Part shown: positions 1-64,000 of the stretch, piece by piece
Layout: every line of letters starts with the position of its first letter
Position numbering within the stretch: the first letter of the stretch is position 1
From: Tessaracoccus flavescens
GTDB lineage: Bacteria > Actinomycetota > Actinomycetes > Propionibacteriales > Propionibacteriaceae
Reading direction: 5' to 3'
NCBI RefSeq assembly: GCF_001998865.1
Contig: NZ_CP019607.1
Span: forward strand, 1,860,001 to 1,924,000
Length of the DNA stretch: 64,000 nt
Notes under the pieces: model-generated
Databases searched by the model: none
What the model was told of the DNA's origin: nothing
The model's input: the letters and a program-made list of their open reading frames with translations, nothing else
Made by a program: the position numbers and the translations under genes

Positions 1-1261
1 CGGCGACGCGTTTCTCGCCTCGGCCTCGGCCGCGTTCCTTGGCCCGGTCACGTGCCCTCTTGTCCTCGATGTTGCAGATCGCCAGCCAGAGGAGTTTGAC
101 CGCGGCATCGTCGGAGGGGAAGTGGCCCCGGTTCTTGGTGACCTTGCGCAGTTGGTAGTTCAACGACTCGATCGCGTTGGTGGTGTAGATCACGCGACGC
201 AGCATCGGCGGGAACGCCAGGAACGGCACGAACTTCGTCCAGGCATCCTCGAACACGCGGATCGAGTGGGGATTCGCCTTCCCAAGCTCCGAGGCCGCGA
301 ACGCGTCCAGAGCGGCTCTGGCGGCGTCCGCGTCGACGGCCTGGTAGATCGGCTTCAACGCCGCCGCCATGGCCTTGCGGTCCTTGTAGGACACGAACCG
401 CATCGCCGCGCGGATCAGGTGGACCACGCAGGTCTGGACCGTCGATTCGGGCCAGGTGGCCTCGACCGCTTCGGGGAACCCGCTGAGCCCATCGACACAC
501 ACGATCAGCACGTCCTTGACGCCCCGGTTCGCGAGCTGCGCGCAGACCCCGGCCCAGAAACGGGCACCCTCGGTGGCCTGGATCCAGATCCCCAACACGT
601 GCTTGATGCCGTCCATGTCGACCCCGACAGCGATATGGGCGGCCTTGTTCCGGACATGGGCCCCGTCGCGGATCTTCACCATGATCGCGTCGAGGTAGAT
701 CACCGGATAGAACGAGTCCAACGGGCGCTGCTGCCAGGCCAGGACCTCATCGGCGACCTCGTCAGTGATCTTGGAGATCGTCTCCCGGCTGATCTCAGTG
801 CCGACCGTGGAGACCAGATGATGCTCGATATCGCGAACCGTCATCCCGCCCGCATAAAGGGACACGATCATGTCATCCAACCCGCCGACCCGGCGGGAGC
901 CCTTCGGGACCAGCATCGGGGTGAAGGTCCCGTCACGGTCCCTGGGGATCGCCAGATCCACGTCACCGACGCTGGTGGCCACCGTCTTGGCTGAGGAGCC
1001 GTTACGTGAGTTCGGGAACGCCGCCGCATCGGGATCGCCCTTGTCGTATCCGAGGTGCTCGCTCAGTTCGGCCTGGAGTCCGCGTTCAAGGCCGGCCTTG
1101 ATCAACTGCTGGATCAGGCCATCCCTGCCATCGAACTGGACCTCGCCGACATCGATACGGGCATAGAGATCATCCAACGCTCCAGAGGCCTCCAACGCCT
1201 CCACGCCCGCCCTCTGAGCACGGCGCCGTTCATCACGAGACTGCTTATCAATCATGGACAT
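1..1261 (-). CDS. IS256-family transposase, cut by window edge
   Basis: DDE transposase of the IS256 (Mutator-like) family that moves its own element. I translated the minus strand from an ATG at 1261 (second ATG at 1255); the frame stays open to base 1, giving about 420 residues, close to the full 400-430 of the family, so only the last residues are outside the window. Recognisable family text includes the N-terminal VQFDGRDGLIQQLIKAGLER, then AELSEHLGYDKGD, the catalytic segment PVIYLDAIMVKIRDG, the second acidic segment VCVDGLSGFPEAVEA and the later YTTNAIESLN. No stop or frameshift was found in the visible part, so it may be active. It lies back to back with the ISL3 fragment it apparently truncated. 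Confidence 0.93.
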   Translation of the reverse strand, partial: MSMIDKQSRDERRRAQRAGVEALEASGALDDLYARIDVGEVQFDGRDGLIQQLIKAGLERGLQAELSEHLGYDKGDPDAAAFPNSRNGSSAKTVATSVGDVDLAIPRDRDGTFTPMLVPKGSRRVGGLDDMIVSLYAGGMTVRDIEHHLVSTVGTEISRETISKITDEVADEVLAWQQRPLDSFYPVIYLDAIMVKIRDGAHVRNKAAHIAVGVDMDGIKHVLGIWIQATEGARFWAGVCAQLANRGVKDVLIVCVDGLSGFPEAVEATWPESTVQTCVVHLIRAAMRFVSYKDRKAMAAALKPIYQAVDADAARAALDAFAASELGKANPHSIRVFEDAWTKFVPFLAFPPMLRRVIYTTNAIESLNYQLRKVTKNRGHFPSDDAAVKLLWLAICNIEDKRARDRAKERGRGRGEKRVA

Positions 1262-1318
1262 CAGTGTGTCTGCTTCCTAATCAGGAGCCACCCCTTACAC
1301 AAACCATCTGACACCCTC
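1262..1318. mobile_element. Presumed inner end of the IS256 element
   Basis: Non-coding strip between the IS256 start codon and the point where ISL3 homology begins. The sequence GAGAGGGTGTCAGATGG read on the minus strand (from about 1319) looks like an IS256-type terminus. The other end is outside the window, so neither the inverted repeat nor the target duplication could be compared. The boundary is good to a few bases only. Confidence 0.5.
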
Positions 1319-2017
1319 TCCGGAGACGCTGCTGGCCAGGACCGGGTCGCGATGATCAGCCACGTGAGCGCTGACGGGGCGAACTGGATCAAATCAGTGA
1401 TCCGGAACCGCTGCCCCAGGGCGGTGCTGTGTGCTGACCCGTTCCATGTCGTGAAATGGGTCACCGAGGCCCTCGACACGGTCCGCAGACAGGCCTGGAG
1501 CGCAGCGACCGGACGCCGCCGTCACGACCCTGAAACAGGGCAGCAGCCCCGCTCTGTCGGGCAGGCTCAACGCCTTCAGCATTCCCGGTTCTCGATCTGG
1601 AAGAACCCGGAGAACCTCACTGCTAACCAGCAGGTCCAACTCGACTGGATACGAACGTCTCACCCCACCCTGTTTCGGGCCTACCTGCTGAAAGAAGCCA
1701 TGCGCACCTTGTTCAAACTCTCCCCCCAGGAAGCCCCGGCAGCGTTCGATCACTGGATCAGTTGGGCCCGCCGCTCACGCATCCCCGCGTTCGTCGACCT
1801 ACAACGCCGGATCATGAAACACCGCGACGAGATCCTCGCCTCGATCACCCACGGTCTATCCAACGGACTGATCGAATCAGTCAACACCAAGATCCGACTG
1901 ATCACCCGAATCGCGTTCGGCTTCCACGGACCCGAACCCCTCATCGCCCTCGCGATGCTGAACCTCGCAGGCCCCAAACCCAGCCTCCCAGGCCGCCCAC
2001 GACCCACACATCCATGA
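1319..2017 (+). pseudogene. ISL3-family transposase, 5' truncated
   Basis: C-terminal about 230 residues of an ISL3-family transposase. Visible landmarks are the DPFHV-type motif (CADPFHVVKWVTEALD), the LLKEAMRTLF helix region and the C-terminal catalytic Glu segment NGLIESVNTKIRLI. The frame continues upstream as an open frame to 1055, but that part is only the complement of the IS256 gene, so real ISL3 homology begins at about 1319. The 5' half is not in the window and is probably on the other side of the IS256 insertion. The right terminus of the ISL3 element is likely AATAGAGCC at 2017-2025 (ISL3 ends usually read GGCTCT). Not functional. Confidence 0.85.
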
Positions 2018-2025
2018 ATAGAGCC

Positions 2026-2097
2026 ACTTTTCCGGACTCGATGCGGATCTGGGGCAGTGTGAACGCTGCCATGATCAACGAACCCGGACAAGTGCTC
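2026..2097. repeat. Dispersed hairpin repeat, copy A
   Basis: Imperfect palindrome: left arm ACTTTTCCGGACTCG, right arm CGAACCCGGACAAGTGCTC. It matches copies at 20047-20122 and 40619-40647. The left arm abuts the ISL3 end, which may have clipped its first bases. It lies just beyond the stop codon of the minus-strand GH3 gene, as the other copies lie beyond other minus-strand genes. Confidence 0.6.
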
Positions 2098-2119
2098 AAG
2101 TCTCCCTCCCGGCCACCGC

Positions 2120-4384
2120 TCAGGCGACGGTGAACGTCGCCCGGAGCAGACGCATCCGGTCGGACGACGGGCCCACCCGGAGCTCGAAGTCGCCAGGCTC
2201 GACGATCCGGTTTCCCCTCGCGTCGACGATGGTGCAGTCGGCGACCGGAACCTCCAGCTCGACCAGCCGCGACTCGCCGGGCGCCAGCTCCACCTGGCGG
2301 TAGGCCTTCAGCTCCTGGTCGGCCCAGCTGGCCGACGTGACGGTGTCGCTCACGTAGACCTGGACCGTCTCCAGCGCGGGGCGAGCACCGGAGTTGGTCA
2401 CCCGCACGGTCGCCCGCACCACGTCGGACGGCGTGAGCTCGGCCTGCTCGATGCGCAGGTCCGAGTAGTCGACGCTCGTGTAGCTCAGCCCGTGCCCAAA
2501 CGGCCACGCGGGTGCCTGGGTGAGGTCGGCGTAGCGGTCGCCGTGCTGGCCGCGAATCTGGTTGTAGTAGGTGGGCTGCTGGCCGACGTGCCGCGCGAAC
2601 GACACGGGGAGCCGACCGCTCGGCTCCACGAGCCCGAGCGCGATCTCGGCCACCGCCTGACCGCCCTTCATGCCGGGGGAGGCAGCCCAGATGATCGCCG
2701 AGGCGCCCATCGCCGACGGCGGCAGCACAAGCGGCTTCGAGGCGAGCAGCACGACGACGAGCGGCTTGCCTGTCGCGGCCAGGGCGTCGAGCAGCGCGAT
2801 CTGGCCGCCGACCAGCTCGAGGGTCGCCGTCGAACGACCCTCGCCGACCAGCTCGATCTGGTCCCCGAGGACCGCCACGACGTAGTCGGCCGCCTCGGCC
2901 TGGGCGAGCGCCTCCGCGATCAGGTCCTCGTCCGGCGCGCAGGGACGCACGACGGGGTGGCGCGGCTGACCGTCGGGGAAGAACGGGCCATCGGGGTGTT
3001 CCTCCAGCGTGACGATGTCGGCGCCGCGGGCGTGGGTGACCTGCCAGCCCTCTGGAACGTGGCGACGGAACCCGTCGACGACGGTGGTGATCATGTCGCG
3101 GGGATGGCCGTCGGGCAGCCAGCCTGCCTGGCCTGAGCTGCCTGCCCAGTCACCGAGCTGCGTCTGGGCGTCGTCGGCGAGTGGCCCGACCACGGCGACG
3201 GTCCGGACGGGGGCATCCTGAGCGTCGCCGTGGCCAAGTGGAAGGACGCCGTCGTTCTCGAGCAGGACGATCGCCCGACGGGTCAGTTCGACGTTGACGG
3301 CCTCGTGCTCGGGGGTGGCGATCTCGGTGGCGATCCGCTCTGCGTCGGGGCGGCGCGCGTTCTCGAACAGGCCGAGCTCGAACTTCACCCGCAGGATCCG
3401 GCCGACGGCGCGGTCGAGGTCGGACTCCTGCAGCAGTCCCGACTCGATCGCGTCGAGCGCACCCTGGAAGAAGCCGGGGGTGGTCATCACCATGTCGTTG
3501 CCTGCCTTGACGGCGGCGGCGGCCGCATGGGGGTAGTCCGGCTGGATCTGCTGCTCCCAGACCATCCGGCCGACGTTGTCCCAGTCGGTGATCAGCATGC
3601 CGCCGTAGCCCCACTCACCGCGGAGCACGTCGGTCAGCAGCCAGTCGTTGAGCGTGATCGGCACGCCGTCGGTGGTCTGGTAGCCGAGCATGAAGGTGCC
3701 GCATCCCTCGCGGGCGACCCGCTCGAACGGGGGAAGGAACCAGGAGCGCAGCTTCCGGTGGGAGAGGTCGGCCTCGCTGGCGTCGCGGCCGCCCTGCGTC
3801 TCGGAGTAGCCGGCGAAGTGTTTGGCCGTCGCGAGGATCGCCCGCTCATCGGTGAGCCCGTCGCCCTGGTAGCCGCGCACCATCGCCGAGGCGAGTTCGC
3901 CGATCAGGAACGGATCCTCGCCGAACGTCTCGTCCACCCGTCCCCAGCGCAGGTCGCGAGTGATGCAGAGCACGGGGGAGAAGGTCCAGTGGATGCCGGT
4001 CGCCGCCACCTCGACGGCGGTCACGCGGGCTGCCCGCTCGATGAGGGCGGGATCCCAGGACGCGGCCATGCCGAGCTGGGTGGGGAAGATCGTCGCGCCC
4101 TCCCAGAACGAGTGCCCGTGGATGCAGTCCTCGCCGACGAGCAGCGGGATCCGCAGCCTGGTCTGGTCGGTCAGTTCGTGGGCCCTCAGCACCCGCTCGG
4201 GTGAGGTGTGCAGGATCGACCCGACGTGGCGTTCGAGCACGAGCTGCTCGAGGTCGTCGCGGGCGTCGAGCTGCATCATCTGCCCGACCTTCTCCTCCCG
4301 GGTCATCCGGGCAAGCAGGTCGGCCACACGCTCGGTGACTGGGAGGGTGGCGTCGAGGTAGCTATCGACGTGCTGGGTGGTCAC
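2120..4384 (-). CDS. Glycoside hydrolase family 3, beta-glucosidase-like
   Basis: 754 residues, a normal length for a three-domain GH3 enzyme that hydrolyses terminal beta-linked glucose or xylose from oligosaccharides. Residues about 20-340 form the TIM-barrel domain with the family AKHFAGY motif (187-193) and the nucleophile Asp267 in the segment GGMLITDWDN. The alpha/beta sandwich follows (about 380-620, including an AVLGDQIELVGEGRS acid/base-region segment), then a fibronectin-III-like tail (about 660-750). There is no signal peptide, so it is probably cytoplasmic and acts on imported oligosaccharides. The start codon overlaps the stop of the upstream permease by 4 bp, so it is the last gene of the uptake operon. 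Whether the sugar is a beta-glucoside, cello-oligosaccharide or xyloside cannot be read from the sequence. Confidence 0.9.
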   Translation of the reverse strand: MTTQHVDSYLDATLPVTERVADLLARMTREEKVGQMMQLDARDDLEQLVLERHVGSILHTSPERVLRAHELTDQTRLRIPLLVGEDCIHGHSFWEGATIFPTQLGMAASWDPALIERAARVTAVEVAATGIHWTFSPVLCITRDLRWGRVDETFGEDPFLIGELASAMVRGYQGDGLTDERAILATAKHFAGYSETQGGRDASEADLSHRKLRSWFLPPFERVAREGCGTFMLGYQTTDGVPITLNDWLLTDVLRGEWGYGGMLITDWDNVGRMVWEQQIQPDYPHAAAAAVKAGNDMVMTTPGFFQGALDAIESGLLQESDLDRAVGRILRVKFELGLFENARRPDAERIATEIATPEHEAVNVELTRRAIVLLENDGVLPLGHGDAQDAPVRTVAVVGPLADDAQTQLGDWAGSSGQAGWLPDGHPRDMITTVVDGFRRHVPEGWQVTHARGADIVTLEEHPDGPFFPDGQPRHPVVRPCAPDEDLIAEALAQAEAADYVVAVLGDQIELVGEGRSTATLELVGGQIALLDALAATGKPLVVVLLASKPLVLPPSAMGASAIIWAASPGMKGGQAVAEIALGLVEPSGRLPVSFARHVGQQPTYYNQIRGQHGDRYADLTQAPAWPFGHGLSYTSVDYSDLRIEQAELTPSDVVRATVRVTNSGARPALETVQVYVSDTVTSASWADQELKAYRQVELAPGESRLVELEVPVADCTIVDARGNRIVEPGDFELRVGPSSDRMRLLRATFTVA

Positions 4385-5397
4385 TTCTGTTCTTCCTTCT
4401 TCAAGGCCACGGGGCGGACCGCCGTGACTGCAGAGTTGGCATTGACGCCCTGCTTGCGCAGTGCCCGTGCACGTTCACCCGCCGAACGCAGGCGGGGGTT
4501 GACGTACTCGTCGATGCCGAAGTTGATGAGCGAGAGCGCGACGCCGATGGCGGCGATGCACAGGCCCGGGGGCAGGTACCACCACCACTGGTTCTGCCGG
4601 AACGCGCCCTGCGCGGCGGCCCAGTTGAGGATGGTGCCCCAGTTGTAGGTGGTCACCGGGATGACGCCGATGTACGAGAGCGTGGTGAGGCTCAGGATGG
4701 CCGCGGTGACGGTGCCGACGAAGCTGGCCGCGATCAGGGCCATCAGGTTCGGCAGCATCTCGACGGCGATGATCCGACGCAGCGGCTCGCCGTTGGCCCG
4801 CGCGGCCTGGACGAAGTCGCGGTTGCGCAGCGACATTGTCTGGGCACGCAGGACGCGCGCGCCCCATGCCCAGCCGATGATGCCGAGCACCGCGGCGACG
4901 ACCCACAGCGGCGGGTCCTCGAACATGGTGGCCACGATGATGATCAGGGGCAGCCCCGGGATCACGAGGAACACATTGGTCAGGGCCGAGAGGGCCTCGC
5001 TCTTCCAACCGCTGATGTATCCGGAGATGACACCGACGGTGATCGCGATGACGGTGGCGATCGCGGCGGCGAGGAAGCCGACCACGATCACGCCACGGGT
5101 GCCGAAGATCACCTGGCTGAACACGTCTTCACCGAGGTGGGTGGTGCCGAGCCAGTGTTCGGCCGAAGGCGGCTGCAGCCTGGCCTTCGGGTCGACCGCG
5201 GTGGGAGAGGCGGGCGCGATGACGTCGGCGAAGATCGCCACGAGGATGAAGACGCCGAGGATCACAAGGCCGGCGATGGACTTGCCGTTGCGGAACATGG
5301 CGAACGCGGAGCCGAGCTTCGTGAGGAAGCCCTGCTCGTCGGGGGTGTCGCGGGGTGGAGCGACGACGGGGTTCTCGAGGGCAGCGGGAGTTGTCAT
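4381..5397 (-). CDS. ABC transporter permease, DppC-like
   Basis: 338-residue integral membrane permease of the peptide/nickel (Dpp/Opp) ABC importer class. A cytoplasmic N-terminal stretch of about 35 residues is followed by six predicted membrane segments; the first is LVILGVFILVAIFADVIAPA, and the OppC N-terminal linker with HWLGTTHLGEDVFSQVIFGTR follows. The EAA-type loop is near residues 200-215 (VQAARANGEPLRRIIAVEMLPN) and would contact the ATPases. It starts 3 bp after the DppB-like gene and overlaps the GH3 gene. Given the glycosidase in the operon, the transporter probably carries oligosaccharides rather than peptides, as is known for several Dpp-type systems. Confidence 0.93.
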   Translation of the reverse strand: MTTPAALENPVVAPPRDTPDEQGFLTKLGSAFAMFRNGKSIAGLVILGVFILVAIFADVIAPASPTAVDPKARLQPPSAEHWLGTTHLGEDVFSQVIFGTRGVIVVGFLAAAIATVIAITVGVISGYISGWKSEALSALTNVFLVIPGLPLIIIVATMFEDPPLWVVAAVLGIIGWAWGARVLRAQTMSLRNRDFVQAARANGEPLRRIIAVEMLPNLMALIAASFVGTVTAAILSLTTLSYIGVIPVTTYNWGTILNWAAAQGAFRQNQWWWYLPPGLCIAAIGVALSLINFGIDEYVNPRLRSAGERARALRKQGVNANSAVTAVRPVALKKEEQK

Positions 5398-5400
5398 GGC

Positions 5401-6480
5401 TCAGGCCTCCGTCTGGCGCGTGCGCGGGTCGAGGAACGCGTAGGCGACGTCGGCGAAAATGTTGGCGACCAGCACCGAGATCGTGATCACCAGGAACACG
5501 CCCTGCATCAGCGCGTAGTCCTTTCCGTTCGTCGCGTCGAGCAGCAACTTGCCGATGCCCGGATAGCTGAAGACCATCTCCATCACGATCGTTCCGCCGA
5601 CGATGAAGCCGAGCGAGAGCGCGAAGCTCTGGATCTGGGGGAGCACCGCGTTGCGGGCGGCGTACCTCCACAGCACCCGCCGGTCGGGCATGCCCTTGGC
5701 CTGCGCGACGGTGATGTAGTCCTCGTCGAGGACGGTCAGCATCATGTTGCGCATGCCGAGCATCCAGCCGCCGAGTGAGGCGATCACGATGGTCAGGGCG
5801 GGCAGGGTGCCGTGCCGGATCACCTGCCCGATGAACTCGAGCGAGAGCTCAGGGCTCATGCCGACGCCGTAGGCCTTGCCGATCGGGAACCACTTGAGGT
5901 TCACCGAGAACACGGCGATCGCGAGCAGTCCGAGCCAGAAGTAGGGGATGGTGCTCAGGAAAGTGGTGATGGGGATCATCACGTCGAGGCGGCTGCCCCG
6001 GCGCCATCCGATGAGCGCGCCACCCACGGTGCCGAGGGTGAACGAGACGATGGTGGCGAAGCCGACGAGACCCACCGTCCACGGAAGGGCCCCCGCGATG
6101 ACCTCCCCGACCGGGCGCAGGCCGTGCAGGAGCGAGACGCCGAGGTCCCCGCGCAGCAGGTGCGACCAGTAGTCGAGGTACTGCTGGGACAGAGTCCGGT
6201 CGGTGTCGAGGCCGAGCAGGGCGCGCAGCGCGTCCGCAGCCTCAGGAGAGACATTGCGGTTGCGGGAGAGGTAGGCGTCGACGGCGTCGCCCTTCATCAT
6301 CCGGGGCAGGAAGAAGTTGATCGTGATCGCGGCCCACAGGGTGAACAGATAGAAGAGGGCGCGGCTGCCGAGGAAGCGCCACGGGATGCGCGAGCGGCCC
6401 TTCACGGCCTTCGTCGCGGTGGTGCCGACCTCGAGCGCATCTGGCTGTGGATCGGTCAACGTTGGCTGGACGGCGCTCAT
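5401..6480 (-). CDS. ABC transporter permease, DppB-like
   Basis: 359 residues, paired permease of the Dpp-type importer. An unusually long cytoplasmic N-terminus of about 30 residues precedes the first membrane span (residues about 38-55, LFYLFTLWAAITINFFLPRM). The family LGLDTDRTLSQQYLDYWSHLLRGDLGVSL region follows, then five more spans. The EAA loop is in the segment VAQAKGMPDRRVLWRYAARNA. Its start overlaps the stop of the ATPase gene by 4 bp, so translation is coupled. Confidence 0.93.
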   Translation of the reverse strand: MSAVQPTLTDPQPDALEVGTTATKAVKGRSRIPWRFLGSRALFYLFTLWAAITINFFLPRMMKGDAVDAYLSRNRNVSPEAADALRALLGLDTDRTLSQQYLDYWSHLLRGDLGVSLLHGLRPVGEVIAGALPWTVGLVGFATIVSFTLGTVGGALIGWRRGSRLDVMIPITTFLSTIPYFWLGLLAIAVFSVNLKWFPIGKAYGVGMSPELSLEFIGQVIRHGTLPALTIVIASLGGWMLGMRNMMLTVLDEDYITVAQAKGMPDRRVLWRYAARNAVLPQIQSFALSLGFIVGGTIVMEMVFSYPGIGKLLLDATNGKDYALMQGVFLVITISVLVANIFADVAYAFLDPRTRQTEA

Positions 6481-7283
6481 CGCGCTCCTCCGTTCTTGGC
6501 CAGGGCGGCGAAGTGCGCCTCCGGGTCTGGCGAGGCGGCGCGCAGTTCGCGGGTATAGGGGTCCTGGGGGTTGAGGATGACGTCGTCGGCCGGGCCGTGC
6601 TCCACGATCCTGCCCTGGTTGAGCACGATGATCTCGTCACTGAAGTGGCGGGCCGTCGCGAGGTCGTGGGTGATGTAGAGCACGCCGAGCGCCTCTTCGC
6701 GCTGCAGGTCGGCGAGCAGGTTGAGCACTCCGAGCCGGATTGACACGTCGAGCATGGAGACGGGCTCGTCGGCGACGAGCAGCTTCGGCCGTGAGGCAAG
6801 GGCCCGCGCGATGGCGACCCGCTGGCGCTGGCCCCCCGAGAGCTCGTGCGGTCGGCGGTCGATCACGGTCTTCGGGTCGAGCCGCACGCGCTCGAGCAGA
6901 CGGCGCACTTCGGCGTCGGTCTCGGCCTTCGGCACCACGTTGTGCAGCCGGAGCGGCCGTTCGATGTGGTAGCGGATCGAGTGGTACGGGTTCAGCGAGG
7001 CGAATGGGTCTTGGAAGACCATGCGGAGCTGATGCCGGTAGGCGCGCAGTTCCCGTCCGCGTCGGGGGATGGGGGAGCCGTTGAGCAGCACCTCGCCGGA
7101 GGTGGCCCGTTCGAGCTGGGTGAGGATCTTCGCGATCGTCGACTTGCCGCTGCCGGACTGGCCGACAAGGCCGATGGTCTGCCCGGAGGAAAGCGTGAAG
7201 CTCACGTCGTCGAGCGCCTTGAGCGTTCCCGCGCCGCGCACGTTGTAGATCTTGGTGACATTGACGAACTCGAGAGTGCTCAT
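6477..7283 (-). CDS. ABC transporter ATP-binding protein, DppF-like
   Basis: 268-residue ATPase that powers the importer. Walker A is GQSGSGKST, the signature is LSGGQRQRVAIARAL and Walker B is LLVADEPVS, followed by SMLDVSIR where most relatives have SALDVSIQ. The H-loop is in YITHDLATARHF. It lacks the long C-terminal peptide-transporter extension beyond about residue 250. It overlaps the neighbouring ATPase gene by 4 bp. Confidence 0.93.
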   Translation of the reverse strand: MSTLEFVNVTKIYNVRGAGTLKALDDVSFTLSSGQTIGLVGQSGSGKSTIAKILTQLERATSGEVLLNGSPIPRRGRELRAYRHQLRMVFQDPFASLNPYHSIRYHIERPLRLHNVVPKAETDAEVRRLLERVRLDPKTVIDRRPHELSGGQRQRVAIARALASRPKLLVADEPVSMLDVSIRLGVLNLLADLQREEALGVLYITHDLATARHFSDEIIVLNQGRIVEHGPADDVILNPQDPYTRELRAASPDPEAHFAALAKNGGAR

Positions 7284-8104
7284 CGCACCAGCACCCCCTT
7301 CTCGCCGGTCAGCCGGGGGAACGAGGACAGCAGCGTCCGGGTGTACTCGTCACGCGGGTCGTTCCAGATCCGTTCGGCCGTGGCCAGCTCGACGATCTCG
7401 CCGTCCTTCATGATCGCGATCCGGTCGCTGATCTCGAGCAGCAGGGGCAGATCGTGGGTGATGAAGATGACGGAGAAGCCGAACTGGCGCCGCAGCTGGG
7501 AGATCTGGCGCAGGATCTCGCGCTGCACGAGGACGTCGAGGGCGGTGGTCGGCTCGTCCATGACCATCAGCTGCGGCCGCAGCGCCAGCGCCATGGCGAT
7601 CATGACGCGCTGCCGCATTCCTCCCGACAGTTCGTGGGGATAGGAGCGGATCCGCTGCTCGCCGACCTTGACCAGCTCAAGCAGTTCCTTGACCTCGGCA
7701 AGACGCTGCCTGCGGTTCATCTCGGGCCGGTGCACCTCGAACACGTCCTCGAGCTGCCTGCCGATCTGGACGACCGGGTTCAGCGCATTCATGGCGCCCT
7801 GGAAGACCATCGAGATCTTGTCCCAGCGGAACCGGCGCATCTCCTCGGCGTCGAGGGAGTTCACGTCGATCGCCTCGCCGGAGGCGTCGTTGAACAGGAC
7901 CGAGCCGCTCGTGATGACGGCCGGGGGCTTCAGCAGGCGCTGGATGCCGTAGGCGAGGGTGGTCTTGCCGCAGCCGCTCTCGCCAGCGAGGCCGAGAATC
8001 TCGCCGCGGTGCAGGTCGAGGCTGACGTTCTTGACCGCCTCGACGGGCGGGTCGACGTCGTAGACGACGGAGAAGTCTTGTACGGACAGGAGCGTTTCAC
8101 TCAT
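7280..8104 (-). CDS. ABC transporter ATP-binding protein, DppD-like
   Basis: Second ATPase of the importer. I chose the ATG at 8104 (MSETLLSVQDFSVVYDV) because the longer frame upstream adds sequence with no homology. 274 residues, with Walker A GESGCGKTT, signature LSGGMRQRVMIA, Walker B LMVMDEPTTALD and H-loop FITHDL. Two different ATPase subunits are normal for Dpp/Opp systems. It is separated from the lipoprotein gene by a strip holding a hairpin, which may lower its expression relative to the binding protein. Confidence 0.93.
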   Translation of the reverse strand: MSETLLSVQDFSVVYDVDPPVEAVKNVSLDLHRGEILGLAGESGCGKTTLAYGIQRLLKPPAVITSGSVLFNDASGEAIDVNSLDAEEMRRFRWDKISMVFQGAMNALNPVVQIGRQLEDVFEVHRPEMNRRQRLAEVKELLELVKVGEQRIRSYPHELSGGMRQRVMIAMALALRPQLMVMDEPTTALDVLVQREILRQISQLRRQFGFSVIFITHDLPLLLEISDRIAIMKDGEIVELATAERIWNDPRDEYTRTLLSSFPRLTGEKGVLVR

Positions 8105-8136
8105 CACACGGGTGTCGCTTTCGTGCAGCGGATGCA

Positions 8137-8172
8137 CCGGGGGTGGACGCACGCAGGCGCATCTACCCCCGG
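8137..8172 (-). terminator. Intercistronic hairpin below the lipoprotein gene
   Basis: Arms CCGGGGGT and ACCCCCGG (8 bp) enclose about 20 bases with further partial pairing. It lies in the gap between the lipoprotein stop and the first ATPase start. There is no T-run, so it is either a processing or stability hairpin or a partial terminator, which is common after genes for binding proteins. Confidence 0.5.
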
Positions 8173-8191
8173 GTACGTGTTCCGTTGGGGA

Positions 8192-9885
8192 CTAGGCCGT
8201 TGCCAGCTTGGTGAGAACGAGGACGATGCCCGGCTGCGTCGGGTCACCCGAGGCGTACTGGTCCTCCTCGGACGGCCAGCCGACGTAGTTGCGGGTGTTG
8301 AACTCGCCGAGCAGCGGGTGGGCGCCGAGCGGGATCGCGGGCACGTTCTCGACGAACCCGGTCTGCATTGTCTTGAGGGCCTCCTTGCGCTCATCTTCAT
8401 TGGCGGCGTTGGCGTAGGTGTTGAGCGCCTCGGTCACGGCCGGGTCGTCGAAGCGACCGAAGTTGAACTGGGCCTTGTTGTCGACGATCCACTTGGGATC
8501 CATCGTCGAGGTGTAGAGGCCGTAGGCGTTGCCCGTGTCCTCGAGCCAGTGGATGATCGCCTGGAAGCTGCCCTCCTGGCGCGCGGCGTCCCAGCCACCC
8601 CAGTCGGGCTGGTCGACCTTGACCTCGATGCCGAGGGCCGACTTCAGTTCCTCAGCGAGCAGCGCCTGCTCGGTGTTCCAGTCGCTCCAACCAGCGGGGA
8701 CGGAGATGGAGAAGGACACCGCCTCGCCATCGGGATCGATGAGCTTCTCGTCCTTCCAGGTGTAGCCGGCGTCGGTCAGGATCTGCTTGGCCTTGTCGAC
8801 ATCGACGGAGTAGTTCTTGTCCGCGTACTCGGGGAGGATCTCGTCCTTGAGCAGGTCGCCGAGGCCGGTCACGTTCCAGATCGCCTCTGAGGCGCCCTCA
8901 CGGGCGATGTCGACGTAGGCGTTGCGGTCGATCGTCCAGGCGAGCGCCTCGCGCAGCGCCTTGTTGTTGAACGGCTTGGTCTGCAGGTTCATGAAGAGCG
9001 TGCCCGCGCCGGCGGTGGGGGACACGAGGAACTTGTTGTTCTCATCGGCGGCCAGGTAGCTGTCCTGGATCTGGGGCAGGAAGGCCTGCGCCCAGTCGGC
9101 CTCGCCGGAGACGAGCGCCGTCGTCAGGGCGGCGTTGTCGCCGTAGGAGACGTAGTTGAGCTCGGGGACGGCCAGCTCGCCGCCCCAGTACTCGGGGTTG
9201 GCGGTGAGGGTGACCGACTCGGTCGACCAGTTCGACAGGACGTAGGGGCCGGTGCCGACGGCCTGGCCCTCTTCGGTCAGCGGGTCGGTGTTCGGGTCGG
9301 CGATGTTCTCCCAGATGTGCTTTGGCACGATCGGGTGGTGCAGCACGCGGGCCTGGGAGGTGAACTTGGAGTTGCCGAAGGTGATCACGACCTTGTCGCC
9401 GTCGGCCTTGACCTCCTTGATGTTGTGGGCCGAGGTGTCGTTCAGCTTTCCGGTGCGGACCATGTCGAAGCTGAAGATCACGTCGTCGGCGGTGAAGTCG
9501 GTGCCGTCGCTCCACTTGACGCCCTTGCGCGGGACGACGGTGAGCTGCGTGTAGTCCTCGTTCCACTCGACCGACTCGGCGAGCCACGGGGTGGTGCCGA
9601 GATCGCCCGTCGGGTTGACGAGGGCGAGCGGCTCGAAGATGACCTTGCCGTAGGCGTACTTGGAGGCCGACGAGTCGCCCAGGTAGGGGTTGTGGGACTC
9701 CGTCGTGATCGCGCCGTCAGGCTTGGCGATGGTCAGGGCCGCCGTGCCGACACCGCCACCGGCGGTCTCTCCACCGCTGGCATTCGAGGTCGGCTGGTTG
9801 CTTGGGGCGGGATCCTCTCCGGTCCCACACCCGGCCAGGGTGAATACCGCCGCTGTCGCGACGGCGATCAGGTCTTCAGCTTCAT
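8192..9885 (-). pseudogene. Solute-binding lipoprotein (family 5), 5' frameshift
   Basis: Extracellular binding protein of the Dpp-type importer (SBP family 5), which would capture the oligosaccharide and deliver it to the permeases. Coding text runs from about 9871 to 8192: a lipoprotein signal (LIAVATAAVFTLAGC, lipobox LAGC), an STGGETAGG-like linker, then family text such as NPYLGDSSASKYAYGKVIFEPL and GWSDWNTEQALLAEELKSALG. The only good start, ATG at 9885 with ribosome site GTAGGAG, reads M-K-L-K-T and stops at 9868. The signal-peptide frame begins one base off, with no ATG, GTG or TTG of its own upstream of the lipobox. Either one base has been lost or gained in this strain, or the assembly has an error; the rest of the frame is clean over about 560 residues, which argues for a recent event or an artefact. 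Confidence 0.8.
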
Positions 9886-9969
9886 TGCTGCTCCTACGTT
9901 GAGGCCCGGGTCGCTTGTGACGGGCCGCCGATCTTGTCGCACTGTTCTGGTGAAGGTGCTGGGGCTATT

Positions 9970-9985
9970 CTTACTGGCGAGTAAG
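9970..9985. promoter_or_regulatory. Palindromic operator, CTTACT-GGCG-AGTAAG
   Basis: A perfect 6-bp inverted repeat with a 4-bp spacer between the divergent lipoprotein and TetR genes; a direct extra AGTAAG copy overlaps at 9984. A related half-pattern, CTGGCGAG followed by CTTACTGC on the opposite strand, is at about 10036-10051. The position and symmetry fit a TetR-family operator for the neighbouring regulator. No binding data exist. Confidence 0.6.
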
Positions 9986-10096
9986 TAAGTAGCAACCCCC
10001 TGGGCGAGAATCGTTGCCGTTTCGTGATGCAGTAAGCTCGCCAGCGCCGTCAAGGCGTGGTCAAGGGGTACCGGTGCGAAGAGGCAGAGTGTACGC

Positions 10097-10723
10097 ATGA
10101 GGAAGAAGACTGGGGCGAGGCCCGAGACGCTCGTGCGGCGAAACGAGATCCTCCGGGCCGCAACCGACGTGTTCGGCAGCAAGGGTTCGGTCAACGGAAC
10201 CCTCGCCGAGATCGCCGACCAGGTGGGCATGACGCACGCGGGCATCCTGCACCACTTCGGCTCGAAGACCCAACTGCTGCTCGAGGTGCTGACCTACCGC
10301 GACAAGACCGACGTCGAGCACTTCACCGAGCAGCACATCCCCGGCGGCATCGACCTGTTCCGGCACCTCGTCAACACGGCCATCGCCAACGCGGAAAGAG
10401 CCGGCATCGTCCAGGCCTTCGTCGTCCTCTCCGGAGAGTCGGTGACGGCCGAGCACCCCGCTCGCGACTACTTCGCCCATCGCTACGCGACGCTCCGCGA
10501 GGAGATCGTCGAGGCCTTCACACAGGTGTGTGAGGAGCGTGGGATCACGGACCCGGGCCCCGTCAGGCACGCCGCCGCGAGCATCCTCGCCGTCATGGAC
10601 GGCCTGCAGGTGCAGTGGCTGCACGATCCTTCCGCGGTCGACCTTGCGGAGTCGACGCGCTTCGCCATCGAGGCGATCGTCTCCGCGACGCTGCACCCCG
10701 CGGCGAGCGACCTGGCCGAGTGA
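10097..10723 (+). CDS. TetR-family transcriptional regulator
   Basis: 208 residues. The N-terminal helix-turn-helix (about 15-62) has family text AATDVFGSKGSVNGTLAEIA and MTHAGILHHFGSKTQLL. The C-terminal ligand domain resembles TetR regulators of sugar-utilisation genes (AFVVLSGESVTAEHPARDYFAHRY). It is transcribed divergently from the importer/GH3 operon with the palindrome at 9970 between, so it most likely represses that operon and itself, with a sugar as inducer (inference). Confidence 0.9.
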   Translation: MRKKTGARPETLVRRNEILRAATDVFGSKGSVNGTLAEIADQVGMTHAGILHHFGSKTQLLLEVLTYRDKTDVEHFTEQHIPGGIDLFRHLVNTAIANAERAGIVQAFVVLSGESVTAEHPARDYFAHRYATLREEIVEAFTQVCEERGITDPGPVRHAAASILAVMDGLQVQWLHDPSAVDLAESTRFAIEAIVSATLHPAASDLAE

Positions 10724-10724
10724 G

Positions 10725-10914
10725 TCAGACGGGGTCCGCGCGGCGCCGCAGGAGCTCGATCTCGGCCAGGTTCTGCGTCAGGTCTGCTGCCCGCAGGAAC
10801 TCTGCGCGTGCCTCGTCGCGCCTGCCGAGCCGGGCGGGGAAATCCGCCCTGACGGCCAGCTCGTAGTGGTCCTGGGCGTCGGTGTCGGTCTCGGTGACGG
10901 CGCTCACTGAAATT
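10725..10914 (-). pseudogene. ECF42 sigma factor, 3' fragment (after IS21)
   Basis: C-terminal about 60 residues of an ECF42-type sigma factor (segment DHYELAVRADFPARLGRRDEA, then EFLRAADLTQNLAEIELLRR), the TPR-like tail of this family. It is separated from the rest of the gene (13206-13815) by the IS21 element. Removing the element and one copy of the 5-bp duplication AAATT rejoins both parts in one reading frame. Confidence 0.8.
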
Positions 10915-11051
10915 CCCCAGTTCTGCTCATCGAAATTCCTCACCCTGGGTCGCTCCGCCGCATGAGGCGGGCCCTCCCCGAGACTGGTGGTCTCTGACCA
11001 CACACCACCTCGAGGAAGGCCCTTGTTCTTATGCTCTCAGAAAGGAGCAGC

Positions 11052-12359
11052 GTGGATATCCACGCTCTGAAACGGCAGGGGATGACGATCAGCGAGATCG
11101 CCCGCCGCACCAACCATGACCGCAAGACGATCCGCGCGTACTTGAACGGGGACCGGGTCCCGGGGCGGCGGCAACGCGCCGTGCCGGACTCGTTCGAGGC
11201 GTTCGTCGACTACGTGAGCGCGCGCCTATCGGAGGACCCGCATTTGTGGGCGGCGACGTTGCTCGACGAGCTGCGCCCGCTGGGCTACGCGGGGTCGTAT
11301 CCGACGTTGACCCGACAGATCCGTGACCGCGGGCTGCGGCCGGCCTGCGCCGCCTGCGCGCACGTCACGAAGCGTCCGAACGCGGTCATCGAGCATCCGC
11401 CGGGTGAGGAGACCCAGTTCGACTGGCTCGAGCTGCCCGATGCGCCCACGCACTGGGGGTTCCCGACGAAGAAGGCGTTCCTGCTGGTCGGCTCGCTGGC
11501 CCACTCGGGGGTTTGGCGGGCGGTGCTCGCCCCGTCGATGGATCTGCCGCACCTGTTGGCCGCGATGAGCACCTTGCTGCGTCTGCTGGGTGGGCTCACT
11601 CGCGTGTGGCGCTTCGATCGGATGCGCACCGTGCTGGACCCGGTCACGGGGGATCTGACGGCGATGTTCGCCGGGTTCGCGAAGCACCACGGCGTCCAGG
11701 TGGTCGCCTGCCGGCCCCGCTCCGGCAACCGCAAGGGCGTGGTCGAGAAGAATAACCACACCGCCGCGCAACGCTGGTGGCGGACTCTGCCCGACGAACT
11801 CACCCTCGAGCAGGCCCAGGCCGGTGTCGAGGCGTTCGCCCGCCGACAAGACCAGCGACGCCGGGAAGACGTGTCCGGGTGGAGCACCGCGAAGGCGATG
11901 TTCGCCGCCGAACGGCTCCGAGCGTTGCCACCGACGGTGTTCCCGGTGATCCTCACCGAGGAACGCACCGCCACCCGGCAGGCGCTGATCGACTGGCGCG
12001 GCAACCGGTATTCCGTCCCACCCGAACTCGCTGCCGGGAAGGTCGTCGTCCATCACCGCCACGGCAGCGACACCATCGACATCGCCACCCTCTCCGGCGC
12101 GGTCCTCGCCCGACACCGAGTCGCCGAACCGGGCCTGGGGGTCACGATCCGCGACACCGGACACGTCACCGCCCTCGAAACGATCGCCCTCGCCTCGGCA
12201 CCGCCGGGACGCTCCCACCGCCGCAAGGAACGCATCCCACCCGGCGCCACCGCCCTGCGCGCCGCCGCCGTGCTCACCGGCGCCGCGGAACCGCTCTCGA
12301 CCGTGATCAGCCTGGCCGCCTACGAGCAGGCCGCGAAGAACAGGAACACCCTCCCATGA
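11052..12359 (+). CDS. istA: IS21-family transposase IstA
   Basis: DDE recombinase of IS21. I prefer GTG at 11052 (ribosome site AAAGGAG five bases upstream) over the ATG at 11031; this gives 435 residues. The N-terminal helix-turn-helix is GMTISEIARRTNHDRKTIRAYL, followed by the integrase core (ETQFDWLELPD, later FDRMRTVLDP and the acidic segment GNRKGVVEKNN). The stop overlaps the istB start (ATGA), giving translational coupling as usual in IS21. Confidence 0.92.
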   Translation: MDIHALKRQGMTISEIARRTNHDRKTIRAYLNGDRVPGRRQRAVPDSFEAFVDYVSARLSEDPHLWAATLLDELRPLGYAGSYPTLTRQIRDRGLRPACAACAHVTKRPNAVIEHPPGEETQFDWLELPDAPTHWGFPTKKAFLLVGSLAHSGVWRAVLAPSMDLPHLLAAMSTLLRLLGGLTRVWRFDRMRTVLDPVTGDLTAMFAGFAKHHGVQVVACRPRSGNRKGVVEKNNHTAAQRWWRTLPDELTLEQAQAGVEAFARRQDQRRREDVSGWSTAKAMFAAERLRALPPTVFPVILTEERTATRQALIDWRGNRYSVPPELAAGKVVVHHRHGSDTIDIATLSGAVLARHRVAEPGLGVTIRDTGHVTALETIALASAPPGRSHRRKERIPPGATALRAAAVLTGAAEPLSTVISLAAYEQAAKNRNTLP

Positions 12360-13162
12360 CCACCACCACGAACACCGCCGCCAGCGTCTACCAACAGCTG
12401 CGCAACCACCTCACCGACCTGAAACTCGCCGACGCCGCCGACGCCCTCCCGAAGGTGCTCGACCAAGCCCAAACCGAGGGCTGGAGCCTCACCCACACCC
12501 TCGAGCACCTACTGCGCATCGAGGTCACCGCCACCGAAGCCCGACGCCTCGCCGGCCGGTTCCGTTTCGCGAACCTCCCCACCGGCGCCACCCTCGACGA
12601 CTTCGACCTCGACCACGCCTCCGGCATCGACCGAAACCTGCTCACCGAACTCGGCACCTGCCGCTACCTCGACACCGCCACCAACATCCTCCTCATCGGC
12701 TCACCCGGCGTCGGGAAGACCCACATCGCCACCGGCCTCGGGCACGCCGCCGTCACCGCCGGCTACCGCGTCTACTTCACCTCCGCCGCCGACCTCGCCG
12801 CCCGCTGCCACCGCGCCGCGATCGAAGGCAAGTGGTCCACCATGATGCGTTTCTTCGCCGGTCCGACCCTGCTCATCATCGACGAGCTTGGCTACCTCCC
12901 GCTGCCCGGCGAGGCCGCCTCAGCCTTGTTCCAGGTCATCAACCAGCGCTACCTGAAGACCTCGATCGTGATCACCACGAACCGGCCGGTCGGAGCCTGG
13001 GGCGAGATCCTCGGCGACACCACCGTCGCCGCCGCCATGCTCGACCGGCTCCTCCACCGCTCCGTCGTCATCACCCTCGACGGCCCCTCCTACCGACTCC
13101 GCAACCACCACGCCGCAGCCGACGAACTACGCCGCGCCACAACCGGCACCAACCTGCGCTAA
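12356..13162 (+). CDS. istB: IS21-family helper ATPase IstB
   Basis: 268-residue AAA+ ATPase that helps IstA choose and activate target DNA. Walker A is GSPGVGKTH (about residue 120), Walker B is LLIIDELGYLPL, and an arginine-rich sensor segment follows (AAAMLDRLLHRS). Its start overlaps istA by 4 bp. Confidence 0.93.
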   Translation: MTTTTNTAASVYQQLRNHLTDLKLADAADALPKVLDQAQTEGWSLTHTLEHLLRIEVTATEARRLAGRFRFANLPTGATLDDFDLDHASGIDRNLLTELGTCRYLDTATNILLIGSPGVGKTHIATGLGHAAVTAGYRVYFTSAADLAARCHRAAIEGKWSTMMRFFAGPTLLIIDELGYLPLPGEAASALFQVINQRYLKTSIVITTNRPVGAWGEILGDTTVAAAMLDRLLHRSVVITLDGPSYRLRNHHAAADELRRATTGTNLR

Positions 13163-13205
13163 CCTAACCCCGCGACCTGAGGAACTTCGACGAGCAACTC
13201 TGGGG

Positions 13206-13815
13206 AAATTCGCTGAGCACCGTCATCGGCGAGCGCCGCCTCAGGACCGTGCAGGTGTCCGACCGCGACGATCCTCGCCCTGCGCGCCGCGTCGCTCGGC
13301 TCGGCCGCGATCAACTGGTCGTAGAGGGTCAGGATCTGGGCCCAGTCGGTGTCCTCGTCGCGCTCGGCATCGCAGTGCACGGCCTGGATCGCAGCCTGAT
13401 ACTGGAACGGCCCCGGACGGTTGGCGGCCAGCAGCGCGCGGACAAGATCGTGCCCCTCGGCGATCATCGTCGCGTCCCAGAGGCTGCGGTCCTGCTCGGG
13501 AAGCGGGACGAGTCGACCGCCCTGTCCGATCCGCGCCGGTCGGCGGGCCTGGAGGAGCGGCAGCAGCGCGAGCAGGCCGGTCGCCTCGAGATGGTCCGGG
13601 ACGTGCCGCACCACCACCCGGGCGAGACGCAGAGCCTCCTGGCTGAGGTCGAAGCGGCTGAGCTCGCCTGCCGTCGTGACGTAGCCCTCGTTGTAGATCG
13701 CGTAGATCACGGTCAGCACCACGTCGATCCGGTCGCGGACCCGCTCCGGCGCCGGAAGCCCGATCCGGGCGTCGCGGCGGGGATCGCGGGATTCGACATC
13801 GTGCAGGCAATATTC
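13206..13815 (-). pseudogene. ECF42 sigma factor, middle part; 5' end missing
   Basis: Middle and C-terminal region of an ECF42 sigma factor: RDARIGLPAPERVRDRI, then YAIYNEGYVTTAGE (the NEGY motif of this family) and TPR-like text to GPEAALADDGAQR, where the IS21 element interrupts it. Sigma regions 2 and 4, which would bind the promoter, are absent; homology fades at about 13815, just beyond the glycosyltransferase stop. An intact relative (28090-29313) is in the same window with its DGPF partner; this copy has no partner next to it. Confidence 0.8.
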
Positions 13816-13840
13816 TGAAGAATTCCTCGGGCCGGCCGGA

Positions 13841-16318
13841 TCAGAAGAACCAGGCGCCCCTGGTGTAGGCGACGACGCCTACGGTGGCGAGCGCCGTCAT
13901 GGTCAGCACGGTGTAGGTGTGGGCCCGCTCCCGCTTGCCCACGAGCGCGGCGATCATGAACGCGAACGGGAAGAACGCCAGCGCGAGTCGTGGGGTGCTG
14001 TAGTACCAGGCGTTGCTCAGCCCGATGATCAGGGTCGCGCCGATGTAGACGGCGTAGCCGAGGTAGCCGCGCCACATCACCCACACCATCAGCGCCAGCG
14101 AGAGGGCCGCGAAGACGATCTCCACCCGCCACGTGAACACGATGTTGGCCCCGTAGTCGCCGGCCCAGGTGTTCCACGTTGTGAGGAACCCGTCTGTAAA
14201 GCCCGTGAAGTCGCGACCCCAACCCTCCTTCTGCACCTGCATGAAGATCCAGAACGAGCCGCGTTCGCGCTGCAGGTAGAGCCCGTAGATCCAGAACGGC
14301 AGCGAGGCCGCCACCATGGCGACGACGGCCGAGGCGAGCCGCCTCCAGTGCGGCCAGGCCCGACGGGCAAGCTCGACCGCGACCCCGAGCAGCACGAAGA
14401 GGCCGACCGTACGGGTGCCCACGGCGATCGCCGTGAACAGCGCGGCAGGCCAGGCCCGCCCCCTCTGTGCGTAGTAGAAGGCGGGGACCGCGCCGGCCAG
14501 GAACAACGCCTCGGAGTAGGGCGCGACAAGGAAGACCCCGGTCGGGAACAGCAACAGGTAGACGATGGAGCGGTCGCCGTCGAACCCGTGCAGCTGGGCG
14601 AGTCGGTAGAGGTACGCCGAGGCGACGAACGTGCTGACGAACGAGACCAGGATTCCCGCGTGCAGCGGCTCGATGCCTGGGGCGGAGACGACCCGGACGG
14701 CGAGGGGGAAAAAGGGGAAGAAGGCGGGCGCGTTGCCGCCCACCACCTCGGGGCCGTAGCCCGACTCCGCGATGGACAGGAAATGCAGCGCGTCCCAGCG
14801 CGCCCAAGCATCCCAGCCGAACTTCGGCTTCACCTGGTCGGTGGTCATCAACCACTCGATGCAGTAGGCGGCAAGCACCAAGGCGAACCTGGACACGAAC
14901 GTCGCGATGGCCGCCGCGATCAGAGGCGCCCGCCAGCGCCCGAGGAACGACTTCCCGGCAGGGACCGGGGCCGGACGCGCCGGCGCCGGGCGAGGCGCCA
15001 CGGCGTGCAGTTCGCCGCCGAGCGGATCCGACCAGACGGAGCCGAACCGGTCGCGCTCGGGGTGCAGCACGTCCCACAGCACGCGGGCCAGGAGGTAGAT
15101 CTCGACGGCGGCCCGCGCCAGGATGGCGAGCCAGTACAGCCAGTAGTGGCCCGACTGGGTGCTGGTGAGCGCGCCGTCGAGCCAGCCCCAGAGCGCGAAC
15201 GCGTAGAGGAGCTGGGTGATCGTCACCGCGACCAGCTCGGCCCGGTACGGCCGCGCGATAACCACCGCGAACAGCACCCACAGGCCGGTCTGCGGCGTGA
15301 ACGCCGGGGCAACGACGATCACCGCGAGCACGACGAGCGCGATCAGCGCGCCGACCCGCGGCCGTCTGCCCGTGACGCGCAGGAGGCCGAAGAGGCAGCC
15401 GAGCCCGACGATCAGCGCCGAGAATCCCAGCGACCCGGCGTGCGGCTGGTCGAAACCCCACAGCTTCGCCAGGTACCAGAGCGAGCCGAACCCGGGAGAG
15501 GCGCCGGCCTGCGACCGGTAGAAGTCCCAGAGCCTTCCGAAATCCTTGAGGATCAACGGGAGTTGGACGACCACGAACACGGCGAGCCAGACCAGGCCGA
15601 ACCGGAGCGCGCGCAGCGTGCCTCCGCGGAGTCCGATCGCGACTACGAGGCCGATGCTGACCGCGATCGGCATCGTGCCCGTGCACGACGCGATTGCCAG
15701 CACGATGGCGGCGAGGAGGCTGCGTCGGGTCGAGAACAGGGCGAGGCCGACCCCTGCGAGGGCGAGCGGGATCAGTTCCCAGCTGATCAGCCCGACGCTC
15801 AGCACGATGGGCGAGAGTGCGATCAGGAAGGCGTCAGAGGACCATCCCCACGGATTCGCGAGCCGAGGTCGCTGGCCTGCGGTGCGCGCGGCGCCGGAGG
15901 GACGCCGTCCGAAGATGGCGACCGCGAAGATCAGGGTGAGGAAGCAGACGAACAGCCCCACCGCGGTGAGGGAGTAGAACGTGAGGCTCGCCTCGACCTG
16001 GGCCTCCGGGGTCGCGCTGCGGGTGACGGGCGCGCCGAGCACCGAGGAGGTGACCCGAGAGGTGAACCAGATGATCACCGCGAGCAGCGGCGGATAGGTC
16101 AGCTCGTCCGCGGTGGTGGGGACGTTGCCCGTCCCTATCGACTGGGCGAGGAAGTTCGTCTGGATGTCGCTGTAGCAGGCGTACAGGAAGCGGTCGAACG
16201 TGCCGGGAACCGGTTGTACGCAGGGGACGCTGCGGAGGAAGAGCACCAGGAACAGCAGGCTGCCCCCGAGCAGGGCGGCGCTCAGCGGCGAGACGGAGCG
16301 GCGCAGCATCGAGTTCAC
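13841..16318 (-). CDS. Double-domain GT-C membrane glycosyltransferase
   Basis: 825 residues with roughly 18-20 predicted membrane spans, about twice the length of a normal GT-C enzyme. Residues about 1-400 resemble actinobacterial GT87-like mannosyltransferases (YPPLLAVIIWFTSRV, LISWELIPLALAG). After a proline/alanine-rich cytoplasmic linker (about 425-455), residues about 460-825 resemble PIG-V-type mannosyltransferases, with the motif RWDALHFLSIAESGYGPE. Such enzymes use a polyprenyl-phosphate sugar on the outer membrane face to glycosylate lipids, polysaccharides or proteins. The two halves look like two enzymes joined in one chain. The acceptor is unknown. Confidence 0.8.
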   Translation of the reverse strand: MNSMLRRSVSPLSAALLGGSLLFLVLFLRSVPCVQPVPGTFDRFLYACYSDIQTNFLAQSIGTGNVPTTADELTYPPLLAVIIWFTSRVTSSVLGAPVTRSATPEAQVEASLTFYSLTAVGLFVCFLTLIFAVAIFGRRPSGAARTAGQRPRLANPWGWSSDAFLIALSPIVLSVGLISWELIPLALAGVGLALFSTRRSLLAAIVLAIASCTGTMPIAVSIGLVVAIGLRGGTLRALRFGLVWLAVFVVVQLPLILKDFGRLWDFYRSQAGASPGFGSLWYLAKLWGFDQPHAGSLGFSALIVGLGCLFGLLRVTGRRPRVGALIALVVLAVIVVAPAFTPQTGLWVLFAVVIARPYRAELVAVTITQLLYAFALWGWLDGALTSTQSGHYWLYWLAILARAAVEIYLLARVLWDVLHPERDRFGSVWSDPLGGELHAVAPRPAPARPAPVPAGKSFLGRWRAPLIAAAIATFVSRFALVLAAYCIEWLMTTDQVKPKFGWDAWARWDALHFLSIAESGYGPEVVGGNAPAFFPFFPLAVRVVSAPGIEPLHAGILVSFVSTFVASAYLYRLAQLHGFDGDRSIVYLLLFPTGVFLVAPYSEALFLAGAVPAFYYAQRGRAWPAALFTAIAVGTRTVGLFVLLGVAVELARRAWPHWRRLASAVVAMVAASLPFWIYGLYLQRERGSFWIFMQVQKEGWGRDFTGFTDGFLTTWNTWAGDYGANIVFTWRVEIVFAALSLALMVWVMWRGYLGYAVYIGATLIIGLSNAWYYSTPRLALAFFPFAFMIAALVGKRERAHTYTVLTMTALATVGVVAYTRGAWFF

Positions 16319-16359
16319 GCCGTCACGCTAGCCGAAGCAGGTGGTCGCAGCGGCGCCGA

Positions 16360-16890
16360 TCACGTCCCGTGTGCCGGGTAGAGGCCCTCCAAGAGTTCCT
16401 CCAGTTCGGTGATGGAGCCGTCCTCCGGGTCGTCGATCAGCGCCATTCCTCGCTCGAGTGCCGACCGGACATGGCACGCCACCTCGTCCGGGGTGAGGTC
16501 GCAGGCGGTCGGATCGACCTCGACGGTGGCGAGGGAGCCGATCAGATAGTGCAGATGCACGGGACCGTCGTCGATCGTCGTGACGCCCTCGAGGCAGGGA
16601 GCGGCGGCGCAAGGCTCAAGGTCGCGAAGCGCGTCGTCGGTGTAGGCGCGTAGCCGCTCGAGGAGCGCATCGCGGTGCGGATCGGACGGTTGATCCGGGT
16701 GCGGCGCGAGCACATCGGAGGCGATCGCCTCGTCGTGCGCGGTGCGGATGGCGTCGGCGAGCCGCGGGAGGGCTTCGGGGTCGAGCAGGCAGGCGTCGAC
16801 GCGGACGCTCTCCACCCGGTCGTCGCGAATCCGGATCGAGACCCTCCGCGGGCCCGGCCGCTCGACGAGACCCTCGGCGTCGATCAGCAT
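16360..16890 (-). CDS. Conserved hypothetical protein, 176 aa
   Basis: I do not recognise the family. The protein is acidic (many Asp/Glu), soluble and without signal peptide or membrane span. Two Cys pairs stand out (DACLLDPEALP and EPCAAAPCLEG), plus a further Cys in DPTACDLTPDEVACHV. The start ATG at 16890 has a strong ribosome site, GGAGGCACC. Codon use matches its neighbours. It has its own transcription unit between the glycosyltransferase and the NlpC/P60 gene. Confidence 0.7.
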   Translation of the reverse strand: MLIDAEGLVERPGPRRVSIRIRDDRVESVRVDACLLDPEALPRLADAIRTAHDEAIASDVLAPHPDQPSDPHRDALLERLRAYTDDALRDLEPCAAAPCLEGVTTIDDGPVHLHYLIGSLATVEVDPTACDLTPDEVACHVRSALERGMALIDDPEDGSITELEELLEGLYPAHGT

Positions 16891-16985
16891 GGTGCCTCCG
16901 TCCGGTGCTCGTAGCGGTCGCCCCCGAAGAGACCCTGGCTTGCAGTTCTACACCGTAGCCGGCTCATCCGGGGCGGAAACGGCAT

Positions 16986-17012
16986 GACGCCCCGACCAGG
17001 GGTCGGGGCGTC
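16986..17012 (-). terminator. Strong hairpin after the NlpC/P60 gene
   Basis: A perfect 12-bp stem, GACGCCCCGACC / GGTCGGGGCGTC, with a 3-base loop, about 15 bases past the stop at 17027. There is no clear T-run, which is common for actinobacterial terminators. Confidence 0.7.
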
Positions 17013-17026
17013 GGCGTGTCGCTCGC

Positions 17027-17944
17027 TCAGCTGTTGACCACGCGGACCGCGGCCTTGAGCGGCATGGAGTTCACGGAGGTGACCCGGACGCCGGTGCGCG
17101 GGTTGGCCGCGTCGACGATCTGGCCGCCACCGATGTAGATGCCGACGTGGCTGATGGGCGAGTAGTAGAAGACCAGGTCACCAGGCTTCAGGGCGCTGGT
17201 GGAGACCTTCTTGCCTGCCGAGACCTGGCTGCCGGAGGTGCGGGGCAGCGTGATGCCGATCTGCTTGTAGGCGTAGCTCGTGAGGCCGGAGCAGTCGAAG
17301 GAGCTCGGGCCCGCCGAGGCGTGACGGTAGCTGCTGCCGACCTTGCTGAGGGCGGCAGTGACGACCTTGTCGGCCTTCGAGTTCTCGACCGGCATGTTGG
17401 GGATGTCGGGGGAGGAGGCCGGGATCTTGGTGACGGCGGGAACCGACGAGCTGGAGAACTGCACCATGTTGTTGAAGACCCACTTGGTGCTCTGCCTGAA
17501 CTTGCCGGAGGCCGACTCGACGACGCTGGTCAGGGAGTAGGAACGGCAGCCGTTCTTGCCGGTGGCTGCGGTGTCGCACTCGGTCTTCCACTTGCGTCCG
17601 TCGTTTGCGGTCCAGGAACCCGTCTTCCCCAACGGGTTCTTGGACCAGGAGCTGCGGGCGGAAGGAAGGTAGGTCATGTTGTTGAAGACCCAGCCGTTGG
17701 TGGCGACGTAGCTGCCGCCGACCTTCGCGACCTTTGTACCCCAGATGTCGGTGGTGCAGCGCACGACGGTGGTGGAGTACTTCTCACAGTCGGTCTGCCA
17801 GTAGCGGCCGTTGACCAGGTGGTCACCGGGCTGCGTGTAGACGGTGGTCGCATTGGTCTGCGCCTTCGCCTCTCCCAGGGGGACAATGCCGAGGACCACG
17901 CCCAGGAGGGCGGTGACCAGCACGATGGTGGTGCGTTTCAACAT
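17027..17944 (-). CDS. Secreted NlpC/P60 cell-wall hydrolase
   Basis: 305 residues. The signal peptide is residues 1-28 (cleavage near AKA-QT). Two similar Cys-containing repeats follow, about 41-95 (YWQTDCEKYS...GWVFNNM) and 115-163 (KWKTECDTAA...KWVFNNM), then the C-terminal NlpC/P60 domain (about 190-305). Catalytic Cys218 is in FDCSGLTSYAY and His266 is in SHVGIYIGGG. The usual third residue (His in relatives such as MVHA) is Asp277 in IVDAAN. The family cuts peptide cross-links of peptidoglycan (typically D-Glu to the diamino acid). The repeats may bind wall or surface polymers (inference). Confidence 0.88.
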   Translation of the reverse strand: MLKRTTIVLVTALLGVVLGIVPLGEAKAQTNATTVYTQPGDHLVNGRYWQTDCEKYSTTVVRCTTDIWGTKVAKVGGSYVATNGWVFNNMTYLPSARSSWSKNPLGKTGSWTANDGRKWKTECDTAATGKNGCRSYSLTSVVESASGKFRQSTKWVFNNMVQFSSSSVPAVTKIPASSPDIPNMPVENSKADKVVTAALSKVGSSYRHASAGPSSFDCSGLTSYAYKQIGITLPRTSGSQVSAGKKVSTSALKPGDLVFYYSPISHVGIYIGGGQIVDAANPRTGVRVTSVNSMPLKAAVRVVNS

Positions 17945-18269
17945 GAGGTTGCCTGTTCCTTGTGAGTCGTGGGCTGAAGAAACCTAACACCGCAACCTGA
18001 GAAATCCAAAGCATTGTCTCAGGATTGATGCGGTTTGCACGGTAAATGCTGTGGTGATGGCGTGTCGGAGGGCCCGGTTGTCTCAGGAAACACTCAGGAA
18101 GTTCAGGGTGCCCGGGAGTTGGCACCGGTCGGCGTCGAGGCCGTAAAAGTCCTTGTCAGGGGCGAACCGATCACATCTGCGTCGCAAGCCGGTGCTGGCG
18201 GGGAGTGTCCTGGCGGGCGGCTCGACCCCGCGCCGATGCCATGCCCTGGGCGAAATCATGAAAGAAAGC

Positions 18270-18297
18270 GAGACGGGCGGCCTCGGCCGCCCGTCTC
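18270..18297 (-). terminator. Hairpin terminator after the helicase gene
   Basis: Stem GAGACGGGCGGCC / GGCCGCCCGTCTC (13 bp; 12 effective pairs with a 4-base loop), about 19 bases beyond the helicase stop, followed on the minus strand by a TTTCTTTC tract. Confidence 0.78.
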
Positions 18298-18315
18298 ATG
18301 GGTTGTGTCTCGGTG

Positions 18316-19806
18316 TCAGCGACCGCGACGGCGCTGCGCGCTGAAGCCCGCCACGCCTTTGTTGCTGCCTGAGGAGGCGGCGCCGGAGCGGCCTCGGCCT
18401 CCGGAGCGTGCCCCGGACTCCTGCCTCGGCCTGCGGGTTCCTCCGTCGCGCGGGGTGCCGCTGCGGGCGCCGTCGCGAGGACCCGAGTCGCGACCGCCGC
18501 CGCGAGGGGCTCCGTCGCGCGGGCTGTCCTTCGCCGGGCCACGGCGGGGGCGACGAGCCCCGCCGCGCTGCTTCGGCTGCTGCGCCTCCTGCTGGGGCCG
18601 GTTGGGGTGCGCCGCCGCATCGGCCTGCTCGGGGCTCAGGTAGACCCTTTCGCCCGGGGCGAGGTCGACGATCAGCTGGTCGCCCGCCCTCGTCGACGCG
18701 ATGGTCGGCGAGATCTTGGCCGCGCGCATCAGCGAGCGGACCTCTCCGGTCTGGTCGGGGGTGGCCAGCGTCAGCACGGTGCCCGCCTTGCCCGCGCGGG
18801 CGGTTCGGCCGGAGCGGTGCAGGTAGGCCTTGTGCTCCGCGGGCGGGTCGGCATGGACGACGAGCTCGACGTCGTCGACGTGGATGCCGCGGGCGGCGAT
18901 GTCGGTGGCGACGAGGGTCTGGACGGCGCCGGAGTGGAAGGCGTCGAGGTTACGGGTGCGGGCGTTCTGCGCGAGGTTGCCGTGCAGATCGACCGCGGGA
19001 ACGCCCAGCTGGACGAGCTGACGCGCGAGCTTCTTGGCGCCGTGCTTGGTGCGGGTGAACATGATCGTCTTGCCCGGGGCGGCGGCGAGGTCGGCCAGGA
19101 TCCGTATCCGGTCGGCCTTGTCGACCTTGAGTACGTGGTGGTCCATCTTGGCGACGGGCGACTGGGCCGAGTCGGCCTCGTGGGTCACGGGATTGTGCAG
19201 GTACGCCTTGACGAGCACTCCGACACCCTGGTCGAGGGTGGCCGAGAACAGCATCCGCTGACCGGTCTGGGGCGTCTTGTCGAGAATGCGGCGGACCATG
19301 GGCAGGAAGCCCATGTCTGCCATGTGGTCGGCCTCGTCGATGATCGTGATGGTGACCGCGGACAGGTCGACCGCGCCCTGGCCCATCAGGTCCAGCAGGC
19401 GGCCGGGGCACGCGACGAGCACGTCGACGCCCTTGGCAAGAGCGCGGACCTGGGGGTTCTGGTTCACGCCGCCGAAGACGGTGACGTGGCTGAGCCCGGC
19501 CGTCTTGGCGAGCGGGATCAGCGACTCCTCGATCTGCGAGGCGAGCTCACGGGTCGGGGCGAGGATGAGGGAGCGGGCCTTCTTCGGCGGGGCCTGGCGA
19601 CCGCCTGCGAGGCGCGCGACGAGGGGGAGCAGGAAGGCGAAGGTCTTTCCCGAGCCGGTGCGGCCGCGGCCGAGGACGTCACGTCCGGCCAGCGAGTCGG
19701 GGAGGGTGGCCTCCTGGATGGGCGTCGGGGTGGTGATGCCACGCGCCTGGAGGGCGGTGACGAGGGAGGTGGGCACGCCGAGGCGCGCGAAATTCGAAGA
19801 CAAAGG
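18316..19806 (-). CDS. DEAD-box RNA helicase, RhlE-like
   Basis: ATP-dependent RNA helicase, probably for ribosome assembly or RNA turnover at low temperature. I chose TTG at 19806 (LSSNFARLGVP) because AGAGGAA lies seven bases upstream; the extra 37 residues of the longer frame show no homology. 496 residues. Motifs in order: Q motif TPTPIQEATLP, Walker A GRTGSGKT, PTRELASQ, DEAD in IIDEADHMADMGF, SAT in LFSATLDQ, and C-terminal HRSGRTARAGKAG. The last about 110 residues are a basic, Gly/Arg/Pro-rich disordered tail with repeated PRDGAPRGG-like units, which often bind RNA. Confidence 0.93.
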   Translation of the reverse strand, partial: PLSSNFARLGVPTSLVTALQARGITTPTPIQEATLPDSLAGRDVLGRGRTGSGKTFAFLLPLVARLAGGRQAPPKKARSLILAPTRELASQIEESLIPLAKTAGLSHVTVFGGVNQNPQVRALAKGVDVLVACPGRLLDLMGQGAVDLSAVTITIIDEADHMADMGFLPMVRRILDKTPQTGQRMLFSATLDQGVGVLVKAYLHNPVTHEADSAQSPVAKMDHHVLKVDKADRIRILADLAAAPGKTIMFTRTKHGAKKLARQLVQLGVPAVDLHGNLAQNARTRNLDAFHSGAVQTLVATDIAARGIHVDDVELVVHADPPAEHKAYLHRSGRTARAGKAGTVLTLATPDQTGEVRSLMRAAKISPTIASTRAGDQLIVDLAPGERVYLSPEQADAAAHPNRPQQEAQQPKQRGGARRPRRGPAKDSPRDGAPRGGGRDSGPRDGARSGTPRDGGTRRPRQESGARSGGRGRSGAASSGSNKGVAGFSAQRRRGR

Positions 19807-20046
19807 GTTCCTCTGGTCGGTGTCTTGCGCTCTGCGCCGTTGGCATTCAACCCCGGAGTGGGTCGTCGGGCGCGGGCTGGCGGAGCCTCCAACTGAGCTG
19901 GGACCGGCTCCGATCACCGGGGATCCGCTGCAAGACTGGGCGGACCACAGGCCCCATTCTAGTGTGAACGTTCAACTAGCCGTTAATCGTGGCTTGTCGC
20001 CGTGCAGGAGCGACGGGCTCCCAGCCGCCTCGGGTGGGGGTGTGAT

Positions 20047-20122
20047 GAGCACTTTTCCGGGTGCGTTCTGGATTGGAACGCTCAAGAGGGCGTTGGTGCG
20101 CAACGAGTCCGGAAAAGTGCTC
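20047..20122. repeat. Dispersed hairpin repeat, copy B (best copy)
   Basis: 76 bp with perfect 14-bp arms, GAGCACTTTTCCGG (20047-20060) and CCGGAAAAGTGCTC (20109-20122). The right flank CAACGAGT...CTCAAGG is shared with copy C. It lies 25 bp past the stop of the minus-strand hydrolase. It could be a MITE (a small non-autonomous element) or a transcript-end structure. Confidence 0.7.
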
Positions 20123-20146
20123 AAGGTGCCACCTGACAACGGTTTG

Positions 20147-21388
20147 TCAGCGCACGGCGCGACCGGCCGCGAGGTCGAAGAGGTGGGGGAGGACGTCGCC
20201 GGAGCGCAGCCCGCTGTGCTCGTGGATGCTGGTGACATACGTCTTGACGTCGGGCAGCAGCGCGGCCGTCTCCATCGAGTACTCGACCGGGACGTACAGG
20301 TCGTTGTAGTAGACGGCGGCTGCACCCTTCGCGCCGGAGGCCTCGAGGGCGGCCTCGTCGTAGAGACGGGGCCACTCGACGGCGGCGATCCGGTCCACGA
20401 CGTCGGCCCAAGGCTGGAATGCGGGAACGGTCTCGGCCCACTCCCGCCGAACGTGTTCGCCCGTCAGCAGCGTCGGGTCCTGCTTGAAGTCGTCGGGCTC
20501 GACGCGCTCGGCCGCCCAGTTCGTGGCATGGCCGTCTGCGTAGCAGGACTCGTGGATGACGTAGTAGAGCGGGTTCCTGCCGCCGAACGGGAGCGCGTCG
20601 GCGAGGTCGTAGCGGAAGGCGTTGGTGGCAGGATCCTTGGCGAGCAGCGCCCACAGGCTCTGCCAGCCGTCGTCGGAGCCGAGCAGCGAGCCGAGCGACC
20701 GGATCCGCGACACGGAGACGACCTCACCCGAGGGCAGCACGATGTCGCCCGCGGCCGCCAGGTCGACGAGCCGGCGCACAGCGTCGCGCTGCTCGGGGAA
20801 GCGGCGATAGTACGCCTTCGAGGCCGCGCGGAGCTTGTCGTAGGAGAGGGCGTAGGCCTCGTCCGGGGTGTGGCCGACGGCGCTGAGTCCCCCGGTGAAG
20901 AAGACGGTGTCGAGCGAGTCGGCATGCGTGCTCAGGTAGCTCAGCGTGGTGAAGCCGCCGAACGACTGGCCGAGCGTGCTCCAGGTCTTCGCGCCGAGAT
21001 GCTCCCGCAGCGCCTCGGCGTCGCGCACGATCGAGTCGGCGCGCAGGTGCGTGAGCCGCTCGACGAGCTCGTCGGTTCCCCGCTCGAGATCGGCGTCCCC
21101 GATCGGCGTCGACCTTCCGGTTCCCCGCTGATCGAGGAGGACGACGCGGTACCGCTCGAGCGCGGTGTCGAGCCACGACGGGGAAGACGGGCTGTGTAAC
21201 GGTGTCGGAGCCTCGTGGCCCGGGCCTCCCTGCAGGAAGGTGATATAGGGGAGCTTCTCGCCGCCCTCGCGGGTGACGACCGCCGCGTGCACGTCGATGG
21301 TGCGCCCGTCATCGGGATTTTCCCAGTCAAGGGGAACGGTGAGGGTGTGGTCCTCGATGGCCAGATCCTGCATGCGTCGGCTGCTCAC
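20147..21388 (-). CDS. Alpha/beta hydrolase, prolyl aminopeptidase-like
   Basis: 413 residues, family S33: removes N-terminal proline (or related residues) from peptides in the cytoplasm. The oxyanion loop is LQGGPGHEAP, then LLDQRGTGRSTP. The nucleophile serine is in LGQSFGGFTTL. The catalytic His is in the C-terminal SIHEHSGLRSGDV, with the Asp probably in YNDLYVPVEYS. Start is GTG at 21388 or ATG at 21373; neither has a strong ribosome site. It is divergent from the S9 peptidase, so both could share a regulated region and a role in using proline-rich peptides. Confidence 0.88.
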   Translation of the reverse strand: MSSRRMQDLAIEDHTLTVPLDWENPDDGRTIDVHAAVVTREGGEKLPYITFLQGGPGHEAPTPLHSPSSPSWLDTALERYRVVLLDQRGTGRSTPIGDADLERGTDELVERLTHLRADSIVRDAEALREHLGAKTWSTLGQSFGGFTTLSYLSTHADSLDTVFFTGGLSAVGHTPDEAYALSYDKLRAASKAYYRRFPEQRDAVRRLVDLAAAGDIVLPSGEVVSVSRIRSLGSLLGSDDGWQSLWALLAKDPATNAFRYDLADALPFGGRNPLYYVIHESCYADGHATNWAAERVEPDDFKQDPTLLTGEHVRREWAETVPAFQPWADVVDRIAAVEWPRLYDEAALEASGAKGAAAVYYNDLYVPVEYSMETAALLPDVKTYVTSIHEHSGLRSGDVLPHLFDLAAGRAVR

Positions 21389-21568
21389 GGGTCGAGCCTA
21401 GCTGGCGCTGCGATCCGCACCGGTGCGGGCTCCGCGCAGGTCGGGAGACGGCCCGGACGGGCGGAGGCGCGCGCCCGCGCGGGAGCATCCTTGGCCGGAG
21501 CGTCGCGACCCCGACCATCTGGCAGGAGAGGGGCGTGGGGGAAGCGTCGACAGTGGCAAGGTGGAGCC

Positions 21569-23599
21569 ATGACCGATGCTGAGAAATCACCCTGGTTCGA
21601 CCTTGAGACCTACGTCACGACGCCGCGGCTGACGGGACTCGTGCTGAGCCATGACGGCACGACCCTGATGGCCGCCGTGCAGGGTCCCGACGCGGACAAG
21701 ACCGCCTACACGACCTCCCTCTGGAGCGTCGACCCGCGCGGCGAGCGCCGGGCCGTCCGCAAGACCCGTTCCGTCAAGGGAGAGGCCGCGGCCGCCTTCC
21801 TGCGCGACGGATCGCTCGTGTTCACCTCCAAGCGCGACATCCCCACCGAGGGCGACGACGCCCCCAAGGACTCCACCAGCGCTCTGTGGTGCCTGCCTGG
21901 TGACGGCGGCGAGGCCTATGTGCTCGCCCGCCGCGACGGCGGCTGGGGAACGGTGCTCACCAACGCCGACACCGACGACGTGATCCTCGGCGTGCTGATG
22001 CACGACGGCGTCGATGACGACGAGGCCGATGCAGCCAAGCGCGAGACCAGGTCGAAGAAGAAGGTCAGCGCGATCCTCCATGACGGCTACCCGGTGCGCT
22101 ACTGGGACCACGACCTGGGCGCCGAGCACCTGCGTCTTCGCCGAGCCACCGTCTCGGGTGAGGGCGACGACCACCGTCTCGAAGACCTCAAGGACCTGAC
22201 CGGAGACGTCGGCGACGCGATCGAGGCGGTCACCGTCTCGCGCAACGGGGCCACCCTCGTCGCCGCCTGGGAGGAGCACCTTCCCCAGGGCATCACCGTC
22301 GGAAGGCTGGCGCGGATCGACCCGGCCACCGGCGAGCGCACCGTGATCGCGACCGCGGAGGATGCCGAGTTCGGCGGAGCCGTGGTCAGCGACGACGGCC
22401 GCTACGTCCTCGCGGTGCGCCATCGCATCTCCTCGCCGACGCAATCTGTTGACTCCAAGCTGTGGCTGATCGACCTCGAGACCGGCGAGGGCCGCGTCGT
22501 GGCCGACGACTGGGACCGCTGGGGCCACCCCGTCGCGATCTCGCCCGACAACACGACGGGCTATGTCGTGGCCGACGAGGACGGCGCCGCCCCCGTCTTC
22601 TCCGTCGACCTCGGCAGCGGAGAGGTGCGTCGGCTCACCCAGGAGGGAGCCCACTCGTCCGTGCTGCGTAGCCCCGACGGCGCGACGCTCTACGCGCTGC
22701 GCTCCTCGTACGCGAACCCCGGCGACATCGTCGCCATCGATGTCGCGTCGGCGACCAGCCGCGTGCTGCCCTCGCCCGTGTCCTACCCGGAGCTGCCTGG
22801 CCGGGTCGAACGCGTCGAGACGCAGGCCTCCGACGGCACCCGCGTCCCCGGCTGGCTGATCCTGCCGGAGGGCGCCTCCGAGGCGGACCCGGCGCCGCTG
22901 ACGCTGTGGGTGCACGGCGGTCCGCTCGGCTCGTGGAATGCGTGGTCGTGGCGCTGGTGCCCGTGGCTGCTCGTTTCCCGCGGCCAGGCCGTCCTGCTTC
23001 CCGACCCGGCGCTGTCGACCGGCTACGGCCTCGACTACATCCAGCGGGGCTGGGGCCAGTGGGGGGCCGAGCCCTACACCGACATCATGGCGCTCACCGA
23101 CGCCGTCGAGGCGCGCGGCGACATCCGCGACGACGCCTCGGTGATGATGGGCGGCTCCTTCGGCGGGTACATGGCCAACTGGATCGCCACCCACACCGAC
23201 CGCTTCGCGGGCATCGTGTCCCACGCGTCGCTGTGGAACCTGACCAGCTTCGGCCCGACCACCGACGCCGCCTGGTACTGGAAGCGCGAGCTCAGCCCCG
23301 AGATGCTGGAGGCCAACTCCCCGCACACCTTGGCGGAGGAGATCGTCACCCCGATGCTCGTCATCCACGGCGACAAGGACTACCGCGTCCCGATCGGTGA
23401 GGGGCTGGCCCTCTGGTGGGCGCTCAACGAGCACTACGACGGTGACCTCGACAAGTTCCCGCACAGGTTCCTCTACTTCCCCGACGAGAACCACTGGATC
23501 CTCACCCCGCAGCATGCGATCGTCTGGTACGAGACGGTGCTGGCCTTCGCCGACGGCGTGCGCGCCGGTGAGCCGATGCGCCGCCCGGAACTGCTCTGA
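21569..23599 (+). CDS. S9-family prolyl oligopeptidase-type peptidase
   Basis: 676 residues, serine peptidase that cuts short peptides, often after proline. I chose ATG at 21569 (ribosome site GGTGGAG) over a much longer open frame with no homology. Residues about 15-400 are a seven-bladed propeller (repeated S/DxDGT...Y segments such as VVSDDGRYVLAVRH). The C-terminal alpha/beta-hydrolase domain has nucleophile Ser530 in MGGSFGGYMANW, Asp in IHGDKDYRVPIG and His in DENHWI. No signal peptide, so it is cytoplasmic. Confidence 0.93.
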   Translation: MTDAEKSPWFDLETYVTTPRLTGLVLSHDGTTLMAAVQGPDADKTAYTTSLWSVDPRGERRAVRKTRSVKGEAAAAFLRDGSLVFTSKRDIPTEGDDAPKDSTSALWCLPGDGGEAYVLARRDGGWGTVLTNADTDDVILGVLMHDGVDDDEADAAKRETRSKKKVSAILHDGYPVRYWDHDLGAEHLRLRRATVSGEGDDHRLEDLKDLTGDVGDAIEAVTVSRNGATLVAAWEEHLPQGITVGRLARIDPATGERTVIATAEDAEFGGAVVSDDGRYVLAVRHRISSPTQSVDSKLWLIDLETGEGRVVADDWDRWGHPVAISPDNTTGYVVADEDGAAPVFSVDLGSGEVRRLTQEGAHSSVLRSPDGATLYALRSSYANPGDIVAIDVASATSRVLPSPVSYPELPGRVERVETQASDGTRVPGWLILPEGASEADPAPLTLWVHGGPLGSWNAWSWRWCPWLLVSRGQAVLLPDPALSTGYGLDYIQRGWGQWGAEPYTDIMALTDAVEARGDIRDDASVMMGGSFGGYMANWIATHTDRFAGIVSHASLWNLTSFGPTTDAAWYWKRELSPEMLEANSPHTLAEEIVTPMLVIHGDKDYRVPIGEGLALWWALNEHYDGDLDKFPHRFLYFPDENHWILTPQHAIVWYETVLAFADGVRAGEPMRRPELL

Positions 23600-23686
23600 T
23601 CCGCACCGTCACGTCGTGACGCAGCACGCAGCGGCCGCCCAGCAGGGATACTGCAGGGCGGCCGCTTCGGGTCTGTCAGGCGGCGG

Positions 23687-24013
23687 TCAGGCCTCGATCT
23701 CGCGGACCTCCAGGTAGCCGCCCTGCTCGTTGATCGGGTTGCGCTGCGCAACGGCCAGCGCCTCGTCCATCGAGTCGATCTCGATCACGTAGACGCCGAC
23801 GAGGGACGACTTCGGCTCTGCATCGGCCGCGTGGTCGTGGGTGTTGCCGAGCGTGACGGTGGCGTCCGGGTCGACGACGGCGCAGGCGAACCTGAGGATC
23901 CCCTCGGTGGTGATCTGCTGGCCGTAGGCGTCGTGCGCCTCGACGTCCTTGCCCTCGTCGCGCGTGGGGTCGGGCGCGGTGGGGCCGTACATCGAGATGA
24001 GGTACTTGGGCAT
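23687..24013 (-). CDS. YCII-related (DGPF-like) small protein
   Basis: 108 residues; start ATG at 24013 (ribosome site AAGGAGA). Dimeric alpha/beta YCII fold with MPKYLISMYGPTAPDP at the start and VGVYVIEIDSMDEALAVAQ near the end. The exact DGPF motif is absent (it has EGILRFA... instead), so it belongs to a more divergent branch. Relatives are often next to ECF sigma genes, but here none adjoins it. Molecular function is unknown. It is convergent with the S9 peptidase gene. Confidence 0.85.
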   Translation of the reverse strand: MPKYLISMYGPTAPDPTRDEGKDVEAHDAYGQQITTEGILRFACAVVDPDATVTLGNTHDHAADAEPKSSLVGVYVIEIDSMDEALAVAQRNPINEQGGYLEVREIEA

Positions 24014-24211
24014 GTGCGTCTCCTTGTCGAGTCGTCTGCAGTGGACGACTCCAGTCTTGCCGCAGTCGGCGCCGCGCGCAGGCGGCGGGAAAGATCCGCC
24101 AGGCACGCGCTGCGCAGCACCCCGAGTGTGGCTCCGGTTCGGGCTGACGCGAGCTTCGGCTTCGGCGAGAATGGCGGCGTGGCCGGTGGGGCCGCGGTCA
24201 AGGAGGACCAG

Positions 24212-25908
24212 TTGGACATCGACGCCGCCGTCGTGATCGTCGGGGCGGGGCTCGCCGGACTCGTCGCCGCAACCGAGGCCTGCGCCGGGGGCCGCAACCG
24301 CGTGCTGATCCTCGATCAGGAGAACGAACACAACCTGGGCGGACAGGCGTTCTGGTCGCTCGGCGGGATCTTCCTGGTCGACAGCCCCGAGCAGCGGCGG
24401 ATGGGGATCCGAGATTCGCCCGAGTTGGCCTGGCAGGACTGGCAGGGCTCAGCGCAGTTCGACCGGCTCGACGACGAGGACAGCTGGGCTTCGCGCTGGG
24501 CGCGGGCCTACGTCGAGTGGGCGGCCGACGGGAAGCGCGCGTACCTGCGCTCCCGCGGCTGGCATGCGGTGCCGTTCGTCGGCTGGGCCGAACGCGGTGC
24601 CGGATCCGCCCTGGGCCACGGCAACTCCGTGCCCCGCTTCCACATCACCTGGGGCACGGGTCCGCGGATCGTCGAGCTGTTCGCCGATGCCGTCGAGGAG
24701 GACAGGCGCGCCGGCCATCTCGAGCTGCGGTTCCGGCACCGGGTGGATGAGCTGATCGTGGAGGACGGCGCCGTCGTCGGGGTGCGCGGGTCGGTGCTCG
24801 CCCCGGACGACTCGCCCCGCGGGGTGTCATCGTCGCGCGAGGTGGTCGACGGTTTCGAGCTCAGGGCGGGCAGCGTCGTGGTCACCTCCGGAGGAATCGG
24901 CCACAATCACGAGCTGATGCGGCGCAACTGGCCCACAGACCGGGTCGGGCCGGCGCCGTCGCACCTGATCAGCGGCGTCCCCGCCCACGTCGACGGCAGG
25001 ATGTTGGAGATCACCGAACGGGCGGGCGGGCGCATCGTCAACCGCGACCGGATGTGGGCCTACACCGAGGGCGTGCACAACTGGGACCCCGTCTGGCCCC
25101 ACCATGGGACCCCGTCTGGCCCCACCATGCGATCCGGATTCTGCCCGGACCGTCGTCGATGTGGTTCGACGCCAACGACGAGCGTCTGCGCGGCATGTCC
25201 GGGGTGCCCGGCGCCGACTCGATCGGAGCCATGACGCAGATTCTCGCCACCGGGCACGACTACTCGTGGTTCGTGCTGACGCAGTCGATCATCGAGAAGG
25301 AGTTCGCGCTCTCGGGCTCGGAACAGAACCCCGACCTCACGGGGCGCGACGTCGGCTACCTGGTGCGGACGCGGCTCGCGAAGGGCGCGCCCGGCCCGGT
25401 CGAGGCGTTCAAGGAGCACGGCGTCGACTTCGTGGTCGCCGACACGCTGCCAGAACTCGTCGCGAAGATGAACGAGATCAGCCGCGGCCCGGAGCTCGAC
25501 GCCTCGGCGATCGAGGCGCAGATCGTCGCACGCGACCGCGAGCTGGACAACCCCTTCTCGAAGGACATCCAGGCGATGGTGATCCACAACGCCAGGAAGT
25601 CGGCCACTGACAAGCTGATCCGGGTCGCCAGGCCGCACCGGATCCTCGACCCGGCACACGGCCCGCTGATCGGGGTCCGGCTCAACATCTTGTCGCGCAA
25701 GACCCTGGGTGGGCTGCAGACCAACCTCGACTCGCAGGTGCTCGGCGCAGACGGCGAGCCGGTCCCTGGGCTGTATGCCGCGGGCGAGGTCGCCGGCTTC
25801 GGGGGCGGGGGAGTGCACGGCTACAACGCGCTCGAGGGCACGTTCCTTGGCGGATGCATCTTCTCCGGTCGGGCCGCGGGCCTGGCGCTCTCCGGCCGCC
25901 GTCCCTAG
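24212..25908 (+). pseudogene. FAD-dependent dehydrogenase broken by 23-bp duplication
   Basis: Flavoprotein of the fumarate reductase/3-ketosteroid dehydrogenase-like class (FAD_binding_2). I start it at TTG 24212, with AAGGAGG just upstream. The Rossmann segment is VVIVGAGLAGLVAATEA; the C-terminal FAD segment is GLYAAGEVAGFGGGGVHGYNALEG. The 23-bp unit TGGGACCCCGTCTGGCCCCA... is present twice (25082-25104 and 25105-25127). Twenty-three is not a multiple of three, so the frame shifts. With one copy removed, the protein reads through as HNWDPVWPHHAIRILPGPSS, making about 557 residues. All else looks intact, so the lesion may be recent and could revert by slippage. Confidence 0.88.
25082..25127 (+). 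repeat. 23-bp perfect tandem duplication
   Basis: Two identical, directly adjoining 23-bp units, the cause of the frameshift in the FAD dehydrogenase gene. Confidence 0.95.
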
Positions 25909-25939
25909 CCGCCGGGCGACGGTGGCGTAGATTGACGCC

Positions 25940-26767
25940 ATGCTCCTGCTCGACGCCTGGCTCCCCGACGGGGTCGGACTCGAGACGATCGCGCTGCTCG
26001 TGCTCGCCGCCTTCGCGGCGGGCTGGATCGACGCAGTGGTCGGCGGCGGGGGTCTGATCCAGCTGCCTGCGCTCCTGCTGGTTCCCCAGCTCGCGCCCGT
26101 CCAGGCTCTTGCCACCAACAAGCTCGCCTCCATCGCGGGCACCGCGACGAGCAGTCTCACCTATTACCGACGGGTCAAACCCGACCTCAGGACCGCGCTC
26201 CCCATGGCGGGACTCGCGCTGGCGGGCAGCTTCGGCGGGGCCGCCGTCGCGACGGTGCTGCCGACCGAGGTGTTCAAGCCGATCATCGTGGTCGCCCTCG
26301 CCGCGGTCGCGGTGTTCGTCGCCGTCCGCCCCAAGCTCGGCGCTGCGACATCGCTGCGCTTCACAGGCAGACGCCACCTCGTCGTGGCCTGCGCCCTCGG
26401 CATCGTGATCGGCTTCTACGACGGCATGCTCGGCCCGGGAACGGGCACGTTCCTCGTCATCGCGTTGGTGAGCGTCGTGGGCTACGACTTCATCGCCTCC
26501 AGCGCGAAGGCGAAGATCGTGAACTTCGCGACCAACCTGGGCGCGCTCGCGCTGTTCGTCCCAACCGGCGCCGTGGTCTGGGGGCTCGGACTCTGCCTCG
26601 CGGCGGCGAACGTTGCGGGCAGCTATCTGGGATCGCGGACGGCGATCGCCAAGGGCACCGGCTTCGTGCGCGTGGTGTTCCTCGTCGTGGCCGGGGCGTT
26701 GATCGTCAAGCTCGGCCACGACGTGTGGGTCGAGACCCTCTCGCCGTTGCTCAGCCCACGGGAGTGA
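25940..26767 (+). CDS. TSUP-family (TauE/SafE) membrane exporter
   Basis: 275 residues with about eight membrane spans in two repeats. Family signatures are VGGGGLIQLPALLL near residue 35 and its second copy DGMLGPGTGTFLVIALV near 165, plus the ATNKLASIAGT segment. Relatives move sulfite, sulfoacetate or other organic anions across the membrane; the substrate here is unknown. The 3' end overlaps the convergent DUF4375 gene by 17 bp. Confidence 0.9.
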   Translation: MLLLDAWLPDGVGLETIALLVLAAFAAGWIDAVVGGGGLIQLPALLLVPQLAPVQALATNKLASIAGTATSSLTYYRRVKPDLRTALPMAGLALAGSFGGAAVATVLPTEVFKPIIVVALAAVAVFVAVRPKLGAATSLRFTGRRHLVVACALGIVIGFYDGMLGPGTGTFLVIALVSVVGYDFIASSAKAKIVNFATNLGALALFVPTGAVVWGLGLCLAAANVAGSYLGSRTAIAKGTGFVRVVFLVVAGALIVKLGHDVWVETLSPLLSPRE

Positions 26768-27560
26768 CGACCTCGGCGACGTTGACCCGCGCCCGCTCCT
26801 CTTCGGTCTCGCCGTCGAACATGACGGCCTCGTCCCCGATCACCTTGTAGAAGTGGAGTCCCTTGTCGGTGAGGAAGTACCAGATGACCGAACCGTCGCC
26901 CGAGGGTGAGCCCGCGGTGATCCGGTCGAGGTCCTGGCCGGAGGCCTCGCACAGCGCCTCGATGAGCTGGACGTAGTCGGGCTGCGGCATGTTGTCGAGG
27001 GCCTCCTCGCGCTCGGCGCGGTCGGGCAGCGCGGCGAAGACCTGCTCGATCGCCTCGCCCAGCTCCGCCTCGGGCAGCACGACCAGATCCGGGCGGCTGC
27101 GCAGGAACGCCGAGTTGCGCAGCACGAGGTCGTCCTCGGCGTCGTCGAAGCCCTCTGCCGCTGCGTCGAGTCGATCCCTTGTCTCGTTCTCGCCGAACAG
27201 CTCGCTCTCGAAGAACTCCTGCAGCTCGTCCTCGCTCAACGCGTCGACGGCGGCGCGGGCCTGCGCGAACACGGCCGCGTGCCGGGGAGCCTCCATCGCC
27301 TCGAGGCCCGCCGCGACCGCGTCGACCACGAGCGGCGACCAGCCGCTGTTGAAGACGAACTGTGCGAAGCCGCCATTGGCGACCTGCGCCTGGTAGAAGT
27401 CGGTGTAGTAGCTGACCAGCGCGTCCTGGACCAGCTCGTCCGGGGCGAGCAGTTCGGCGAGCGCGTTGACCACCTCGATGTTGGTCAGGATGACGTCATA
27501 GGGATCGTCAGAGGCGATCGACTCGGACGAGACGAGCAGCGGGGCAAGGGGCTCGGACAT
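26751..27560 (-). CDS. DMP19/DUF4375-domain protein
   Basis: 269 residues, soluble and strongly acidic. The domain at about 45-140 has family text SYYTDFYQAQVANGGFAQFV and FNSGWSPLVVDAVAAGLEAM. The C-terminal third (about 190-269) has VIWYFLTDKGLHFYKVIGDE. The function of the domain in bacteria is not established; DMP19 from a virus mimics DNA to bind histone-like proteins, which fits the acidic composition but is not evidence of the same role here. Confidence 0.75.
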   Translation of the reverse strand: MSEPLAPLLVSSESIASDDPYDVILTNIEVVNALAELLAPDELVQDALVSYYTDFYQAQVANGGFAQFVFNSGWSPLVVDAVAAGLEAMEAPRHAAVFAQARAAVDALSEDELQEFFESELFGENETRDRLDAAAEGFDDAEDDLVLRNSAFLRSRPDLVVLPEAELGEAIEQVFAALPDRAEREEALDNMPQPDYVQLIEALCEASGQDLDRITAGSPSGDGSVIWYFLTDKGLHFYKVIGDEAVMFDGETEEERARVNVAEVVTPVG

Positions 27561-27742
27561 TAGGCTTCTCCTCTAATCAGGTGGGGCAAGCCTACCGGGG
27601 CAGCCTCTCGCCAAGAGGGTGGTCGTGCCTTACCCGCTCCCGCCAGGATTCCTGCGATCCGGTGTCGATTCCTGCTCCGTCCGCCCGTCATGGAGGTACA
27701 GCGGCGAGGATGAAGCCCTGCCGCGCAACGAGAGGAACCGCC

Positions 27743-28093
27743 ATGAAGTTCGTCGTTCTCCTTGTCGACTACGTCGATGACGTCAACTGGAACGACCTCA
27801 GCGAGGAGGAGCAGGCAACGTGGATGCTTGAGCACCAGCGCTTCGACGAAGCCGTCGGGTCCCGCGAGGGGTGCCGGATCGTCGCGGGCGAAGCGCTGGC
27901 CGACGACCCCTTCGTCTTCGCCAAGCGGGACGGCCTGCCGGCGGTGACCGAGGGGCCGTTCGCGGAGGGCACCGAGCTGATCGGCGGGTTCTACCTGATC
28001 GAGGCCCCCGACCGGGACACGCTTGTCGAGCTGCTCGCGGTGCTGCCCGCGTACGTGATGGAGATCCGGTCCGTTGACACCAGCGTCGGGTGA
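27743..28093 (+). CDS. DGPF/YCII protein, partner of ECF42 sigma
   Basis: 116 residues; start ATG at 27743 with ribosome site GAGAGGAAC. Family text LPAVTEGPFAEGTELIGGFYLIE contains the EGPF version of the DGPF motif. Its stop overlaps the GTG start of the ECF42 sigma gene by 3 bases. This gene order is the known hallmark of ECF42 loci, in which DGPF-protein genes are linked to the sigma factor and may be its targets. Their biochemical role is not known. Confidence 0.9.
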   Translation: MKFVVLLVDYVDDVNWNDLSEEEQATWMLEHQRFDEAVGSREGCRIVAGEALADDPFVFAKRDGLPAVTEGPFAEGTELIGGFYLIEAPDRDTLVELLAVLPAYVMEIRSVDTSVG

Positions 28094-29313
28094 CGCTCGA
28101 CCCCGAGGCGTGGCGCCGTGAGTGGGGCAGGTTGCTCGTCCTGCTCACGCGTCGCCATCGCGACGTCGACCTCGCGGAGGAGGCGCTCGCGGAGGCCTAC
28201 GCTGCGGCGGCGGAACGCTGGCCGGTTGACGGGGAACCGACGAACCCGGCCGCCTGGCTGTTCACCGCGGCGAACCGCAGAGCGATCGACCTGCGCAGGC
28301 GGGAGTCGACGCGCCGCGCCGCCCTCGGGCGCCTCGCCGAACCACCTCCCACGGGGTCGGAGCAGGCGCAGGACCCGGAGCTGCGGCTGCTCCTGCTCGC
28401 CTGTCAGCCGGGGCTCAGCCCCCATGCCCAGGCCAGCCTCGCGCTGCGGCTGGCCCTCGGCCTCCCCACTTCGAGCATCGCCCGCCTCTTCCTCGAACAG
28501 GAGGCCACGACGGCCGCACGGCTCACCCGTGCCAAACGGCGGCTGGCCGCCGGGCTGCCCGACCTGGACGAGCCCGACCGGGTAGAGCTGCGCCGCCGAG
28601 CCGGGTTGGCCGTCGAGGTTCTCCACCTCACCTTCACCGCCGGCTACGCCCCCGCTGACGGCGACCTGGTCGTCCGGGCCGACCTGGCAGGGGAGGCGAT
28701 CCGACTCGCGCGCCTGCTCGCCCGGCTGCCCCGGGCCGACCGCCCCGAGACGCTGCAACCCCTGCTCGCGCTGATGCTGCTGCAGCACTCGCGCCGCGAC
28801 GCCCGCACCGACCCGGAAGGACGGCTCGTCCTGCTGGAGGATCAGGACAGGGGGCGCTGGCGGCAGGACGAGATCGACGAGGGGCTTCGGCTGCTGGCCG
28901 ACCTGGCCCCGTCGACCGGGCGGGCGGAGGAGTTCCGACTCCAGGCGCTGATCGCCTCCGAACACGCCAGCGCACCCCATCCCGACGCGACCGACTGGCC
29001 GGGGATCGCGCGGCACTACGCCCACTTGGAGGCGCTGACCCGCTCGCCGGTGGTCAGGCTGAACCGGGCGGTCGCCGTCGCCTGGGCCGACGGCGCCGGC
29101 GCGGGCCTCGCGCTGCTCGAAGGGCTCGAGGCGGCGCTGCCCACGTCCCACCGCGTGCCCGCCGTCCGCGCAGAACTGCTGATCCGCGCCGGTCGGCGCG
29201 ACGATGCGGTCGAGGCCTACCGTCGCGCGATCGACCTGTGTGGGAACGAGGCGGAGCTACGCCACCTCCGGGCGAGGCTCAAGCACGCCGAACGGGTTCG
29301 CCCGCCGGCGTGA
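28090..29313 (+). CDS. ECF42 sigma factor with C-terminal TPR-like extension
   Basis: 407 residues, about twice a standard ECF sigma factor. Region 2 is at about 12-75 (DVDLAEEALAEAYAAAAERW, then NPAAWLFTAANRRAIDLRRR) and region 4 at about 110-160 (LSPHAQASLALRLALGLPTS). The long C-terminal part (about 180-400) has TPR-like helices, with the end text AYRRAIDLCGNEAELRHLRARL typical of the group. In ECF42 no anti-sigma gene is expected; the extension is thought to control activity. It starts with GTG inside the stop of the DGPF gene, so both are co-translated. The family NEGY segment is replaced by TAGY here. Confidence 0.9.
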   Translation: MTLDPEAWRREWGRLLVLLTRRHRDVDLAEEALAEAYAAAAERWPVDGEPTNPAAWLFTAANRRAIDLRRRESTRRAALGRLAEPPPTGSEQAQDPELRLLLLACQPGLSPHAQASLALRLALGLPTSSIARLFLEQEATTAARLTRAKRRLAAGLPDLDEPDRVELRRRAGLAVEVLHLTFTAGYAPADGDLVVRADLAGEAIRLARLLARLPRADRPETLQPLLALMLLQHSRRDARTDPEGRLVLLEDQDRGRWRQDEIDEGLRLLADLAPSTGRAEEFRLQALIASEHASAPHPDATDWPGIARHYAHLEALTRSPVVRLNRAVAVAWADGAGAGLALLEGLEAALPTSHRVPAVRAELLIRAGRRDDAVEAYRRAIDLCGNEAELRHLRARLKHAERVRPPA

Positions 29314-29349
29314 ACCGGGTCCGCCGTAGCGCGTGGTACCTCACTGTCA

Positions 29350-30757
29350 AGTCCCCGCGAAATGGTAGGCCTTACCTCAGATATTTTTCCCCGCGAAAAC
29401 AAGGGTTAGCTGGCCCGGGTTTTGAGGCCGGCGGGGTCGGGTGCCTTCCATGCGATGTGTTGTTCGAGACGGGCTGTCTTTCGGCCTGCGAGTCGGGTGA
29501 GCTCCTGTTGGATCTCGGTGATGCGTCGTTGCATTGCGACGGGTTTGAGGGTGGCCTTGTAGGCGGCTAGTTCTGTTTCCTGGGCGGGGTTGAGGACCCC
29601 GGCGGCCAGGAGCCTCTGGTAGGGGGAGCGTGGCTTGTCGTAGAGGCGTTTGCGGCGCCCTACGGTGTCGGTGGCCCAGCCTTCGGGTTTCTTCGTGGGG
29701 GTGAAGAAGTTGAGCCGGTCGTTGACCAGCGGCCATAGCTGGTTGAGTAACGCGAGTTCGGTGGCGGTGTCGTAGCGGTGGTAGAAGCCGTAGCGGCGCA
29801 CGAGGTGGTTGTTCTTCGATTCGATGGTGGCTTGATCGTTTTTCTTGTAAGGCCGCGACCGGGTGAAGAACACCTCTCGTTGGCCGGCCCAGCCGATCAG
29901 GTCGTGGTTGATGAACTCCGAGCCGTTGTCACAATCGATCCCGGTGACCGCGAACGGGACCTGGGCGATGAAGTGGTCGAACGCGGTCCGGATGTGGAGG
30001 TGGGCGTTGTTGCGGATGGAGTAGGTGAAGCTCCAGCCGGTGTGCATGTCGGTGAAGTTCACGCTGCGGGCGAACTCGCCCTTCAGCGTGGGGCCGCAGT
30101 GGGCCACGGTGTCGACTTCGAAGAACCCGGGTTCGGCTTCGACCTCGTCACCGGCTTTACGCACGGTGATCGAGTTTCGTAGCAGGCTGCCGGGCTTGGT
30201 GGCGGTCTTTCCTCGGATCGGGTCCTTCGCCCGCGCCGGTGCGAGGTACCGGTCGATCGTGGCCGCCGACATCGATTCCAGCTCGGCCCTGACCTCGGCG
30301 CTGTAACGGTCCTGGCTAGGCACCAGTTCGCCTTCGGCTTCCATCGCATCGATCAGATCGCTCATGGATGCGGCGAGGTACTGCCCGCAGCTGCCCCCCG
30401 AGGCCGCCCATACCCGCTGCAGGATCAGCCTGGCGTCGTAGGAGTACTTACACGCCTTGGTCTTGCGCCGATCGATCACCGCGACCGTCGCGGTGGCCCG
30501 TCCCGGGGCCTGTTTCAACCGGGCCACCAACTGCTGGCGGGCATGGTCACGGTTCCAGCCGGTGATCTCGACCACGTGGTCGAGGATCTGGGACTTGCCC
30601 TTCTTCGGGGCCGCGGCATAGGCCTTGGCGTACTTCTTCGTGATCTCGACTCGGGCTGCCATCGACAGCTTCTCTCCAACCTCCACACCCCATCGTGGCC
30701 GGTCACTGTTTCCCGGGGAAAAGTATGTGAGGTACGGCCCCTTCGTTCGCGGGGACT
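29350..30757 (-). mobile_element. Insertion sequence with 44-bp imperfect ends
   Basis: The outer inverted repeats are 29350-29393 and 30714-30757. Both begin AGTCCCCGCGAA and end CTTTTCCCCG/TTTTTCCCCG; I count 35 matches in 44. One DDE transposase gene fills the interior. I see no convincing target duplication. It was inserted just upstream of the gene at 30787, leaving only about 29 bp for that gene's promoter. Confidence 0.8.
29406..30686 (-). CDS. Integrase-core DDE transposase
   Basis: 426 residues, apparently intact. The N-terminal part has helix-turn-helix-like segments (KSQILDHVVEITGWNRDHAR and AATIDRYLAPARAK). The catalytic core shows Asp in FFEVDTVAHCGPTLKGEFAR, Asp in TGIDCDNGSEFINHDLIG and Glu near KNDQATIESKNNHLVRRY. 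This matches the integrase-catalytic-domain transposases usually left unclassified (ISNCY-like). Start is ATG at 30686; a second ATG at 30662 is possible. Confidence 0.88.
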   Translation of the reverse strand: MEVGEKLSMAARVEITKKYAKAYAAAPKKGKSQILDHVVEITGWNRDHARQQLVARLKQAPGRATATVAVIDRRKTKACKYSYDARLILQRVWAASGGSCGQYLAASMSDLIDAMEAEGELVPSQDRYSAEVRAELESMSAATIDRYLAPARAKDPIRGKTATKPGSLLRNSITVRKAGDEVEAEPGFFEVDTVAHCGPTLKGEFARSVNFTDMHTGWSFTYSIRNNAHLHIRTAFDHFIAQVPFAVTGIDCDNGSEFINHDLIGWAGQREVFFTRSRPYKKNDQATIESKNNHLVRRYGFYHRYDTATELALLNQLWPLVNDRLNFFTPTKKPEGWATDTVGRRKRLYDKPRSPYQRLLAAGVLNPAQETELAAYKATLKPVAMQRRITEIQQELTRLAGRKTARLEQHIAWKAPDPAGLKTRAS

Positions 30758-30786
30758 ATGTATGAGTGTCGTCGTAGCGTTGTTCC

Positions 30787-31125
30787 ATGACCGAACCAGC
30801 AGATAACCTGCGCCCACGGGCCGCGCTGCACCTGATCTGGACCGTGCCGCTCGCCGTCGCGGTCACCTTCGGGGCCATGTTCTGGATGACGCTCAACTGG
30901 TGTGGGGTCAGCGGCTGTTCGGGCGGCGGGTTCGGCCGCATCTCCGATCCCTCACTCGGTGGGGTGCTCCTGGGCTCGCTCCTGATGGCCGCCGCCTGGT
31001 TCGCGGCCATCGGCGCCGTCCCCTGGCACCGCAGCCGGGCCGTCCGGTTCGGGGTCGCCGCGGCGGTCGCGATCGTGCTGACGGTGATCGCCACGCTCGC
31101 CGCGACCGCCGTCTTCGCCCGCTGA
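30787..31125 (+). CDS. Small membrane protein, unknown
   Basis: 112 residues with three probable membrane spans (about 17-34, 60-80 and 88-109), a short loop with two Cys (NWCGVSGCSGGG) between the first two and a basic PWHRSRAVR segment at the inner face. I do not recognise a family. The insertion sequence ends 29 bp upstream, so expression may depend on sequence inside that element. Confidence 0.6.
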   Translation: MTEPADNLRPRAALHLIWTVPLAVAVTFGAMFWMTLNWCGVSGCSGGGFGRISDPSLGGVLLGSLLMAAAWFAAIGAVPWHRSRAVRFGVAAAVAIVLTVIATLAATAVFAR

Positions 31126-31188
31126 GCGACGTTCCTCAGCCGCAGCGAGGCGCCTAGGCTTGTGCCCTGCGCAACGGAAGGAAGAGCC

Positions 31189-31863
31189 ATGGCCGAGTCG
31201 ACGGTGCCCGAGATCCTCGAGGAACTGAGGTCCCTCGCGGAACCGAAGATCCTGGAGGTCAACGCCCGCCACGGCGACGACCATGCCGTGAACCTGACGA
31301 AGCTCAGGGCCGTCGCGAAGCGGTTGGGCATGGACACCGCACTGGCCCGCGAGCTCTGGGCGACCGACGTCACGGAGGCGAGGCTGCTCGCCACCCTGAT
31401 CGGCCGCCCGAAGGAGTTCGAACGCGACGAGCTGGACGCGATGCTGCGCTCATCGCGGACGCCGAAGGTGCATGACTGGCTGGTCAACTACGTCGTCAAG
31501 AAGTCAAGGCACGCGGAGGACCTCCGCACGGCCTGGCTCGAGGACGCGGATCCGGTGGTCGCGAGCGCCGGCTGGGCCCTGACTTCGGAGCGCGTGGCGA
31601 AGAAGCCCGAGGGGCTGGACCTCGAGGCCCTGCTCGACACGATCGAGGCGGAATTGAAGGACGCCCCGGAGCGCCTGCAGTGGGCGATGAACATGACGCT
31701 TGCCTACATCGGCATCCACGCGCCCGCGCTGCGGGACCGCGCGGTGGCCATCGGCGAGCGGCTCGAGGTGCTGAAGGACTATCCGACGCCGCCGAACTGC
31801 ACCTCACCCTTCGCGCCGACCTGGATCGCCGAGATGGTGCGCCGCCAGGAGGCAGGCGCCTGA
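31189..31863 (+). CDS. DNA alkylation repair protein, AlkD-like
   Basis: 224 residues; ATG at 31189 with ribosome site AGGAAG. All-helical HEAT-like repeat protein (EILEELRSLAEPKILEVNAR, ATLIGRPKEFERDELDAML, LVNYVVKKSRHAEDLRTAWL, SAGWALTSERV). AlkD relatives remove alkylated bases such as 3-methyladenine. The YTPPNCTSPFAPTWI-like C-terminal segment is typical of this subgroup, for which repair activity has been assumed rather than shown in most cases. Confidence 0.85.
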   Translation: MAESTVPEILEELRSLAEPKILEVNARHGDDHAVNLTKLRAVAKRLGMDTALARELWATDVTEARLLATLIGRPKEFERDELDAMLRSSRTPKVHDWLVNYVVKKSRHAEDLRTAWLEDADPVVASAGWALTSERVAKKPEGLDLEALLDTIEAELKDAPERLQWAMNMTLAYIGIHAPALRDRAVAIGERLEVLKDYPTPPNCTSPFAPTWIAEMVRRQEAGA

Positions 31864-31883
31864 CCTGTGGAAGTGCTGAGGCG

Positions 31884-33557
<1,674 letters not shown>

Positions 33558-33661
33558 CAACGCTGGCACCTTCTCAAACGGGGTGGCTTCACTATGGCAG
33601 CAGCCGTCTTCGGAGTACAAACGGCGCCGACCCGGTTGAGCGGCCGCTGTGGAGTGGTTCC

Positions 33662-34166
33662 ATGGTGCCCATGATCAGGATCGCCGGGCCCGGGGACTTC
33701 GCCGCCCACCTCCCGCATTGAGCAGGCGGCCGACCGGTTGCTCGTCGGGTCGCTCAAGCCGGCGTCGTGGCCGCCCGCAGCCACCGCTGAGCAGCGCGCC
33801 GGCGCGCCCGGGTTCACGCTCGTGGCGGAGGTCGACGGCCAGATCATCGGTTTCGCCCAGCTGCTGGAGGTCGACGGCGCCGCCCACCTCGAACAGGTGT
33901 CGGTGCTGCCGGAGCATGGCCGACGCGGGGTCGGGCGTGCGCTCGTGGAGGCGGCCGTGGCAGAGGCGCGTCGGCGTGGTCACCGTGCGGTGACGCTCCG
34001 CACGTTCGCAGAGGTGGCGTTCAACGCCCCGTTCTACGCGACGTGCGGCTTCGCCGAGAGCACGCCGTCGACCCCCTTCGAACGCGGCCTGGTGGAGACG
34101 GAGCACCGGCTCGGACTCACGGGTGTCGGTAGGCGGATCCAGATGACCCGACGGTTGGACGATTGA
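33662..34166 (+). pseudogene. GNAT acetyltransferase with N-terminal frameshift
   Basis: The acetyl-CoA binding domain is complete from about 33715 (SVLPEHGRRGVGRALVEAAV, the pantetheine pocket, and FYATCGFAES near the end). The start at 33662 (or ATG 33671) reads [16 protein letters not shown] and then stops at 33719-33721, while the downstream frame reads TSRIEQAADRLLVGSLKPA one base off. A single-base change near 33705 would join them. A shorter start inside the second frame is possible but would drop the first strand of the fold. Confidence 0.7.
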
Positions 34167-34227
34167 GCAGAACAGGCCCCACGCGGTCGGTGACTCAACC
34201 TTTCGTGCACGCGACCCGCTCGGTGCT

Positions 34228-34520
34228 CTAAAGCAGCAGCTCGCCGCCGTCGACGACCACGCGTCCGCCTGCCACGACCACGTCGCGACGTGGACCCCTC
34301 AGCAGCGCGTCCTGGACGTTCTCGGCCTCGACGAGCACGACGTCGGCGATCCGGCCCGGCTGCAGGCCGTGGCCGTCGCGATGCACGAAGGGGGCGGCTA
34401 GCCCGGTGGCCAGATCGACGGTGCGGCGCAGGTCCTCGTCGGTCCTCAGGCCGTGCAGCCGGGCGAAGCCGAGCGCGATCTACAGCATCGCCAAGCACGC
34501 GGCCGAGGCGACCGCCTGAT
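34228..34520 (-). pseudogene. Amidohydrolase C-terminal remnant
   Basis: Minus-strand text FARLHGLRTDEDLRRTVDLA, then LQPGRIADVVLVEAENVQDALL and VVVAGGRVVVDGGELLL before a TAG at 34228. This is the C-terminal beta-sandwich part of a cytosine-deaminase/amidohydrolase-like enzyme. An in-frame TAG at about 34483 splits it from ASAACLAML upstream, and everything before 34520 has been replaced by the acetyltransferase gene. Not functional. Confidence 0.7.
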
Positions 34521-35068
34521 CACCACAGCGGCGGGTCGGACGCGAGGCGGCTGAGGGACAAGACGTCCACCAGACCGCCGTGCGTCCGGGCCGCCTGCCT
34601 CAGCGTCCCCTCGATCTGGAAGCCGGAGCGCAGCGCGACGGCGAGAGAGGGGAGGTTGCGGGTCGCGACGTGCACCTCGACCCGCTGCAGGCCCTGCCGG
34701 AACGACCAGTCCGTCATCGCCATCAGGGCCGTGGTCATCAGCCCCTTGCCGCGCCCCCAGGGCGCCAGCCAGTAGCCGGCCTCGGTCGAACCGACGGCCC
34801 AGTCGGTGTTCTTGAGCCCGATCACCCCGCTCAATCGTCCGCCCGACTCGATCGCGCGTTCGATGCCCTTCCCGGAGGCCAGCTGCCGGGTGGCGTAGTC
34901 GACGGCGAACTCACGGGCGTCGTCGAGGGTGTAGGGGATCGGGATGGGCAGCCACTCGCGCAGCGCCTCGTCGTTGCACGCCGCGGTGAGGTCGCCGAGG
35001 TCTGCTTCCCGGATCGGACGGAGCCGTCCGCGATCGAGCTGGATCACGTCGTCGGAGAACTGCCGCAT
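34520..35068 (-). CDS. GNAT acetyltransferase, RimJ/RimL-like
   Basis: 182 residues. Family text includes RLRPIREADLGDLTAACND at the start, GYWLAPWGRGKGLMTTALMA (acetyl-CoA loop), then VEVHVATRNLPSLAVALRSGF and GTLRQAARTHGGLVDVLSLS. It acetylates an amino group, possibly a protein N-terminus or a small molecule; the substrate cannot be inferred. It abuts the amidohydrolase remnant. Confidence 0.88.
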   Translation of the reverse strand: MRQFSDDVIQLDRGRLRPIREADLGDLTAACNDEALREWLPIPIPYTLDDAREFAVDYATRQLASGKGIERAIESGGRLSGVIGLKNTDWAVGSTEAGYWLAPWGRGKGLMTTALMAMTDWSFRQGLQRVEVHVATRNLPSLAVALRSGFQIEGTLRQAARTHGGLVDVLSLSRLASDPPLW

Positions 35069-35204
35069 GCCACGAGCCTAGCCCGGTCCTCCGGCGTCCA
35101 GTCGGCCACCGCCGGTGGAGTGGACGACTGCGCTCTGGCCTGGGCGCGCGCCGGTTAGCCGACCCCGATCCGGGGGCGGCGCCGGTGCGGGCGGACCATG
35201 AACC

Positions 35205-35681
35205 ATGAAGATCAACGAGGCCGCAGCCGAGTTCCTCGCCTGCAGGCGGATCGCGGTGACCGGGGTGTCGAGGACGCCCGGCAGCCACGGTGCAAATGTC
35301 GTCTACGACCGGCTGCTCGAGCGTGGGTTCGAGGCGATCGCGATCAACCCCAACGCGGACGAGATCGCGGGCCGTCCGGCCTATCCGGACCTCAGGTCGG
35401 TCCCCGACGGCGTCGAGGCCGTCGTGATCGGCACCGCGCCGCAGCGGGCGCTCGACACGATGCGCGAGGCCGTCGAGCTCGGCATCGGCAGGGTCTGGAT
35501 GCACCGCTCGATCGACGGTGGCAGCGTCGACGACGAGGCGGTCGCCTACGGGCGCGAGCACGGCGTCGTGGTGATCGACGGCGGCTGTCCGCTCATGTTC
35601 GGCCCGGCGGCCGACGGCGCGCACAAGGCCATGTGCGCAGTGCTGAAGCTCATGGGTCGGGCGCCGCGGACCGTCAGCTGA
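35205..35681 (+). CDS. CoA-binding domain protein
   Basis: 158 residues, a stand-alone CoA_binding (Rossmann) domain like YccU. AVTGVSRTPGSHGANVVYDR, then AINPNADEIAGRPAYPDLRS and VDLVVIG-like AVVIGTAPQ, with WMHRSIDGGSVDDEAVAYG near the end. Likely binds coenzyme A or a nucleotide; the cellular role is unknown. It overlaps the convergent XRE gene by 8 bp. Confidence 0.87.
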   Translation: MKINEAAAEFLACRRIAVTGVSRTPGSHGANVVYDRLLERGFEAIAINPNADEIAGRPAYPDLRSVPDGVEAVVIGTAPQRALDTMREAVELGIGRVWMHRSIDGGSVDDEAVAYGREHGVVVIDGGCPLMFGPAADGAHKAMCAVLKLMGRAPRTVS

Positions 35682-35892
35682 GTTCCTCGTCGGGAACCCA
35701 GACCATGACGTCACCGGGGGAGCAGCCCAGTACCCGGCAGATGGCATCGAGCGTGGTGAAGCGGACCGCCTTCGCGCGACCGTTCTTCAGCACGGCCACG
35801 TTGGCGGGAGACAGCCCGATCGCCTCGGCGAAGTCGCCGACCGACATGCCCCGCTCGGCGAGCAGGACGTCGAGCTGGACCTTGATGGCCAC
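35674..35892 (-). CDS. XRE-family regulator (YozG-like)
   Basis: 72 residues, start GTG at 35892, immediately after the DUF2975 stop. It is almost entirely a helix-turn-helix: LLAERGMSVGDFAEAIGLSP, then LKNGRAKAVRFTTLDAICRV and LGCSPGDVMVW. These small regulators are usually paired with a DUF2975 membrane protein, as here. The pair may act as a membrane-linked regulator, but its signal is not known. Confidence 0.87.
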   Translation of the reverse strand: MAIKVQLDVLLAERGMSVGDFAEAIGLSPANVAVLKNGRAKAVRFTTLDAICRVLGCSPGDVMVWVPDEELS

Positions 35893-35893
35893 C

Positions 35894-36400
35894 TCAGACC
35901 ACCTCGGCCAGTTCGTCGTGGAGGGTGACGGCCCGGCGCAGGAGGCTGCGCAGCACGAACACCAGCAGTGCGATCCCCACGCCGGCTCCCGCTCCCGCGA
36001 GGCCGAGCAGGTACAGCCCGACGTCGACCATGTCACCGGCCTCCGGGCCGAGATCGGCGACCGGTGTGACGGCGACGCCGACCAGCAGGACGAGGCTCAG
36101 CGCGGCCCCGACCAGGAGCGCGCCGATGATGACGTCGACCCAGACGAAGGCACGGCGGCTGAAGATGCCCTCTCCCTTGGAGAGCTGCGCGAGGACGGCC
36201 GTCGCCACGAGGATCACCTCCACGCACACGAGGCCGAGGATCGTCACCGTCAACAGCAGCCCGTGGAGCGCCGCGACGAACGGATCGAGCCGAGCCTCGT
36301 CGGCGAGGGCCTGGGGGAGAACGACGATCTGGAAGAACAGGCAGGCGAGCACCGCGAGGGCGATCCCAACCTGGAGGACGGAGGCAATGACCTTGTTCAT
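35894..36400 (-). CDS. DUF2975 membrane protein
   Basis: 168 residues with four membrane spans (about 8-28, 45-70, 88-112, 130-150). The loop with KGEGIFSRRAFVWVDVI and the C-terminal LRRAVTLHDELAEVV are typical of DUF2975. It is co-transcribed with the XRE gene, whose start nearly overlaps its stop. Confidence 0.83.
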   Translation of the reverse strand: MNKVIASVLQVGIALAVLACLFFQIVVLPQALADEARLDPFVAALHGLLLTVTILGLVCVEVILVATAVLAQLSKGEGIFSRRAFVWVDVIIGALLVGAALSLVLLVGVAVTPVADLGPEAGDMVDVGLYLLGLAGAGAGVGIALLVFVLRSLLRRAVTLHDELAEVV

Positions 36401-36432
36401 GGGGACGACGATGCCCGAGCGGCCTATCGATA

Positions 36433-36823
36433 ATCAAGAGATTTCTAGCGAATATCGAGAGGTGGGGACCGAGGTCGTACCCGCCCCGCCACCTGCCGAC
36501 CCCGTGGCACGAGGAGTGCGTCGGCCTGGGTAACATAAGCGCTGACCCGTGACCAGGGCTAGCCGTAGCGATGGTGCCGCGGTGAGTGGTTCTTCGTAAA
36601 TTCGACCCGCGCCGTCCATAGGCCCCCGAACAGGCTCAGCAGTACCGGTCGCCAGAATCGACCGCTCGCGGTGCCGGAAAACCGACTCCTGTTTCCGGCA
36701 AGATCGTCCGCGCGCGGCGCGGCATGAGCGAGTATTGGTTGGCCCGGTCGAGAGCTTCGTCTGACCGCGCGGCTGTCGGTACTGGCTGCTGGAGGGTAGC
36801 CCTTCCCGAGGCTCCGTGCGTGG
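36433..36823. other. Intergenic stretch without a supported gene
   Basis: About 390 bp. A minus-strand open frame (36559-36849) has a plausible-looking C-terminus but matches no family I recognise, overlaps the TetR gene and has no clear start. GC is slightly lower than in its neighbours. Confidence 0.4.
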
Positions 36824-37405
36824 TTAGGGCCGGAGGGCGGCGCGGACAAATTGCAGCAGCGTTTCCAAGGGCGCGGGCGGCTCGCCGATCATACGGCGGT
36901 AGATGATGCTGCCCGCTACGGCGTCGAAGATTGCCTCCGGTTCCGCGGTCGGCGCGAAGCGGCCCTCGGCGATGCCGCGCCGGAGCAGGGAGACCGCCTG
37001 GTCACGAATCGGATCGATGATGCGGCGGCGGTATTCGGCCCCGAGCTCCGGCTGCTGCAGCAGGTCGATGCCGATGCTGGGGAGGCTCCATCCGACGGGG
37101 TTGTTCACCAATGAGGCGTAGGACATCCGCAGGAGCGCCGCGAGGTCGGCTTCGACGTCGTCTGATGTCGGCACGAGACGCGGGCCGAGGGCAGCCTCTA
37201 CGACGTCGAGCACCAGGAGCATGAGGGACGGCCAGCGCCGGTAGATCGTGCTCTTCGCCACCGTGGACGCCCGGGCCACGTCGTCGATGCGCAGGCCGGA
37301 GTATCCGCGCTCCATGAGGAGGGCCAACGTGGCGTCGCGGACCCGTGTGTCGACCTCGGGGTCGCGCGGGCGACCTGTCAGCGGCGGCGCTGAACGCTCT
37401 CGCAT
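36824..37405 (-). CDS. TetR-family regulator
   Basis: 193 residues from ATG at 37405 (ribosome site AGGAGGG). The helix-turn-helix is LMERGYSGLRIDDVARASTVAKSTIYRRWPS. The C-terminal domain has IDLLQQPELGAEYRRRIIDPIRDQ and matches TetR_C_11-like regulators. It is divergent from the HXXEE/oxidoreductase pair, with a palindrome between them, so it probably controls that pair. Confidence 0.9.
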   Translation of the reverse strand: MRERSAPPLTGRPRDPEVDTRVRDATLALLMERGYSGLRIDDVARASTVAKSTIYRRWPSLMLLVLDVVEAALGPRLVPTSDDVEADLAALLRMSYASLVNNPVGWSLPSIGIDLLQQPELGAEYRRRIIDPIRDQAVSLLRRGIAEGRFAPTAEPEAIFDAVAGSIIYRRMIGEPPAPLETLLQFVRAALRP

Positions 37406-37447
37406 GTGCCCTCCTATTGTCACCCGTCACGTTTAACGCTATCTTGA

Positions 37448-37465
37448 GTATCGTATCAACGATAC
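37448..37465. promoter_or_regulatory. Palindromic operator GTATCGT-ATCA-ACGATAC
   Basis: A perfect 7-bp inverted repeat with a 4-bp spacer, centred in the short gap between the divergent TetR gene and the HXXEE gene, about 32 bp before the latter. Likely bound by the adjacent TetR protein (inference). Confidence 0.65.
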
Positions 37466-37496
37466 CGACGGTTTCGAAAGTAGAAGGGTGGGTCGC

Positions 37497-38000
37497 GTGA
37501 CGAAGGCGACGTGGGTCAGCGCGGGACTGTTCTTAGCGTGGGCAGTTCATGACGCAGAGGAACTGGTCACCGCTGCGGCCAGCTCGCGCGAGCTTGTCCG
37601 TCGTGCGCCGACCTGGCTGCCGCTCCCGGCGGATCTGCGCCGTGACGGCTTCTCCCAGCACCACATGAACGTGGCCATCGCTGTGATGGCTGGCTTCATG
37701 GGGATTGCTGCGCTCGACGGCGCCCGTAGCGGGGGGCGGTCATGGTTCTTTCAGACGGTGCTGCGCGGCTTCGGATGGCACGGTATCGGGCACCTGGCCG
37801 CTGCGGCGCTCTCAGGGAAATACGTCACGGGCGCGGCAACAACCCCGCTGGTGGTTATCCCGTATTGGCTCTGGGCTCGCCACGAGCTCGCCCGCGATGG
37901 GGTCCCTCTGCGCCCGGTCGACTCGGGACCCTTACTCATCGTGCCGGTCCTCATCGCGGCCCACGCGATCACGCGTGCCATCACGGGTCGTACGCCGTGA
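37497..38000 (+). CDS. HXXEE-domain membrane protein
   Basis: 167 residues from GTG at 37497, chosen because AGAAGG lies nine bases upstream; GTG at 37488 would leave no spacing. About five membrane spans. The signature H-D-A-E-E is at the end of the first span (VHDAEELV), with further His residues in FSQHHMNVAIAVMA and GWHGIGHL. The function is unknown; conserved His/Glu in the membrane suggests metal binding. Its stop overlaps the oxidoreductase start (GTGA). Confidence 0.83.
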   Translation: MTKATWVSAGLFLAWAVHDAEELVTAAASSRELVRRAPTWLPLPADLRRDGFSQHHMNVAIAVMAGFMGIAALDGARSGGRSWFFQTVLRGFGWHGIGHLAAAALSGKYVTGAATTPLVVIPYWLWARHELARDGVPLRPVDSGPLLIVPVLIAAHAITRAITGRTP

Positions 38001-38950
38001 CCAGCGACAGCTGGGCGGTGCAGTTCCACCGGTACGGCGACCCGGACGTCCTGATCCGCGACACCGTGCCGGCCGAGCATGCCGGGGTGGGCCAGGTGAG
38101 AGTCCGGGTCGCGGCCGTCGGGGTCAACCGGATAGACCTCGTGGTTCGGGCGGGCATTCTCCGGACGCAGGGCTTCGGGTTCCCGAAGGGCACTGGATTT
38201 GACGTCGTGGGGATCGTGGACGAGGTGGGTGCCGGCATCGGCGACACCGTGGTGGGGGCGGTCGTGTGGGGGTGCCTCGGGCTGGAGCCGCTACGGCGTC
38301 GGGGCACCCTTTCGGAGTTTGTGATCCTCACCTGTGAGCAGTACGCGGTCCTGCCGACCCGCGACCTCGACCCAGGGCTGGCGGCCCTCCCTCTCGCGGC
38401 ATTGACCGCCCTGGCATGCCTGCGGGATTCGCTGCGTGTACTGCCCGGCGACCGGGTCCTGATCGTGGGGGCAGGCGGAGGCGTGGGCACCGCCGCTATC
38501 CAGATCGCGGGAATCCTCGGCGCCGTCCCGGTCGCCATCTGCGGTCAAAGCAACATGGCCCCGTGCCGCGACCTCGGTGCGCAGGAGGTGTACGACTACG
38601 CACAGACCCGGCCTTCGGATATCCCCGGGCAGTTCGCCGCCGTCCTGGACACTGCGGGCGTCGACACAACGGCATACCAGTCCGCCCTGGATCGCAGTGG
38701 GCGCATCGTGTGCACAGCCGCGGACGCGTGGCTGCGAATGTTGCCCGGGGCGCTCATGCGGGAACCTCGGATCCGGCTGCTGTCCGCGGGACCATCGCGG
38801 CGCGACCTTGCCTGGCTCGCGACTCAGGTGGGCGAAGGCCGGCTGCGGCCCGTCGTCGACCGCATGTACGGCATCGACGAGATCCGGCAGGCCCATCAAG
38901 ACAGCTCTGGACCGCACGCCGCTGGACGACGGATCGTCGTCGTGGACTAA
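37997..38950 (+). CDS. Quinone oxidoreductase-like MDR protein
   Basis: 317 residues from GTG at 37997 (overlapping the previous stop). NADPH-dependent medium-chain reductase of the zinc-free quinone-oxidoreductase class: N-terminal GDPDVLIRDTVPAE, substrate-domain VNRIDLVVRAG, nucleotide site VLIVGAGGGVGTAAIQIAG and C-terminal YGIDEIRQAHQDS. No structural zinc Cys cluster is seen. Probably reduces a quinone or enone; the TetR control points to detoxification of a small molecule. Confidence 0.88.
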   Translation: MTSDSWAVQFHRYGDPDVLIRDTVPAEHAGVGQVRVRVAAVGVNRIDLVVRAGILRTQGFGFPKGTGFDVVGIVDEVGAGIGDTVVGAVVWGCLGLEPLRRRGTLSEFVILTCEQYAVLPTRDLDPGLAALPLAALTALACLRDSLRVLPGDRVLIVGAGGGVGTAAIQIAGILGAVPVAICGQSNMAPCRDLGAQEVYDYAQTRPSDIPGQFAAVLDTAGVDTTAYQSALDRSGRIVCTAADAWLRMLPGALMREPRIRLLSAGPSRRDLAWLATQVGEGRLRPVVDRMYGIDEIRQAHQDSSGPHAAGRRIVVVD

Positions 38951-38986
38951 GATACTCCTGTCCTTCCTCCGCCTGGGTTTCGGGGA

Positions 38987-39050
38987 GGCTCGTGCACAGT
39001 TCTATGGTGAGCGAGGTTTGTGCCAATAGTGGCGCCGGTCGCGCTCCTTG
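38987..39050 (+). repeat. 64-bp direct repeat, unit 1
   Basis: GGCTCGTGCACAGTTCTATG... to ...GTCGCGCTCCTTG; 61 of 64 bases match unit 2 at 39133-39196. Start-to-start distance is 146 bp. No coding sense is seen. Confidence 0.9.
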
Positions 39051-39132
39051 AGATGTGTGCTCGGAAGGGGCGGGTGGGTCGTTCCTGTGGCCCGGCTCGG
39101 TTTCGTCTGTGCGCGCGTCTGCGGGCCGGGTT

Positions 39133-39196
39133 GGCTCGTGCACAGTTCTACGGTGAGCGCGGTTCGTGCCAATAGTGGCGCCGGTCGCGCTCCTTG
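39133..39196 (+). repeat. 64-bp direct repeat, unit 2
   Basis: Second copy, ending about 90 bp before the BlaI-family start. It differs at three positions from unit 1. The units lie in the 340-bp space between the oxidoreductase and the repressor gene. Confidence 0.9.
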
Positions 39197-39251
39197 TAGA
39201 GCTGTGCTCCGATCGGCCGCCCGCGGCTGCCAACGCGCGACACTCGGATCT

Positions 39252-39264
39252 CTACATGGCGTAG
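39252..39264. promoter_or_regulatory. BlaI/CopY-type operator, CTACATGGCGTAG
   Basis: An inverted repeat CTACA-TGG-CGTAG, 24 bp before the repressor start. It shares half-sites and spacing with the box at 42132 between the copper genes (CTACAAGATGTAG). BlaI/MecI/CopY proteins bind TACA/TGTA dyads, so this is probably the autoregulatory site. Confidence 0.65.
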
Positions 39265-39288
39265 CATTCCTGCAGAGGAGGTGGGCCC

Positions 39289-39660
39289 ATGGCGGGAAAA
39301 CGGTCGCGCGAACCTGGTGAGCTCGAGTCGCAGGTGCTGCGGATCCTGCGCGGATTCGACGGCCCCGTCGGCGCCCGCGACATCCAGGCGCTCTTCGAGG
39401 AGCCCCGACCCGCCTACACCTCACTGCTGACCATCCTCGATCGGCTCAGGGTGAAGGGACTCGTCGCCCGCGAGGAACTGTCCCCGCGGAAAGTGCGCTT
39501 CAGCGCCCTCCAAACCTCGGAAGAGCACGCCTCCGACGCCATGCTCGGCGTCCTCGGTGAGGTCGACGACCGCCGCGCCGTCCTTCTGCGTTTCGCGGGC
39601 AACCTCGACGACGCCGACGTCGCCTTCCTGCGCGACGCCCTCGCGGCCAAGCGGAAGTGA
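39289..39660 (+). CDS. BlaI/MecI/CopY-family repressor
   Basis: 123 residues, the standard length. A winged-helix domain covers residues about 8-80 (LESQVLRILRGFDGPVGARDIQ, YTSLLTILDRLRVKGLVARE) and a dimerisation helix follows (LRFAGNLDDADVAFLRDALA). Ribosome site GAGGAGG. Members repress beta-lactamase genes or, in the CopY branch, copper genes. It lacks the C-terminal CxC copper motif of firmicute CopY, so copper sensing would have to work through the partner protease or another route. It overlaps the M56 gene by 4 bp. Confidence 0.9.
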   Translation: MAGKRSREPGELESQVLRILRGFDGPVGARDIQALFEEPRPAYTSLLTILDRLRVKGLVAREELSPRKVRFSALQTSEEHASDAMLGVLGEVDDRRAVLLRFAGNLDDADVAFLRDALAAKRK

Positions 39661-40463
39661 CGATGCTCCTCGCACTCGGATTCCTCGTCGGTGCGGTCGC
39701 GCTCGCGCTGGCCGCTCCGTCCCTGCTCGCGGGTGGTCGCTGGCAGGTGTTTCGTCCCCGCCTGGCGCTCGGGTTGTGGTTCAGCGCCTTCGGGGTGGGC
39801 GTTGCGATGGCCGGCGCGGCGTTCGTGACCTCGATCCTCGCCGCCATCGCAGCCGCGACCGAACCGTCGCACTCACTGGTCGCGACGGTGACGGCCTGGA
39901 CCGGCGTGCTCGTCGTTGCCGCGGCCATTGGCCTCGCCTCAGGCGCGTCGGAGCCGCTGGTCGACTCCTACCGGCGCTCACTGCGCAGGCTGAACCCGGT
40001 CGCGACCTCCCGTCAGGACCGGTCCTCCTTCACCCTGGTGCGGTTCGAGTCGGAGCACCCGGTCGCGGTGGCCGTTCCGGGCCGTCGCCCCGAGATCCTC
40101 GTCTCCTCTGCGATGGAGGAGGCGCTGTCGACGGCCCAGTTGTGGGCGGTGCTCGCCCACGAGAACGCGCACCTGCGGGGCCGCCACGGCCTGCTCGTGC
40201 GGCTGGCCGAGCTGAACGCCGCGTGCCTTCCCCGGTTCATCCCCGCAGGTCGCGACCTGCGGAAGGCGACCATCATACTCGTCGAACTCGTCGCAGACGA
40301 CGTCGCCGCCCGTCAGGCTGGTGCCGCCCAGTTGGCGGTTGCACTCGAGCGCCTGGCCGAGGCCAGTGGCGAGGCAGGCTTCCTCGTCCGGGCCGAGCGG
40401 TTGAGGGCCCTCCCGGGGTCGCAGCCGGCAGGCGTCGGACTGCCAGCGCCAGTGCAGATCTGA
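39657..40463 (+). CDS. M56/M48-type membrane metallopeptidase (BlaR-like)
   Basis: 268 residues from GTG at 39657 (ATG at 39663 also possible). Three to four membrane spans in the first 100 residues precede a zinc peptidase domain: H168-E-N-A-H172 in VLAHENAHLRGRH, with third ligand Glu210 in LVELVADDVAAR. It lacks the extracellular penicillin-binding sensor of BlaR1. The pair with the repressor suggests regulated cleavage of the repressor or its partners, known for BlaR/MecR; the signal here may be different. Confidence 0.87.
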   Translation: MTMLLALGFLVGAVALALAAPSLLAGGRWQVFRPRLALGLWFSAFGVGVAMAGAAFVTSILAAIAAATEPSHSLVATVTAWTGVLVVAAAIGLASGASEPLVDSYRRSLRRLNPVATSRQDRSSFTLVRFESEHPVAVAVPGRRPEILVSSAMEEALSTAQLWAVLAHENAHLRGRHGLLVRLAELNAACLPRFIPAGRDLRKATIILVELVADDVAARQAGAAQLAVALERLAEASGEAGFLVRAERLRALPGSQPAGVGLPAPVQI

Positions 40464-40618
40464 ACGCGCGGTTGACCGGGTGAGCGAACCGATCTTCAAG
40501 CAGGCCAGAGATTCCGCCCGGCTTCGCAATGAGGTTCGGCACTACCGGGCGATGGAAACCGTCGCGCCGCCCTTCGGGTCGCCGCGCCTCCTTGCCTGGA
40601 GTGCCGACGGGCCCTCTC

Positions 40619-40647
40619 GGCGCAACGAGTTCGAATAAGTGCTCAAG
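40619..40647. repeat. Dispersed hairpin repeat, copy C (one arm)
   Basis: GGCGCAACGAGTTCGAATAA continuing to GTGCTCAAGG, matching the right arm and flank of copy B with four changes. No left arm is visible. It sits 36 bp beyond the stop of the minus-strand YcnI gene. The wider gap 40464-40682 holds nothing else I can support. Confidence 0.6.
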
Positions 40648-40682
40648 GCGAGAGCCTGACCACGCGGTCGCCGGCCCGGTCA

Positions 40683-41486
40683 TCAGCCCCGGGGACGCCG
40701 GGTGACGAAGGCCAGGAGTCCGGCGAGCAGGCCAAGGGAGCCGATGATGATGGCGGCGATGCCGATCGGCTCCCCGCTGGTCTGGACCCCGGTCGCCGCC
40801 TCGTGGTCGGCGTGCTCCGTCCCCGAGGTCGGTCCCGAGTCGTGGTCGGCGTGCGCAGGCTCCGAGGTCGATCCCGAGTCGTGGCCCTGGTGGATCTCCC
40901 CGGCGGAAGGGGTCGCCGCGTGGGCATGGTCGCCGTGGCCATCGGCCGCGGCCGCTGGGGACACGGCGAGGGAGGGTGCAGGGAGCTCGAGGTCGTGCGG
41001 GTCCTGTCCCTCCGCCGGGATCTCGATCCAGGCCGACCCGCCCTTCTCGCAGGTCTGGACGGTGGGGAAGTAGAGGGTCGTGTCGCCGGCATCGTCGGGC
41101 AGTTGCATCGACAGTTCGAAGGCGTCGCGTTCACCGTGCGGGAGCGGCGTCTTCGCGGTGTAGACGATCTGGGCGACCCGCTCGCTCAGCTCGTTGCCGT
41201 GCCGGTCGGTGATCGGAGCGTCGAGCTTCTTCATCACCTTCTCCACGTCGTAGAACGCATTGCGCGTCGGGGTGACGGAGTTGATCCCCTCGGGGATCTG
41301 GATCGCGATCGCGGTCGTCGACGACCCGTCACAGCCGTGTGGCACGCCGACCTTCACGACAGTGTAGGCGCCGGCGACCGCGGAGTCGGAGGTGGTGGTG
41401 ATGTGGGCCTGGGCCAGCGCTGCGGGACCGGCGGCGAGGGCGAGAGCGCCCGCGAGGGTGCACAGGATCCGGGGTCGGGTGGGCAT
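40683..41486 (-). CDS. YcnI-family (DUF1775) copper-binding membrane protein
   Basis: 267 residues, ATG at 41486 with ribosome site AGAGGAG. The signal peptide ends near AQA-HITTT, so the mature protein begins with His, the copper ligand of this family. The DUF1775 domain (about 28-165) includes KVGVPHGCDGSSTTAIAIQI and TPTRNAFYDVEKVMKK. A His/Asp-rich low-complexity linker (GDHAHA, IHQGHD, HADHD repeats) follows, then a C-terminal membrane helix and RRPRG tail. It probably holds copper outside the membrane. Confidence 0.88.
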   Translation of the reverse strand: MPTRPRILCTLAGALALAAGPAALAQAHITTTSDSAVAGAYTVVKVGVPHGCDGSSTTAIAIQIPEGINSVTPTRNAFYDVEKVMKKLDAPITDRHGNELSERVAQIVYTAKTPLPHGERDAFELSMQLPDDAGDTTLYFPTVQTCEKGGSAWIEIPAEGQDPHDLELPAPSLAVSPAAAADGHGDHAHAATPSAGEIHQGHDSGSTSEPAHADHDSGPTSGTEHADHEAATGVQTSGEPIGIAAIIIGSLGLLAGLLAFVTRRPRG

Positions 41487-41533
41487 GTCGGGCTCCTCTG
41501 GAGGGGACGAAGGGTCAGAGATCGACGGAAGGG

Positions 41534-42118
41534 TCAGAAGATCATCAGCCAGCACATGGCGCCCATGCCGATGAGCATGACGACCATCACCAGTGAGTCG
41601 ACGACGTGGCGGGTGAGGCCGCGTCGACGAAGTTCTGGGGCGGCATCGACCAGTTGGACGACGGCGGCGACGAACAGCAGGGCGGTCGCGACGATGCCGA
41701 GCACCGTCGCGGTCGTCCCCATCGTGTGCATGGCGTGCTCCCCGTGGCCGCCGTGCCCGGGCGGCATGACGGCCACCATCCACGTCATGGCGCCCATCAT
41801 CAGGGCGTGCACCAGCTGGTGCCATGCAGGATGGCAGCCGAGTTGTTCCGGCTCGAACCGGCCGAGCCACTGGCCGAGGCCGACGGCGAGGAACCACAGC
41901 GTGGAGAAGGCGAAGATGATCAACTGGGCGAGCCACGGGAGCGAGTACCACCACGGCCACGCCATCGCCGCCATCACGAGCGCCATGAGCAGATGGAGGA
42001 CGTCGCCGATCGTCTGCAGTGGACGCCGCCGGTCGGCGACCGCCCGCCAGGCGAGGTATCCGGCGATCGCGACGAAGACGACCGAGAAGACCCATTGCCA
42101 GACCGGGTTGGTGATCAC
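41534..42118 (-). CDS. DUF5134 membrane protein
   Basis: 194 residues from GTG at 42118 (GAGG just upstream). Five to six membrane spans. The central loop is His/Met-rich (MPPGHGGHGEHAMHTMG), a likely copper site, with further His in WHQLVHALMMG. This family is often next to YcnI and CopD genes in actinobacteria. Its start is 14 bp from the operator at 42132. Confidence 0.8.
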   Translation of the reverse strand: MITNPVWQWVFSVVFVAIAGYLAWRAVADRRRPLQTIGDVLHLLMALVMAAMAWPWWYSLPWLAQLIIFAFSTLWFLAVGLGQWLGRFEPEQLGCHPAWHQLVHALMMGAMTWMVAVMPPGHGGHGEHAMHTMGTTATVLGIVATALLFVAAVVQLVDAAPELRRRGLTRHVVDSLVMVVMLIGMGAMCWLMIF

Positions 42119-42131
42119 TGCTGCCTCATCT

Positions 42132-42144
42132 CTACAAGATGTAG
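42132..42144. promoter_or_regulatory. BlaI/CopY-type operator, CTACAAGATGTAG
   Basis: A perfect inverted repeat CTACA-AGA-TGTAG in the gap between the divergent DUF5134 and CopD-CtaG genes. A further TGTAG half-site is at 42184. It is the same layout as the box before the repressor gene at 39252. Confidence 0.7.
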
Positions 42145-42222
42145 AAAACGTAACAGAGGCTGCGGGTCGATAACAACACATCCTGTAGAGTTACGGCGTC
42201 TAGTGAGAGGTGTGGCTGAGCG

Positions 42223-44226
42223 ATGGCGACCACGGTCGAATCGAGGCGGCGGAGCTTGGCTCTGCAGGCCGTGTGCACCCTCGGGCTGGTGCTCGTGCTG
42301 GTGTTCCCCGCGGCGCTTGCCCTGTACGTCGGCGAGGTCCCGTACCAGGAGCTGATCCGCCCCTACCCGGGCGCAGGCGTCTCCGTCACCACCACCGTCC
42401 TGCAGAGCATCGCCGAGGTCTCCTCGGTGGTCAGCATCGGCGCGCTCGTTCACGTCCTGTTCCTGCGGCCGCTGTCGGGGCGAAAGGCCTTCCCCGTCCC
42501 GGCAGGCACCGACCTCTCCATCCTCCGGTGGGCGAGCGCGGCCTGGGCGCTCAGCACCTTCGCGCTCGTTCCCATGACGGCGCTCGACACCAGCGGGGTG
42601 TCGCTCGCGCAGCTGGGCCAGCCCGGTATGGCCGCCTATGTGATCGACGCGGCGAGCAACCTCTGGCCCACCATCATCCGTTTCGCCGGCGCCGCCATCG
42701 TCGCGCTGACGGCGCGGGTCGCCTCCCGCTGGACGACCCTGCTGATCGGCCTGTGGGCCGGTGGCATCGCCGTCCTGACGCCGATCGTCGTCGGTCAGGT
42801 GCTCGTCGGGCCCGATCACGACCTGGGTGGCGACATGGCCATGGTGCAGGCGGTCGTCGCGTACCCACTGTTCGGCGTGCTCGTCGTGCTCGGGCTGCGT
42901 GCCCTCATCGGCGACGACATCGCCAACGTCACCTGGCGCCGCTGGCTGCGGATGGCGGTCGTCGCCCTGCCGGTGATCGTCGTGTCGGACGCCGTCGTCA
43001 CCTGGTTCAAGCTGGCCGGTGGCCCGCTGCTGTCGACCATCACCGGGTGGCTCATCCTCGCCCGCTGGGTCGCGCTGGCCATCGTCGCCGCCGCCACAGT
43101 CGCCGTCATCGTCTTGCGTCGCCGTCGACAGTTCGCGGCCGCGGAGTCGAGCCTGCTCGCCCTCGCCGCTCTCGGCGTGTTCATCTGGGTCGCCGTCACC
43201 GCTGCCATGTGGCGCGAGCCCCCGCCGCAGTACTTCGTCCCGACCAGCATCAACGAGATCTTCCTCGGGTTCGACACCCCCATCGCGCCGACGCTGTCCA
43301 ACGTCTTCACCACATGGCGAACCAACCTGCTGTTCGTGACCCTCGCCGTCGTGGGGATCGCCGTCTACCTGTACGCGGTTCGGGTCGTTCGCCAGCGCGG
43401 AGACACGTGGTCGAACGGACGCACCGCCGCCTGGATCATCGGCTGGATCGTGGCCGCGGGAGTGACGAGCTCCGGGCTCGGGTTCTACTCGGCGCCGCAC
43501 TTCGGCATCCACATGATCGTCCACATGAGCCTGTCGATGCTCGCCCCCGTGCTCCTGTCGCTCGGCGGCGTCCTGACGCTCCTGCTGCGCGCCTCCCGCG
43601 CCGGTGGACCCGTCGCGAGCCTGCACGAATGGATCAGCTGGGTCCTCGCCTGGCGCGTGTCCAAGGCGCTGTTCAACCCGCTCGTCGCGTTCGTGCTGTT
43701 CATCTCCTCGTACTACGGCCTGTACTTCACCGGCCTGTTCGAGCACCTGATGCGCTACCACTGGGGCCACCAGTTGATGAACGTCCACTTCCTCGTGGTG
43801 GGCTACATCTACTACTCGCTGATCATCGGCGTCGACCGCGGGCCGCGTCCGCTTCCGCACATCGCGAAGCTCGGCATGGCCATGGCCGCGATGCCCTTCC
43901 ACGCCTTCTTCGGCGTCATCCTGATGAACGGCCGCACCGTGATCGCCGACAGCTACTACCGGATGCTCGACATCCCCTGGGCCGACCTCCCCGCCGCGCA
44001 GGAACTCGGCGGAGGCGTCGCCTGGGCGGGCGGCGAGATCCCCTCGCTGCTGGTCATCGTCGCCCTCGGCATCCAGTGGGCGCGCCAGGACAACAAGGAG
44101 GCCAGGCGCCGCGACCGACACATGGACTCCGGCCGCGACAACGAGTACGAGGAGTACAACGAGATGCTCAAGGCGCTTTCGGAGCGCTCGGCCGCGACCG
44201 GCCCCCGGACAGGCGACGACCGATGA
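42223..44226 (+). CDS. CopD / CtaG-like copper membrane protein
   Basis: 667 residues with about 15 membrane spans. The N-terminal half resembles CopD copper-resistance proteins (residues about 20-320). The C-terminal half (about 340-620) is a Cox-assembly CtaG-like domain: GFYSAPHFGIHMIVHMSLSM, RYHWGHQLMNVHFLVVGYIY and later MPFHAFFGVILM, all with conserved His. It probably carries copper across the membrane and helps load cytochrome oxidase. This fusion is common in actinobacteria. Its stop overlaps the ATPase start. Confidence 0.9.
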   Translation: MATTVESRRRSLALQAVCTLGLVLVLVFPAALALYVGEVPYQELIRPYPGAGVSVTTTVLQSIAEVSSVVSIGALVHVLFLRPLSGRKAFPVPAGTDLSILRWASAAWALSTFALVPMTALDTSGVSLAQLGQPGMAAYVIDAASNLWPTIIRFAGAAIVALTARVASRWTTLLIGLWAGGIAVLTPIVVGQVLVGPDHDLGGDMAMVQAVVAYPLFGVLVVLGLRALIGDDIANVTWRRWLRMAVVALPVIVVSDAVVTWFKLAGGPLLSTITGWLILARWVALAIVAAATVAVIVLRRRRQFAAAESSLLALAALGVFIWVAVTAAMWREPPPQYFVPTSINEIFLGFDTPIAPTLSNVFTTWRTNLLFVTLAVVGIAVYLYAVRVVRQRGDTWSNGRTAAWIIGWIVAAGVTSSGLGFYSAPHFGIHMIVHMSLSMLAPVLLSLGGVLTLLLRASRAGGPVASLHEWISWVLAWRVSKALFNPLVAFVLFISSYYGLYFTGLFEHLMRYHWGHQLMNVHFLVVGYIYYSLIIGVDRGPRPLPHIAKLGMAMAAMPFHAFFGVILMNGRTVIADSYYRMLDIPWADLPAAQELGGGVAWAGGEIPSLLVIVALGIQWARQDNKEARRRDRHMDSGRDNEYEEYNEMLKALSERSAATGPRTGDDR

Positions 44227-46505
44227 GCCAGACCGAGACCCGCCCCGGGCTGATCGAACTCGAGATCAGCGGCATGACCTGCGCCGCCTGCGCGAACCGG
44301 ATCGAGAAGAAGCTCCGCAAGCTCGACGGCGTCAGCGCCACGGTGAACTACGCCACCAACCGGGCCACGATCACCGGGCTCGACGACGTGTCGACCGCGA
44401 TCTCCGAGGTCGAGAAGGCCGGCTACGGCGCCCACGAGCGGCAGGGTGACGACGACATGTGGTCCCAGCGGGCCACCGAGATGCACATCACCTCGCTGCG
44501 CCGCCGCCTGATCACTGCCGCCGCGCTCGCGATCCCGCTGATGGACATCACCATCGTGCTCGCGCTCTCGCCGCAGTGGCGCTTCCCCGGCTGGGAATGG
44601 GTGTGCCTGCTGCTCGCCCTTCCCATCGTCACGTGGTGCGCGTGGCCGTTCCACAAGGCGACGCTGCGCAACCTGCGCCACGGCTCCGTCTCCATGGACA
44701 CCCTGGTCTCGCTCGGCATCGTCGCGTCCTTCGGCTGGGCCGTCGCCACCCTGATCTTCGGGCTCGGCGAGGCGAGCGACCACGGCTTCTGGCTCGGCTT
44801 CGGCGCCACGCCCGAGGGGGCGAACTCCGTCTACCTCGACGTCGCGGCGGGCATGACGACCTTCCAGCTGGCTGGCCGCTACTTCGAGGCGCGCTCGCGC
44901 CGCAAGGCGAGCGACGTGCTCGGCGCGCTCCACGCACTGGCCGCGACCGAGGTCAGGGTCGTGCGCGACGGCGTCGAGCAGGTCCTTCCCATCACGGCCC
45001 TCGGCGTAGGTGACACCTTCATCGTGCTTCCGGGCGAAACCATCGCCACCGACGGCGTCGTGGTCGGCGGGTCTGCGGCCGTCGACGCCTCGATGCTGAC
45101 CGGCGAGCCCGTGCCCGTCTCCGTCGGTATCGGCGACGACGTCACCGGCGGCACCATCAGCACCGACGCGCGGCTCGAGGTCCGCGCGACCGCGGTCGGC
45201 GCGCACACCCAGCTCTCTCAGATGGCGGCGCTCACGGAGGATGCGCAGGCGCGCAAGTCGCAGGTCCAGCGCCTCGTCGACCGGGTGATCGCCTGGTTCG
45301 TCCCGACGATCATCGCGCTCGCCGCCGTCACGACCGTCGCCTGGGTGATCGCTGGCGCCCCGCTCCAGCAGGCCTACGGCACCGGCATCGCCGTGCTGAT
45401 CATCGCCTGCCCCTGCGCGCTCGGGCTGGCCACCCCGACCGCCCTGATGGTCGGCATCGGCCGCGGCGCGAGCCTCGGCGTCCTGATCAAGGGCCACGAC
45501 GCGCTCGAGGCGAGCGGCCAGATCACCACCGTCGTTCTGGACAAGACCGGCACCCTCACCACCGGGACCATGAACGTCTCCGAGGTCACCGCCGCCGATC
45601 CCGACGTGGTGCTGACCGCCGCGGCCGCCGTCGAGAAGGGCTCGGAACACGCGATCGCCCGGGCCATCGAGCGCGAGGCGGTCGAGCGTCGGCTCGTCGT
45701 TCCCGGCGCCGACGGGTTCGCCACGCTTCCCGGACTCGGCGCGAGCGCCGAGGTCGATGGGGTCGAGGTCGTGGTTGGTCAGCCGCAGCTGTTCGTCGAC
45801 CGGGGCCTCGAGGCTCCTGCCTCTCTTCGTGAAGCGGTCGGCCGGGCGCGCGACCGCGGCGACAGCGTCTCCCTCGTGGCCGTCGGGGGAGAGATCGTCG
45901 GCTGCATCGCGATCAGCGACACCATCAAGCCCGACGCCAGGGAGGCGATCCAGGCGCTCAAGCTCCAAGGGCTGCGCACCGTCCTGCTCACCGGCGACTC
46001 GCGCCAGGCGGGGGAGCGGATCGCCAACGAGCTCGGCATGGACGACGTCATCGCCGAGGTGCTGCCTCAGGAGAAGGCCGAGGTGATCGAGAAGCTGCGC
46101 GCCGACGGCCAGTTCGTCGCGATGGTCGGCGACGGGATCAACGACTCGATCGCGCTCGCGACGGCCGACCTCGGGCTCGGCGTCGTCAACGGCACCGACA
46201 TCGCGCTCCGCGCCGCCGACATCATCATCGTCCGCGACGACCTGATCGCCATCGCCGACGCCGTCGGCCTGTCCCGCAAGACGCTGAAGACGATCAAGAC
46301 CAACCTGGTCTGGGCCTTCGCCTACAACATGGCGGCGGTCCCGGTCGCGGCCGCCGGGCTGCTCAATCCGCTGATCGCCGCCGCCGCCATGTCGCTGTCG
46401 AGCGTGCTGGTCGTCCAGAACTCGCTGCGGCTGTCGAACTACCGCAGCAAGCGGGTCGTCGCCCGCGACGACCACGAGGCCGACGAGCTCCTCGCCGCGG
46501 CCTGA
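44223..46505 (+). CDS. Copper-translocating P-type ATPase
   Basis: 760 residues, a P1B-type copper pump that exports Cu(I). The N-terminal heavy-metal domain has GMTCAAC (17-23). The membrane Cys-Pro-Cys is C396-P397-C398 in IACPCALGLATP. The phosphorylation Asp is D440 (LDKTGTLTTG). TGEPVPV and GDGINDSIALATAD follow. The usual SEHP nucleotide motif reads S474-E-H-A477, with Ala for Pro; the His is kept. GDGINDS is also found where GDGINDAPAL is usual. It is coupled to the CopD-CtaG gene by a 4-bp overlap. Confidence 0.92.
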   Translation: MSQTETRPGLIELEISGMTCAACANRIEKKLRKLDGVSATVNYATNRATITGLDDVSTAISEVEKAGYGAHERQGDDDMWSQRATEMHITSLRRRLITAAALAIPLMDITIVLALSPQWRFPGWEWVCLLLALPIVTWCAWPFHKATLRNLRHGSVSMDTLVSLGIVASFGWAVATLIFGLGEASDHGFWLGFGATPEGANSVYLDVAAGMTTFQLAGRYFEARSRRKASDVLGALHALAATEVRVVRDGVEQVLPITALGVGDTFIVLPGETIATDGVVVGGSAAVDASMLTGEPVPVSVGIGDDVTGGTISTDARLEVRATAVGAHTQLSQMAALTEDAQARKSQVQRLVDRVIAWFVPTIIALAAVTTVAWVIAGAPLQQAYGTGIAVLIIACPCALGLATPTALMVGIGRGASLGVLIKGHDALEASGQITTVVLDKTGTLTTGTMNVSEVTAADPDVVLTAAAAVEKGSEHAIARAIEREAVERRLVVPGADGFATLPGLGASAEVDGVEVVVGQPQLFVDRGLEAPASLREAVGRARDRGDSVSLVAVGGEIVGCIAISDTIKPDAREAIQALKLQGLRTVLLTGDSRQAGERIANELGMDDVIAEVLPQEKAEVIEKLRADGQFVAMVGDGINDSIALATADLGLGVVNGTDIALRAADIIIVRDDLIAIADAVGLSRKTLKTIKTNLVWAFAYNMAAVPVAAAGLLNPLIAAAAMSLSSVLVVQNSLRLSNYRSKRVVARDDHEADELLAAA

Positions 46506-46508
46506 GCG

Positions 46509-46994
46509 TCAGCGGCTGGAATAGCCGCCGTCGATCGGGAGATGTGCCCCTGTGATCATGCCCGCCTGGTCGCTCAGCAGGAACACGACGGGGCCTGCCA
46601 CGTCTGCCTGGGTGGCCCACCTGCGCAGGGGCATCATGTCGAGGAAGGGTCCCCCGATCTCCGGGCGGCCCCAGTAGAACTCGGACATATCGGTCATCAC
46701 GACGGTCGGGTCACACCCGCCACGGTGCGCGAAGCCGCGGGCGGTGACGAGGCCGGCGACCATGATCGGCAGGCCGAACCACATGATCGCCAGGGAGACG
46801 CCGACGGTCACCAGGGTGAACACGGCGACGAACGCGATGATGGCCAGGAACAGGGTGGGGAGGAGGTAGGTGGTGTCGCGCCCGACCTGCTGGATCAGGG
46901 TCGACTTCTCGGGCCGTCGCGCGGCCGGCCTCGGCTCTTGGACGGTGTAGGCGAACACAGGCTCAGTCTCGCCGTAGATCGCATAGATTGTCAT
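46509..46994 (-). pseudogene. Chimeric remnant: sensor-domain start, SDR end
   Basis: One open frame of 161 residues made from two unrelated pieces. Residues 1 to about 92 (MTIYAIYGETEPVFAYTVQE, then TYLLPTLFLAIIAFVAVF and GLVTARGFAH) match the N-terminal membrane sensor domain of actinobacterial histidine kinases. The rest (PTVVMTDMSEFYWGRPEIGG, then MPLRRWATQADVAGPVVFLL and LPIDGGYSSR) is the C-terminal end of a short-chain dehydrogenase. The joint is near HRGGCD, about 46715-46730. Probably a deletion scar; the product has no catalytic site of either family. Confidence 0.75.
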
Positions 46995-47252
46995 GCCCCA
47001 GACGCTACGGATCGTGAAACTCCAGACCCATCCTGCTGCCCGGCCAACCCGATGTCGGGCCAGCCCCACCCCTGGCCGGTCGGAGATCTGGACCCGTCGT
47101 GCGTGGTGGCCCCTGGCCGGCGACTCACGTGGGCGGTGCCGTGCGATGGACACCTGGGCGCAATGACAGAAGAAACCGCGCGACGATGTGAGATCGTTCC
47201 CTCATTGGCATATGCTGGGGCCTCGAGCAACTTGGTCCACAGGAGTACGCCG

Positions 47253-47918
47253 TTGTCCTCGTCACATGCCGCGCCGAGAACTTCGGCCACCATCCCCGAA
47301 CTCGTCGAGCGCGCCCGGGCCCTCGCGGAGCGCGGCTCGAGGACCATCCTGGGCATCGTCGGATCGCCCGGGGCCGGAAAGACGACGCTCTGCACCGCGA
47401 TCGAGTCGGCCCTTGGCGACGACGTCGTCGTCGTCGGAATGGACGGCTTCCACCTCGACAATCCGATCCTGATCGAACGCGGTCGGCGGGAGGACAAGGG
47501 CGCGCCCGACACCTTCGACGTCGCCGGCTACGTCTCGCTCCTGCGTCGGCTCGGCGAGGCAACTGAGCCGATCACCTACGGGCCGCGCTTCGATCGTGAG
47601 ATCGAGACCAGCATCGGCAGCGCCATCCCCGTGCCGCAGACGGTGCCGCTCGTCATCACCGAGGGGCTCTATCTGCTGCGTGAGGAAGAGGGCTGGGAGG
47701 AGGTGCGTGGCCTCGTCGACGAGATGTGGTACCTGGAACTGCCCGATGCCGTGCGTCAGGAAAGGCTGCTGCGCCGTCGCCTGGGCCACGGCGACAACGA
47801 GGAGCACGCGCGCGACTGGGTGATGCGTGTGGACCAGGCCAGCGCGGATCGCGTGGCGAAGACGAAACACCGGGCAGACCTCATCATCGAGGTCCTCGAC
47901 AACCAGGAGCAGGCATGA
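47253..47918 (+). CDS. P-loop sugar/nucleoside kinase (uridine kinase-like)
   Basis: 221 residues from TTG at 47253 (AGGAG seven bases upstream); ATG at 47163 would add 30 residues with no homology. Walker A is GSPGAGKTTL; DGFHLDNPILIERGRREDKG and TFDVAGYVSLL are typical of the YfdH/PanK-uridine kinase-like group, with the lid-region RRRLGHGDNEEHARDWVMRVD. It phosphorylates a small hydroxyl substrate with ATP. The AGE epimerase starts inside its stop (ATGA), so its substrate is probably a ketose or related sugar made by that enzyme. Confidence 0.85.
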   Translation: MSSSHAAPRTSATIPELVERARALAERGSRTILGIVGSPGAGKTTLCTAIESALGDDVVVVGMDGFHLDNPILIERGRREDKGAPDTFDVAGYVSLLRRLGEATEPITYGPRFDREIETSIGSAIPVPQTVPLVITEGLYLLREEEGWEEVRGLVDEMWYLELPDAVRQERLLRRRLGHGDNEEHARDWVMRVDQASADRVAKTKHRADLIIEVLDNQEQA

Positions 47919-49186
47919 CCACACCCATCGACTCCCCAGCTGAGGTCGCGTCCGTGGGAGGTGGCACCATCGGAGACGCCGACTACCGGCGTCGCGAACG
48001 GGCCGAACTGCTGCGCTTCGCTGCCGCGTCCGTCCGTGAGGACGGCTTCGGCAACCTGGACGCGAAGGGGGTCCTCGAGGACACCCCGACCGAGCTCTAC
48101 GTCACCTGTCGGATGACACACGTCTTCGCCCTCGCCTCGGTCATGGACGAGCCTCCGACCGAAGGCGGCCCAGGCCGGGCACGTCTGGTCGAGCTCGCCA
48201 CCCACGGGATCGCGGCCCTGCGCGGCGGGGCGCTCCACGACGGCGTCAACGGCGGCTGGCACAGCGCCGCCTCGGGCCCGCGGGCGAAGAACGCCTACGG
48301 CCACGCCTTCGTCATGCTCGCGGCGAGCTCCGGCGTCGTCGCAGGCATCGAGGGTGCCGCCGAGCTGCTCGCAGAGGCGATCGAGGTGCAGACCGCCCGG
48401 TTCCTCCAGCCCGACACCGGCCTCGTCGTCGACGACTGGAACACCGACTGGTCGGAGCTCGACCCCTACCGCGGCGTCAACGCCAACATGCACACCGTCG
48501 AGGCCTACCTCGCCGTCGGTGACGCCACCGGCGACCCAGTGTGGCACGAGCGGGCCGCCCGCATCGCGGAGCAGGTCAGGGGCTGGGCAGCCGAGAACCA
48601 GTGGCGCATCCCCGAACACTTCGACGGCGACTGGAACCCCGACTTCGAATACAACCGCGACGAACCCGCGCACCCCTTCCGTCCCTACGGGGCCACCGTC
48701 GGGCACGGCCTGGAGTGGAGCCGGCTCTTCGTGTCGGTCGATCTAGGGCAGCCGACTCCGGGCCTGGTCGACGCCGGCGTCGCGCTCGCGGACCGCGCCG
48801 TCGAGGACGGGTGGGCGCGCGACGGGGCCGACGGCTTCGTCTACACCACGGACTGGAACGGTGAGCCGGTCACCCATGCCCGCATGCACTGGGTCCTCGC
48901 CGAGGCCATCGCCACTGGGGCGGTGCTGCGGCAGGTGACGGGTGAGCCGCGATTCAGCGAGCTCGTCCAGCGCTCCTGGGACTACGCCGACCGCCACCTG
49001 ATCGACCGCGTCAACGGCTCCTGGCACCACGAACTGGACCGCGAGAACCGACCGTCGGGCGGGACCTGGTCGGGGAAGCTCGACGCGTACCACGCCTACC
49101 AGGCCGCGCTGATCCAGGACATCCCGCTCGCCACGTCGTTCGCCGCCGCGGTCAGGCTCGCCCGCGACCCCGAGGCGACCGCCTGA
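47915..49186 (+). CDS. AGE-family sugar epimerase/isomerase
   Basis: 423 residues, an (alpha/alpha)6 barrel of the N-acylglucosamine 2-epimerase family. Family His segments are VTCRMTHVFALASVMDE, NANMHTVEAYLAVGDATGD, GHGLEWSRLFVSV and GSWHHELDREN, close to the YihS/mannose isomerase branch that interconverts mannose, fructose and glucose or related sugars without an N-acetyl group. It is co-translated with the kinase, suggesting isomerisation followed by phosphorylation to feed glycolysis. Confidence 0.88.
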   Translation: MTTPIDSPAEVASVGGGTIGDADYRRRERAELLRFAAASVREDGFGNLDAKGVLEDTPTELYVTCRMTHVFALASVMDEPPTEGGPGRARLVELATHGIAALRGGALHDGVNGGWHSAASGPRAKNAYGHAFVMLAASSGVVAGIEGAAELLAEAIEVQTARFLQPDTGLVVDDWNTDWSELDPYRGVNANMHTVEAYLAVGDATGDPVWHERAARIAEQVRGWAAENQWRIPEHFDGDWNPDFEYNRDEPAHPFRPYGATVGHGLEWSRLFVSVDLGQPTPGLVDAGVALADRAVEDGWARDGADGFVYTTDWNGEPVTHARMHWVLAEAIATGAVLRQVTGEPRFSELVQRSWDYADRHLIDRVNGSWHHELDRENRPSGGTWSGKLDAYHAYQAALIQDIPLATSFAAAVRLARDPEATA

Positions 49187-49243
49187 GACTTGGGTCGGCT
49201 CACAACTTGCTCGGCATTGCCTACCTGCTGGGGCGTGTGCTGG

Positions 49244-49945
49244 TCAGCTCCGCTCGAAGTGCTCGTGGCGGCGGATGCCCATGGCGACCAGTCGGGCGAC
49301 CACCATCGCCACGTACAGCATGCCGGCGATCTGCTGGATCATCACGACGGAGCGGGCGACGGGGCGCACGGGGACGACGTCCGACAGGCCGGTCGACGTC
49401 ATGGTCGTCGTGCTGAGGAAGAGCAGCTCTATCCAGCTGCGGTTCTCGCCAGGGGTCGCGGCGACGAACGACCCGGGAGCCGCGTAGTTGAGGATCGAGT
49501 AGGCATAGGCGAACGTCCAGACGGCGACCGTGAAGCAGGCCCCGACCGCGAACAGGTCGTCGGTGGTCACCTTGTCGTCGCGGAACATGTAGGCGATCAG
49601 GGAGATGGTCGTGTACGCGTAGAACAGCAGGTGGAAGATGTCGCTGATCATGTGCACGGGCTGGGTCCAGCCGGTGACGCCGTCCATCACGGTCAGCACA
49701 ACGCTCGGCACGAGCAGCAGGATGCCGACCCAGGTGAACATCGGAGTGGCGTTGACGGCGCGGATGGCCATGACGAGCACCACGAGGCCCAGCAGGCTGA
49801 AGAGGCTCCGACCGAGCGTGCTGCGGTCGCTGTCGAGGAACGGGTAGATCAGGATGCTGAGCAGTTGGACGGCGAGCAGGGTCGCGTTGGGGTTGCGCCG
49901 CACCGCTCGCCAGAACGGATGCCGCACGATCGTCGTCTGATCCAT
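49244..49945 (-). CDS. Two-pore-helix ion channel protein with altered filter
   Basis: 233 residues from ATG at 49945. Six membrane segments; the pore region is at about 172-200, and the filter reads TSTGLSD in place of TVGYGD (residues about 186-192). The S5-S6 order and the SWIELLFLSTTTMTSTGL approach match Ion_trans_2 channels. Ion selectivity may differ from potassium. No ligand-binding domain is present. Confidence 0.8.
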   Translation of the reverse strand: MDQTTIVRHPFWRAVRRNPNATLLAVQLLSILIYPFLDSDRSTLGRSLFSLLGLVVLVMAIRAVNATPMFTWVGILLLVPSVVLTVMDGVTGWTQPVHMISDIFHLLFYAYTTISLIAYMFRDDKVTTDDLFAVGACFTVAVWTFAYAYSILNYAAPGSFVAATPGENRSWIELLFLSTTTMTSTGLSDVVPVRPVARSVVMIQQIAGMLYVAMVVARLVAMGIRRHEHFERS

Positions 49946-50092
49946 GGGCGTCACAGTAATGCCGTGAGGGTGCGTTCGCGGGTGGTCGATGCCAGCGACC
50001 CGGCGACGGGAAGGAGGAGCGACCGCTCAACGACAAGGCGGTTCGCGCCAGATCGGTCACCCGTATCGGGCCCGCGCCAAGCCCGATGTCGT

Positions 50093-50690
50093 TCAGCGGG
50101 ACGGTGCCGCCGTCGTTCCCCGAACGACCAGTCCGGGCGGGATGATCACCCGGGGCTGCGAAAGCCTGGTCGTGGAACGGATCTGCTCGACGACGAGACG
50201 GACGAGCTCTTCTCCCATCCGGTGGAAGTCCTGGTGGACGGTGGTAAGCGGCGTGGGGAGGAATGCGCTGACGTTCAGGTCGTCGAAGCGGACGACCGAG
50301 ACGTCCTCAGGGACCCGGCGGCCTGCCTCGAAGAAGGCCCGGATGGCTCCTATCGCCATCTCGTCATTGGCGCAGAAGACGGAGGTGACGGTTGGGTCGG
50401 CTGCCAGCCGCCACCCAAGTTCATAGCCCGAGTCGGCGCTCCAGTCGCCGTGCAGTGCTTCCGGCGCCCGGATCCCCGCGCCTTCGAGCGTCCTGCGCCA
50501 CCCCCCGGCGCGCGCCATGGCGGGATCCGAGTCGGCAGGACCCGCGATGTGGTGAACCGTCTGATGACCAAGAGAGAGAAGGTGCGCGGTGGCCTCGCAG
50601 CTGCCCTGGGCGTGGTCAGAGCTGACGGCGGGGTAGAGGGCCATTAGGCGCGAGTCGGCAAAGAGGGTGTCACGCCGGTCTGGACAAGCG
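50093..50690 (-). pseudogene. LacI-family regulator, N-terminus lost
   Basis: C-terminal about 195 residues of a LacI/GalR regulator: ADSRLMALYPAVSSDHAQG, CEATAHLLSLGHQTVHHIAG, VFCANDEMAIGAIRAFFEAG and the end RVIIPPGLVVRGTTA. The DNA-binding domain and first half of the sugar domain (about 140 residues) are gone; the open frame continues upstream but only as complement to the LysM gene. Its position beside the sugar operon suggests it once controlled it. Confidence 0.75.
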
Positions 50691-50817
50691 TGCGACGCGG
50701 TGGTTCGCCGTCGGAGCTCGGAGGAGCGATGCTCGGCATCGGCACTCCGTGATGGGGTCGTCGTGGCGCCGCCTCGGCGCTGGCCGAGGAGCCGCACCCG
50801 CGATGGGTGGGTGCACG

Positions 50818-53532
50818 CTAGTCGGCCGTCTCCCGCTCGGTGTTGCTCGACAGGTGGATCGCGTACTGCACCCGGCGGGCGAGCTCGGGGTCGAGGTCGC
50901 GACCCGCGGCGCGGATCGAGCGGTTGAGCACGACGATGGCACGCTCCAGTTGAGGTCGTCGGCCCGCGACGGCGAGGGCGTGGATCTCCCGGACGCTGAG
51001 CAGGTCGCTCTCGGGGGACGCGAGCCTGCCGCGTCCGACGGCCCACAGGGCCATGTCGGTGTCGGAGTGTTCGATGGCACGGTCGGCAAGCACGCAGGCG
51101 GCGTCGACGATCATGGCGACCATGTCGGAACGCAGCGACTGCGCCCAGTGCCACTGGAACGCGAGCGACCCGAGGGGCTCGCCGCGCACCATCCGAAGCG
51201 CCGCCCGGAGGGCCGCGGAGGAGGCCATGTTCACGCCGCCGGCCAGCATCGCCTCGAACCTCTCCCAGTCGGAGGTCACCCTCTCATCCAGCTTGATGCG
51301 GCCGGAGTAGGCGTCGGGCAGGAATGGCGCCCCGTCGTCGGCATCGCCCAGCCAGGTGCGAAGACGGCTCATGTTGGAGCGGCGGGTGGTCTCCGCGACG
51401 AGGAGCTCGCTCACCATGACGGTGGGTGTCGCGCCTGGGTTGGAGAGCAGCCAGGCGCAGTACTCCATGCACTGGCTGACCGCCCGGGTGGGTCTGGTTC
51501 CGGCGGTGGCGAGCAGTTCGACCTCGCCGAGCAGCAGCAGCGTCGGATACTCGGGCTGGCTGGGTGGTTCGGGCATCGGGTGCTCCTCGGCGTTGGCCTC
51601 GACGCGAGGGAGGGGGAGGACGTTGGGCGGGAGGTCGTCGGTGTCGCGCCACCAGGGGGCGCGTTCCGTCTCCACCGATCCCGCGGTTCGGAAGAGCTCG
51701 ATCAGGCCGCGGCGGGCCGGTGCGGTGACCAGTTGGGGGGTGAAGCGGCTAGCGCCCCATTGCGCGGACTCCTCATCGATGGAGATCGAGGCGGCCTGGA
51801 GGTGCGGAGGATCTGTGCATTGTGCGACGACGCTGACCCCGACCGCGCCGAGGCTCAGTGCATCACCGACCGCGTCGAGGTCGGTCGGCGTGAGGGATTG
51901 CGTGAAGACGAACACGATGGGGGACCAGACCGAGGCCAGGTCGTGATCGGCACGGAGCTGTTCGAGCGTCGAACTGCGCATCTCGACCCGACGCTGCGAG
52001 CACGTGCGCGAGAGCTCGGCGAGACCGGTGGCGCTCCCGTCGACGCTGCCGATCCGCGGGTCGTCGAGGGCATCGGCCCAGTCGGCTCCGTCGACGAGCA
52101 CCAGTTGGACCCCCTCTGACCAAGGCGCGGAGGACAGCGAGGTGACCAGGCTCGAGACGGCGGCGCCTGCAGCGGGACCGTGGAAGACGGTGGCGCGCTC
52201 GGCCTCGAGGTCGATGGCGACAGGAACCTCCTCGGCATCCCAGCCGAGCACCACCGAGGTGGGCTGCTCCCGGGGTGACGGGTCGTCCGCCGAGTCCGAA
52301 TGGCTGGCAAGCGCCCCCCAGAAGCGGGTGGTCTGTTCGGTGACGGGGATGCTGCGCCGGCCGAGAGCGCGAGCGAGGAGCTGGGTCCGGCGGCGGGTGG
52401 CCACCCCTGCGACGACCCCCGCCGCGAGCAGGGCGCCCATGGGGCCGAGCAGAGCGGAGAGGTCGGGGCCGGACTCATCGACCGAGCTTTCCGCCGTCGC
52501 GCGCTCGGGGTCGACCGTCTCGGGCGGTGGGCTGACCGGAGCTGACGTGGGGAGGGTCGGGACGGCGGCGGCCTCCGTGTGGACGGGCAGCGGCGTGCTC
52601 TCGGGCGCAGGAGTCTGTTCGGCCTCCCGGGCCGAGTCATCCGGCTCCGGTCGCGCCTGCTGAGTCTCGGGTGGCGTCTGGGGCACCAACTCGGGCGTTG
52701 GCAGGGCGAGTCGCTCCGCCTCGGTGGGCGTGAGGCTGGTCATCGCCGGGGGATCGGGCAGGCGCAGGACCCAGCCGACGTCGATCTGATCGGGGTCGGC
52801 GATCTGATCACGGTTGAGCTCGTAGATCTGGGGCCAGCGTTCGCCGTCGCCGAGCGTGCGCTCCGCGATCTGCCACAGGGAGTCGTCCCGCTGCACCACG
52901 ACGACCGAATCGGCGGTTCCCGCGCTGGCGACCGCGGCCTCGTCGACCGGCAGACGCAGACGCTGCCCGGCCTCGATGCGCAGCGAGTCGTCGATGCCGG
53001 GGTTGAGTTCCACGATCTCGCGCCAACGGACGCCGTCGCCGAGTTCGCGCTCGGCCACACTCCACAGCTCGTCGCCGGCTTCGACCGTGTATGTGCGCGT
53101 CCTCGTCTCTGCGCTCGGGGCGTTCTCTGCTTCGGCGTGGCGGGTCGGGACGGGTGTGCCGAGATCGACCACCGGGGGAGGGGCGGCGTCGTCTGCGCTT
53201 GCGATTCCCGGGGACGCGACCGCGGCGAGCACCAGAGCGGCGATGGCCGGCCTGAACCAGCCCGTGCCCGGGAGCCTCAACCGGATGCGCTGCCGAGAAG
53301 CGACGGCGACGAACTCGAACACCACGGTCACTGCCACCACCAGCCAGGCCAGCCAGCCGATCACGCTCAGCAGGGCCAGCACCAGGCGGGAGTCACCGGC
53401 TGAGGTCAGAGCCCGCAGCCAGTCGACCTGCAGGAGGTGGCCAGGGTTACCCAGCGTCGCCAGCAGGTAAGGGACGCCGATGAGCAGGGCGGCGAGGACG
53501 ACAAGGGCACCCAGTGCGCGCACCGCCCTCAT
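50818..53532 (-). CDS. LysM-BTAD membrane protein of Tad locus
   Basis: 904 residues. Three membrane spans lie in the first 112 residues. Two LysM domains (about 146-195 and 210-260) bind peptidoglycan; one is YTVEAGDELWSVAERELGDG, the other QRDDSLWQIAERTLGDGERW. A long Pro/Glu/Thr-rich stretch (260-365) and a further membrane helix (about 366-386) follow. The large C-terminal part contains a bacterial transcriptional activator-like (BTAD) helical domain (about 740-880, ALRMVRGEPLGSLAFQWHWA). It ends the pilus operon. Likely an inner-membrane protein that links the assembly to the wall; the role of the BTAD part is unknown. Confidence 0.82.
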   Translation of the reverse strand: MRAVRALGALVVLAALLIGVPYLLATLGNPGHLLQVDWLRALTSAGDSRLVLALLSVIGWLAWLVVAVTVVFEFVAVASRQRIRLRLPGTGWFRPAIAALVLAAVASPGIASADDAAPPPVVDLGTPVPTRHAEAENAPSAETRTRTYTVEAGDELWSVAERELGDGVRWREIVELNPGIDDSLRIEAGQRLRLPVDEAAVASAGTADSVVVVQRDDSLWQIAERTLGDGERWPQIYELNRDQIADPDQIDVGWVLRLPDPPAMTSLTPTEAERLALPTPELVPQTPPETQQARPEPDDSAREAEQTPAPESTPLPVHTEAAAVPTLPTSAPVSPPPETVDPERATAESSVDESGPDLSALLGPMGALLAAGVVAGVATRRRTQLLARALGRRSIPVTEQTTRFWGALASHSDSADDPSPREQPTSVVLGWDAEEVPVAIDLEAERATVFHGPAAGAAVSSLVTSLSSAPWSEGVQLVLVDGADWADALDDPRIGSVDGSATGLAELSRTCSQRRVEMRSSTLEQLRADHDLASVWSPIVFVFTQSLTPTDLDAVGDALSLGAVGVSVVAQCTDPPHLQAASISIDEESAQWGASRFTPQLVTAPARRGLIELFRTAGSVETERAPWWRDTDDLPPNVLPLPRVEANAEEHPMPEPPSQPEYPTLLLLGEVELLATAGTRPTRAVSQCMEYCAWLLSNPGATPTVMVSELLVAETTRRSNMSRLRTWLGDADDGAPFLPDAYSGRIKLDERVTSDWERFEAMLAGGVNMASSAALRAALRMVRGEPLGSLAFQWHWAQSLRSDMVAMIVDAACVLADRAIEHSDTDMALWAVGRGRLASPESDLLSVREIHALAVAGRRPQLERAIVVLNRSIRAAGRDLDPELARRVQYAIHLSSNTERETAD

Positions 53533-53563
53533 GCTGCGCTCCTCACCCTCAGCATGCTCATGC

Positions 53564-53749
53564 TCAGGTGGGCAGGTTATCGGTGACGTACGCGGTGATC
53601 GCGGTGATGATGATCAGGGCGATCGCCGCGGCACCGGCGAGCAGGATCGCGTTCTCGGTGCTCTGGCTGAGCCCGCGCTCGTCGCGGCGCGGTGGCGCGC
53701 CGCGGGTGAGCTCGATGAGCAGTCCTAGCGTGCGGTGGATTCTCGACAT
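53564..53749 (-). CDS. Flp-like pilin
   Basis: 61 residues from ATG at 53749 (ribosome site AGGAGGAAC). Short basic leader, then the prepilin-type site RG-LSQSTENAI (the cleavage glycine is followed five residues later by Thr-Glu), then a hydrophobic helix (ILLAGAAAIALIIITAITAY) and a tiny tail. It fits the Flp pilin size and layout; the usual Tyr after Glu is Asn. Probably the structural subunit. Confidence 0.75.
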   Translation of the reverse strand: MSRIHRTLGLLIELTRGAPPRRDERGLSQSTENAILLAGAAAIALIIITAITAYVTDNLPT

Positions 53750-53836
53750 GGTTCCTCCTGTGTGGTGATTGTCTGGCGGTGGGTTTCGGGTCTTGCGGTT
53801 ATCCACAGATCTGGGTTCTCGGATGTGTCCACAGGC

Positions 53837-54718
53837 TCACCCCGTCCCCAACAGCGTGAGTAGGGCGGGCGTGAGGAGCGCGACACCGAGCAGCAGCGCG
53901 GGAAGAGTCATCCAGAGCGACATGGACTCGCTCGCCTCCTGCGCAGCCTCCCGCTGGCGGTTGAGGTGGGCGTCGCGCAGTTCGCGGACGCGGGCCTGTA
54001 GCACCTCCGCCAGCCCGGCGCCCTGCTCTTCGAGTTGCATCACGTCAGCGAAGTCGGAGAGTTCGGCGACGTTCCATTCGTCGGCGATGCGGCGCAGTTC
54101 GTCCCACGGCTGGCTCTGCTCCATGCGTGCCCGCTCAAGTCCGGAGGAGATGCGTCGGAAGAGCGGCGCGTCCGAGATGGAGGCCGCGTTGGCGGTTGCC
54201 TGGGCAGCCGACGCGTTGGCGAGGCGCTCCAGGACGACCAGGTCGAAGAAGGTGTGGATGCCGTCGATGGCGGCTCGCCGGTGCTGTTCGGCGCCGTTGC
54301 GCAGCCGTAGGTCGGCGATGAAGTAGCCCGCGAGGCCGCCGAGGAGGGCGAGACCGAAGGGAGCGAGCCCCGGCTGCCTGCCGAAGAGGAGTTGGGTGAG
54401 CGCCCACAGCGTCGGCAGCAGGAGGCCCGCGAGGGTCCAGACGAGCTTTTCGACGAAGAAGTCGCCGACGGTGCGCCCCTGCAGGTTGAGCAGCCGCTGC
54501 TGTGTCTGGGTGAGGGGCAGGCCGATGCCGCGATGCAGCCGGTGCCCGAGGCCTTCGAGCCCAGCTGGACGGGTGTCCGTCTCCACCTGCGCTGGCTGGC
54601 GTCGGTCGAGGGCGGCCATGGCGTCGGCAAGGCGCAACTGTGGCCGGCTCGTGCCTCGGATGATCAGGATCAGGCCGAGCCCGGCGACCATGCCGCAGGC
54701 AATGGCGATGCCCGTCAT
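53837..54718 (-). CDS. tadC: Type II secretion F-type protein, TadC-like
   Basis: 293 residues; three to four membrane spans (first one at residues 1-22, pair at about 95-140, last at 270-290) and a cytoplasmic T2SSF domain (ERARMEQSQPWDELRRIADE, ADVMQLEEQGAGLAEVLQAR). Platform protein of the Tad pilus motor. It overlaps tadB by 4 bp. Confidence 0.9.
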   Translation of the reverse strand: MTGIAIACGMVAGLGLILIIRGTSRPQLRLADAMAALDRRQPAQVETDTRPAGLEGLGHRLHRGIGLPLTQTQQRLLNLQGRTVGDFFVEKLVWTLAGLLLPTLWALTQLLFGRQPGLAPFGLALLGGLAGYFIADLRLRNGAEQHRRAAIDGIHTFFDLVVLERLANASAAQATANAASISDAPLFRRISSGLERARMEQSQPWDELRRIADEWNVAELSDFADVMQLEEQGAGLAEVLQARVRELRDAHLNRQREAAQEASESMSLWMTLPALLLGVALLTPALLTLLGTG

Positions 54719-55575
54719 GTTCCGCTCCGGAGGAAACGAGGCGCCATCGGCGGAACGGTGCGGCGGCGCAGCATGACCAGACAGCCGAGGTAGGCGAAGG
54801 CCAGCGACAGGGCGATGAGCTGGCCGAGCGGGGTGGTGTAGGCGGCGAAGAAGGTGGGGTTGAGCAGCAGGGCGCCGAGCAGCACGGCGAGCGTGATCAG
54901 CGTGACCTGCCGCACGACGGCGCGAGGCTTGGCGCGTTCGGCGGCGATCTCGCGCAGCGCCCGCAGCCGGTCCTGGATGTTGTCGGAGAGCGCGGCCAGC
55001 GTCGCCCTACCTCCGGATCCGCCCCGCGAGGAGGCGATGGCCAGTGCCGCCACCACGGCATCAGCGTCGGCAGACTCCAGTTCGTCTGCCATGGCCCAGA
55101 GGCTGTCGCGCATCGTCCAGCGCTGGTCCAGCCGCATGCAGAGTCGTGCAACAGGCTCGCGCAGTGCTGGCGAAATCTGTCGTCGGGTGGCGAAGATCGC
55201 GTCTCGGATGGACTTGCCTGCCGACAGCGATGTGGAGATCAACCGCACCCACCGATCGAGCGCGGCGAGCGTGTCGATCTCGCGTTGTGGTGGGGCCGAG
55301 AGCAGCAGCGGGATCAGGATCAGGGTCGCCGGGACGAGCAGCAGGGCCAGCAACCAGCCGGAGATGACCGCGGCGAGGACGCCGACGGCCAGAGAGACGA
55401 GGATCCACGTTTTCCTCAGCCTTGGGAGGCTTTCCCACCAACTCCTCACTCTTGTCCACAGACCTGTGGATGAACCTGTGGACGGTGGACGCTCGGCGCG
55501 GATCAGCCCCGCCAGCAGGAGGAGGACCCCGAGCCCGATGGCGCAGCCTGCTGAGATCGCGAGAGTCAGGCCCAT
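54715..55575 (-). CDS. tadB: Type II secretion F-type protein, TadB-like
   Basis: 286 residues; membrane spans at about 1-22, 60-92, 225-240 and 248-266, with a T2SSF domain between (ISTSLSAGKSIRDAIFATRR, MADELESADADAVVAALAIA). Second platform protein of the Tad machine, normal for the family. It overlaps the tadA gene by 10 bp. Confidence 0.9.
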   Translation of the reverse strand: MGLTLAISAGCAIGLGVLLLLAGLIRAERPPSTGSSTGLWTRVRSWWESLPRLRKTWILVSLAVGVLAAVISGWLLALLLVPATLILIPLLLSAPPQREIDTLAALDRWVRLISTSLSAGKSIRDAIFATRRQISPALREPVARLCMRLDQRWTMRDSLWAMADELESADADAVVAALAIASSRGGSGGRATLAALSDNIQDRLRALREIAAERAKPRAVVRQVTLITLAVLLGALLLNPTFFAAYTTPLGQLIALSLAFAYLGCLVMLRRRTVPPMAPRFLRSGT

Positions 55576-56993
55576 AGCGCCGCCCTGTCGAACTGGGCCA
55601 GCTCTGCCGACATCCCCGCCTCCGGTTGGAACAGTTCCGGCTGGGAGTCGGTGCCTGCCCGGTACACGAGGTGGGTGGTCGGTCTTCCCGCCTCCATCGA
55701 GCCGGTCAGCTGGCGAACCTCTGAGACGAACCGTCTGCGGGTCCCGCCCCGCCAGGCATCGTCCTGGAGGGTGACGTGGACCACGAAGTCCATGTGGTGG
55801 GCGATCTGACGCATGGCGTCCTCGATGCTCATCACGCGGCCCTGGGCGACGCGTCCGGCGAGCCGGTCGAGGGTCGAGGAGGCGGAGTGGGAGTGCGTCG
55901 TCGACAACGTGCCTGCGCCCGACTGCATCGCCTCGAACATCGCGCCGGCCTCGGCGCCGCGGACCTCGCCCACGACCAGGCGGGTCAGGTTCTGACGCAG
56001 AGCCTCCGGGATGAGGTCGGCGACGGTGTAGGTGCCGACGTCGCCCGCCGCCGTCTGCTCGCCCATGCCGATGCGTGCCTGCAGGGCGAGCACGTTGCGG
56101 CGGTTCTCGAGGAGATGGGTGAGCAGTTCGTAGTCGGTCTCGAGCGTGCCGAACCGTTCACTCGGATGGATGGCGGCGATCAGCGCGCGGAGCAGGGTCG
56201 TCTTGCCCGCACCCTGGTCTCCTGAGATCACGATCGACTTGCGGCCGAGCACCGCGGACTGCAGCAGCCGGGCGACCCGCTGGGGCAGCATTCCGTCCTC
56301 GGCAAGGTCGGCGAGCGTCACGTCGGTCAGGAGGTGCTGGCGGATGACGACGCTCGGCCGGTAGGAGAGACCGAAGCCGATCGCGTGCAGTCGGAAGCGG
56401 TCGCCCAGTGCGAGGGTCATCGTCGGATGCAGTTCGTCGAACGGGCGCGCAGGGGAGGCGGTCTCTCCGAGGAACCGGATCGCGTCGACCAGTTCGTCGT
56501 CGGTGTCGGCGATCGGTGCGTGCGGTTCGCGGTGCCCGTCTGTGTACTGGACCATCACGGAGTCACAGCCGTGGATCTCGATGTTCTCCGCCGTGGGGAG
56601 CTCGAAGAGTGGTTGCAGCCGGCCGTATCCGAAGATGGCGCTCTCGACGGCGTCGGCGTAGCGGCCTTCCAGTTCGAGCGGCCAGAGGGCCTCGCCCGTC
56701 TCGCCGAGGCTCTGGGCCCTTGCGTGGACGACGGAGCGGATGATCGCGCGGCCTTGGGCACGTCGGTCGGCCTCCGGCATGGGTTGCCCTCGTGATGACA
56801 TCCACTCTGTGGAGGCCTTCGTGATCAGTTCGGCGGCCTCGCGCCGCAGGGAGACGACGACCTGCCAGTCGATCTGGGCAAGTAGCTGCGCGCGTTGGGC
56901 AGGGCGGCTCGTCGGCGGGCCGGTGGTCGGGTCGCGCACCACCCCGAGCTGACCGAGCACCCCGGCAAGCGAGGGCACCCCTCCGATGCTCAT
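55566..56993 (-). CDS. tadA: Tad pilus ATPase, TadA/CpaF
   Basis: 475 residues. Type IV secretion/pilus ATPase that powers pilin assembly. N-terminal domain about 90-220 (FGYGRLQPLFELPTAENIEI); Walker A is GDQGAGKTT (258-266, Lys264); Walker B-type segment NLTRLVVGEVRGAEAGAMFE; SGAGTLSTTHSHSA supplies the His-box. A broken relative of the same gene is found at 63520-63760. Confidence 0.93.
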   Translation of the reverse strand: MSIGGVPSLAGVLGQLGVVRDPTTGPPTSRPAQRAQLLAQIDWQVVVSLRREAAELITKASTEWMSSRGQPMPEADRRAQGRAIIRSVVHARAQSLGETGEALWPLELEGRYADAVESAIFGYGRLQPLFELPTAENIEIHGCDSVMVQYTDGHREPHAPIADTDDELVDAIRFLGETASPARPFDELHPTMTLALGDRFRLHAIGFGLSYRPSVVIRQHLLTDVTLADLAEDGMLPQRVARLLQSAVLGRKSIVISGDQGAGKTTLLRALIAAIHPSERFGTLETDYELLTHLLENRRNVLALQARIGMGEQTAAGDVGTYTVADLIPEALRQNLTRLVVGEVRGAEAGAMFEAMQSGAGTLSTTHSHSASSTLDRLAGRVAQGRVMSIEDAMRQIAHHMDFVVHVTLQDDAWRGGTRRRFVSEVRQLTGSMEAGRPTTHLVYRAGTDSQPELFQPEAGMSAELAQFDRAALWA

Positions 56994-57790
56994 GCGGCAC
57001 CCCCTGAGACGGACTCCGCGAGCTCGCGCGCCCGGCTCACGCGATCGGACAGCGCCTTCGCCTCAGACCGGAAGCGGCCCATGAAGCGCGAGTCGTGGAA
57101 GCGGCGCGGCTCGTCAATGCCGTCACTGAGCACCGATGCGGACTTCGGGTCCCAGCTCTGTTCGACCCATGCCGCGAGGCCGAACTGTGCGGAGATCTCG
57201 GCGCTCGAGTAGGGCTGCCCAGGCCCGATGATGGCCAGGGCCGCCGGACGTTGGGTGGGCATCGCCCGAAGTTGGTCCTCCAGCGTGGCCAGATGGATGC
57301 GCGCCGCGGCGAGCGAGCGGAGGGAGGAACGGACGCACAAGATGACGGCGTCGGCCACGCCGAGCAGGCCAAGGGGGAGCCCGTTCACGGAGATCCGGCC
57401 CGCGTCGACGAGCACGTCCACGCCGCGGTCGCCGAGCATTTCGAAGGCCTCGCCGAGGCTGGCCCACACATGCTCGAAGAGGCGCGAGGCTCCCGCGGAG
57501 GTGAACCCGGGGAGCAGGCGACGCTGCTGCTCGCCTTGTTGGATGAGGGGAAGCGTCTGTCGCCAGATCTCCGGGGCCAACAGGGTGCCCTCGCGGTGCA
57601 GGTGGGCCAGCGCCATCAGGCCACGCCCGCCGTGGTCCATGCCGCGCAGGTAACCGGCTTGGACGGCCTGCCCGGGGTCGCGGTCGCAGTCTGCGAGGAG
57701 GACATGGCGCGGCCAGGTGAGAGCCAGGCCAAGTGCCGTCGTCGTGACGCCCGGCGAGCCGGTTCCTGAGGTGAGCACGATGACGGCCAT
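56990..57790 (-). CDS. CpaE/TadZ-like protein without P-loop lysines
   Basis: 266 residues in the MinD/ParA fold. The deviant Walker A (usually KGGxGKT) reads S8-G-T-G-S-P-G-V-T-T, with Ser and Val at the two lysine positions, so ATP hydrolysis by the normal mechanism is unlikely. The second motif is LLADCDRDPGQAVQ, and VDVLVDAGRIS lies where the switch would be. In Tad systems this protein positions the machine at the cell pole. It overlaps the neighbouring genes by 1 and 4 bp. Confidence 0.82.
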   Translation of the reverse strand: MAVIVLTSGTGSPGVTTTALGLALTWPRHVLLADCDRDPGQAVQAGYLRGMDHGGRGLMALAHLHREGTLLAPEIWRQTLPLIQQGEQQRRLLPGFTSAGASRLFEHVWASLGEAFEMLGDRGVDVLVDAGRISVNGLPLGLLGVADAVILCVRSSLRSLAAARIHLATLEDQLRAMPTQRPAALAIIGPGQPYSSAEISAQFGLAAWVEQSWDPKSASVLSDGIDEPRRFHDSRFMGRFRSEAKALSDRVSRARELAESVSGGAA

Positions 57791-58494
57791 CAGGCACCGA
57801 CCACCACGATTGCCACCTGGTCTGAGGCCGACAGCTTGGCCACGAGATCGGCGCTCTCGTCGGCCACCCGGACGTCGACCACGTAGGTGGCCCCATCGTC
57901 GAGGAGTCGTGGGGCGCTGGCGGTGACGGCCTCCACCGCGACGTCCTCGGCAGAGTCCTTGCCCCCGGTGGCCTCGGCCGCGTTCTGGGCTGGCGCCTCG
58001 AGTCCGACGATGCGCACCGTGGTGCCGAGCGGGATGTCCGTCGAGGGAAGCTTGCCGAGCGGAAGCCTCAGACCGACGAGGCTCTGACCACCTGGCAGCG
58101 GATCGTCGCCGACGTGTGCGTCGGATGGGAAGGCCCCACGGGGAAGGTCGGTGAGGGCCTGCTGGCCGACGAGGACATCGAACTTGTCTGAGCCGAGGGC
58201 ATCGACGCCAAGGTCGCCGGGTACCTCCACGACCTTGAGATCGGACTGCTCGATCACCTCCCCGCGCCGCACATCGGCTGCCATCACGATCACGGCCCGA
58301 TGGTCGGCGTTGAGGGTGTAGAGATACGCGGCCCCGAGACCGCCGAGGACGACGAGGAGCACGCCGAGGGCGATCAGCTTCGGGCTGCGCCTCGCCCGGA
58401 GTTGGACCGCGTCGGGGCGGGGCGCGGCAGGAGGCGTGGTGTCCGGCTTCGTCGGCCGCTGTGACGGCGTCTGCCGTTGTGGGCTGTGCATCAT
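57790..58494 (-). CDS. SAF-domain protein, RcpC/CpaB-like
   Basis: 234 residues from ATG at 58494 (ribosome site AGGGGAGG). A Pro-rich cytoplasmic N-terminus, one membrane span (KLIALGVLLVVLGGLGAAYL) and an extracellular SAF domain (about 72-135, VIVMAADVRRGEVIEQSDLK), as in pilus assembly proteins RcpC/CpaB. First gene of the operon, whose promoter should lie in 58495-58600. Confidence 0.82.
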   Translation of the reverse strand: MMHSPQRQTPSQRPTKPDTTPPAAPRPDAVQLRARRSPKLIALGVLLVVLGGLGAAYLYTLNADHRAVIVMAADVRRGEVIEQSDLKVVEVPGDLGVDALGSDKFDVLVGQQALTDLPRGAFPSDAHVGDDPLPGGQSLVGLRLPLGKLPSTDIPLGTTVRIVGLEAPAQNAAEATGGKDSAEDVAVEAVTASAPRLLDDGATYVVDVRVADESADLVAKLSASDQVAIVVVGA

Positions 58495-58945
58495 CGCCTC
58501 CCCTGCGTGTTCCGTCAGATTAGGCGCGGCATCGCCGCTTGTCAGGGGAGTAGGACTTCTTGTGGACAACTTCGACGGATAAAGCGCTTCAATGCCCGGC
58601 TCTGTGGATAATGTCCCGTGGGTTGACGCTCGTAATCGCGTTCATATGCTCCGCTCCCCGGTGTTTCCGAGTGAGCCAGGAGCTTGTTTGGACCGCCGCC
58701 ACTTTGGGGCGGCTGCCCGTGGAGACTGCCATGGAGCTCGGGCAGGTCCGCGCCACTCTGCCAAGCGCGGATGATGAGGGGCGATAGCCCACATGGGGCA
58801 GCGACGCCGCTCGCTCCGCAGTTTCGGGGTGTCGCTTGAAGTTGGAACGTCGGTCGCCATTGGAACTCCGTGCTATTCGACCGCCGAACCGACCTCAACG
58901 GCAGGTGGGCGATGCCGAGGGTCAAGTCCTTTTGAGTGGTGTATC
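58495..58945. other. Intergenic stretch before the pilus operon
   Basis: About 450 bp. It must hold the promoter of the minus-strand Tad operon. A small plus-strand open frame (58560-58787) ends in SQELVWTAATLGRLPVETAM but matches no family I know. No repeat or RNA is apparent. Confidence 0.4.
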
Positions 58946-60311
58946 GAGGCTTTGTCGGGTTCCTCGTGGTCGGGTGGGTTGTCAGGCGGCGAGTGCCGCG
59001 TGGCCGGGGTCGTCGGTCATGGTGTCGCTGACCTGTAGGGCGGCTTGTTCAGCCGCGGCTTTCGCGGCTGCTTCGGCGAGCATCGTGTCGGTCGCGGTCA
59101 GAGATTCCAGGCTCATGTAGCGCCGTGATTCGGTCCATTCGTCGTGCTGCTCGGCCAGCACCGCGCCGACGAGTCTGATCACCGCGACTCGGCTGGGGAA
59201 GATGCCGACGACGTCGGTGCGTCTCCGGATCTCCTTGTTGAGCCGTTCGTTCGGGTTGTTCGACCAGATCTTCTTCCACACCTCCTTCGGGAACTTCGTG
59301 AACGTGAGCACCTCATCGCGGGCGCCCTCGAGGTGCTCGGCAGCGGCCGGCAGATGGGTGGCCAGGGTGTCGATCATGTGCTCGTACTGGGCGATCACCG
59401 CCTCGACGTCGGGCTGGGTGTAGACGCTGTGCAGCAGCGCTTTCACCGCGGGCCACTGCGACTTCGGGCACACCGCCATCAGGTTCGCCGCGTAGTGGGT
59501 GCGGCAGCGCTGCCACTGCGCCGTCCCGAACACCGCCCCGGCCGCTTCGACCAGCCCGGCATGGGCATCGGAGGTGATCAGCTCCACCCCCGACAGGCCG
59601 CGGGCAGCCAGATCACGGAAGAACCCGAGCCACCCCTCCCTGGTCTCCGCGGTGCCCAGTTGCAGGCCGAGGATCTCGCGGTAGCCGTCGTTGTTGATGC
59701 CGGTGGCGACCATGGCGGCGACCTTGACGACCCGGCCGTGTTCACGCACTTTGAGCACGAGCGCGTCGGCGGCGACAAACCGATACGGCCCAGCATCGAG
59801 CGGCCGGGTGCGGAACGCTTCGACCTGCGCATCCAGGTCTTTACTCATCTCTGAGACCTGCGATTTCGACAGGCCCGTGATGCCGAGTCTGCACCAGTTT
59901 GTCCATCCGGCGGGTGGAGACGCCGAGCAGGTAGCAGGTGGCGACCACCGTGGTCAGCGCTGCCTCGGCGCGGCGGCGCCGCTCCAGGAGCCAGTCGGGA
60001 AAGTAGGTGCCTTCGCGCAGTTTCGGGATCGCGACGTCGATGGTGCCGGCGCGGGTGTCCAGGTCCCGGTGCCGGTAGCCGTTACGCCGGTTGGTGCGCT
60101 CATCCGAGCGGGCGCCGTAGGCGGCGCCGCACACGCTGTCAGCCTCGGCCGACAGCAGGGCATTGATGAAGGTGGTGAGCATCTGACGCATCAAGTCCGG
60201 CGAGGCCTGGGTGAGCAGATCGGACAGAAACGCCTGGGGGTCGATATCGTGGGGAGCGGTCATCGCGGGTGTCCCTTTCGAGTGGGATGTGAGAGTTTCC
60301 TCGAAAGCCTC
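58946..60311 (-). mobile_element. IS256-family element, defective
   Basis: Bounded by GAGGCTTT at 58946-58953 and AAAGCCTC at 60304-60311, short matching inverted ends. It carries one transposase gene with a frameshift. Different from the IS256 element at the left edge. Confidence 0.65.
58982..60263 (-). pseudogene. IS256-family transposase, frameshifted
   Basis: The first part (60263-59841, 140 residues) has DLLTQASPDLMRQMLTTFIN and RNGYRHRDLDTRAGTIDVAI; the second (59848-58982) has the catalytic YRFVAADALVLKVREHGR, ITSDAHAGLVEAAGAVFG and WSNNPNERLNKEIRRRTDVV. The frame breaks at about 59876, where QTLGITGLSKSQVSEM would be expected but the first frame reads QTRHHGPVEIAG; two bases appear missing. 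Programmed frameshifting is not usual in IS256. Confidence 0.88.
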
Positions 60312-60602
60312 CCGCGGTGACCGCTTCTACTTCGCGGTCGACACGCCAACCGGAGTCAACGTGCTGCGGGATTCGTACACAGAGATGATGGATTCGGCTC
60401 CGGCGCCGGCGTGACCCGAAATTACACGGACGCCGTTCGCGGCTGTCTTTTTGTGGATCTGTCCGTCGACGCCGGGGTCGCTGCGGGCCGGGCGGGCACA
60501 TGACTTGATAGGAGCCTGACCGGGAAGTCGTCTCACCTTTGTGCTGTCTGCACTTACCCGACCCGCGGTGACGTTCATCACCATTGGAAGGGAATCTCGT
60601 CA
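60312..60602. other. Spacer between two insertion sequences
   Basis: A plus-strand open end (RGDRFYFAVDTPTGVNVLRD, stop at 60413) may be the tail of a gene cut by the IS256 insertion, but it is too short to identify. The rest should contain the left end of the IS110-type element. Confidence 0.35.
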
Positions 60603-61873
60603 ATGACGAGCATGACACTCGACCCGCCGCTGACCAACCCGTTGCCACCAGGCTCCGAGTTGGTCGCCGGGGTCGACACGCACAAGAACACGCATCAAGT
60701 CGCGATCCTCGATCTCGTGGGCCGACCTGTCGCGGACCGAGAGTTCCGTGCCGACGGTCGCGGTTACGCGCAGATCGTCGCGTTCCTCCACGCGCACGGT
60801 GATGTCGTCCGTATCGGGGTGGAGGGAACGGGGTCGTACGGGGCTGGCCTCGCACGCGCGCTGACCACGGCGGGGCTGACCGTCATCGAAGTCGCGCGAC
60901 AGGACCGGCAAGCCCGCCGTCGTCGCGGCAAGTCCGACCCCCTCGACGCCCACCAGGCAGCGGTCGCTGTCCTCGCAGGAACGGACACCGCGATCCCAAA
61001 GTCTGGTGATGGCGCGGTCGAGTCGATGCGGATCCTCCTCGCAGAGCGGCGCTCGGCGGCCAAGGCCAGAGCGCAAGTGATGAACCAGATCCACGCGCTG
61101 CTGATCACCGCACCCGAGCTCGTGCGACAGGCGTTCCGCGCTCTCAGCGGGCAGCGTCTGGTGAACACGCTCGCCAAGACTCGGCCCGGAACAATCACGT
61201 CCCCCGATCCCGCGGTCGTCGCCCGGCAGACACTGCGACGGTTCGCGGTCCGACACCTCACGATGCAAGCCGAGATCGACCTGATAGAACAACAGTTGGA
61301 GATGCTCGTCCGGCAGGTCAACCCCACGCTGCTGTCCCTGAGCGGAGTCGGTCCTGTCACCGCAGCGACGCTCCTGGTCGCCGCGGGCGACAACCCCGAG
61401 CGGCTCGGAACCCGCGCCAGCTTCGCCGCTCTCGCCGGTGTCGCCCCGATCCCCGCCTCCTCCGGACAACGCACACGGCATCGACTCTCTCGCGGCGGGA
61501 CCGGCACGCGAACGCCGCGCTGCACCGGATTGTGCTGTTGCGCATGCGGCATCGCGAGCCTCGGACGATGGCCTACTTCGAGAGGCGTCGTTCGGAGCAA
61601 CTCACCGACCGTGACATCATGCGCTGCCTCAAACGACACGTCGCGAACGAGATCTATGCCGCTCTGCTCAATCCCGCCACCGACAATCCCGTCGGGCGCG
61701 AACTCCGAGCACGCCGACAAGCGAAAGGCATCCCGATCAGCGTTCTCGCCGCCACTCTCGGCGTCCCCTACCAGCGGCTCCGACGACTCGAGATCGGCAC
61801 TCGCGCCGACCCTGAACTCGAGGCCCGAGCGACCGCCATCCTGGAGCAGATCAGCCCGCCACTGGCCGCTTGA
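60603..61873 (+). pseudogene. IS110-family transposase, frameshifted
   Basis: RuvC-like DEDD N-terminal domain (VAGVDTHKNTHQVAILDLVG, IGVEGTGSYGAGLARALTTA) and C-terminal transposase_20 domain (LLSLSGVGPVTAATLLVAAG, FAALAGVAPIPASSGQRTRH). At about 61500 the frame slips: RLSRGG should run on to DRHANAALHRIVLLRMRH, but one G seems missing. The later part, read in the other frame to 61873, ends with an XRE-like segment GIPISVLAATLGVPYQRLRR as in many actinobacterial relatives. Confidence 0.85.
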
Positions 61874-62040
61874 CAGCAATAGGAGCATCCACTCTGCCGG
61901 ACGCAACTGATGCCGAGGGGGAGAACGAGCTGTCACAGGCGGAACTACAGTCGTGCGGTTTCACGTTCCCGCTTGTCTCAGCGATCCGTTAATCTGGAGT
62001 TGATGGATCTTCGCCCAGTGTCTTAGAGTCAGGAGGCGGC

Positions 62041-62397
62041 GTGGCCTCGACCTGCACCGAGTGGGATTGGTGGAAGGCATCCCCCGAGAGCCCCAACAGC
62101 AAACCGCTCAAGCTCTTCCGAAAACTGCCCGCGCGTGCCCAGGGTGCCTTGTTCCGGATGATGCAACGATGGATTTCGGGTGATCTCAGGCCCGACGGGG
62201 GAGACTGCAAGTCACTGGGTAACGGGGTCTACTACTTCCGTTACCGCGACGGGAACAACCAGTATCGCGTTTACTTCAAGATGGTGGGGACGACGGCTCT
62301 CGGGCTCCATGCGATCTACAAGAACAAGCAACGGATCCCGCAAGAGGTGATGGACGTCGTGATGGAACGGGCTAGCTCGGGAACTGCACGGACGTAG
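62041..62397 (+). CDS. HigB/RelE-type toxin of TAC module
   Basis: 118 residues from GTG at 62041 with ribosome site AGGAGGCGGC. HigB/Gp49-like fold: LPARAQGALFRMMQRWISG, then DCKSLGNGVYYFRYRDGNNQ, YRVYFKMV and LHAIYKNKQRIPQEVMDVVM. Family members are ribosome-dependent mRNA endonucleases. The order toxin, antitoxin, SecB-like chaperone matches the tripartite TAC module of Mycobacterium tuberculosis (Rv1955-Rv1957). Confidence 0.87.
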   Translation: MASTCTEWDWWKASPESPNSKPLKLFRKLPARAQGALFRMMQRWISGDLRPDGGDCKSLGNGVYYFRYRDGNNQYRVYFKMVGTTALGLHAIYKNKQRIPQEVMDVVMERASSGTART

Positions 62398-62469
62398 GAG
62401 TTCGCGGCGGGCTTCAAGCCCCACCCAACTGTTCGCTCAGGCTGGCTGGTCTTGGCCTAGAACAGCAGG

Positions 62470-62487
62470 TATCGTTAGAAACCGATA
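62470..62487. promoter_or_regulatory. Possible operator TATCG-N8-CGATA
   Basis: Inverted repeat TATCG/CGATA in the 126-bp gap between toxin and antitoxin genes. The gap is long for an operon, so the antitoxin and chaperone may have their own promoter with an operator for the antitoxin. Weak evidence: arms of 5 bp. Confidence 0.35.
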
Positions 62488-62523
62488 GCTCTCCCCCAGG
62501 CTGTCGTGAGGAGGAGGAGGCAA

Positions 62524-62931
62524 ATGAACGACTTCATGCGTTCTATGGAGCGCCTGCTTGAAGAGGATGCTGAGTTCCGGGCTGGCTACGACGATGCTGT
62601 CGAGCGCGAGCGGATGATCGCGACGCTTGTCGAGTGGCGCGACAAGGCGGGCATGAGTCAGAAGCAGGTCGCCAAGGCTATGGGTGTCGGGCAGTCGACC
62701 ATCTCCCAATTTGAGGGCTCCACCGACCCGCGCCTGTCCACCGTGCAGCGGTACGCGCGTGCTGTGGGCGCTAAGGCGCACTTCCTCGTTGGGTCTACCC
62801 CCAGCCCTGCCCAGGCGAACTGGCACGTTACGGCTCCGACCCAGCCGTCGAGGCGGGTTTGGGAAGGGGACACTGCTTCCACTACCACCCGTGTCGGAAA
62901 CAGCCGCTCCGCGTTTGCAAAGGCAGCCTGA
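62524..62931 (+). CDS. HigA-type antitoxin with C-terminal extension
   Basis: 135 residues; ATG at 62524 after an exceptionally strong GGAGGAGGAGG ribosome site. XRE helix-turn-helix at about 30-84 (WRDKAGMSQKQVAKAMGVGQ, STISQFEGSTDPRLSTVQRY). The last about 45 residues (after HFLVGSTP) are disordered, with Trp in QANWHVTAPTQPSRRVWEGD. In TAC antitoxins such a tail is the chaperone-addiction (ChAD) segment bound by the SecB-like partner; that this one does the same is inference. The stop overlaps the chaperone start by one base. Confidence 0.87.
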   Translation: MNDFMRSMERLLEEDAEFRAGYDDAVERERMIATLVEWRDKAGMSQKQVAKAMGVGQSTISQFEGSTDPRLSTVQRYARAVGAKAHFLVGSTPSPAQANWHVTAPTQPSRRVWEGDTASTTTRVGNSRSAFAKAA

Positions 62932-63437
62932 TGTCGGAGACGTCTCTCCGTCTGCTGGCGTCGCGGATCGCTGGGCAGGCGGATCTCAAGGATGTGCGGA
63001 CGGCGAAACTCCACGCCGAGATGGCTTTCCCCCCGGCCCCTGGCGCACGGCTTTCATACGAACTGCGCGCCGACTTTGAGTATGGCTTGCCAGAGGAAGA
63101 CGGCGACCCTACTGTCATCTCGGGCGAGTACACCATTCCCTTGTGGATCATTGACGAAGATGGCGAGCGGGACCAGTTCGCAGAACTGTCGTTCGCTCTC
63201 GTGGCGCTTTACGAGGTTCCCGACTCGCCGACGGGGGAGCCCTATCGGCCCGAGGAATGGAACGCGTTCGTCCAGACGACCGGGCAGTTCGCCCTGTATC
63301 CCTTCGCTCGTGAGACAGCTTCGATGCTTTCCACCCGTCTTGGGGTCCCGCCCCTCACGTTAGGGATGCTTCGTCTGCGGCTGGATGAGGATGAGGTGCA
63401 CGACGAGCTTGCGGTTCACGACCCGCGTCCTGACTAG
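62931..63437 (+). CDS. SecB-like chaperone of TAC module
   Basis: 168 residues. The body fits a SecB-like fold (SYELRADFEYGLPEED, EYTIPLWIIDEDGERDQF, SFALVALYEVPDSP), and the end has the SecB-type helix ALYPFARETASMLSTRLGVPPLTLGML, like the FPYARExxSxLxxRxGxPPLxLxxI pattern of SecB. The overlap TGATG couples it to the antitoxin. In the known TAC system the chaperone protects the antitoxin from degradation and so controls the toxin. Actinobacteria lack a housekeeping SecB, so a dedicated role is likely. Confidence 0.82.
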   Translation: MSETSLRLLASRIAGQADLKDVRTAKLHAEMAFPPAPGARLSYELRADFEYGLPEEDGDPTVISGEYTIPLWIIDEDGERDQFAELSFALVALYEVPDSPTGEPYRPEEWNAFVQTTGQFALYPFARETASMLSTRLGVPPLTLGMLRLRLDEDEVHDELAVHDPRPD

Positions 63438-63914
63438 GGCGCGGTCCCTGAAGAACTGATCATCCATCGGCATGGAGCGGCCAACCGGCTCACTCGGCGG
63501 GATGACCGCGGCCAACGCGCGGAGCGACCCCTTGCCCCGCGCGGACGAGGAGGCCTCACTGACGGATCGCGTCGACCATTTCGTCGTCAGTGTCGGTGAA
63601 CAAGTGCGCGGGTCCGCCGTGCCCGTCGTACTGCACGGAACACGGTGGCGCAGCCGCGGATCTCGAGGTCTTGTGAGTCGGGAGCTCTGGGGGCAGCCGG
63701 TGGCATCTGAAGATGGCGTCGAGCCGCGAGCGAACTCGACGGCCCGCTCAGCCTCGTCCGGCGCGCCCCTGGCAGGGGCCGGGTTCGATCCGCGCACCCA
63801 AAGCTGCGCGACCCCGCTGCACGGATGCTCACCTGGCGGGGGTAGAGTTTGACTTCCTGAGATTCCTGAGAGAATCTTGGGGAGGTCAGTACGACAAGTT
63901 GTAGGGAGTGCTCT
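63438..63914 (-). pseudogene. Decayed fragment of a second tadA/cpaF
   Basis: Within about 63520-63760 the minus strand keeps clear traces of TadA: AIFRCHR near the AIFGYGR site, then SVQYDGHGGPA and FTDTDDEMVDAIRQ, which match VMVQYTDGHREP and ADTDDELVDAIRF in the intact gene (56500-56650). Frameshifts and stops break it, including a TGA just after VDAIRQ. The rest of the interval has no gene I can support. Confidence 0.72.
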
Positions 63915-64000
63915 GTGCGCAAGTGGATCGCCGCCGCGGCCGTCGGCGTCACCGCAGCCCTCGCCTCCGTCGTCGCGACGACCGCCACCGCACTTCCGCT
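63915..64000 (+). CDS. Exported protein, start only (cut by window edge)
   Basis: GTG at 63915 with GGGAG upstream. The 28 visible residues are a signal peptide (MRKWIAAAAVGVTAALASVV, then ATTATALP). The function cannot be told from this part. Confidence 0.7.
   Translation, partial: MRKWIAAAAVGVTAALASVVATTATALP

What the first reader, a model, noticed from the sequence alone, without database searches (positions are those of the whole stretch)
62041..63437. Complete toxin-antitoxin-SecB chaperone (TAC) module in a transposon-rich edge
Three adjacent plus-strand genes encode a HigB-like toxin, a HigA-like antitoxin with a disordered tail containing Trp, and a protein with the SecB C-terminal pattern (FARETASMLSTRLGVPP). 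Seen: gene order, 1-base overlap of antitoxin and chaperone, a GGAGGAGGAGG ribosome site that should favour antitoxin over toxin. Known: the M. tuberculosis TAC system has this order, and the chaperone shields the antitoxin via its tail. Inference: this is a TAC unit carried in by mobile elements, with a tail unlike the described ones.
Basis: partly seen in the sequence, partly recalled or inferred. Interest (0 to 1): 0.8.

Follow-up and report, generated by a model that had tools for sequence, protein, structure and literature searches.

The report
Chaperone-addicted toxin-antitoxin operon
A bacterium of the propionibacteria family carries an intact three-gene unit (what looks like an RNA-cutting growth-stopping toxin, its antidote, and a private chaperone for the antidote) built like a well-studied one of mycobacteria, and the antidote ends in letters that resemble the cell's own 'destroy me' tag.

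The parts
62031..62036 (+). AGGAGG ribosome-binding-like site of the toxin gene, 4 bases before GTG
   Evidence: sequence
62041..62397 (+). HigB-type toxin, 118 aa (Pfam Gp49); residues K57, R67, N72, R76, K94, Q97 stand at HigB1 positions K58, R68, N73, R77, K95, Q98; K99 is R98; E66 is Y65; F93 is I92
   Evidence: Pfam 32.6 bits, cut-off 23.9; HigB1, 4.5e-12, alignment read by eye, numbering offset 6 inferred; residue roles from PMC9098466 section 11. In the PDB chains the K95 position reads A, apparently because a K95A mutant was used
62398..62523 (+). 126-base gap between toxin and antitoxin; TATCG-N8-CGATA at 62470-62487 is a weak operator candidate only
   Evidence: the best palindrome score of the gap (another site, 62409-62421) is reached in 110 of 300 shuffles, and this one scores lower
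62510..62520 (+). GGAGGAGGAGG ribosome-binding-like site of the antitoxin gene
   Evidence: sequence
62524..62931 (+). HigA-type antitoxin, 135 aa, HTH_3 at residues 37-82
62821..62862 (+). candidate chaperone-binding part of the tail: WHVTAPTQPSRRVW (residues 100-113)
   Evidence: motif shared by 6 of 29 antitoxins; disorder; binding inferred
62905..62928 (+). ssrA-tag-like C-terminus RSAFAKAA (residues 128-135), candidate ClpXP degron
   Evidence: degradation inferred
62931..63437 (+). SecB-like TAC chaperone, 168 aa; D21, R23, L41, Y43, L93, V139, P140, P141, L142 lie at Rv1957 contact positions D27, R29, L47, Y49, L108, L154, P155, P156, L157

Best explanation
A toxin-antitoxin-chaperone (TAC) operon of the HigBA-SecB kind. 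In growing cells the SecB-like tetramer binds the disordered tail of the newly made antitoxin, lets it fold and covers the tail; the antitoxin holds the toxin inactive and, like other HTH antitoxins, probably represses the operon. When the chaperone is drawn away (unfolded proteins, or a phage protein as in known anti-phage TACs), the tail is exposed, its ssrA-like end is taken by ClpXP, the antitoxin is lost and the HigB toxin cuts mRNA in the ribosomal A site and stops growth. Shown here by sequence or model: gene order, homology, chaperone fold, chaperone contact residues, most catalytic residues, tail disorder, tag-like ending, ClpX and tmRNA genes in the host. Inferred: every step of action.
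Against: Pfam SecB scores 13.1 bits, under its cut-off of 26; NCBIfam and PADLOC give nothing for the third protein, and NCBIfam gives the toxin only a sub-cut-off match (17.5 of 62.85 bits). Mycobacterial tail residues R110 and Y114 have no counterpart in place. Toxin positions E66 and F93 differ. The tail ends K-A-A, not L-A-A, and likeness to the own host's tag is uneven: 5, 5, 6, 3, 3, 2 and 4 of 8 positions for the window, L003, L006, L010, L005, L007, L004. No sigma-70 promoter or terminator-like site was found (the scan may not suit this host). PADLOC matches came from 2 of 4 relatives' loci tested, and the window's own neighbours were not tested. There are no expression or activity data.
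Confidence: 0.88

Rival explanations
1. An ordinary two-part HigBA pair with a SecB-like gene that helps but is not required (weak addiction). The antitoxin works without the chaperone.
For: The tail differs from the one whose addiction was measured. Of 24 antitoxin-like loci in the family, 9 show no chaperone by the family profile, and among these L034 and L039 still have longer proteins with tail-like ends, so a tail alone does not prove a chaperone partner.
Against: Five classical-looking antitoxins of the family (L042, L043, L045, L046, L049; a toxin-like partner seen in 4 of 5) end shortly after the HTH part and have no chaperone, whereas the 7 loci with a strong chaperone match all have a tailed antitoxin. 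Chaperone contact residues are kept.
Confidence: 0.07
2. A decaying module: the toxin is weak or silent after IS insertion just upstream, and the genes persist passively.
For: The IS110 match ends about 146 bases before the toxin start; Y65 and I92 replace HigB1 E66 and F93; the Mutator transposase nearby is split.
Against: All three TAC frames are open; a 99% identical antitoxin on another contig is listed (P0013); E66A lowers HigB1 activity only in part (PMC9098466).
Confidence: 0.04
3. The third protein is mainly a general or export chaperone that happens to sit beside a TA pair.
For: TAC chaperones tested elsewhere replace E. coli SecB (PMC5105189). Six loci with weak chaperone matches (L011, L012, L021, L022, L023, L025; at most 46.5 bits) show no antitoxin by the family profile.
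Against: One-base overlap with the antitoxin gene; the 7 loci with strong chaperone matches all have the antitoxin directly before it. The PF02556 search of the own genome found nothing at E 0.001, but it also missed this chaperone, so it says little.
Confidence: 0.03

Closest known systems
M. tuberculosis TAC Rv1955-Rv1957 (HigB1, HigA1, SecB-TA)
   Same: gene order, toxin family and most catalytic-site residues, chaperone fold and contact residues, antitoxin tail, alanine-ending C-terminus; the tail also shares Trp-His with W108-H109
   Different: tail motif (no Trp-x-Arg-x3-Tyr), C-terminal end FAKAA rather than the reported Val-Ala end, chaperone V139 for L154, toxin Y65 for E66
HigBAC of E. 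coli C496 and CmdTAC of E. coli ECOR22 (anti-phage TACs)
   Same: toxin, antitoxin and SecB-like chaperone; chaperone as phage sensor is the reported logic there
   Different: CmdT is an ADP-ribosyltransferase; neither was compared by sequence here; no phage trigger is known for the window unit
TAC of Arachnia sp. 2-217 (L003) and of Rhodococcus plasmid NZ_CP108045 (L067)
   Same: same three families in the same order
   Different: chaperone identity 41-44% (L003) and 29% (L067); different tail types; defence genes next to them

Membership tests
TAC of the HigBA-SecB kind | adjacent toxin, antitoxin and SecB-like genes in one orientation | tested here: met
TAC of the HigBA-SecB kind | HigB/RelE-type toxin with the catalytic-site residues of HigB1 | tested here: met
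   6 of 9 listed residues identical, K99 is R, E66 and F93 differ; RNase activity not testable here
TAC of the HigBA-SecB kind | HTH antitoxin with a C-terminal extension | tested here: met
TAC of the HigBA-SecB kind | third protein of SecB fold, related to Rv1957 | tested here: met
TAC of the HigBA-SecB kind | antitoxin needs the chaperone to block the toxin | not testable with these tools
   needs growth tests
M. tuberculosis ChAD sequence type | W108-x-R110-x3-Y114 chaperone contact in the tail | tested here: not met
   0 of 29 antitoxins hold W.R...Y in the last 75 residues; published ChADs are variable, so this does not exclude a TAC
ClpX C-terminal degron of a TAC antitoxin | hydrophobic or ssrA-like extreme C-terminus | tested here: met
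ClpX C-terminal degron of a TAC antitoxin | degradation by ClpXP that depends on this end | not testable with these tools
   needs protein half-life tests
canonical SecB (PF02556) | score over the Pfam cut-off | tested here: not met
   13.1 bits against 26; PMC4257090 reports 33 TAC chaperones outside PF02556

The most novel reading that the evidence does not exclude
The antitoxin's C-terminus is a genetically encoded copy of the tmRNA (ssrA) tag, so antitoxin lifetime is set by competition between tmRNA-tagged proteins and the antitoxin for ClpXP. Because a HigB toxin cuts mRNA in the ribosome and so should make non-stop ribosomes, toxin action would itself raise the amount of tagged protein, crowd ClpXP, spare the antitoxin and switch the toxin off: a built-in self-limiting loop shared by actinobacterial TACs.
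Probability: 0.12. Interest if true: 0.75.

Novelty: new member of a known kind. Interest (0 to 1): 0.42.

Why it matters
It adds actinobacterial TACs outside the mycobacteria with readable tails: at least two tail types over one conserved chaperone surface, besides the mycobacterial one, let chaperone-antitoxin specificity be studied by natural variation. The recurring tag-like ending, if it is a ClpXP degron, would link TAC activation to trans-translation and protease load, which can be tested directly in laboratory strains.

Tried and rejected
A canonical SecB search of the own genome (PF02556) gave 0 of 1 at E 0.001, missing the TAC chaperone too. NCBIfam and PADLOC gave no family for the third protein; PHROGs gave one weak match (E 0.03). 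Phage records and viral contigs (24 pattern stretches, none confirmed) held no relative of the chaperone at the thresholds used; plasmids held one, in Rhodococcus. A composite-transposon reading was dropped: repeats in 58500-64000 gave no convincing pair of ends enclosing the TAC, and the IS110 match to an identical copy ends at about 61894. Sigma-70 promoter and terminator scans found none. Palindromes in the toxin-antitoxin gap were no better than shuffles (110 of 300 reach; none upstream of the toxin). I tried to see whether the P. freudenreichii antitoxin P0016 has a chaperone: no protein so named appears among the 120 listed of 186 chaperone relatives; plasmid, viral and phage searches with P0016 gave only places matching residues up to 112, so this stays open.

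Full report
What is there. Toxin 62041-62397, antitoxin 62524-62931, chaperone 62931-63437, all plus strand, all open. The antitoxin stop and the chaperone start overlap by one base. The toxin-antitoxin gap is 126 bases. Both toxin and antitoxin have purine-rich ribosome-site-like stretches.

The chaperone's binding surface. PMC6377645 (parts 1 and 2 of 4 of the results read) names D27, R29, L47, Y49, L108 and L154-L157 of Rv1957, among others, as important for tail binding. In the 67 rows D27 is kept in 65, R29 in 61, L47 in 64, Y49 in 55 (9 Trp, 3 Phe), L108 in 62, P155 in 67, P156 in 51 and L157 in 67. The L154 position is Leu in 58, Val in 8 (the window included) and Ile in 1. F67, also named there, falls at Thr61 of the window, in a column of 27 Phe, 26 Leu and others.

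The tail. The antitoxin model is confident over the HTH part and disordered from about residue 91 (mean pLDDT of the last five blocks 55, 49, 43, 46, 50; under 50 at 100-103 and 106-128, 23-row alignment). The mycobacterial pattern W-x-R-x3-Y occurs in 0 of 29 antitoxins examined. Of the 29, 6 (window included) have W-x(6-8)-Q-[PR]-x-R-x(2-3)-W, 16 have D-W-[VI]-x(2-7)-Y, and 7 have neither. A tree of 28 chaperones holds 17 that I paired with an antitoxin: 8 by a locus that shows both genes or by the contig of its antitoxin, 9 only by equal contig length, which is indirect; for P0024 two chaperones fit and I used P0059. The three chaperones paired with the first tail type fall in one supported group of five rows (96/95), the other two rows being unpaired; all three carry Val at the L154 position while the 14 other paired chaperones carry Leu. 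Val also occurs in five unpaired rows (P0003, P0005, P0006, P0008, P0011), all in the same wider group of ten. This is one clade, so it fits matched change of tail and chaperone but is a single event.

The C-terminal end. PMC8165232 (passages seen) reports that HigA1 ends in a ClpX degron with Val-Ala, in the same tail that binds the chaperone; PMC9753991 (passages seen) also puts the ClpXP degron in that tail. Here the end is RSAFAKAA. The tmRNA tag of this genome is ANNNRTNFALAA; 5 of the last 8 positions are identical. Among 29 distinct antitoxins, 26 have an aromatic residue at position -5, 27 end in Ala, 20 in Ala-Ala and 25 fit [FYW][AGS][LKM].[AS]-end; shuffling each 45-residue tail gives a mean of 0.03 for the last, and 0 of 20000 reach it. 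With 12 representatives under 50% identity it is 8 of 12, mean 0.01, 0 of 20000. Of 168 background genes (open frames of 120 aa or more with GC3 over 0.85 in the window and the fetched loci, viral ones left out), 0 fit, 39 end in Ala, 7 in Ala-Ala and 10 have an aromatic residue at -5.

Limits of that finding. The pattern was written after seeing the alignment. Most of the 29 were found by similarity to the window antitoxin over its whole length, which favours like ends. The seven related loci found through the chaperone are a fairer sample: 5 of 7 fit (FALGA, WALVA, YSLAA, FGLAA, YGLAS) and 2 do not (WDLTA, AANAR). Against their own hosts' tags the last 8 residues agree at 5 (window), 5 (L003), 6 (L006), 4 (L004), 3 (L005), 3 (L010) and 2 (L007) of 8 positions; the Rhodococcus host's tag was not looked for. 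For 12 of the 29 no chaperone neighbour was established. P0013 (near-copy) and P0015 (fragment) were left out before counting, and L006 equals P0026. The host has a ClpX gene (637.8 bits); ClpP was not searched.

Distribution and surroundings. The same-genus genome G032 agrees in contig position with the public record 'uncultured Arachnia sp. 2-217', so the window is taken to be Arachnia (Propionibacteriaceae) in the sense of the genome collection; the species was not determined. With the window chaperone, 2 of 60 genomes matched, one of them the window's own. With the family profile, 12 of 198 family genomes matched, but only 3 (own, G032, G122) above 100 bits; in the phylum sample 5 of 396 matched, only the own genome above 40 bits. 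In the protein collection 186 relatives reached E 1e-6, 120 of them listed, with only the 7995 candidates sharing most words scored. Full TACs of this kind are in L003, L004, L005, L006, L007, L010 and on Rhodococcus plasmid NZ_CP108045. The GC of 62041-63437 is 0.620 against 0.699 for 50001-58569 and 0.686 for the window; GC3 of the three genes is 0.73-0.77 against 0.81-0.95 for the secretion-like genes before them and the first genes after them. Upstream lie an IS110-type element with an identical copy elsewhere in the chromosome and a split Mutator transposase. This fits horizontal gain but does not show the vehicle.

Likely role. Two relatives lie beside defence genes: the same-genus TAC is followed, about 350 bases on, by genes matching PD-Lambda-5 A (515.8 bits) and B (353.2 bits), and the Rhodococcus plasmid TAC by an AbiD-type gene (215.2 bits). 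I tested selected neighbours only: 9 proteins from 6 loci for Pfam and 6 neighbour proteins from 4 loci for PADLOC, of which 3 proteins in 2 loci matched; the window's own neighbours were not put to PADLOC. PMC11980606 (passages seen) states that the HigBAC of E. coli C496 is activated by the lambda major tail protein, and PMC11618068 (passages seen, part of the abstract among them) describes CmdTAC sensing of capsid protein. A phage-sensing role is therefore plausible, unproved for this unit.

What is new. The system is a known kind, and variable tails are expected of it (PMC5105189, results parts 1 and 2 of 3 and discussion read). What I did not find described is the tag-like end across TAC antitoxins outside mycobacteria. 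My searches were in the open-licence library; most papers found were seen as listings only, and Texier et al. 2021, the main degron paper, was not read.

Noticed in passing
L030, L031, L032, L033, L035, L036, L037, L038, L040, L041, L047, L048: A second TAC-like arrangement in Propionibacteriaceae: an upstream frame of 147-185 aa in 11 of 12 (unclear in L036), an HTH antitoxin with tail, and a very distant SecB-like protein (13.7-29.8 bits with the window family profile). Three of the upstream proteins were put to Pfam and none passed a cut-off. 8 of 12 antitoxins end in Ala, 1 of 12 fits the tag-like pattern.
   Followed up: partly
P0016 (Propionibacterium freudenreichii): Antitoxin 54% identical to the window's over its full length, with the same tail motif and FAKAA end, yet no chaperone named from that species among the 120 listed relatives of 186.
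   Followed up: partly
window 60603-61910 and 61532-61873: The IS110-type transposase frame appears to break near 61.5 kb, a C-terminal-looking part continuing in another frame (my reading); a 100% identical copy of 60400-61894 lies at C1:1691304-1692798.
   Followed up: no
window 50818-58569: Minus-strand cluster with a T2SSE-type ATPase, two T2SSF-like proteins (one under the cut-off), a SAF-domain protein and a LysM protein.
   Followed up: no
L003 5814-8086: PD-Lambda-5 A and B defence genes directly behind the TAC of Arachnia sp. 2-217.
   Followed up: yes
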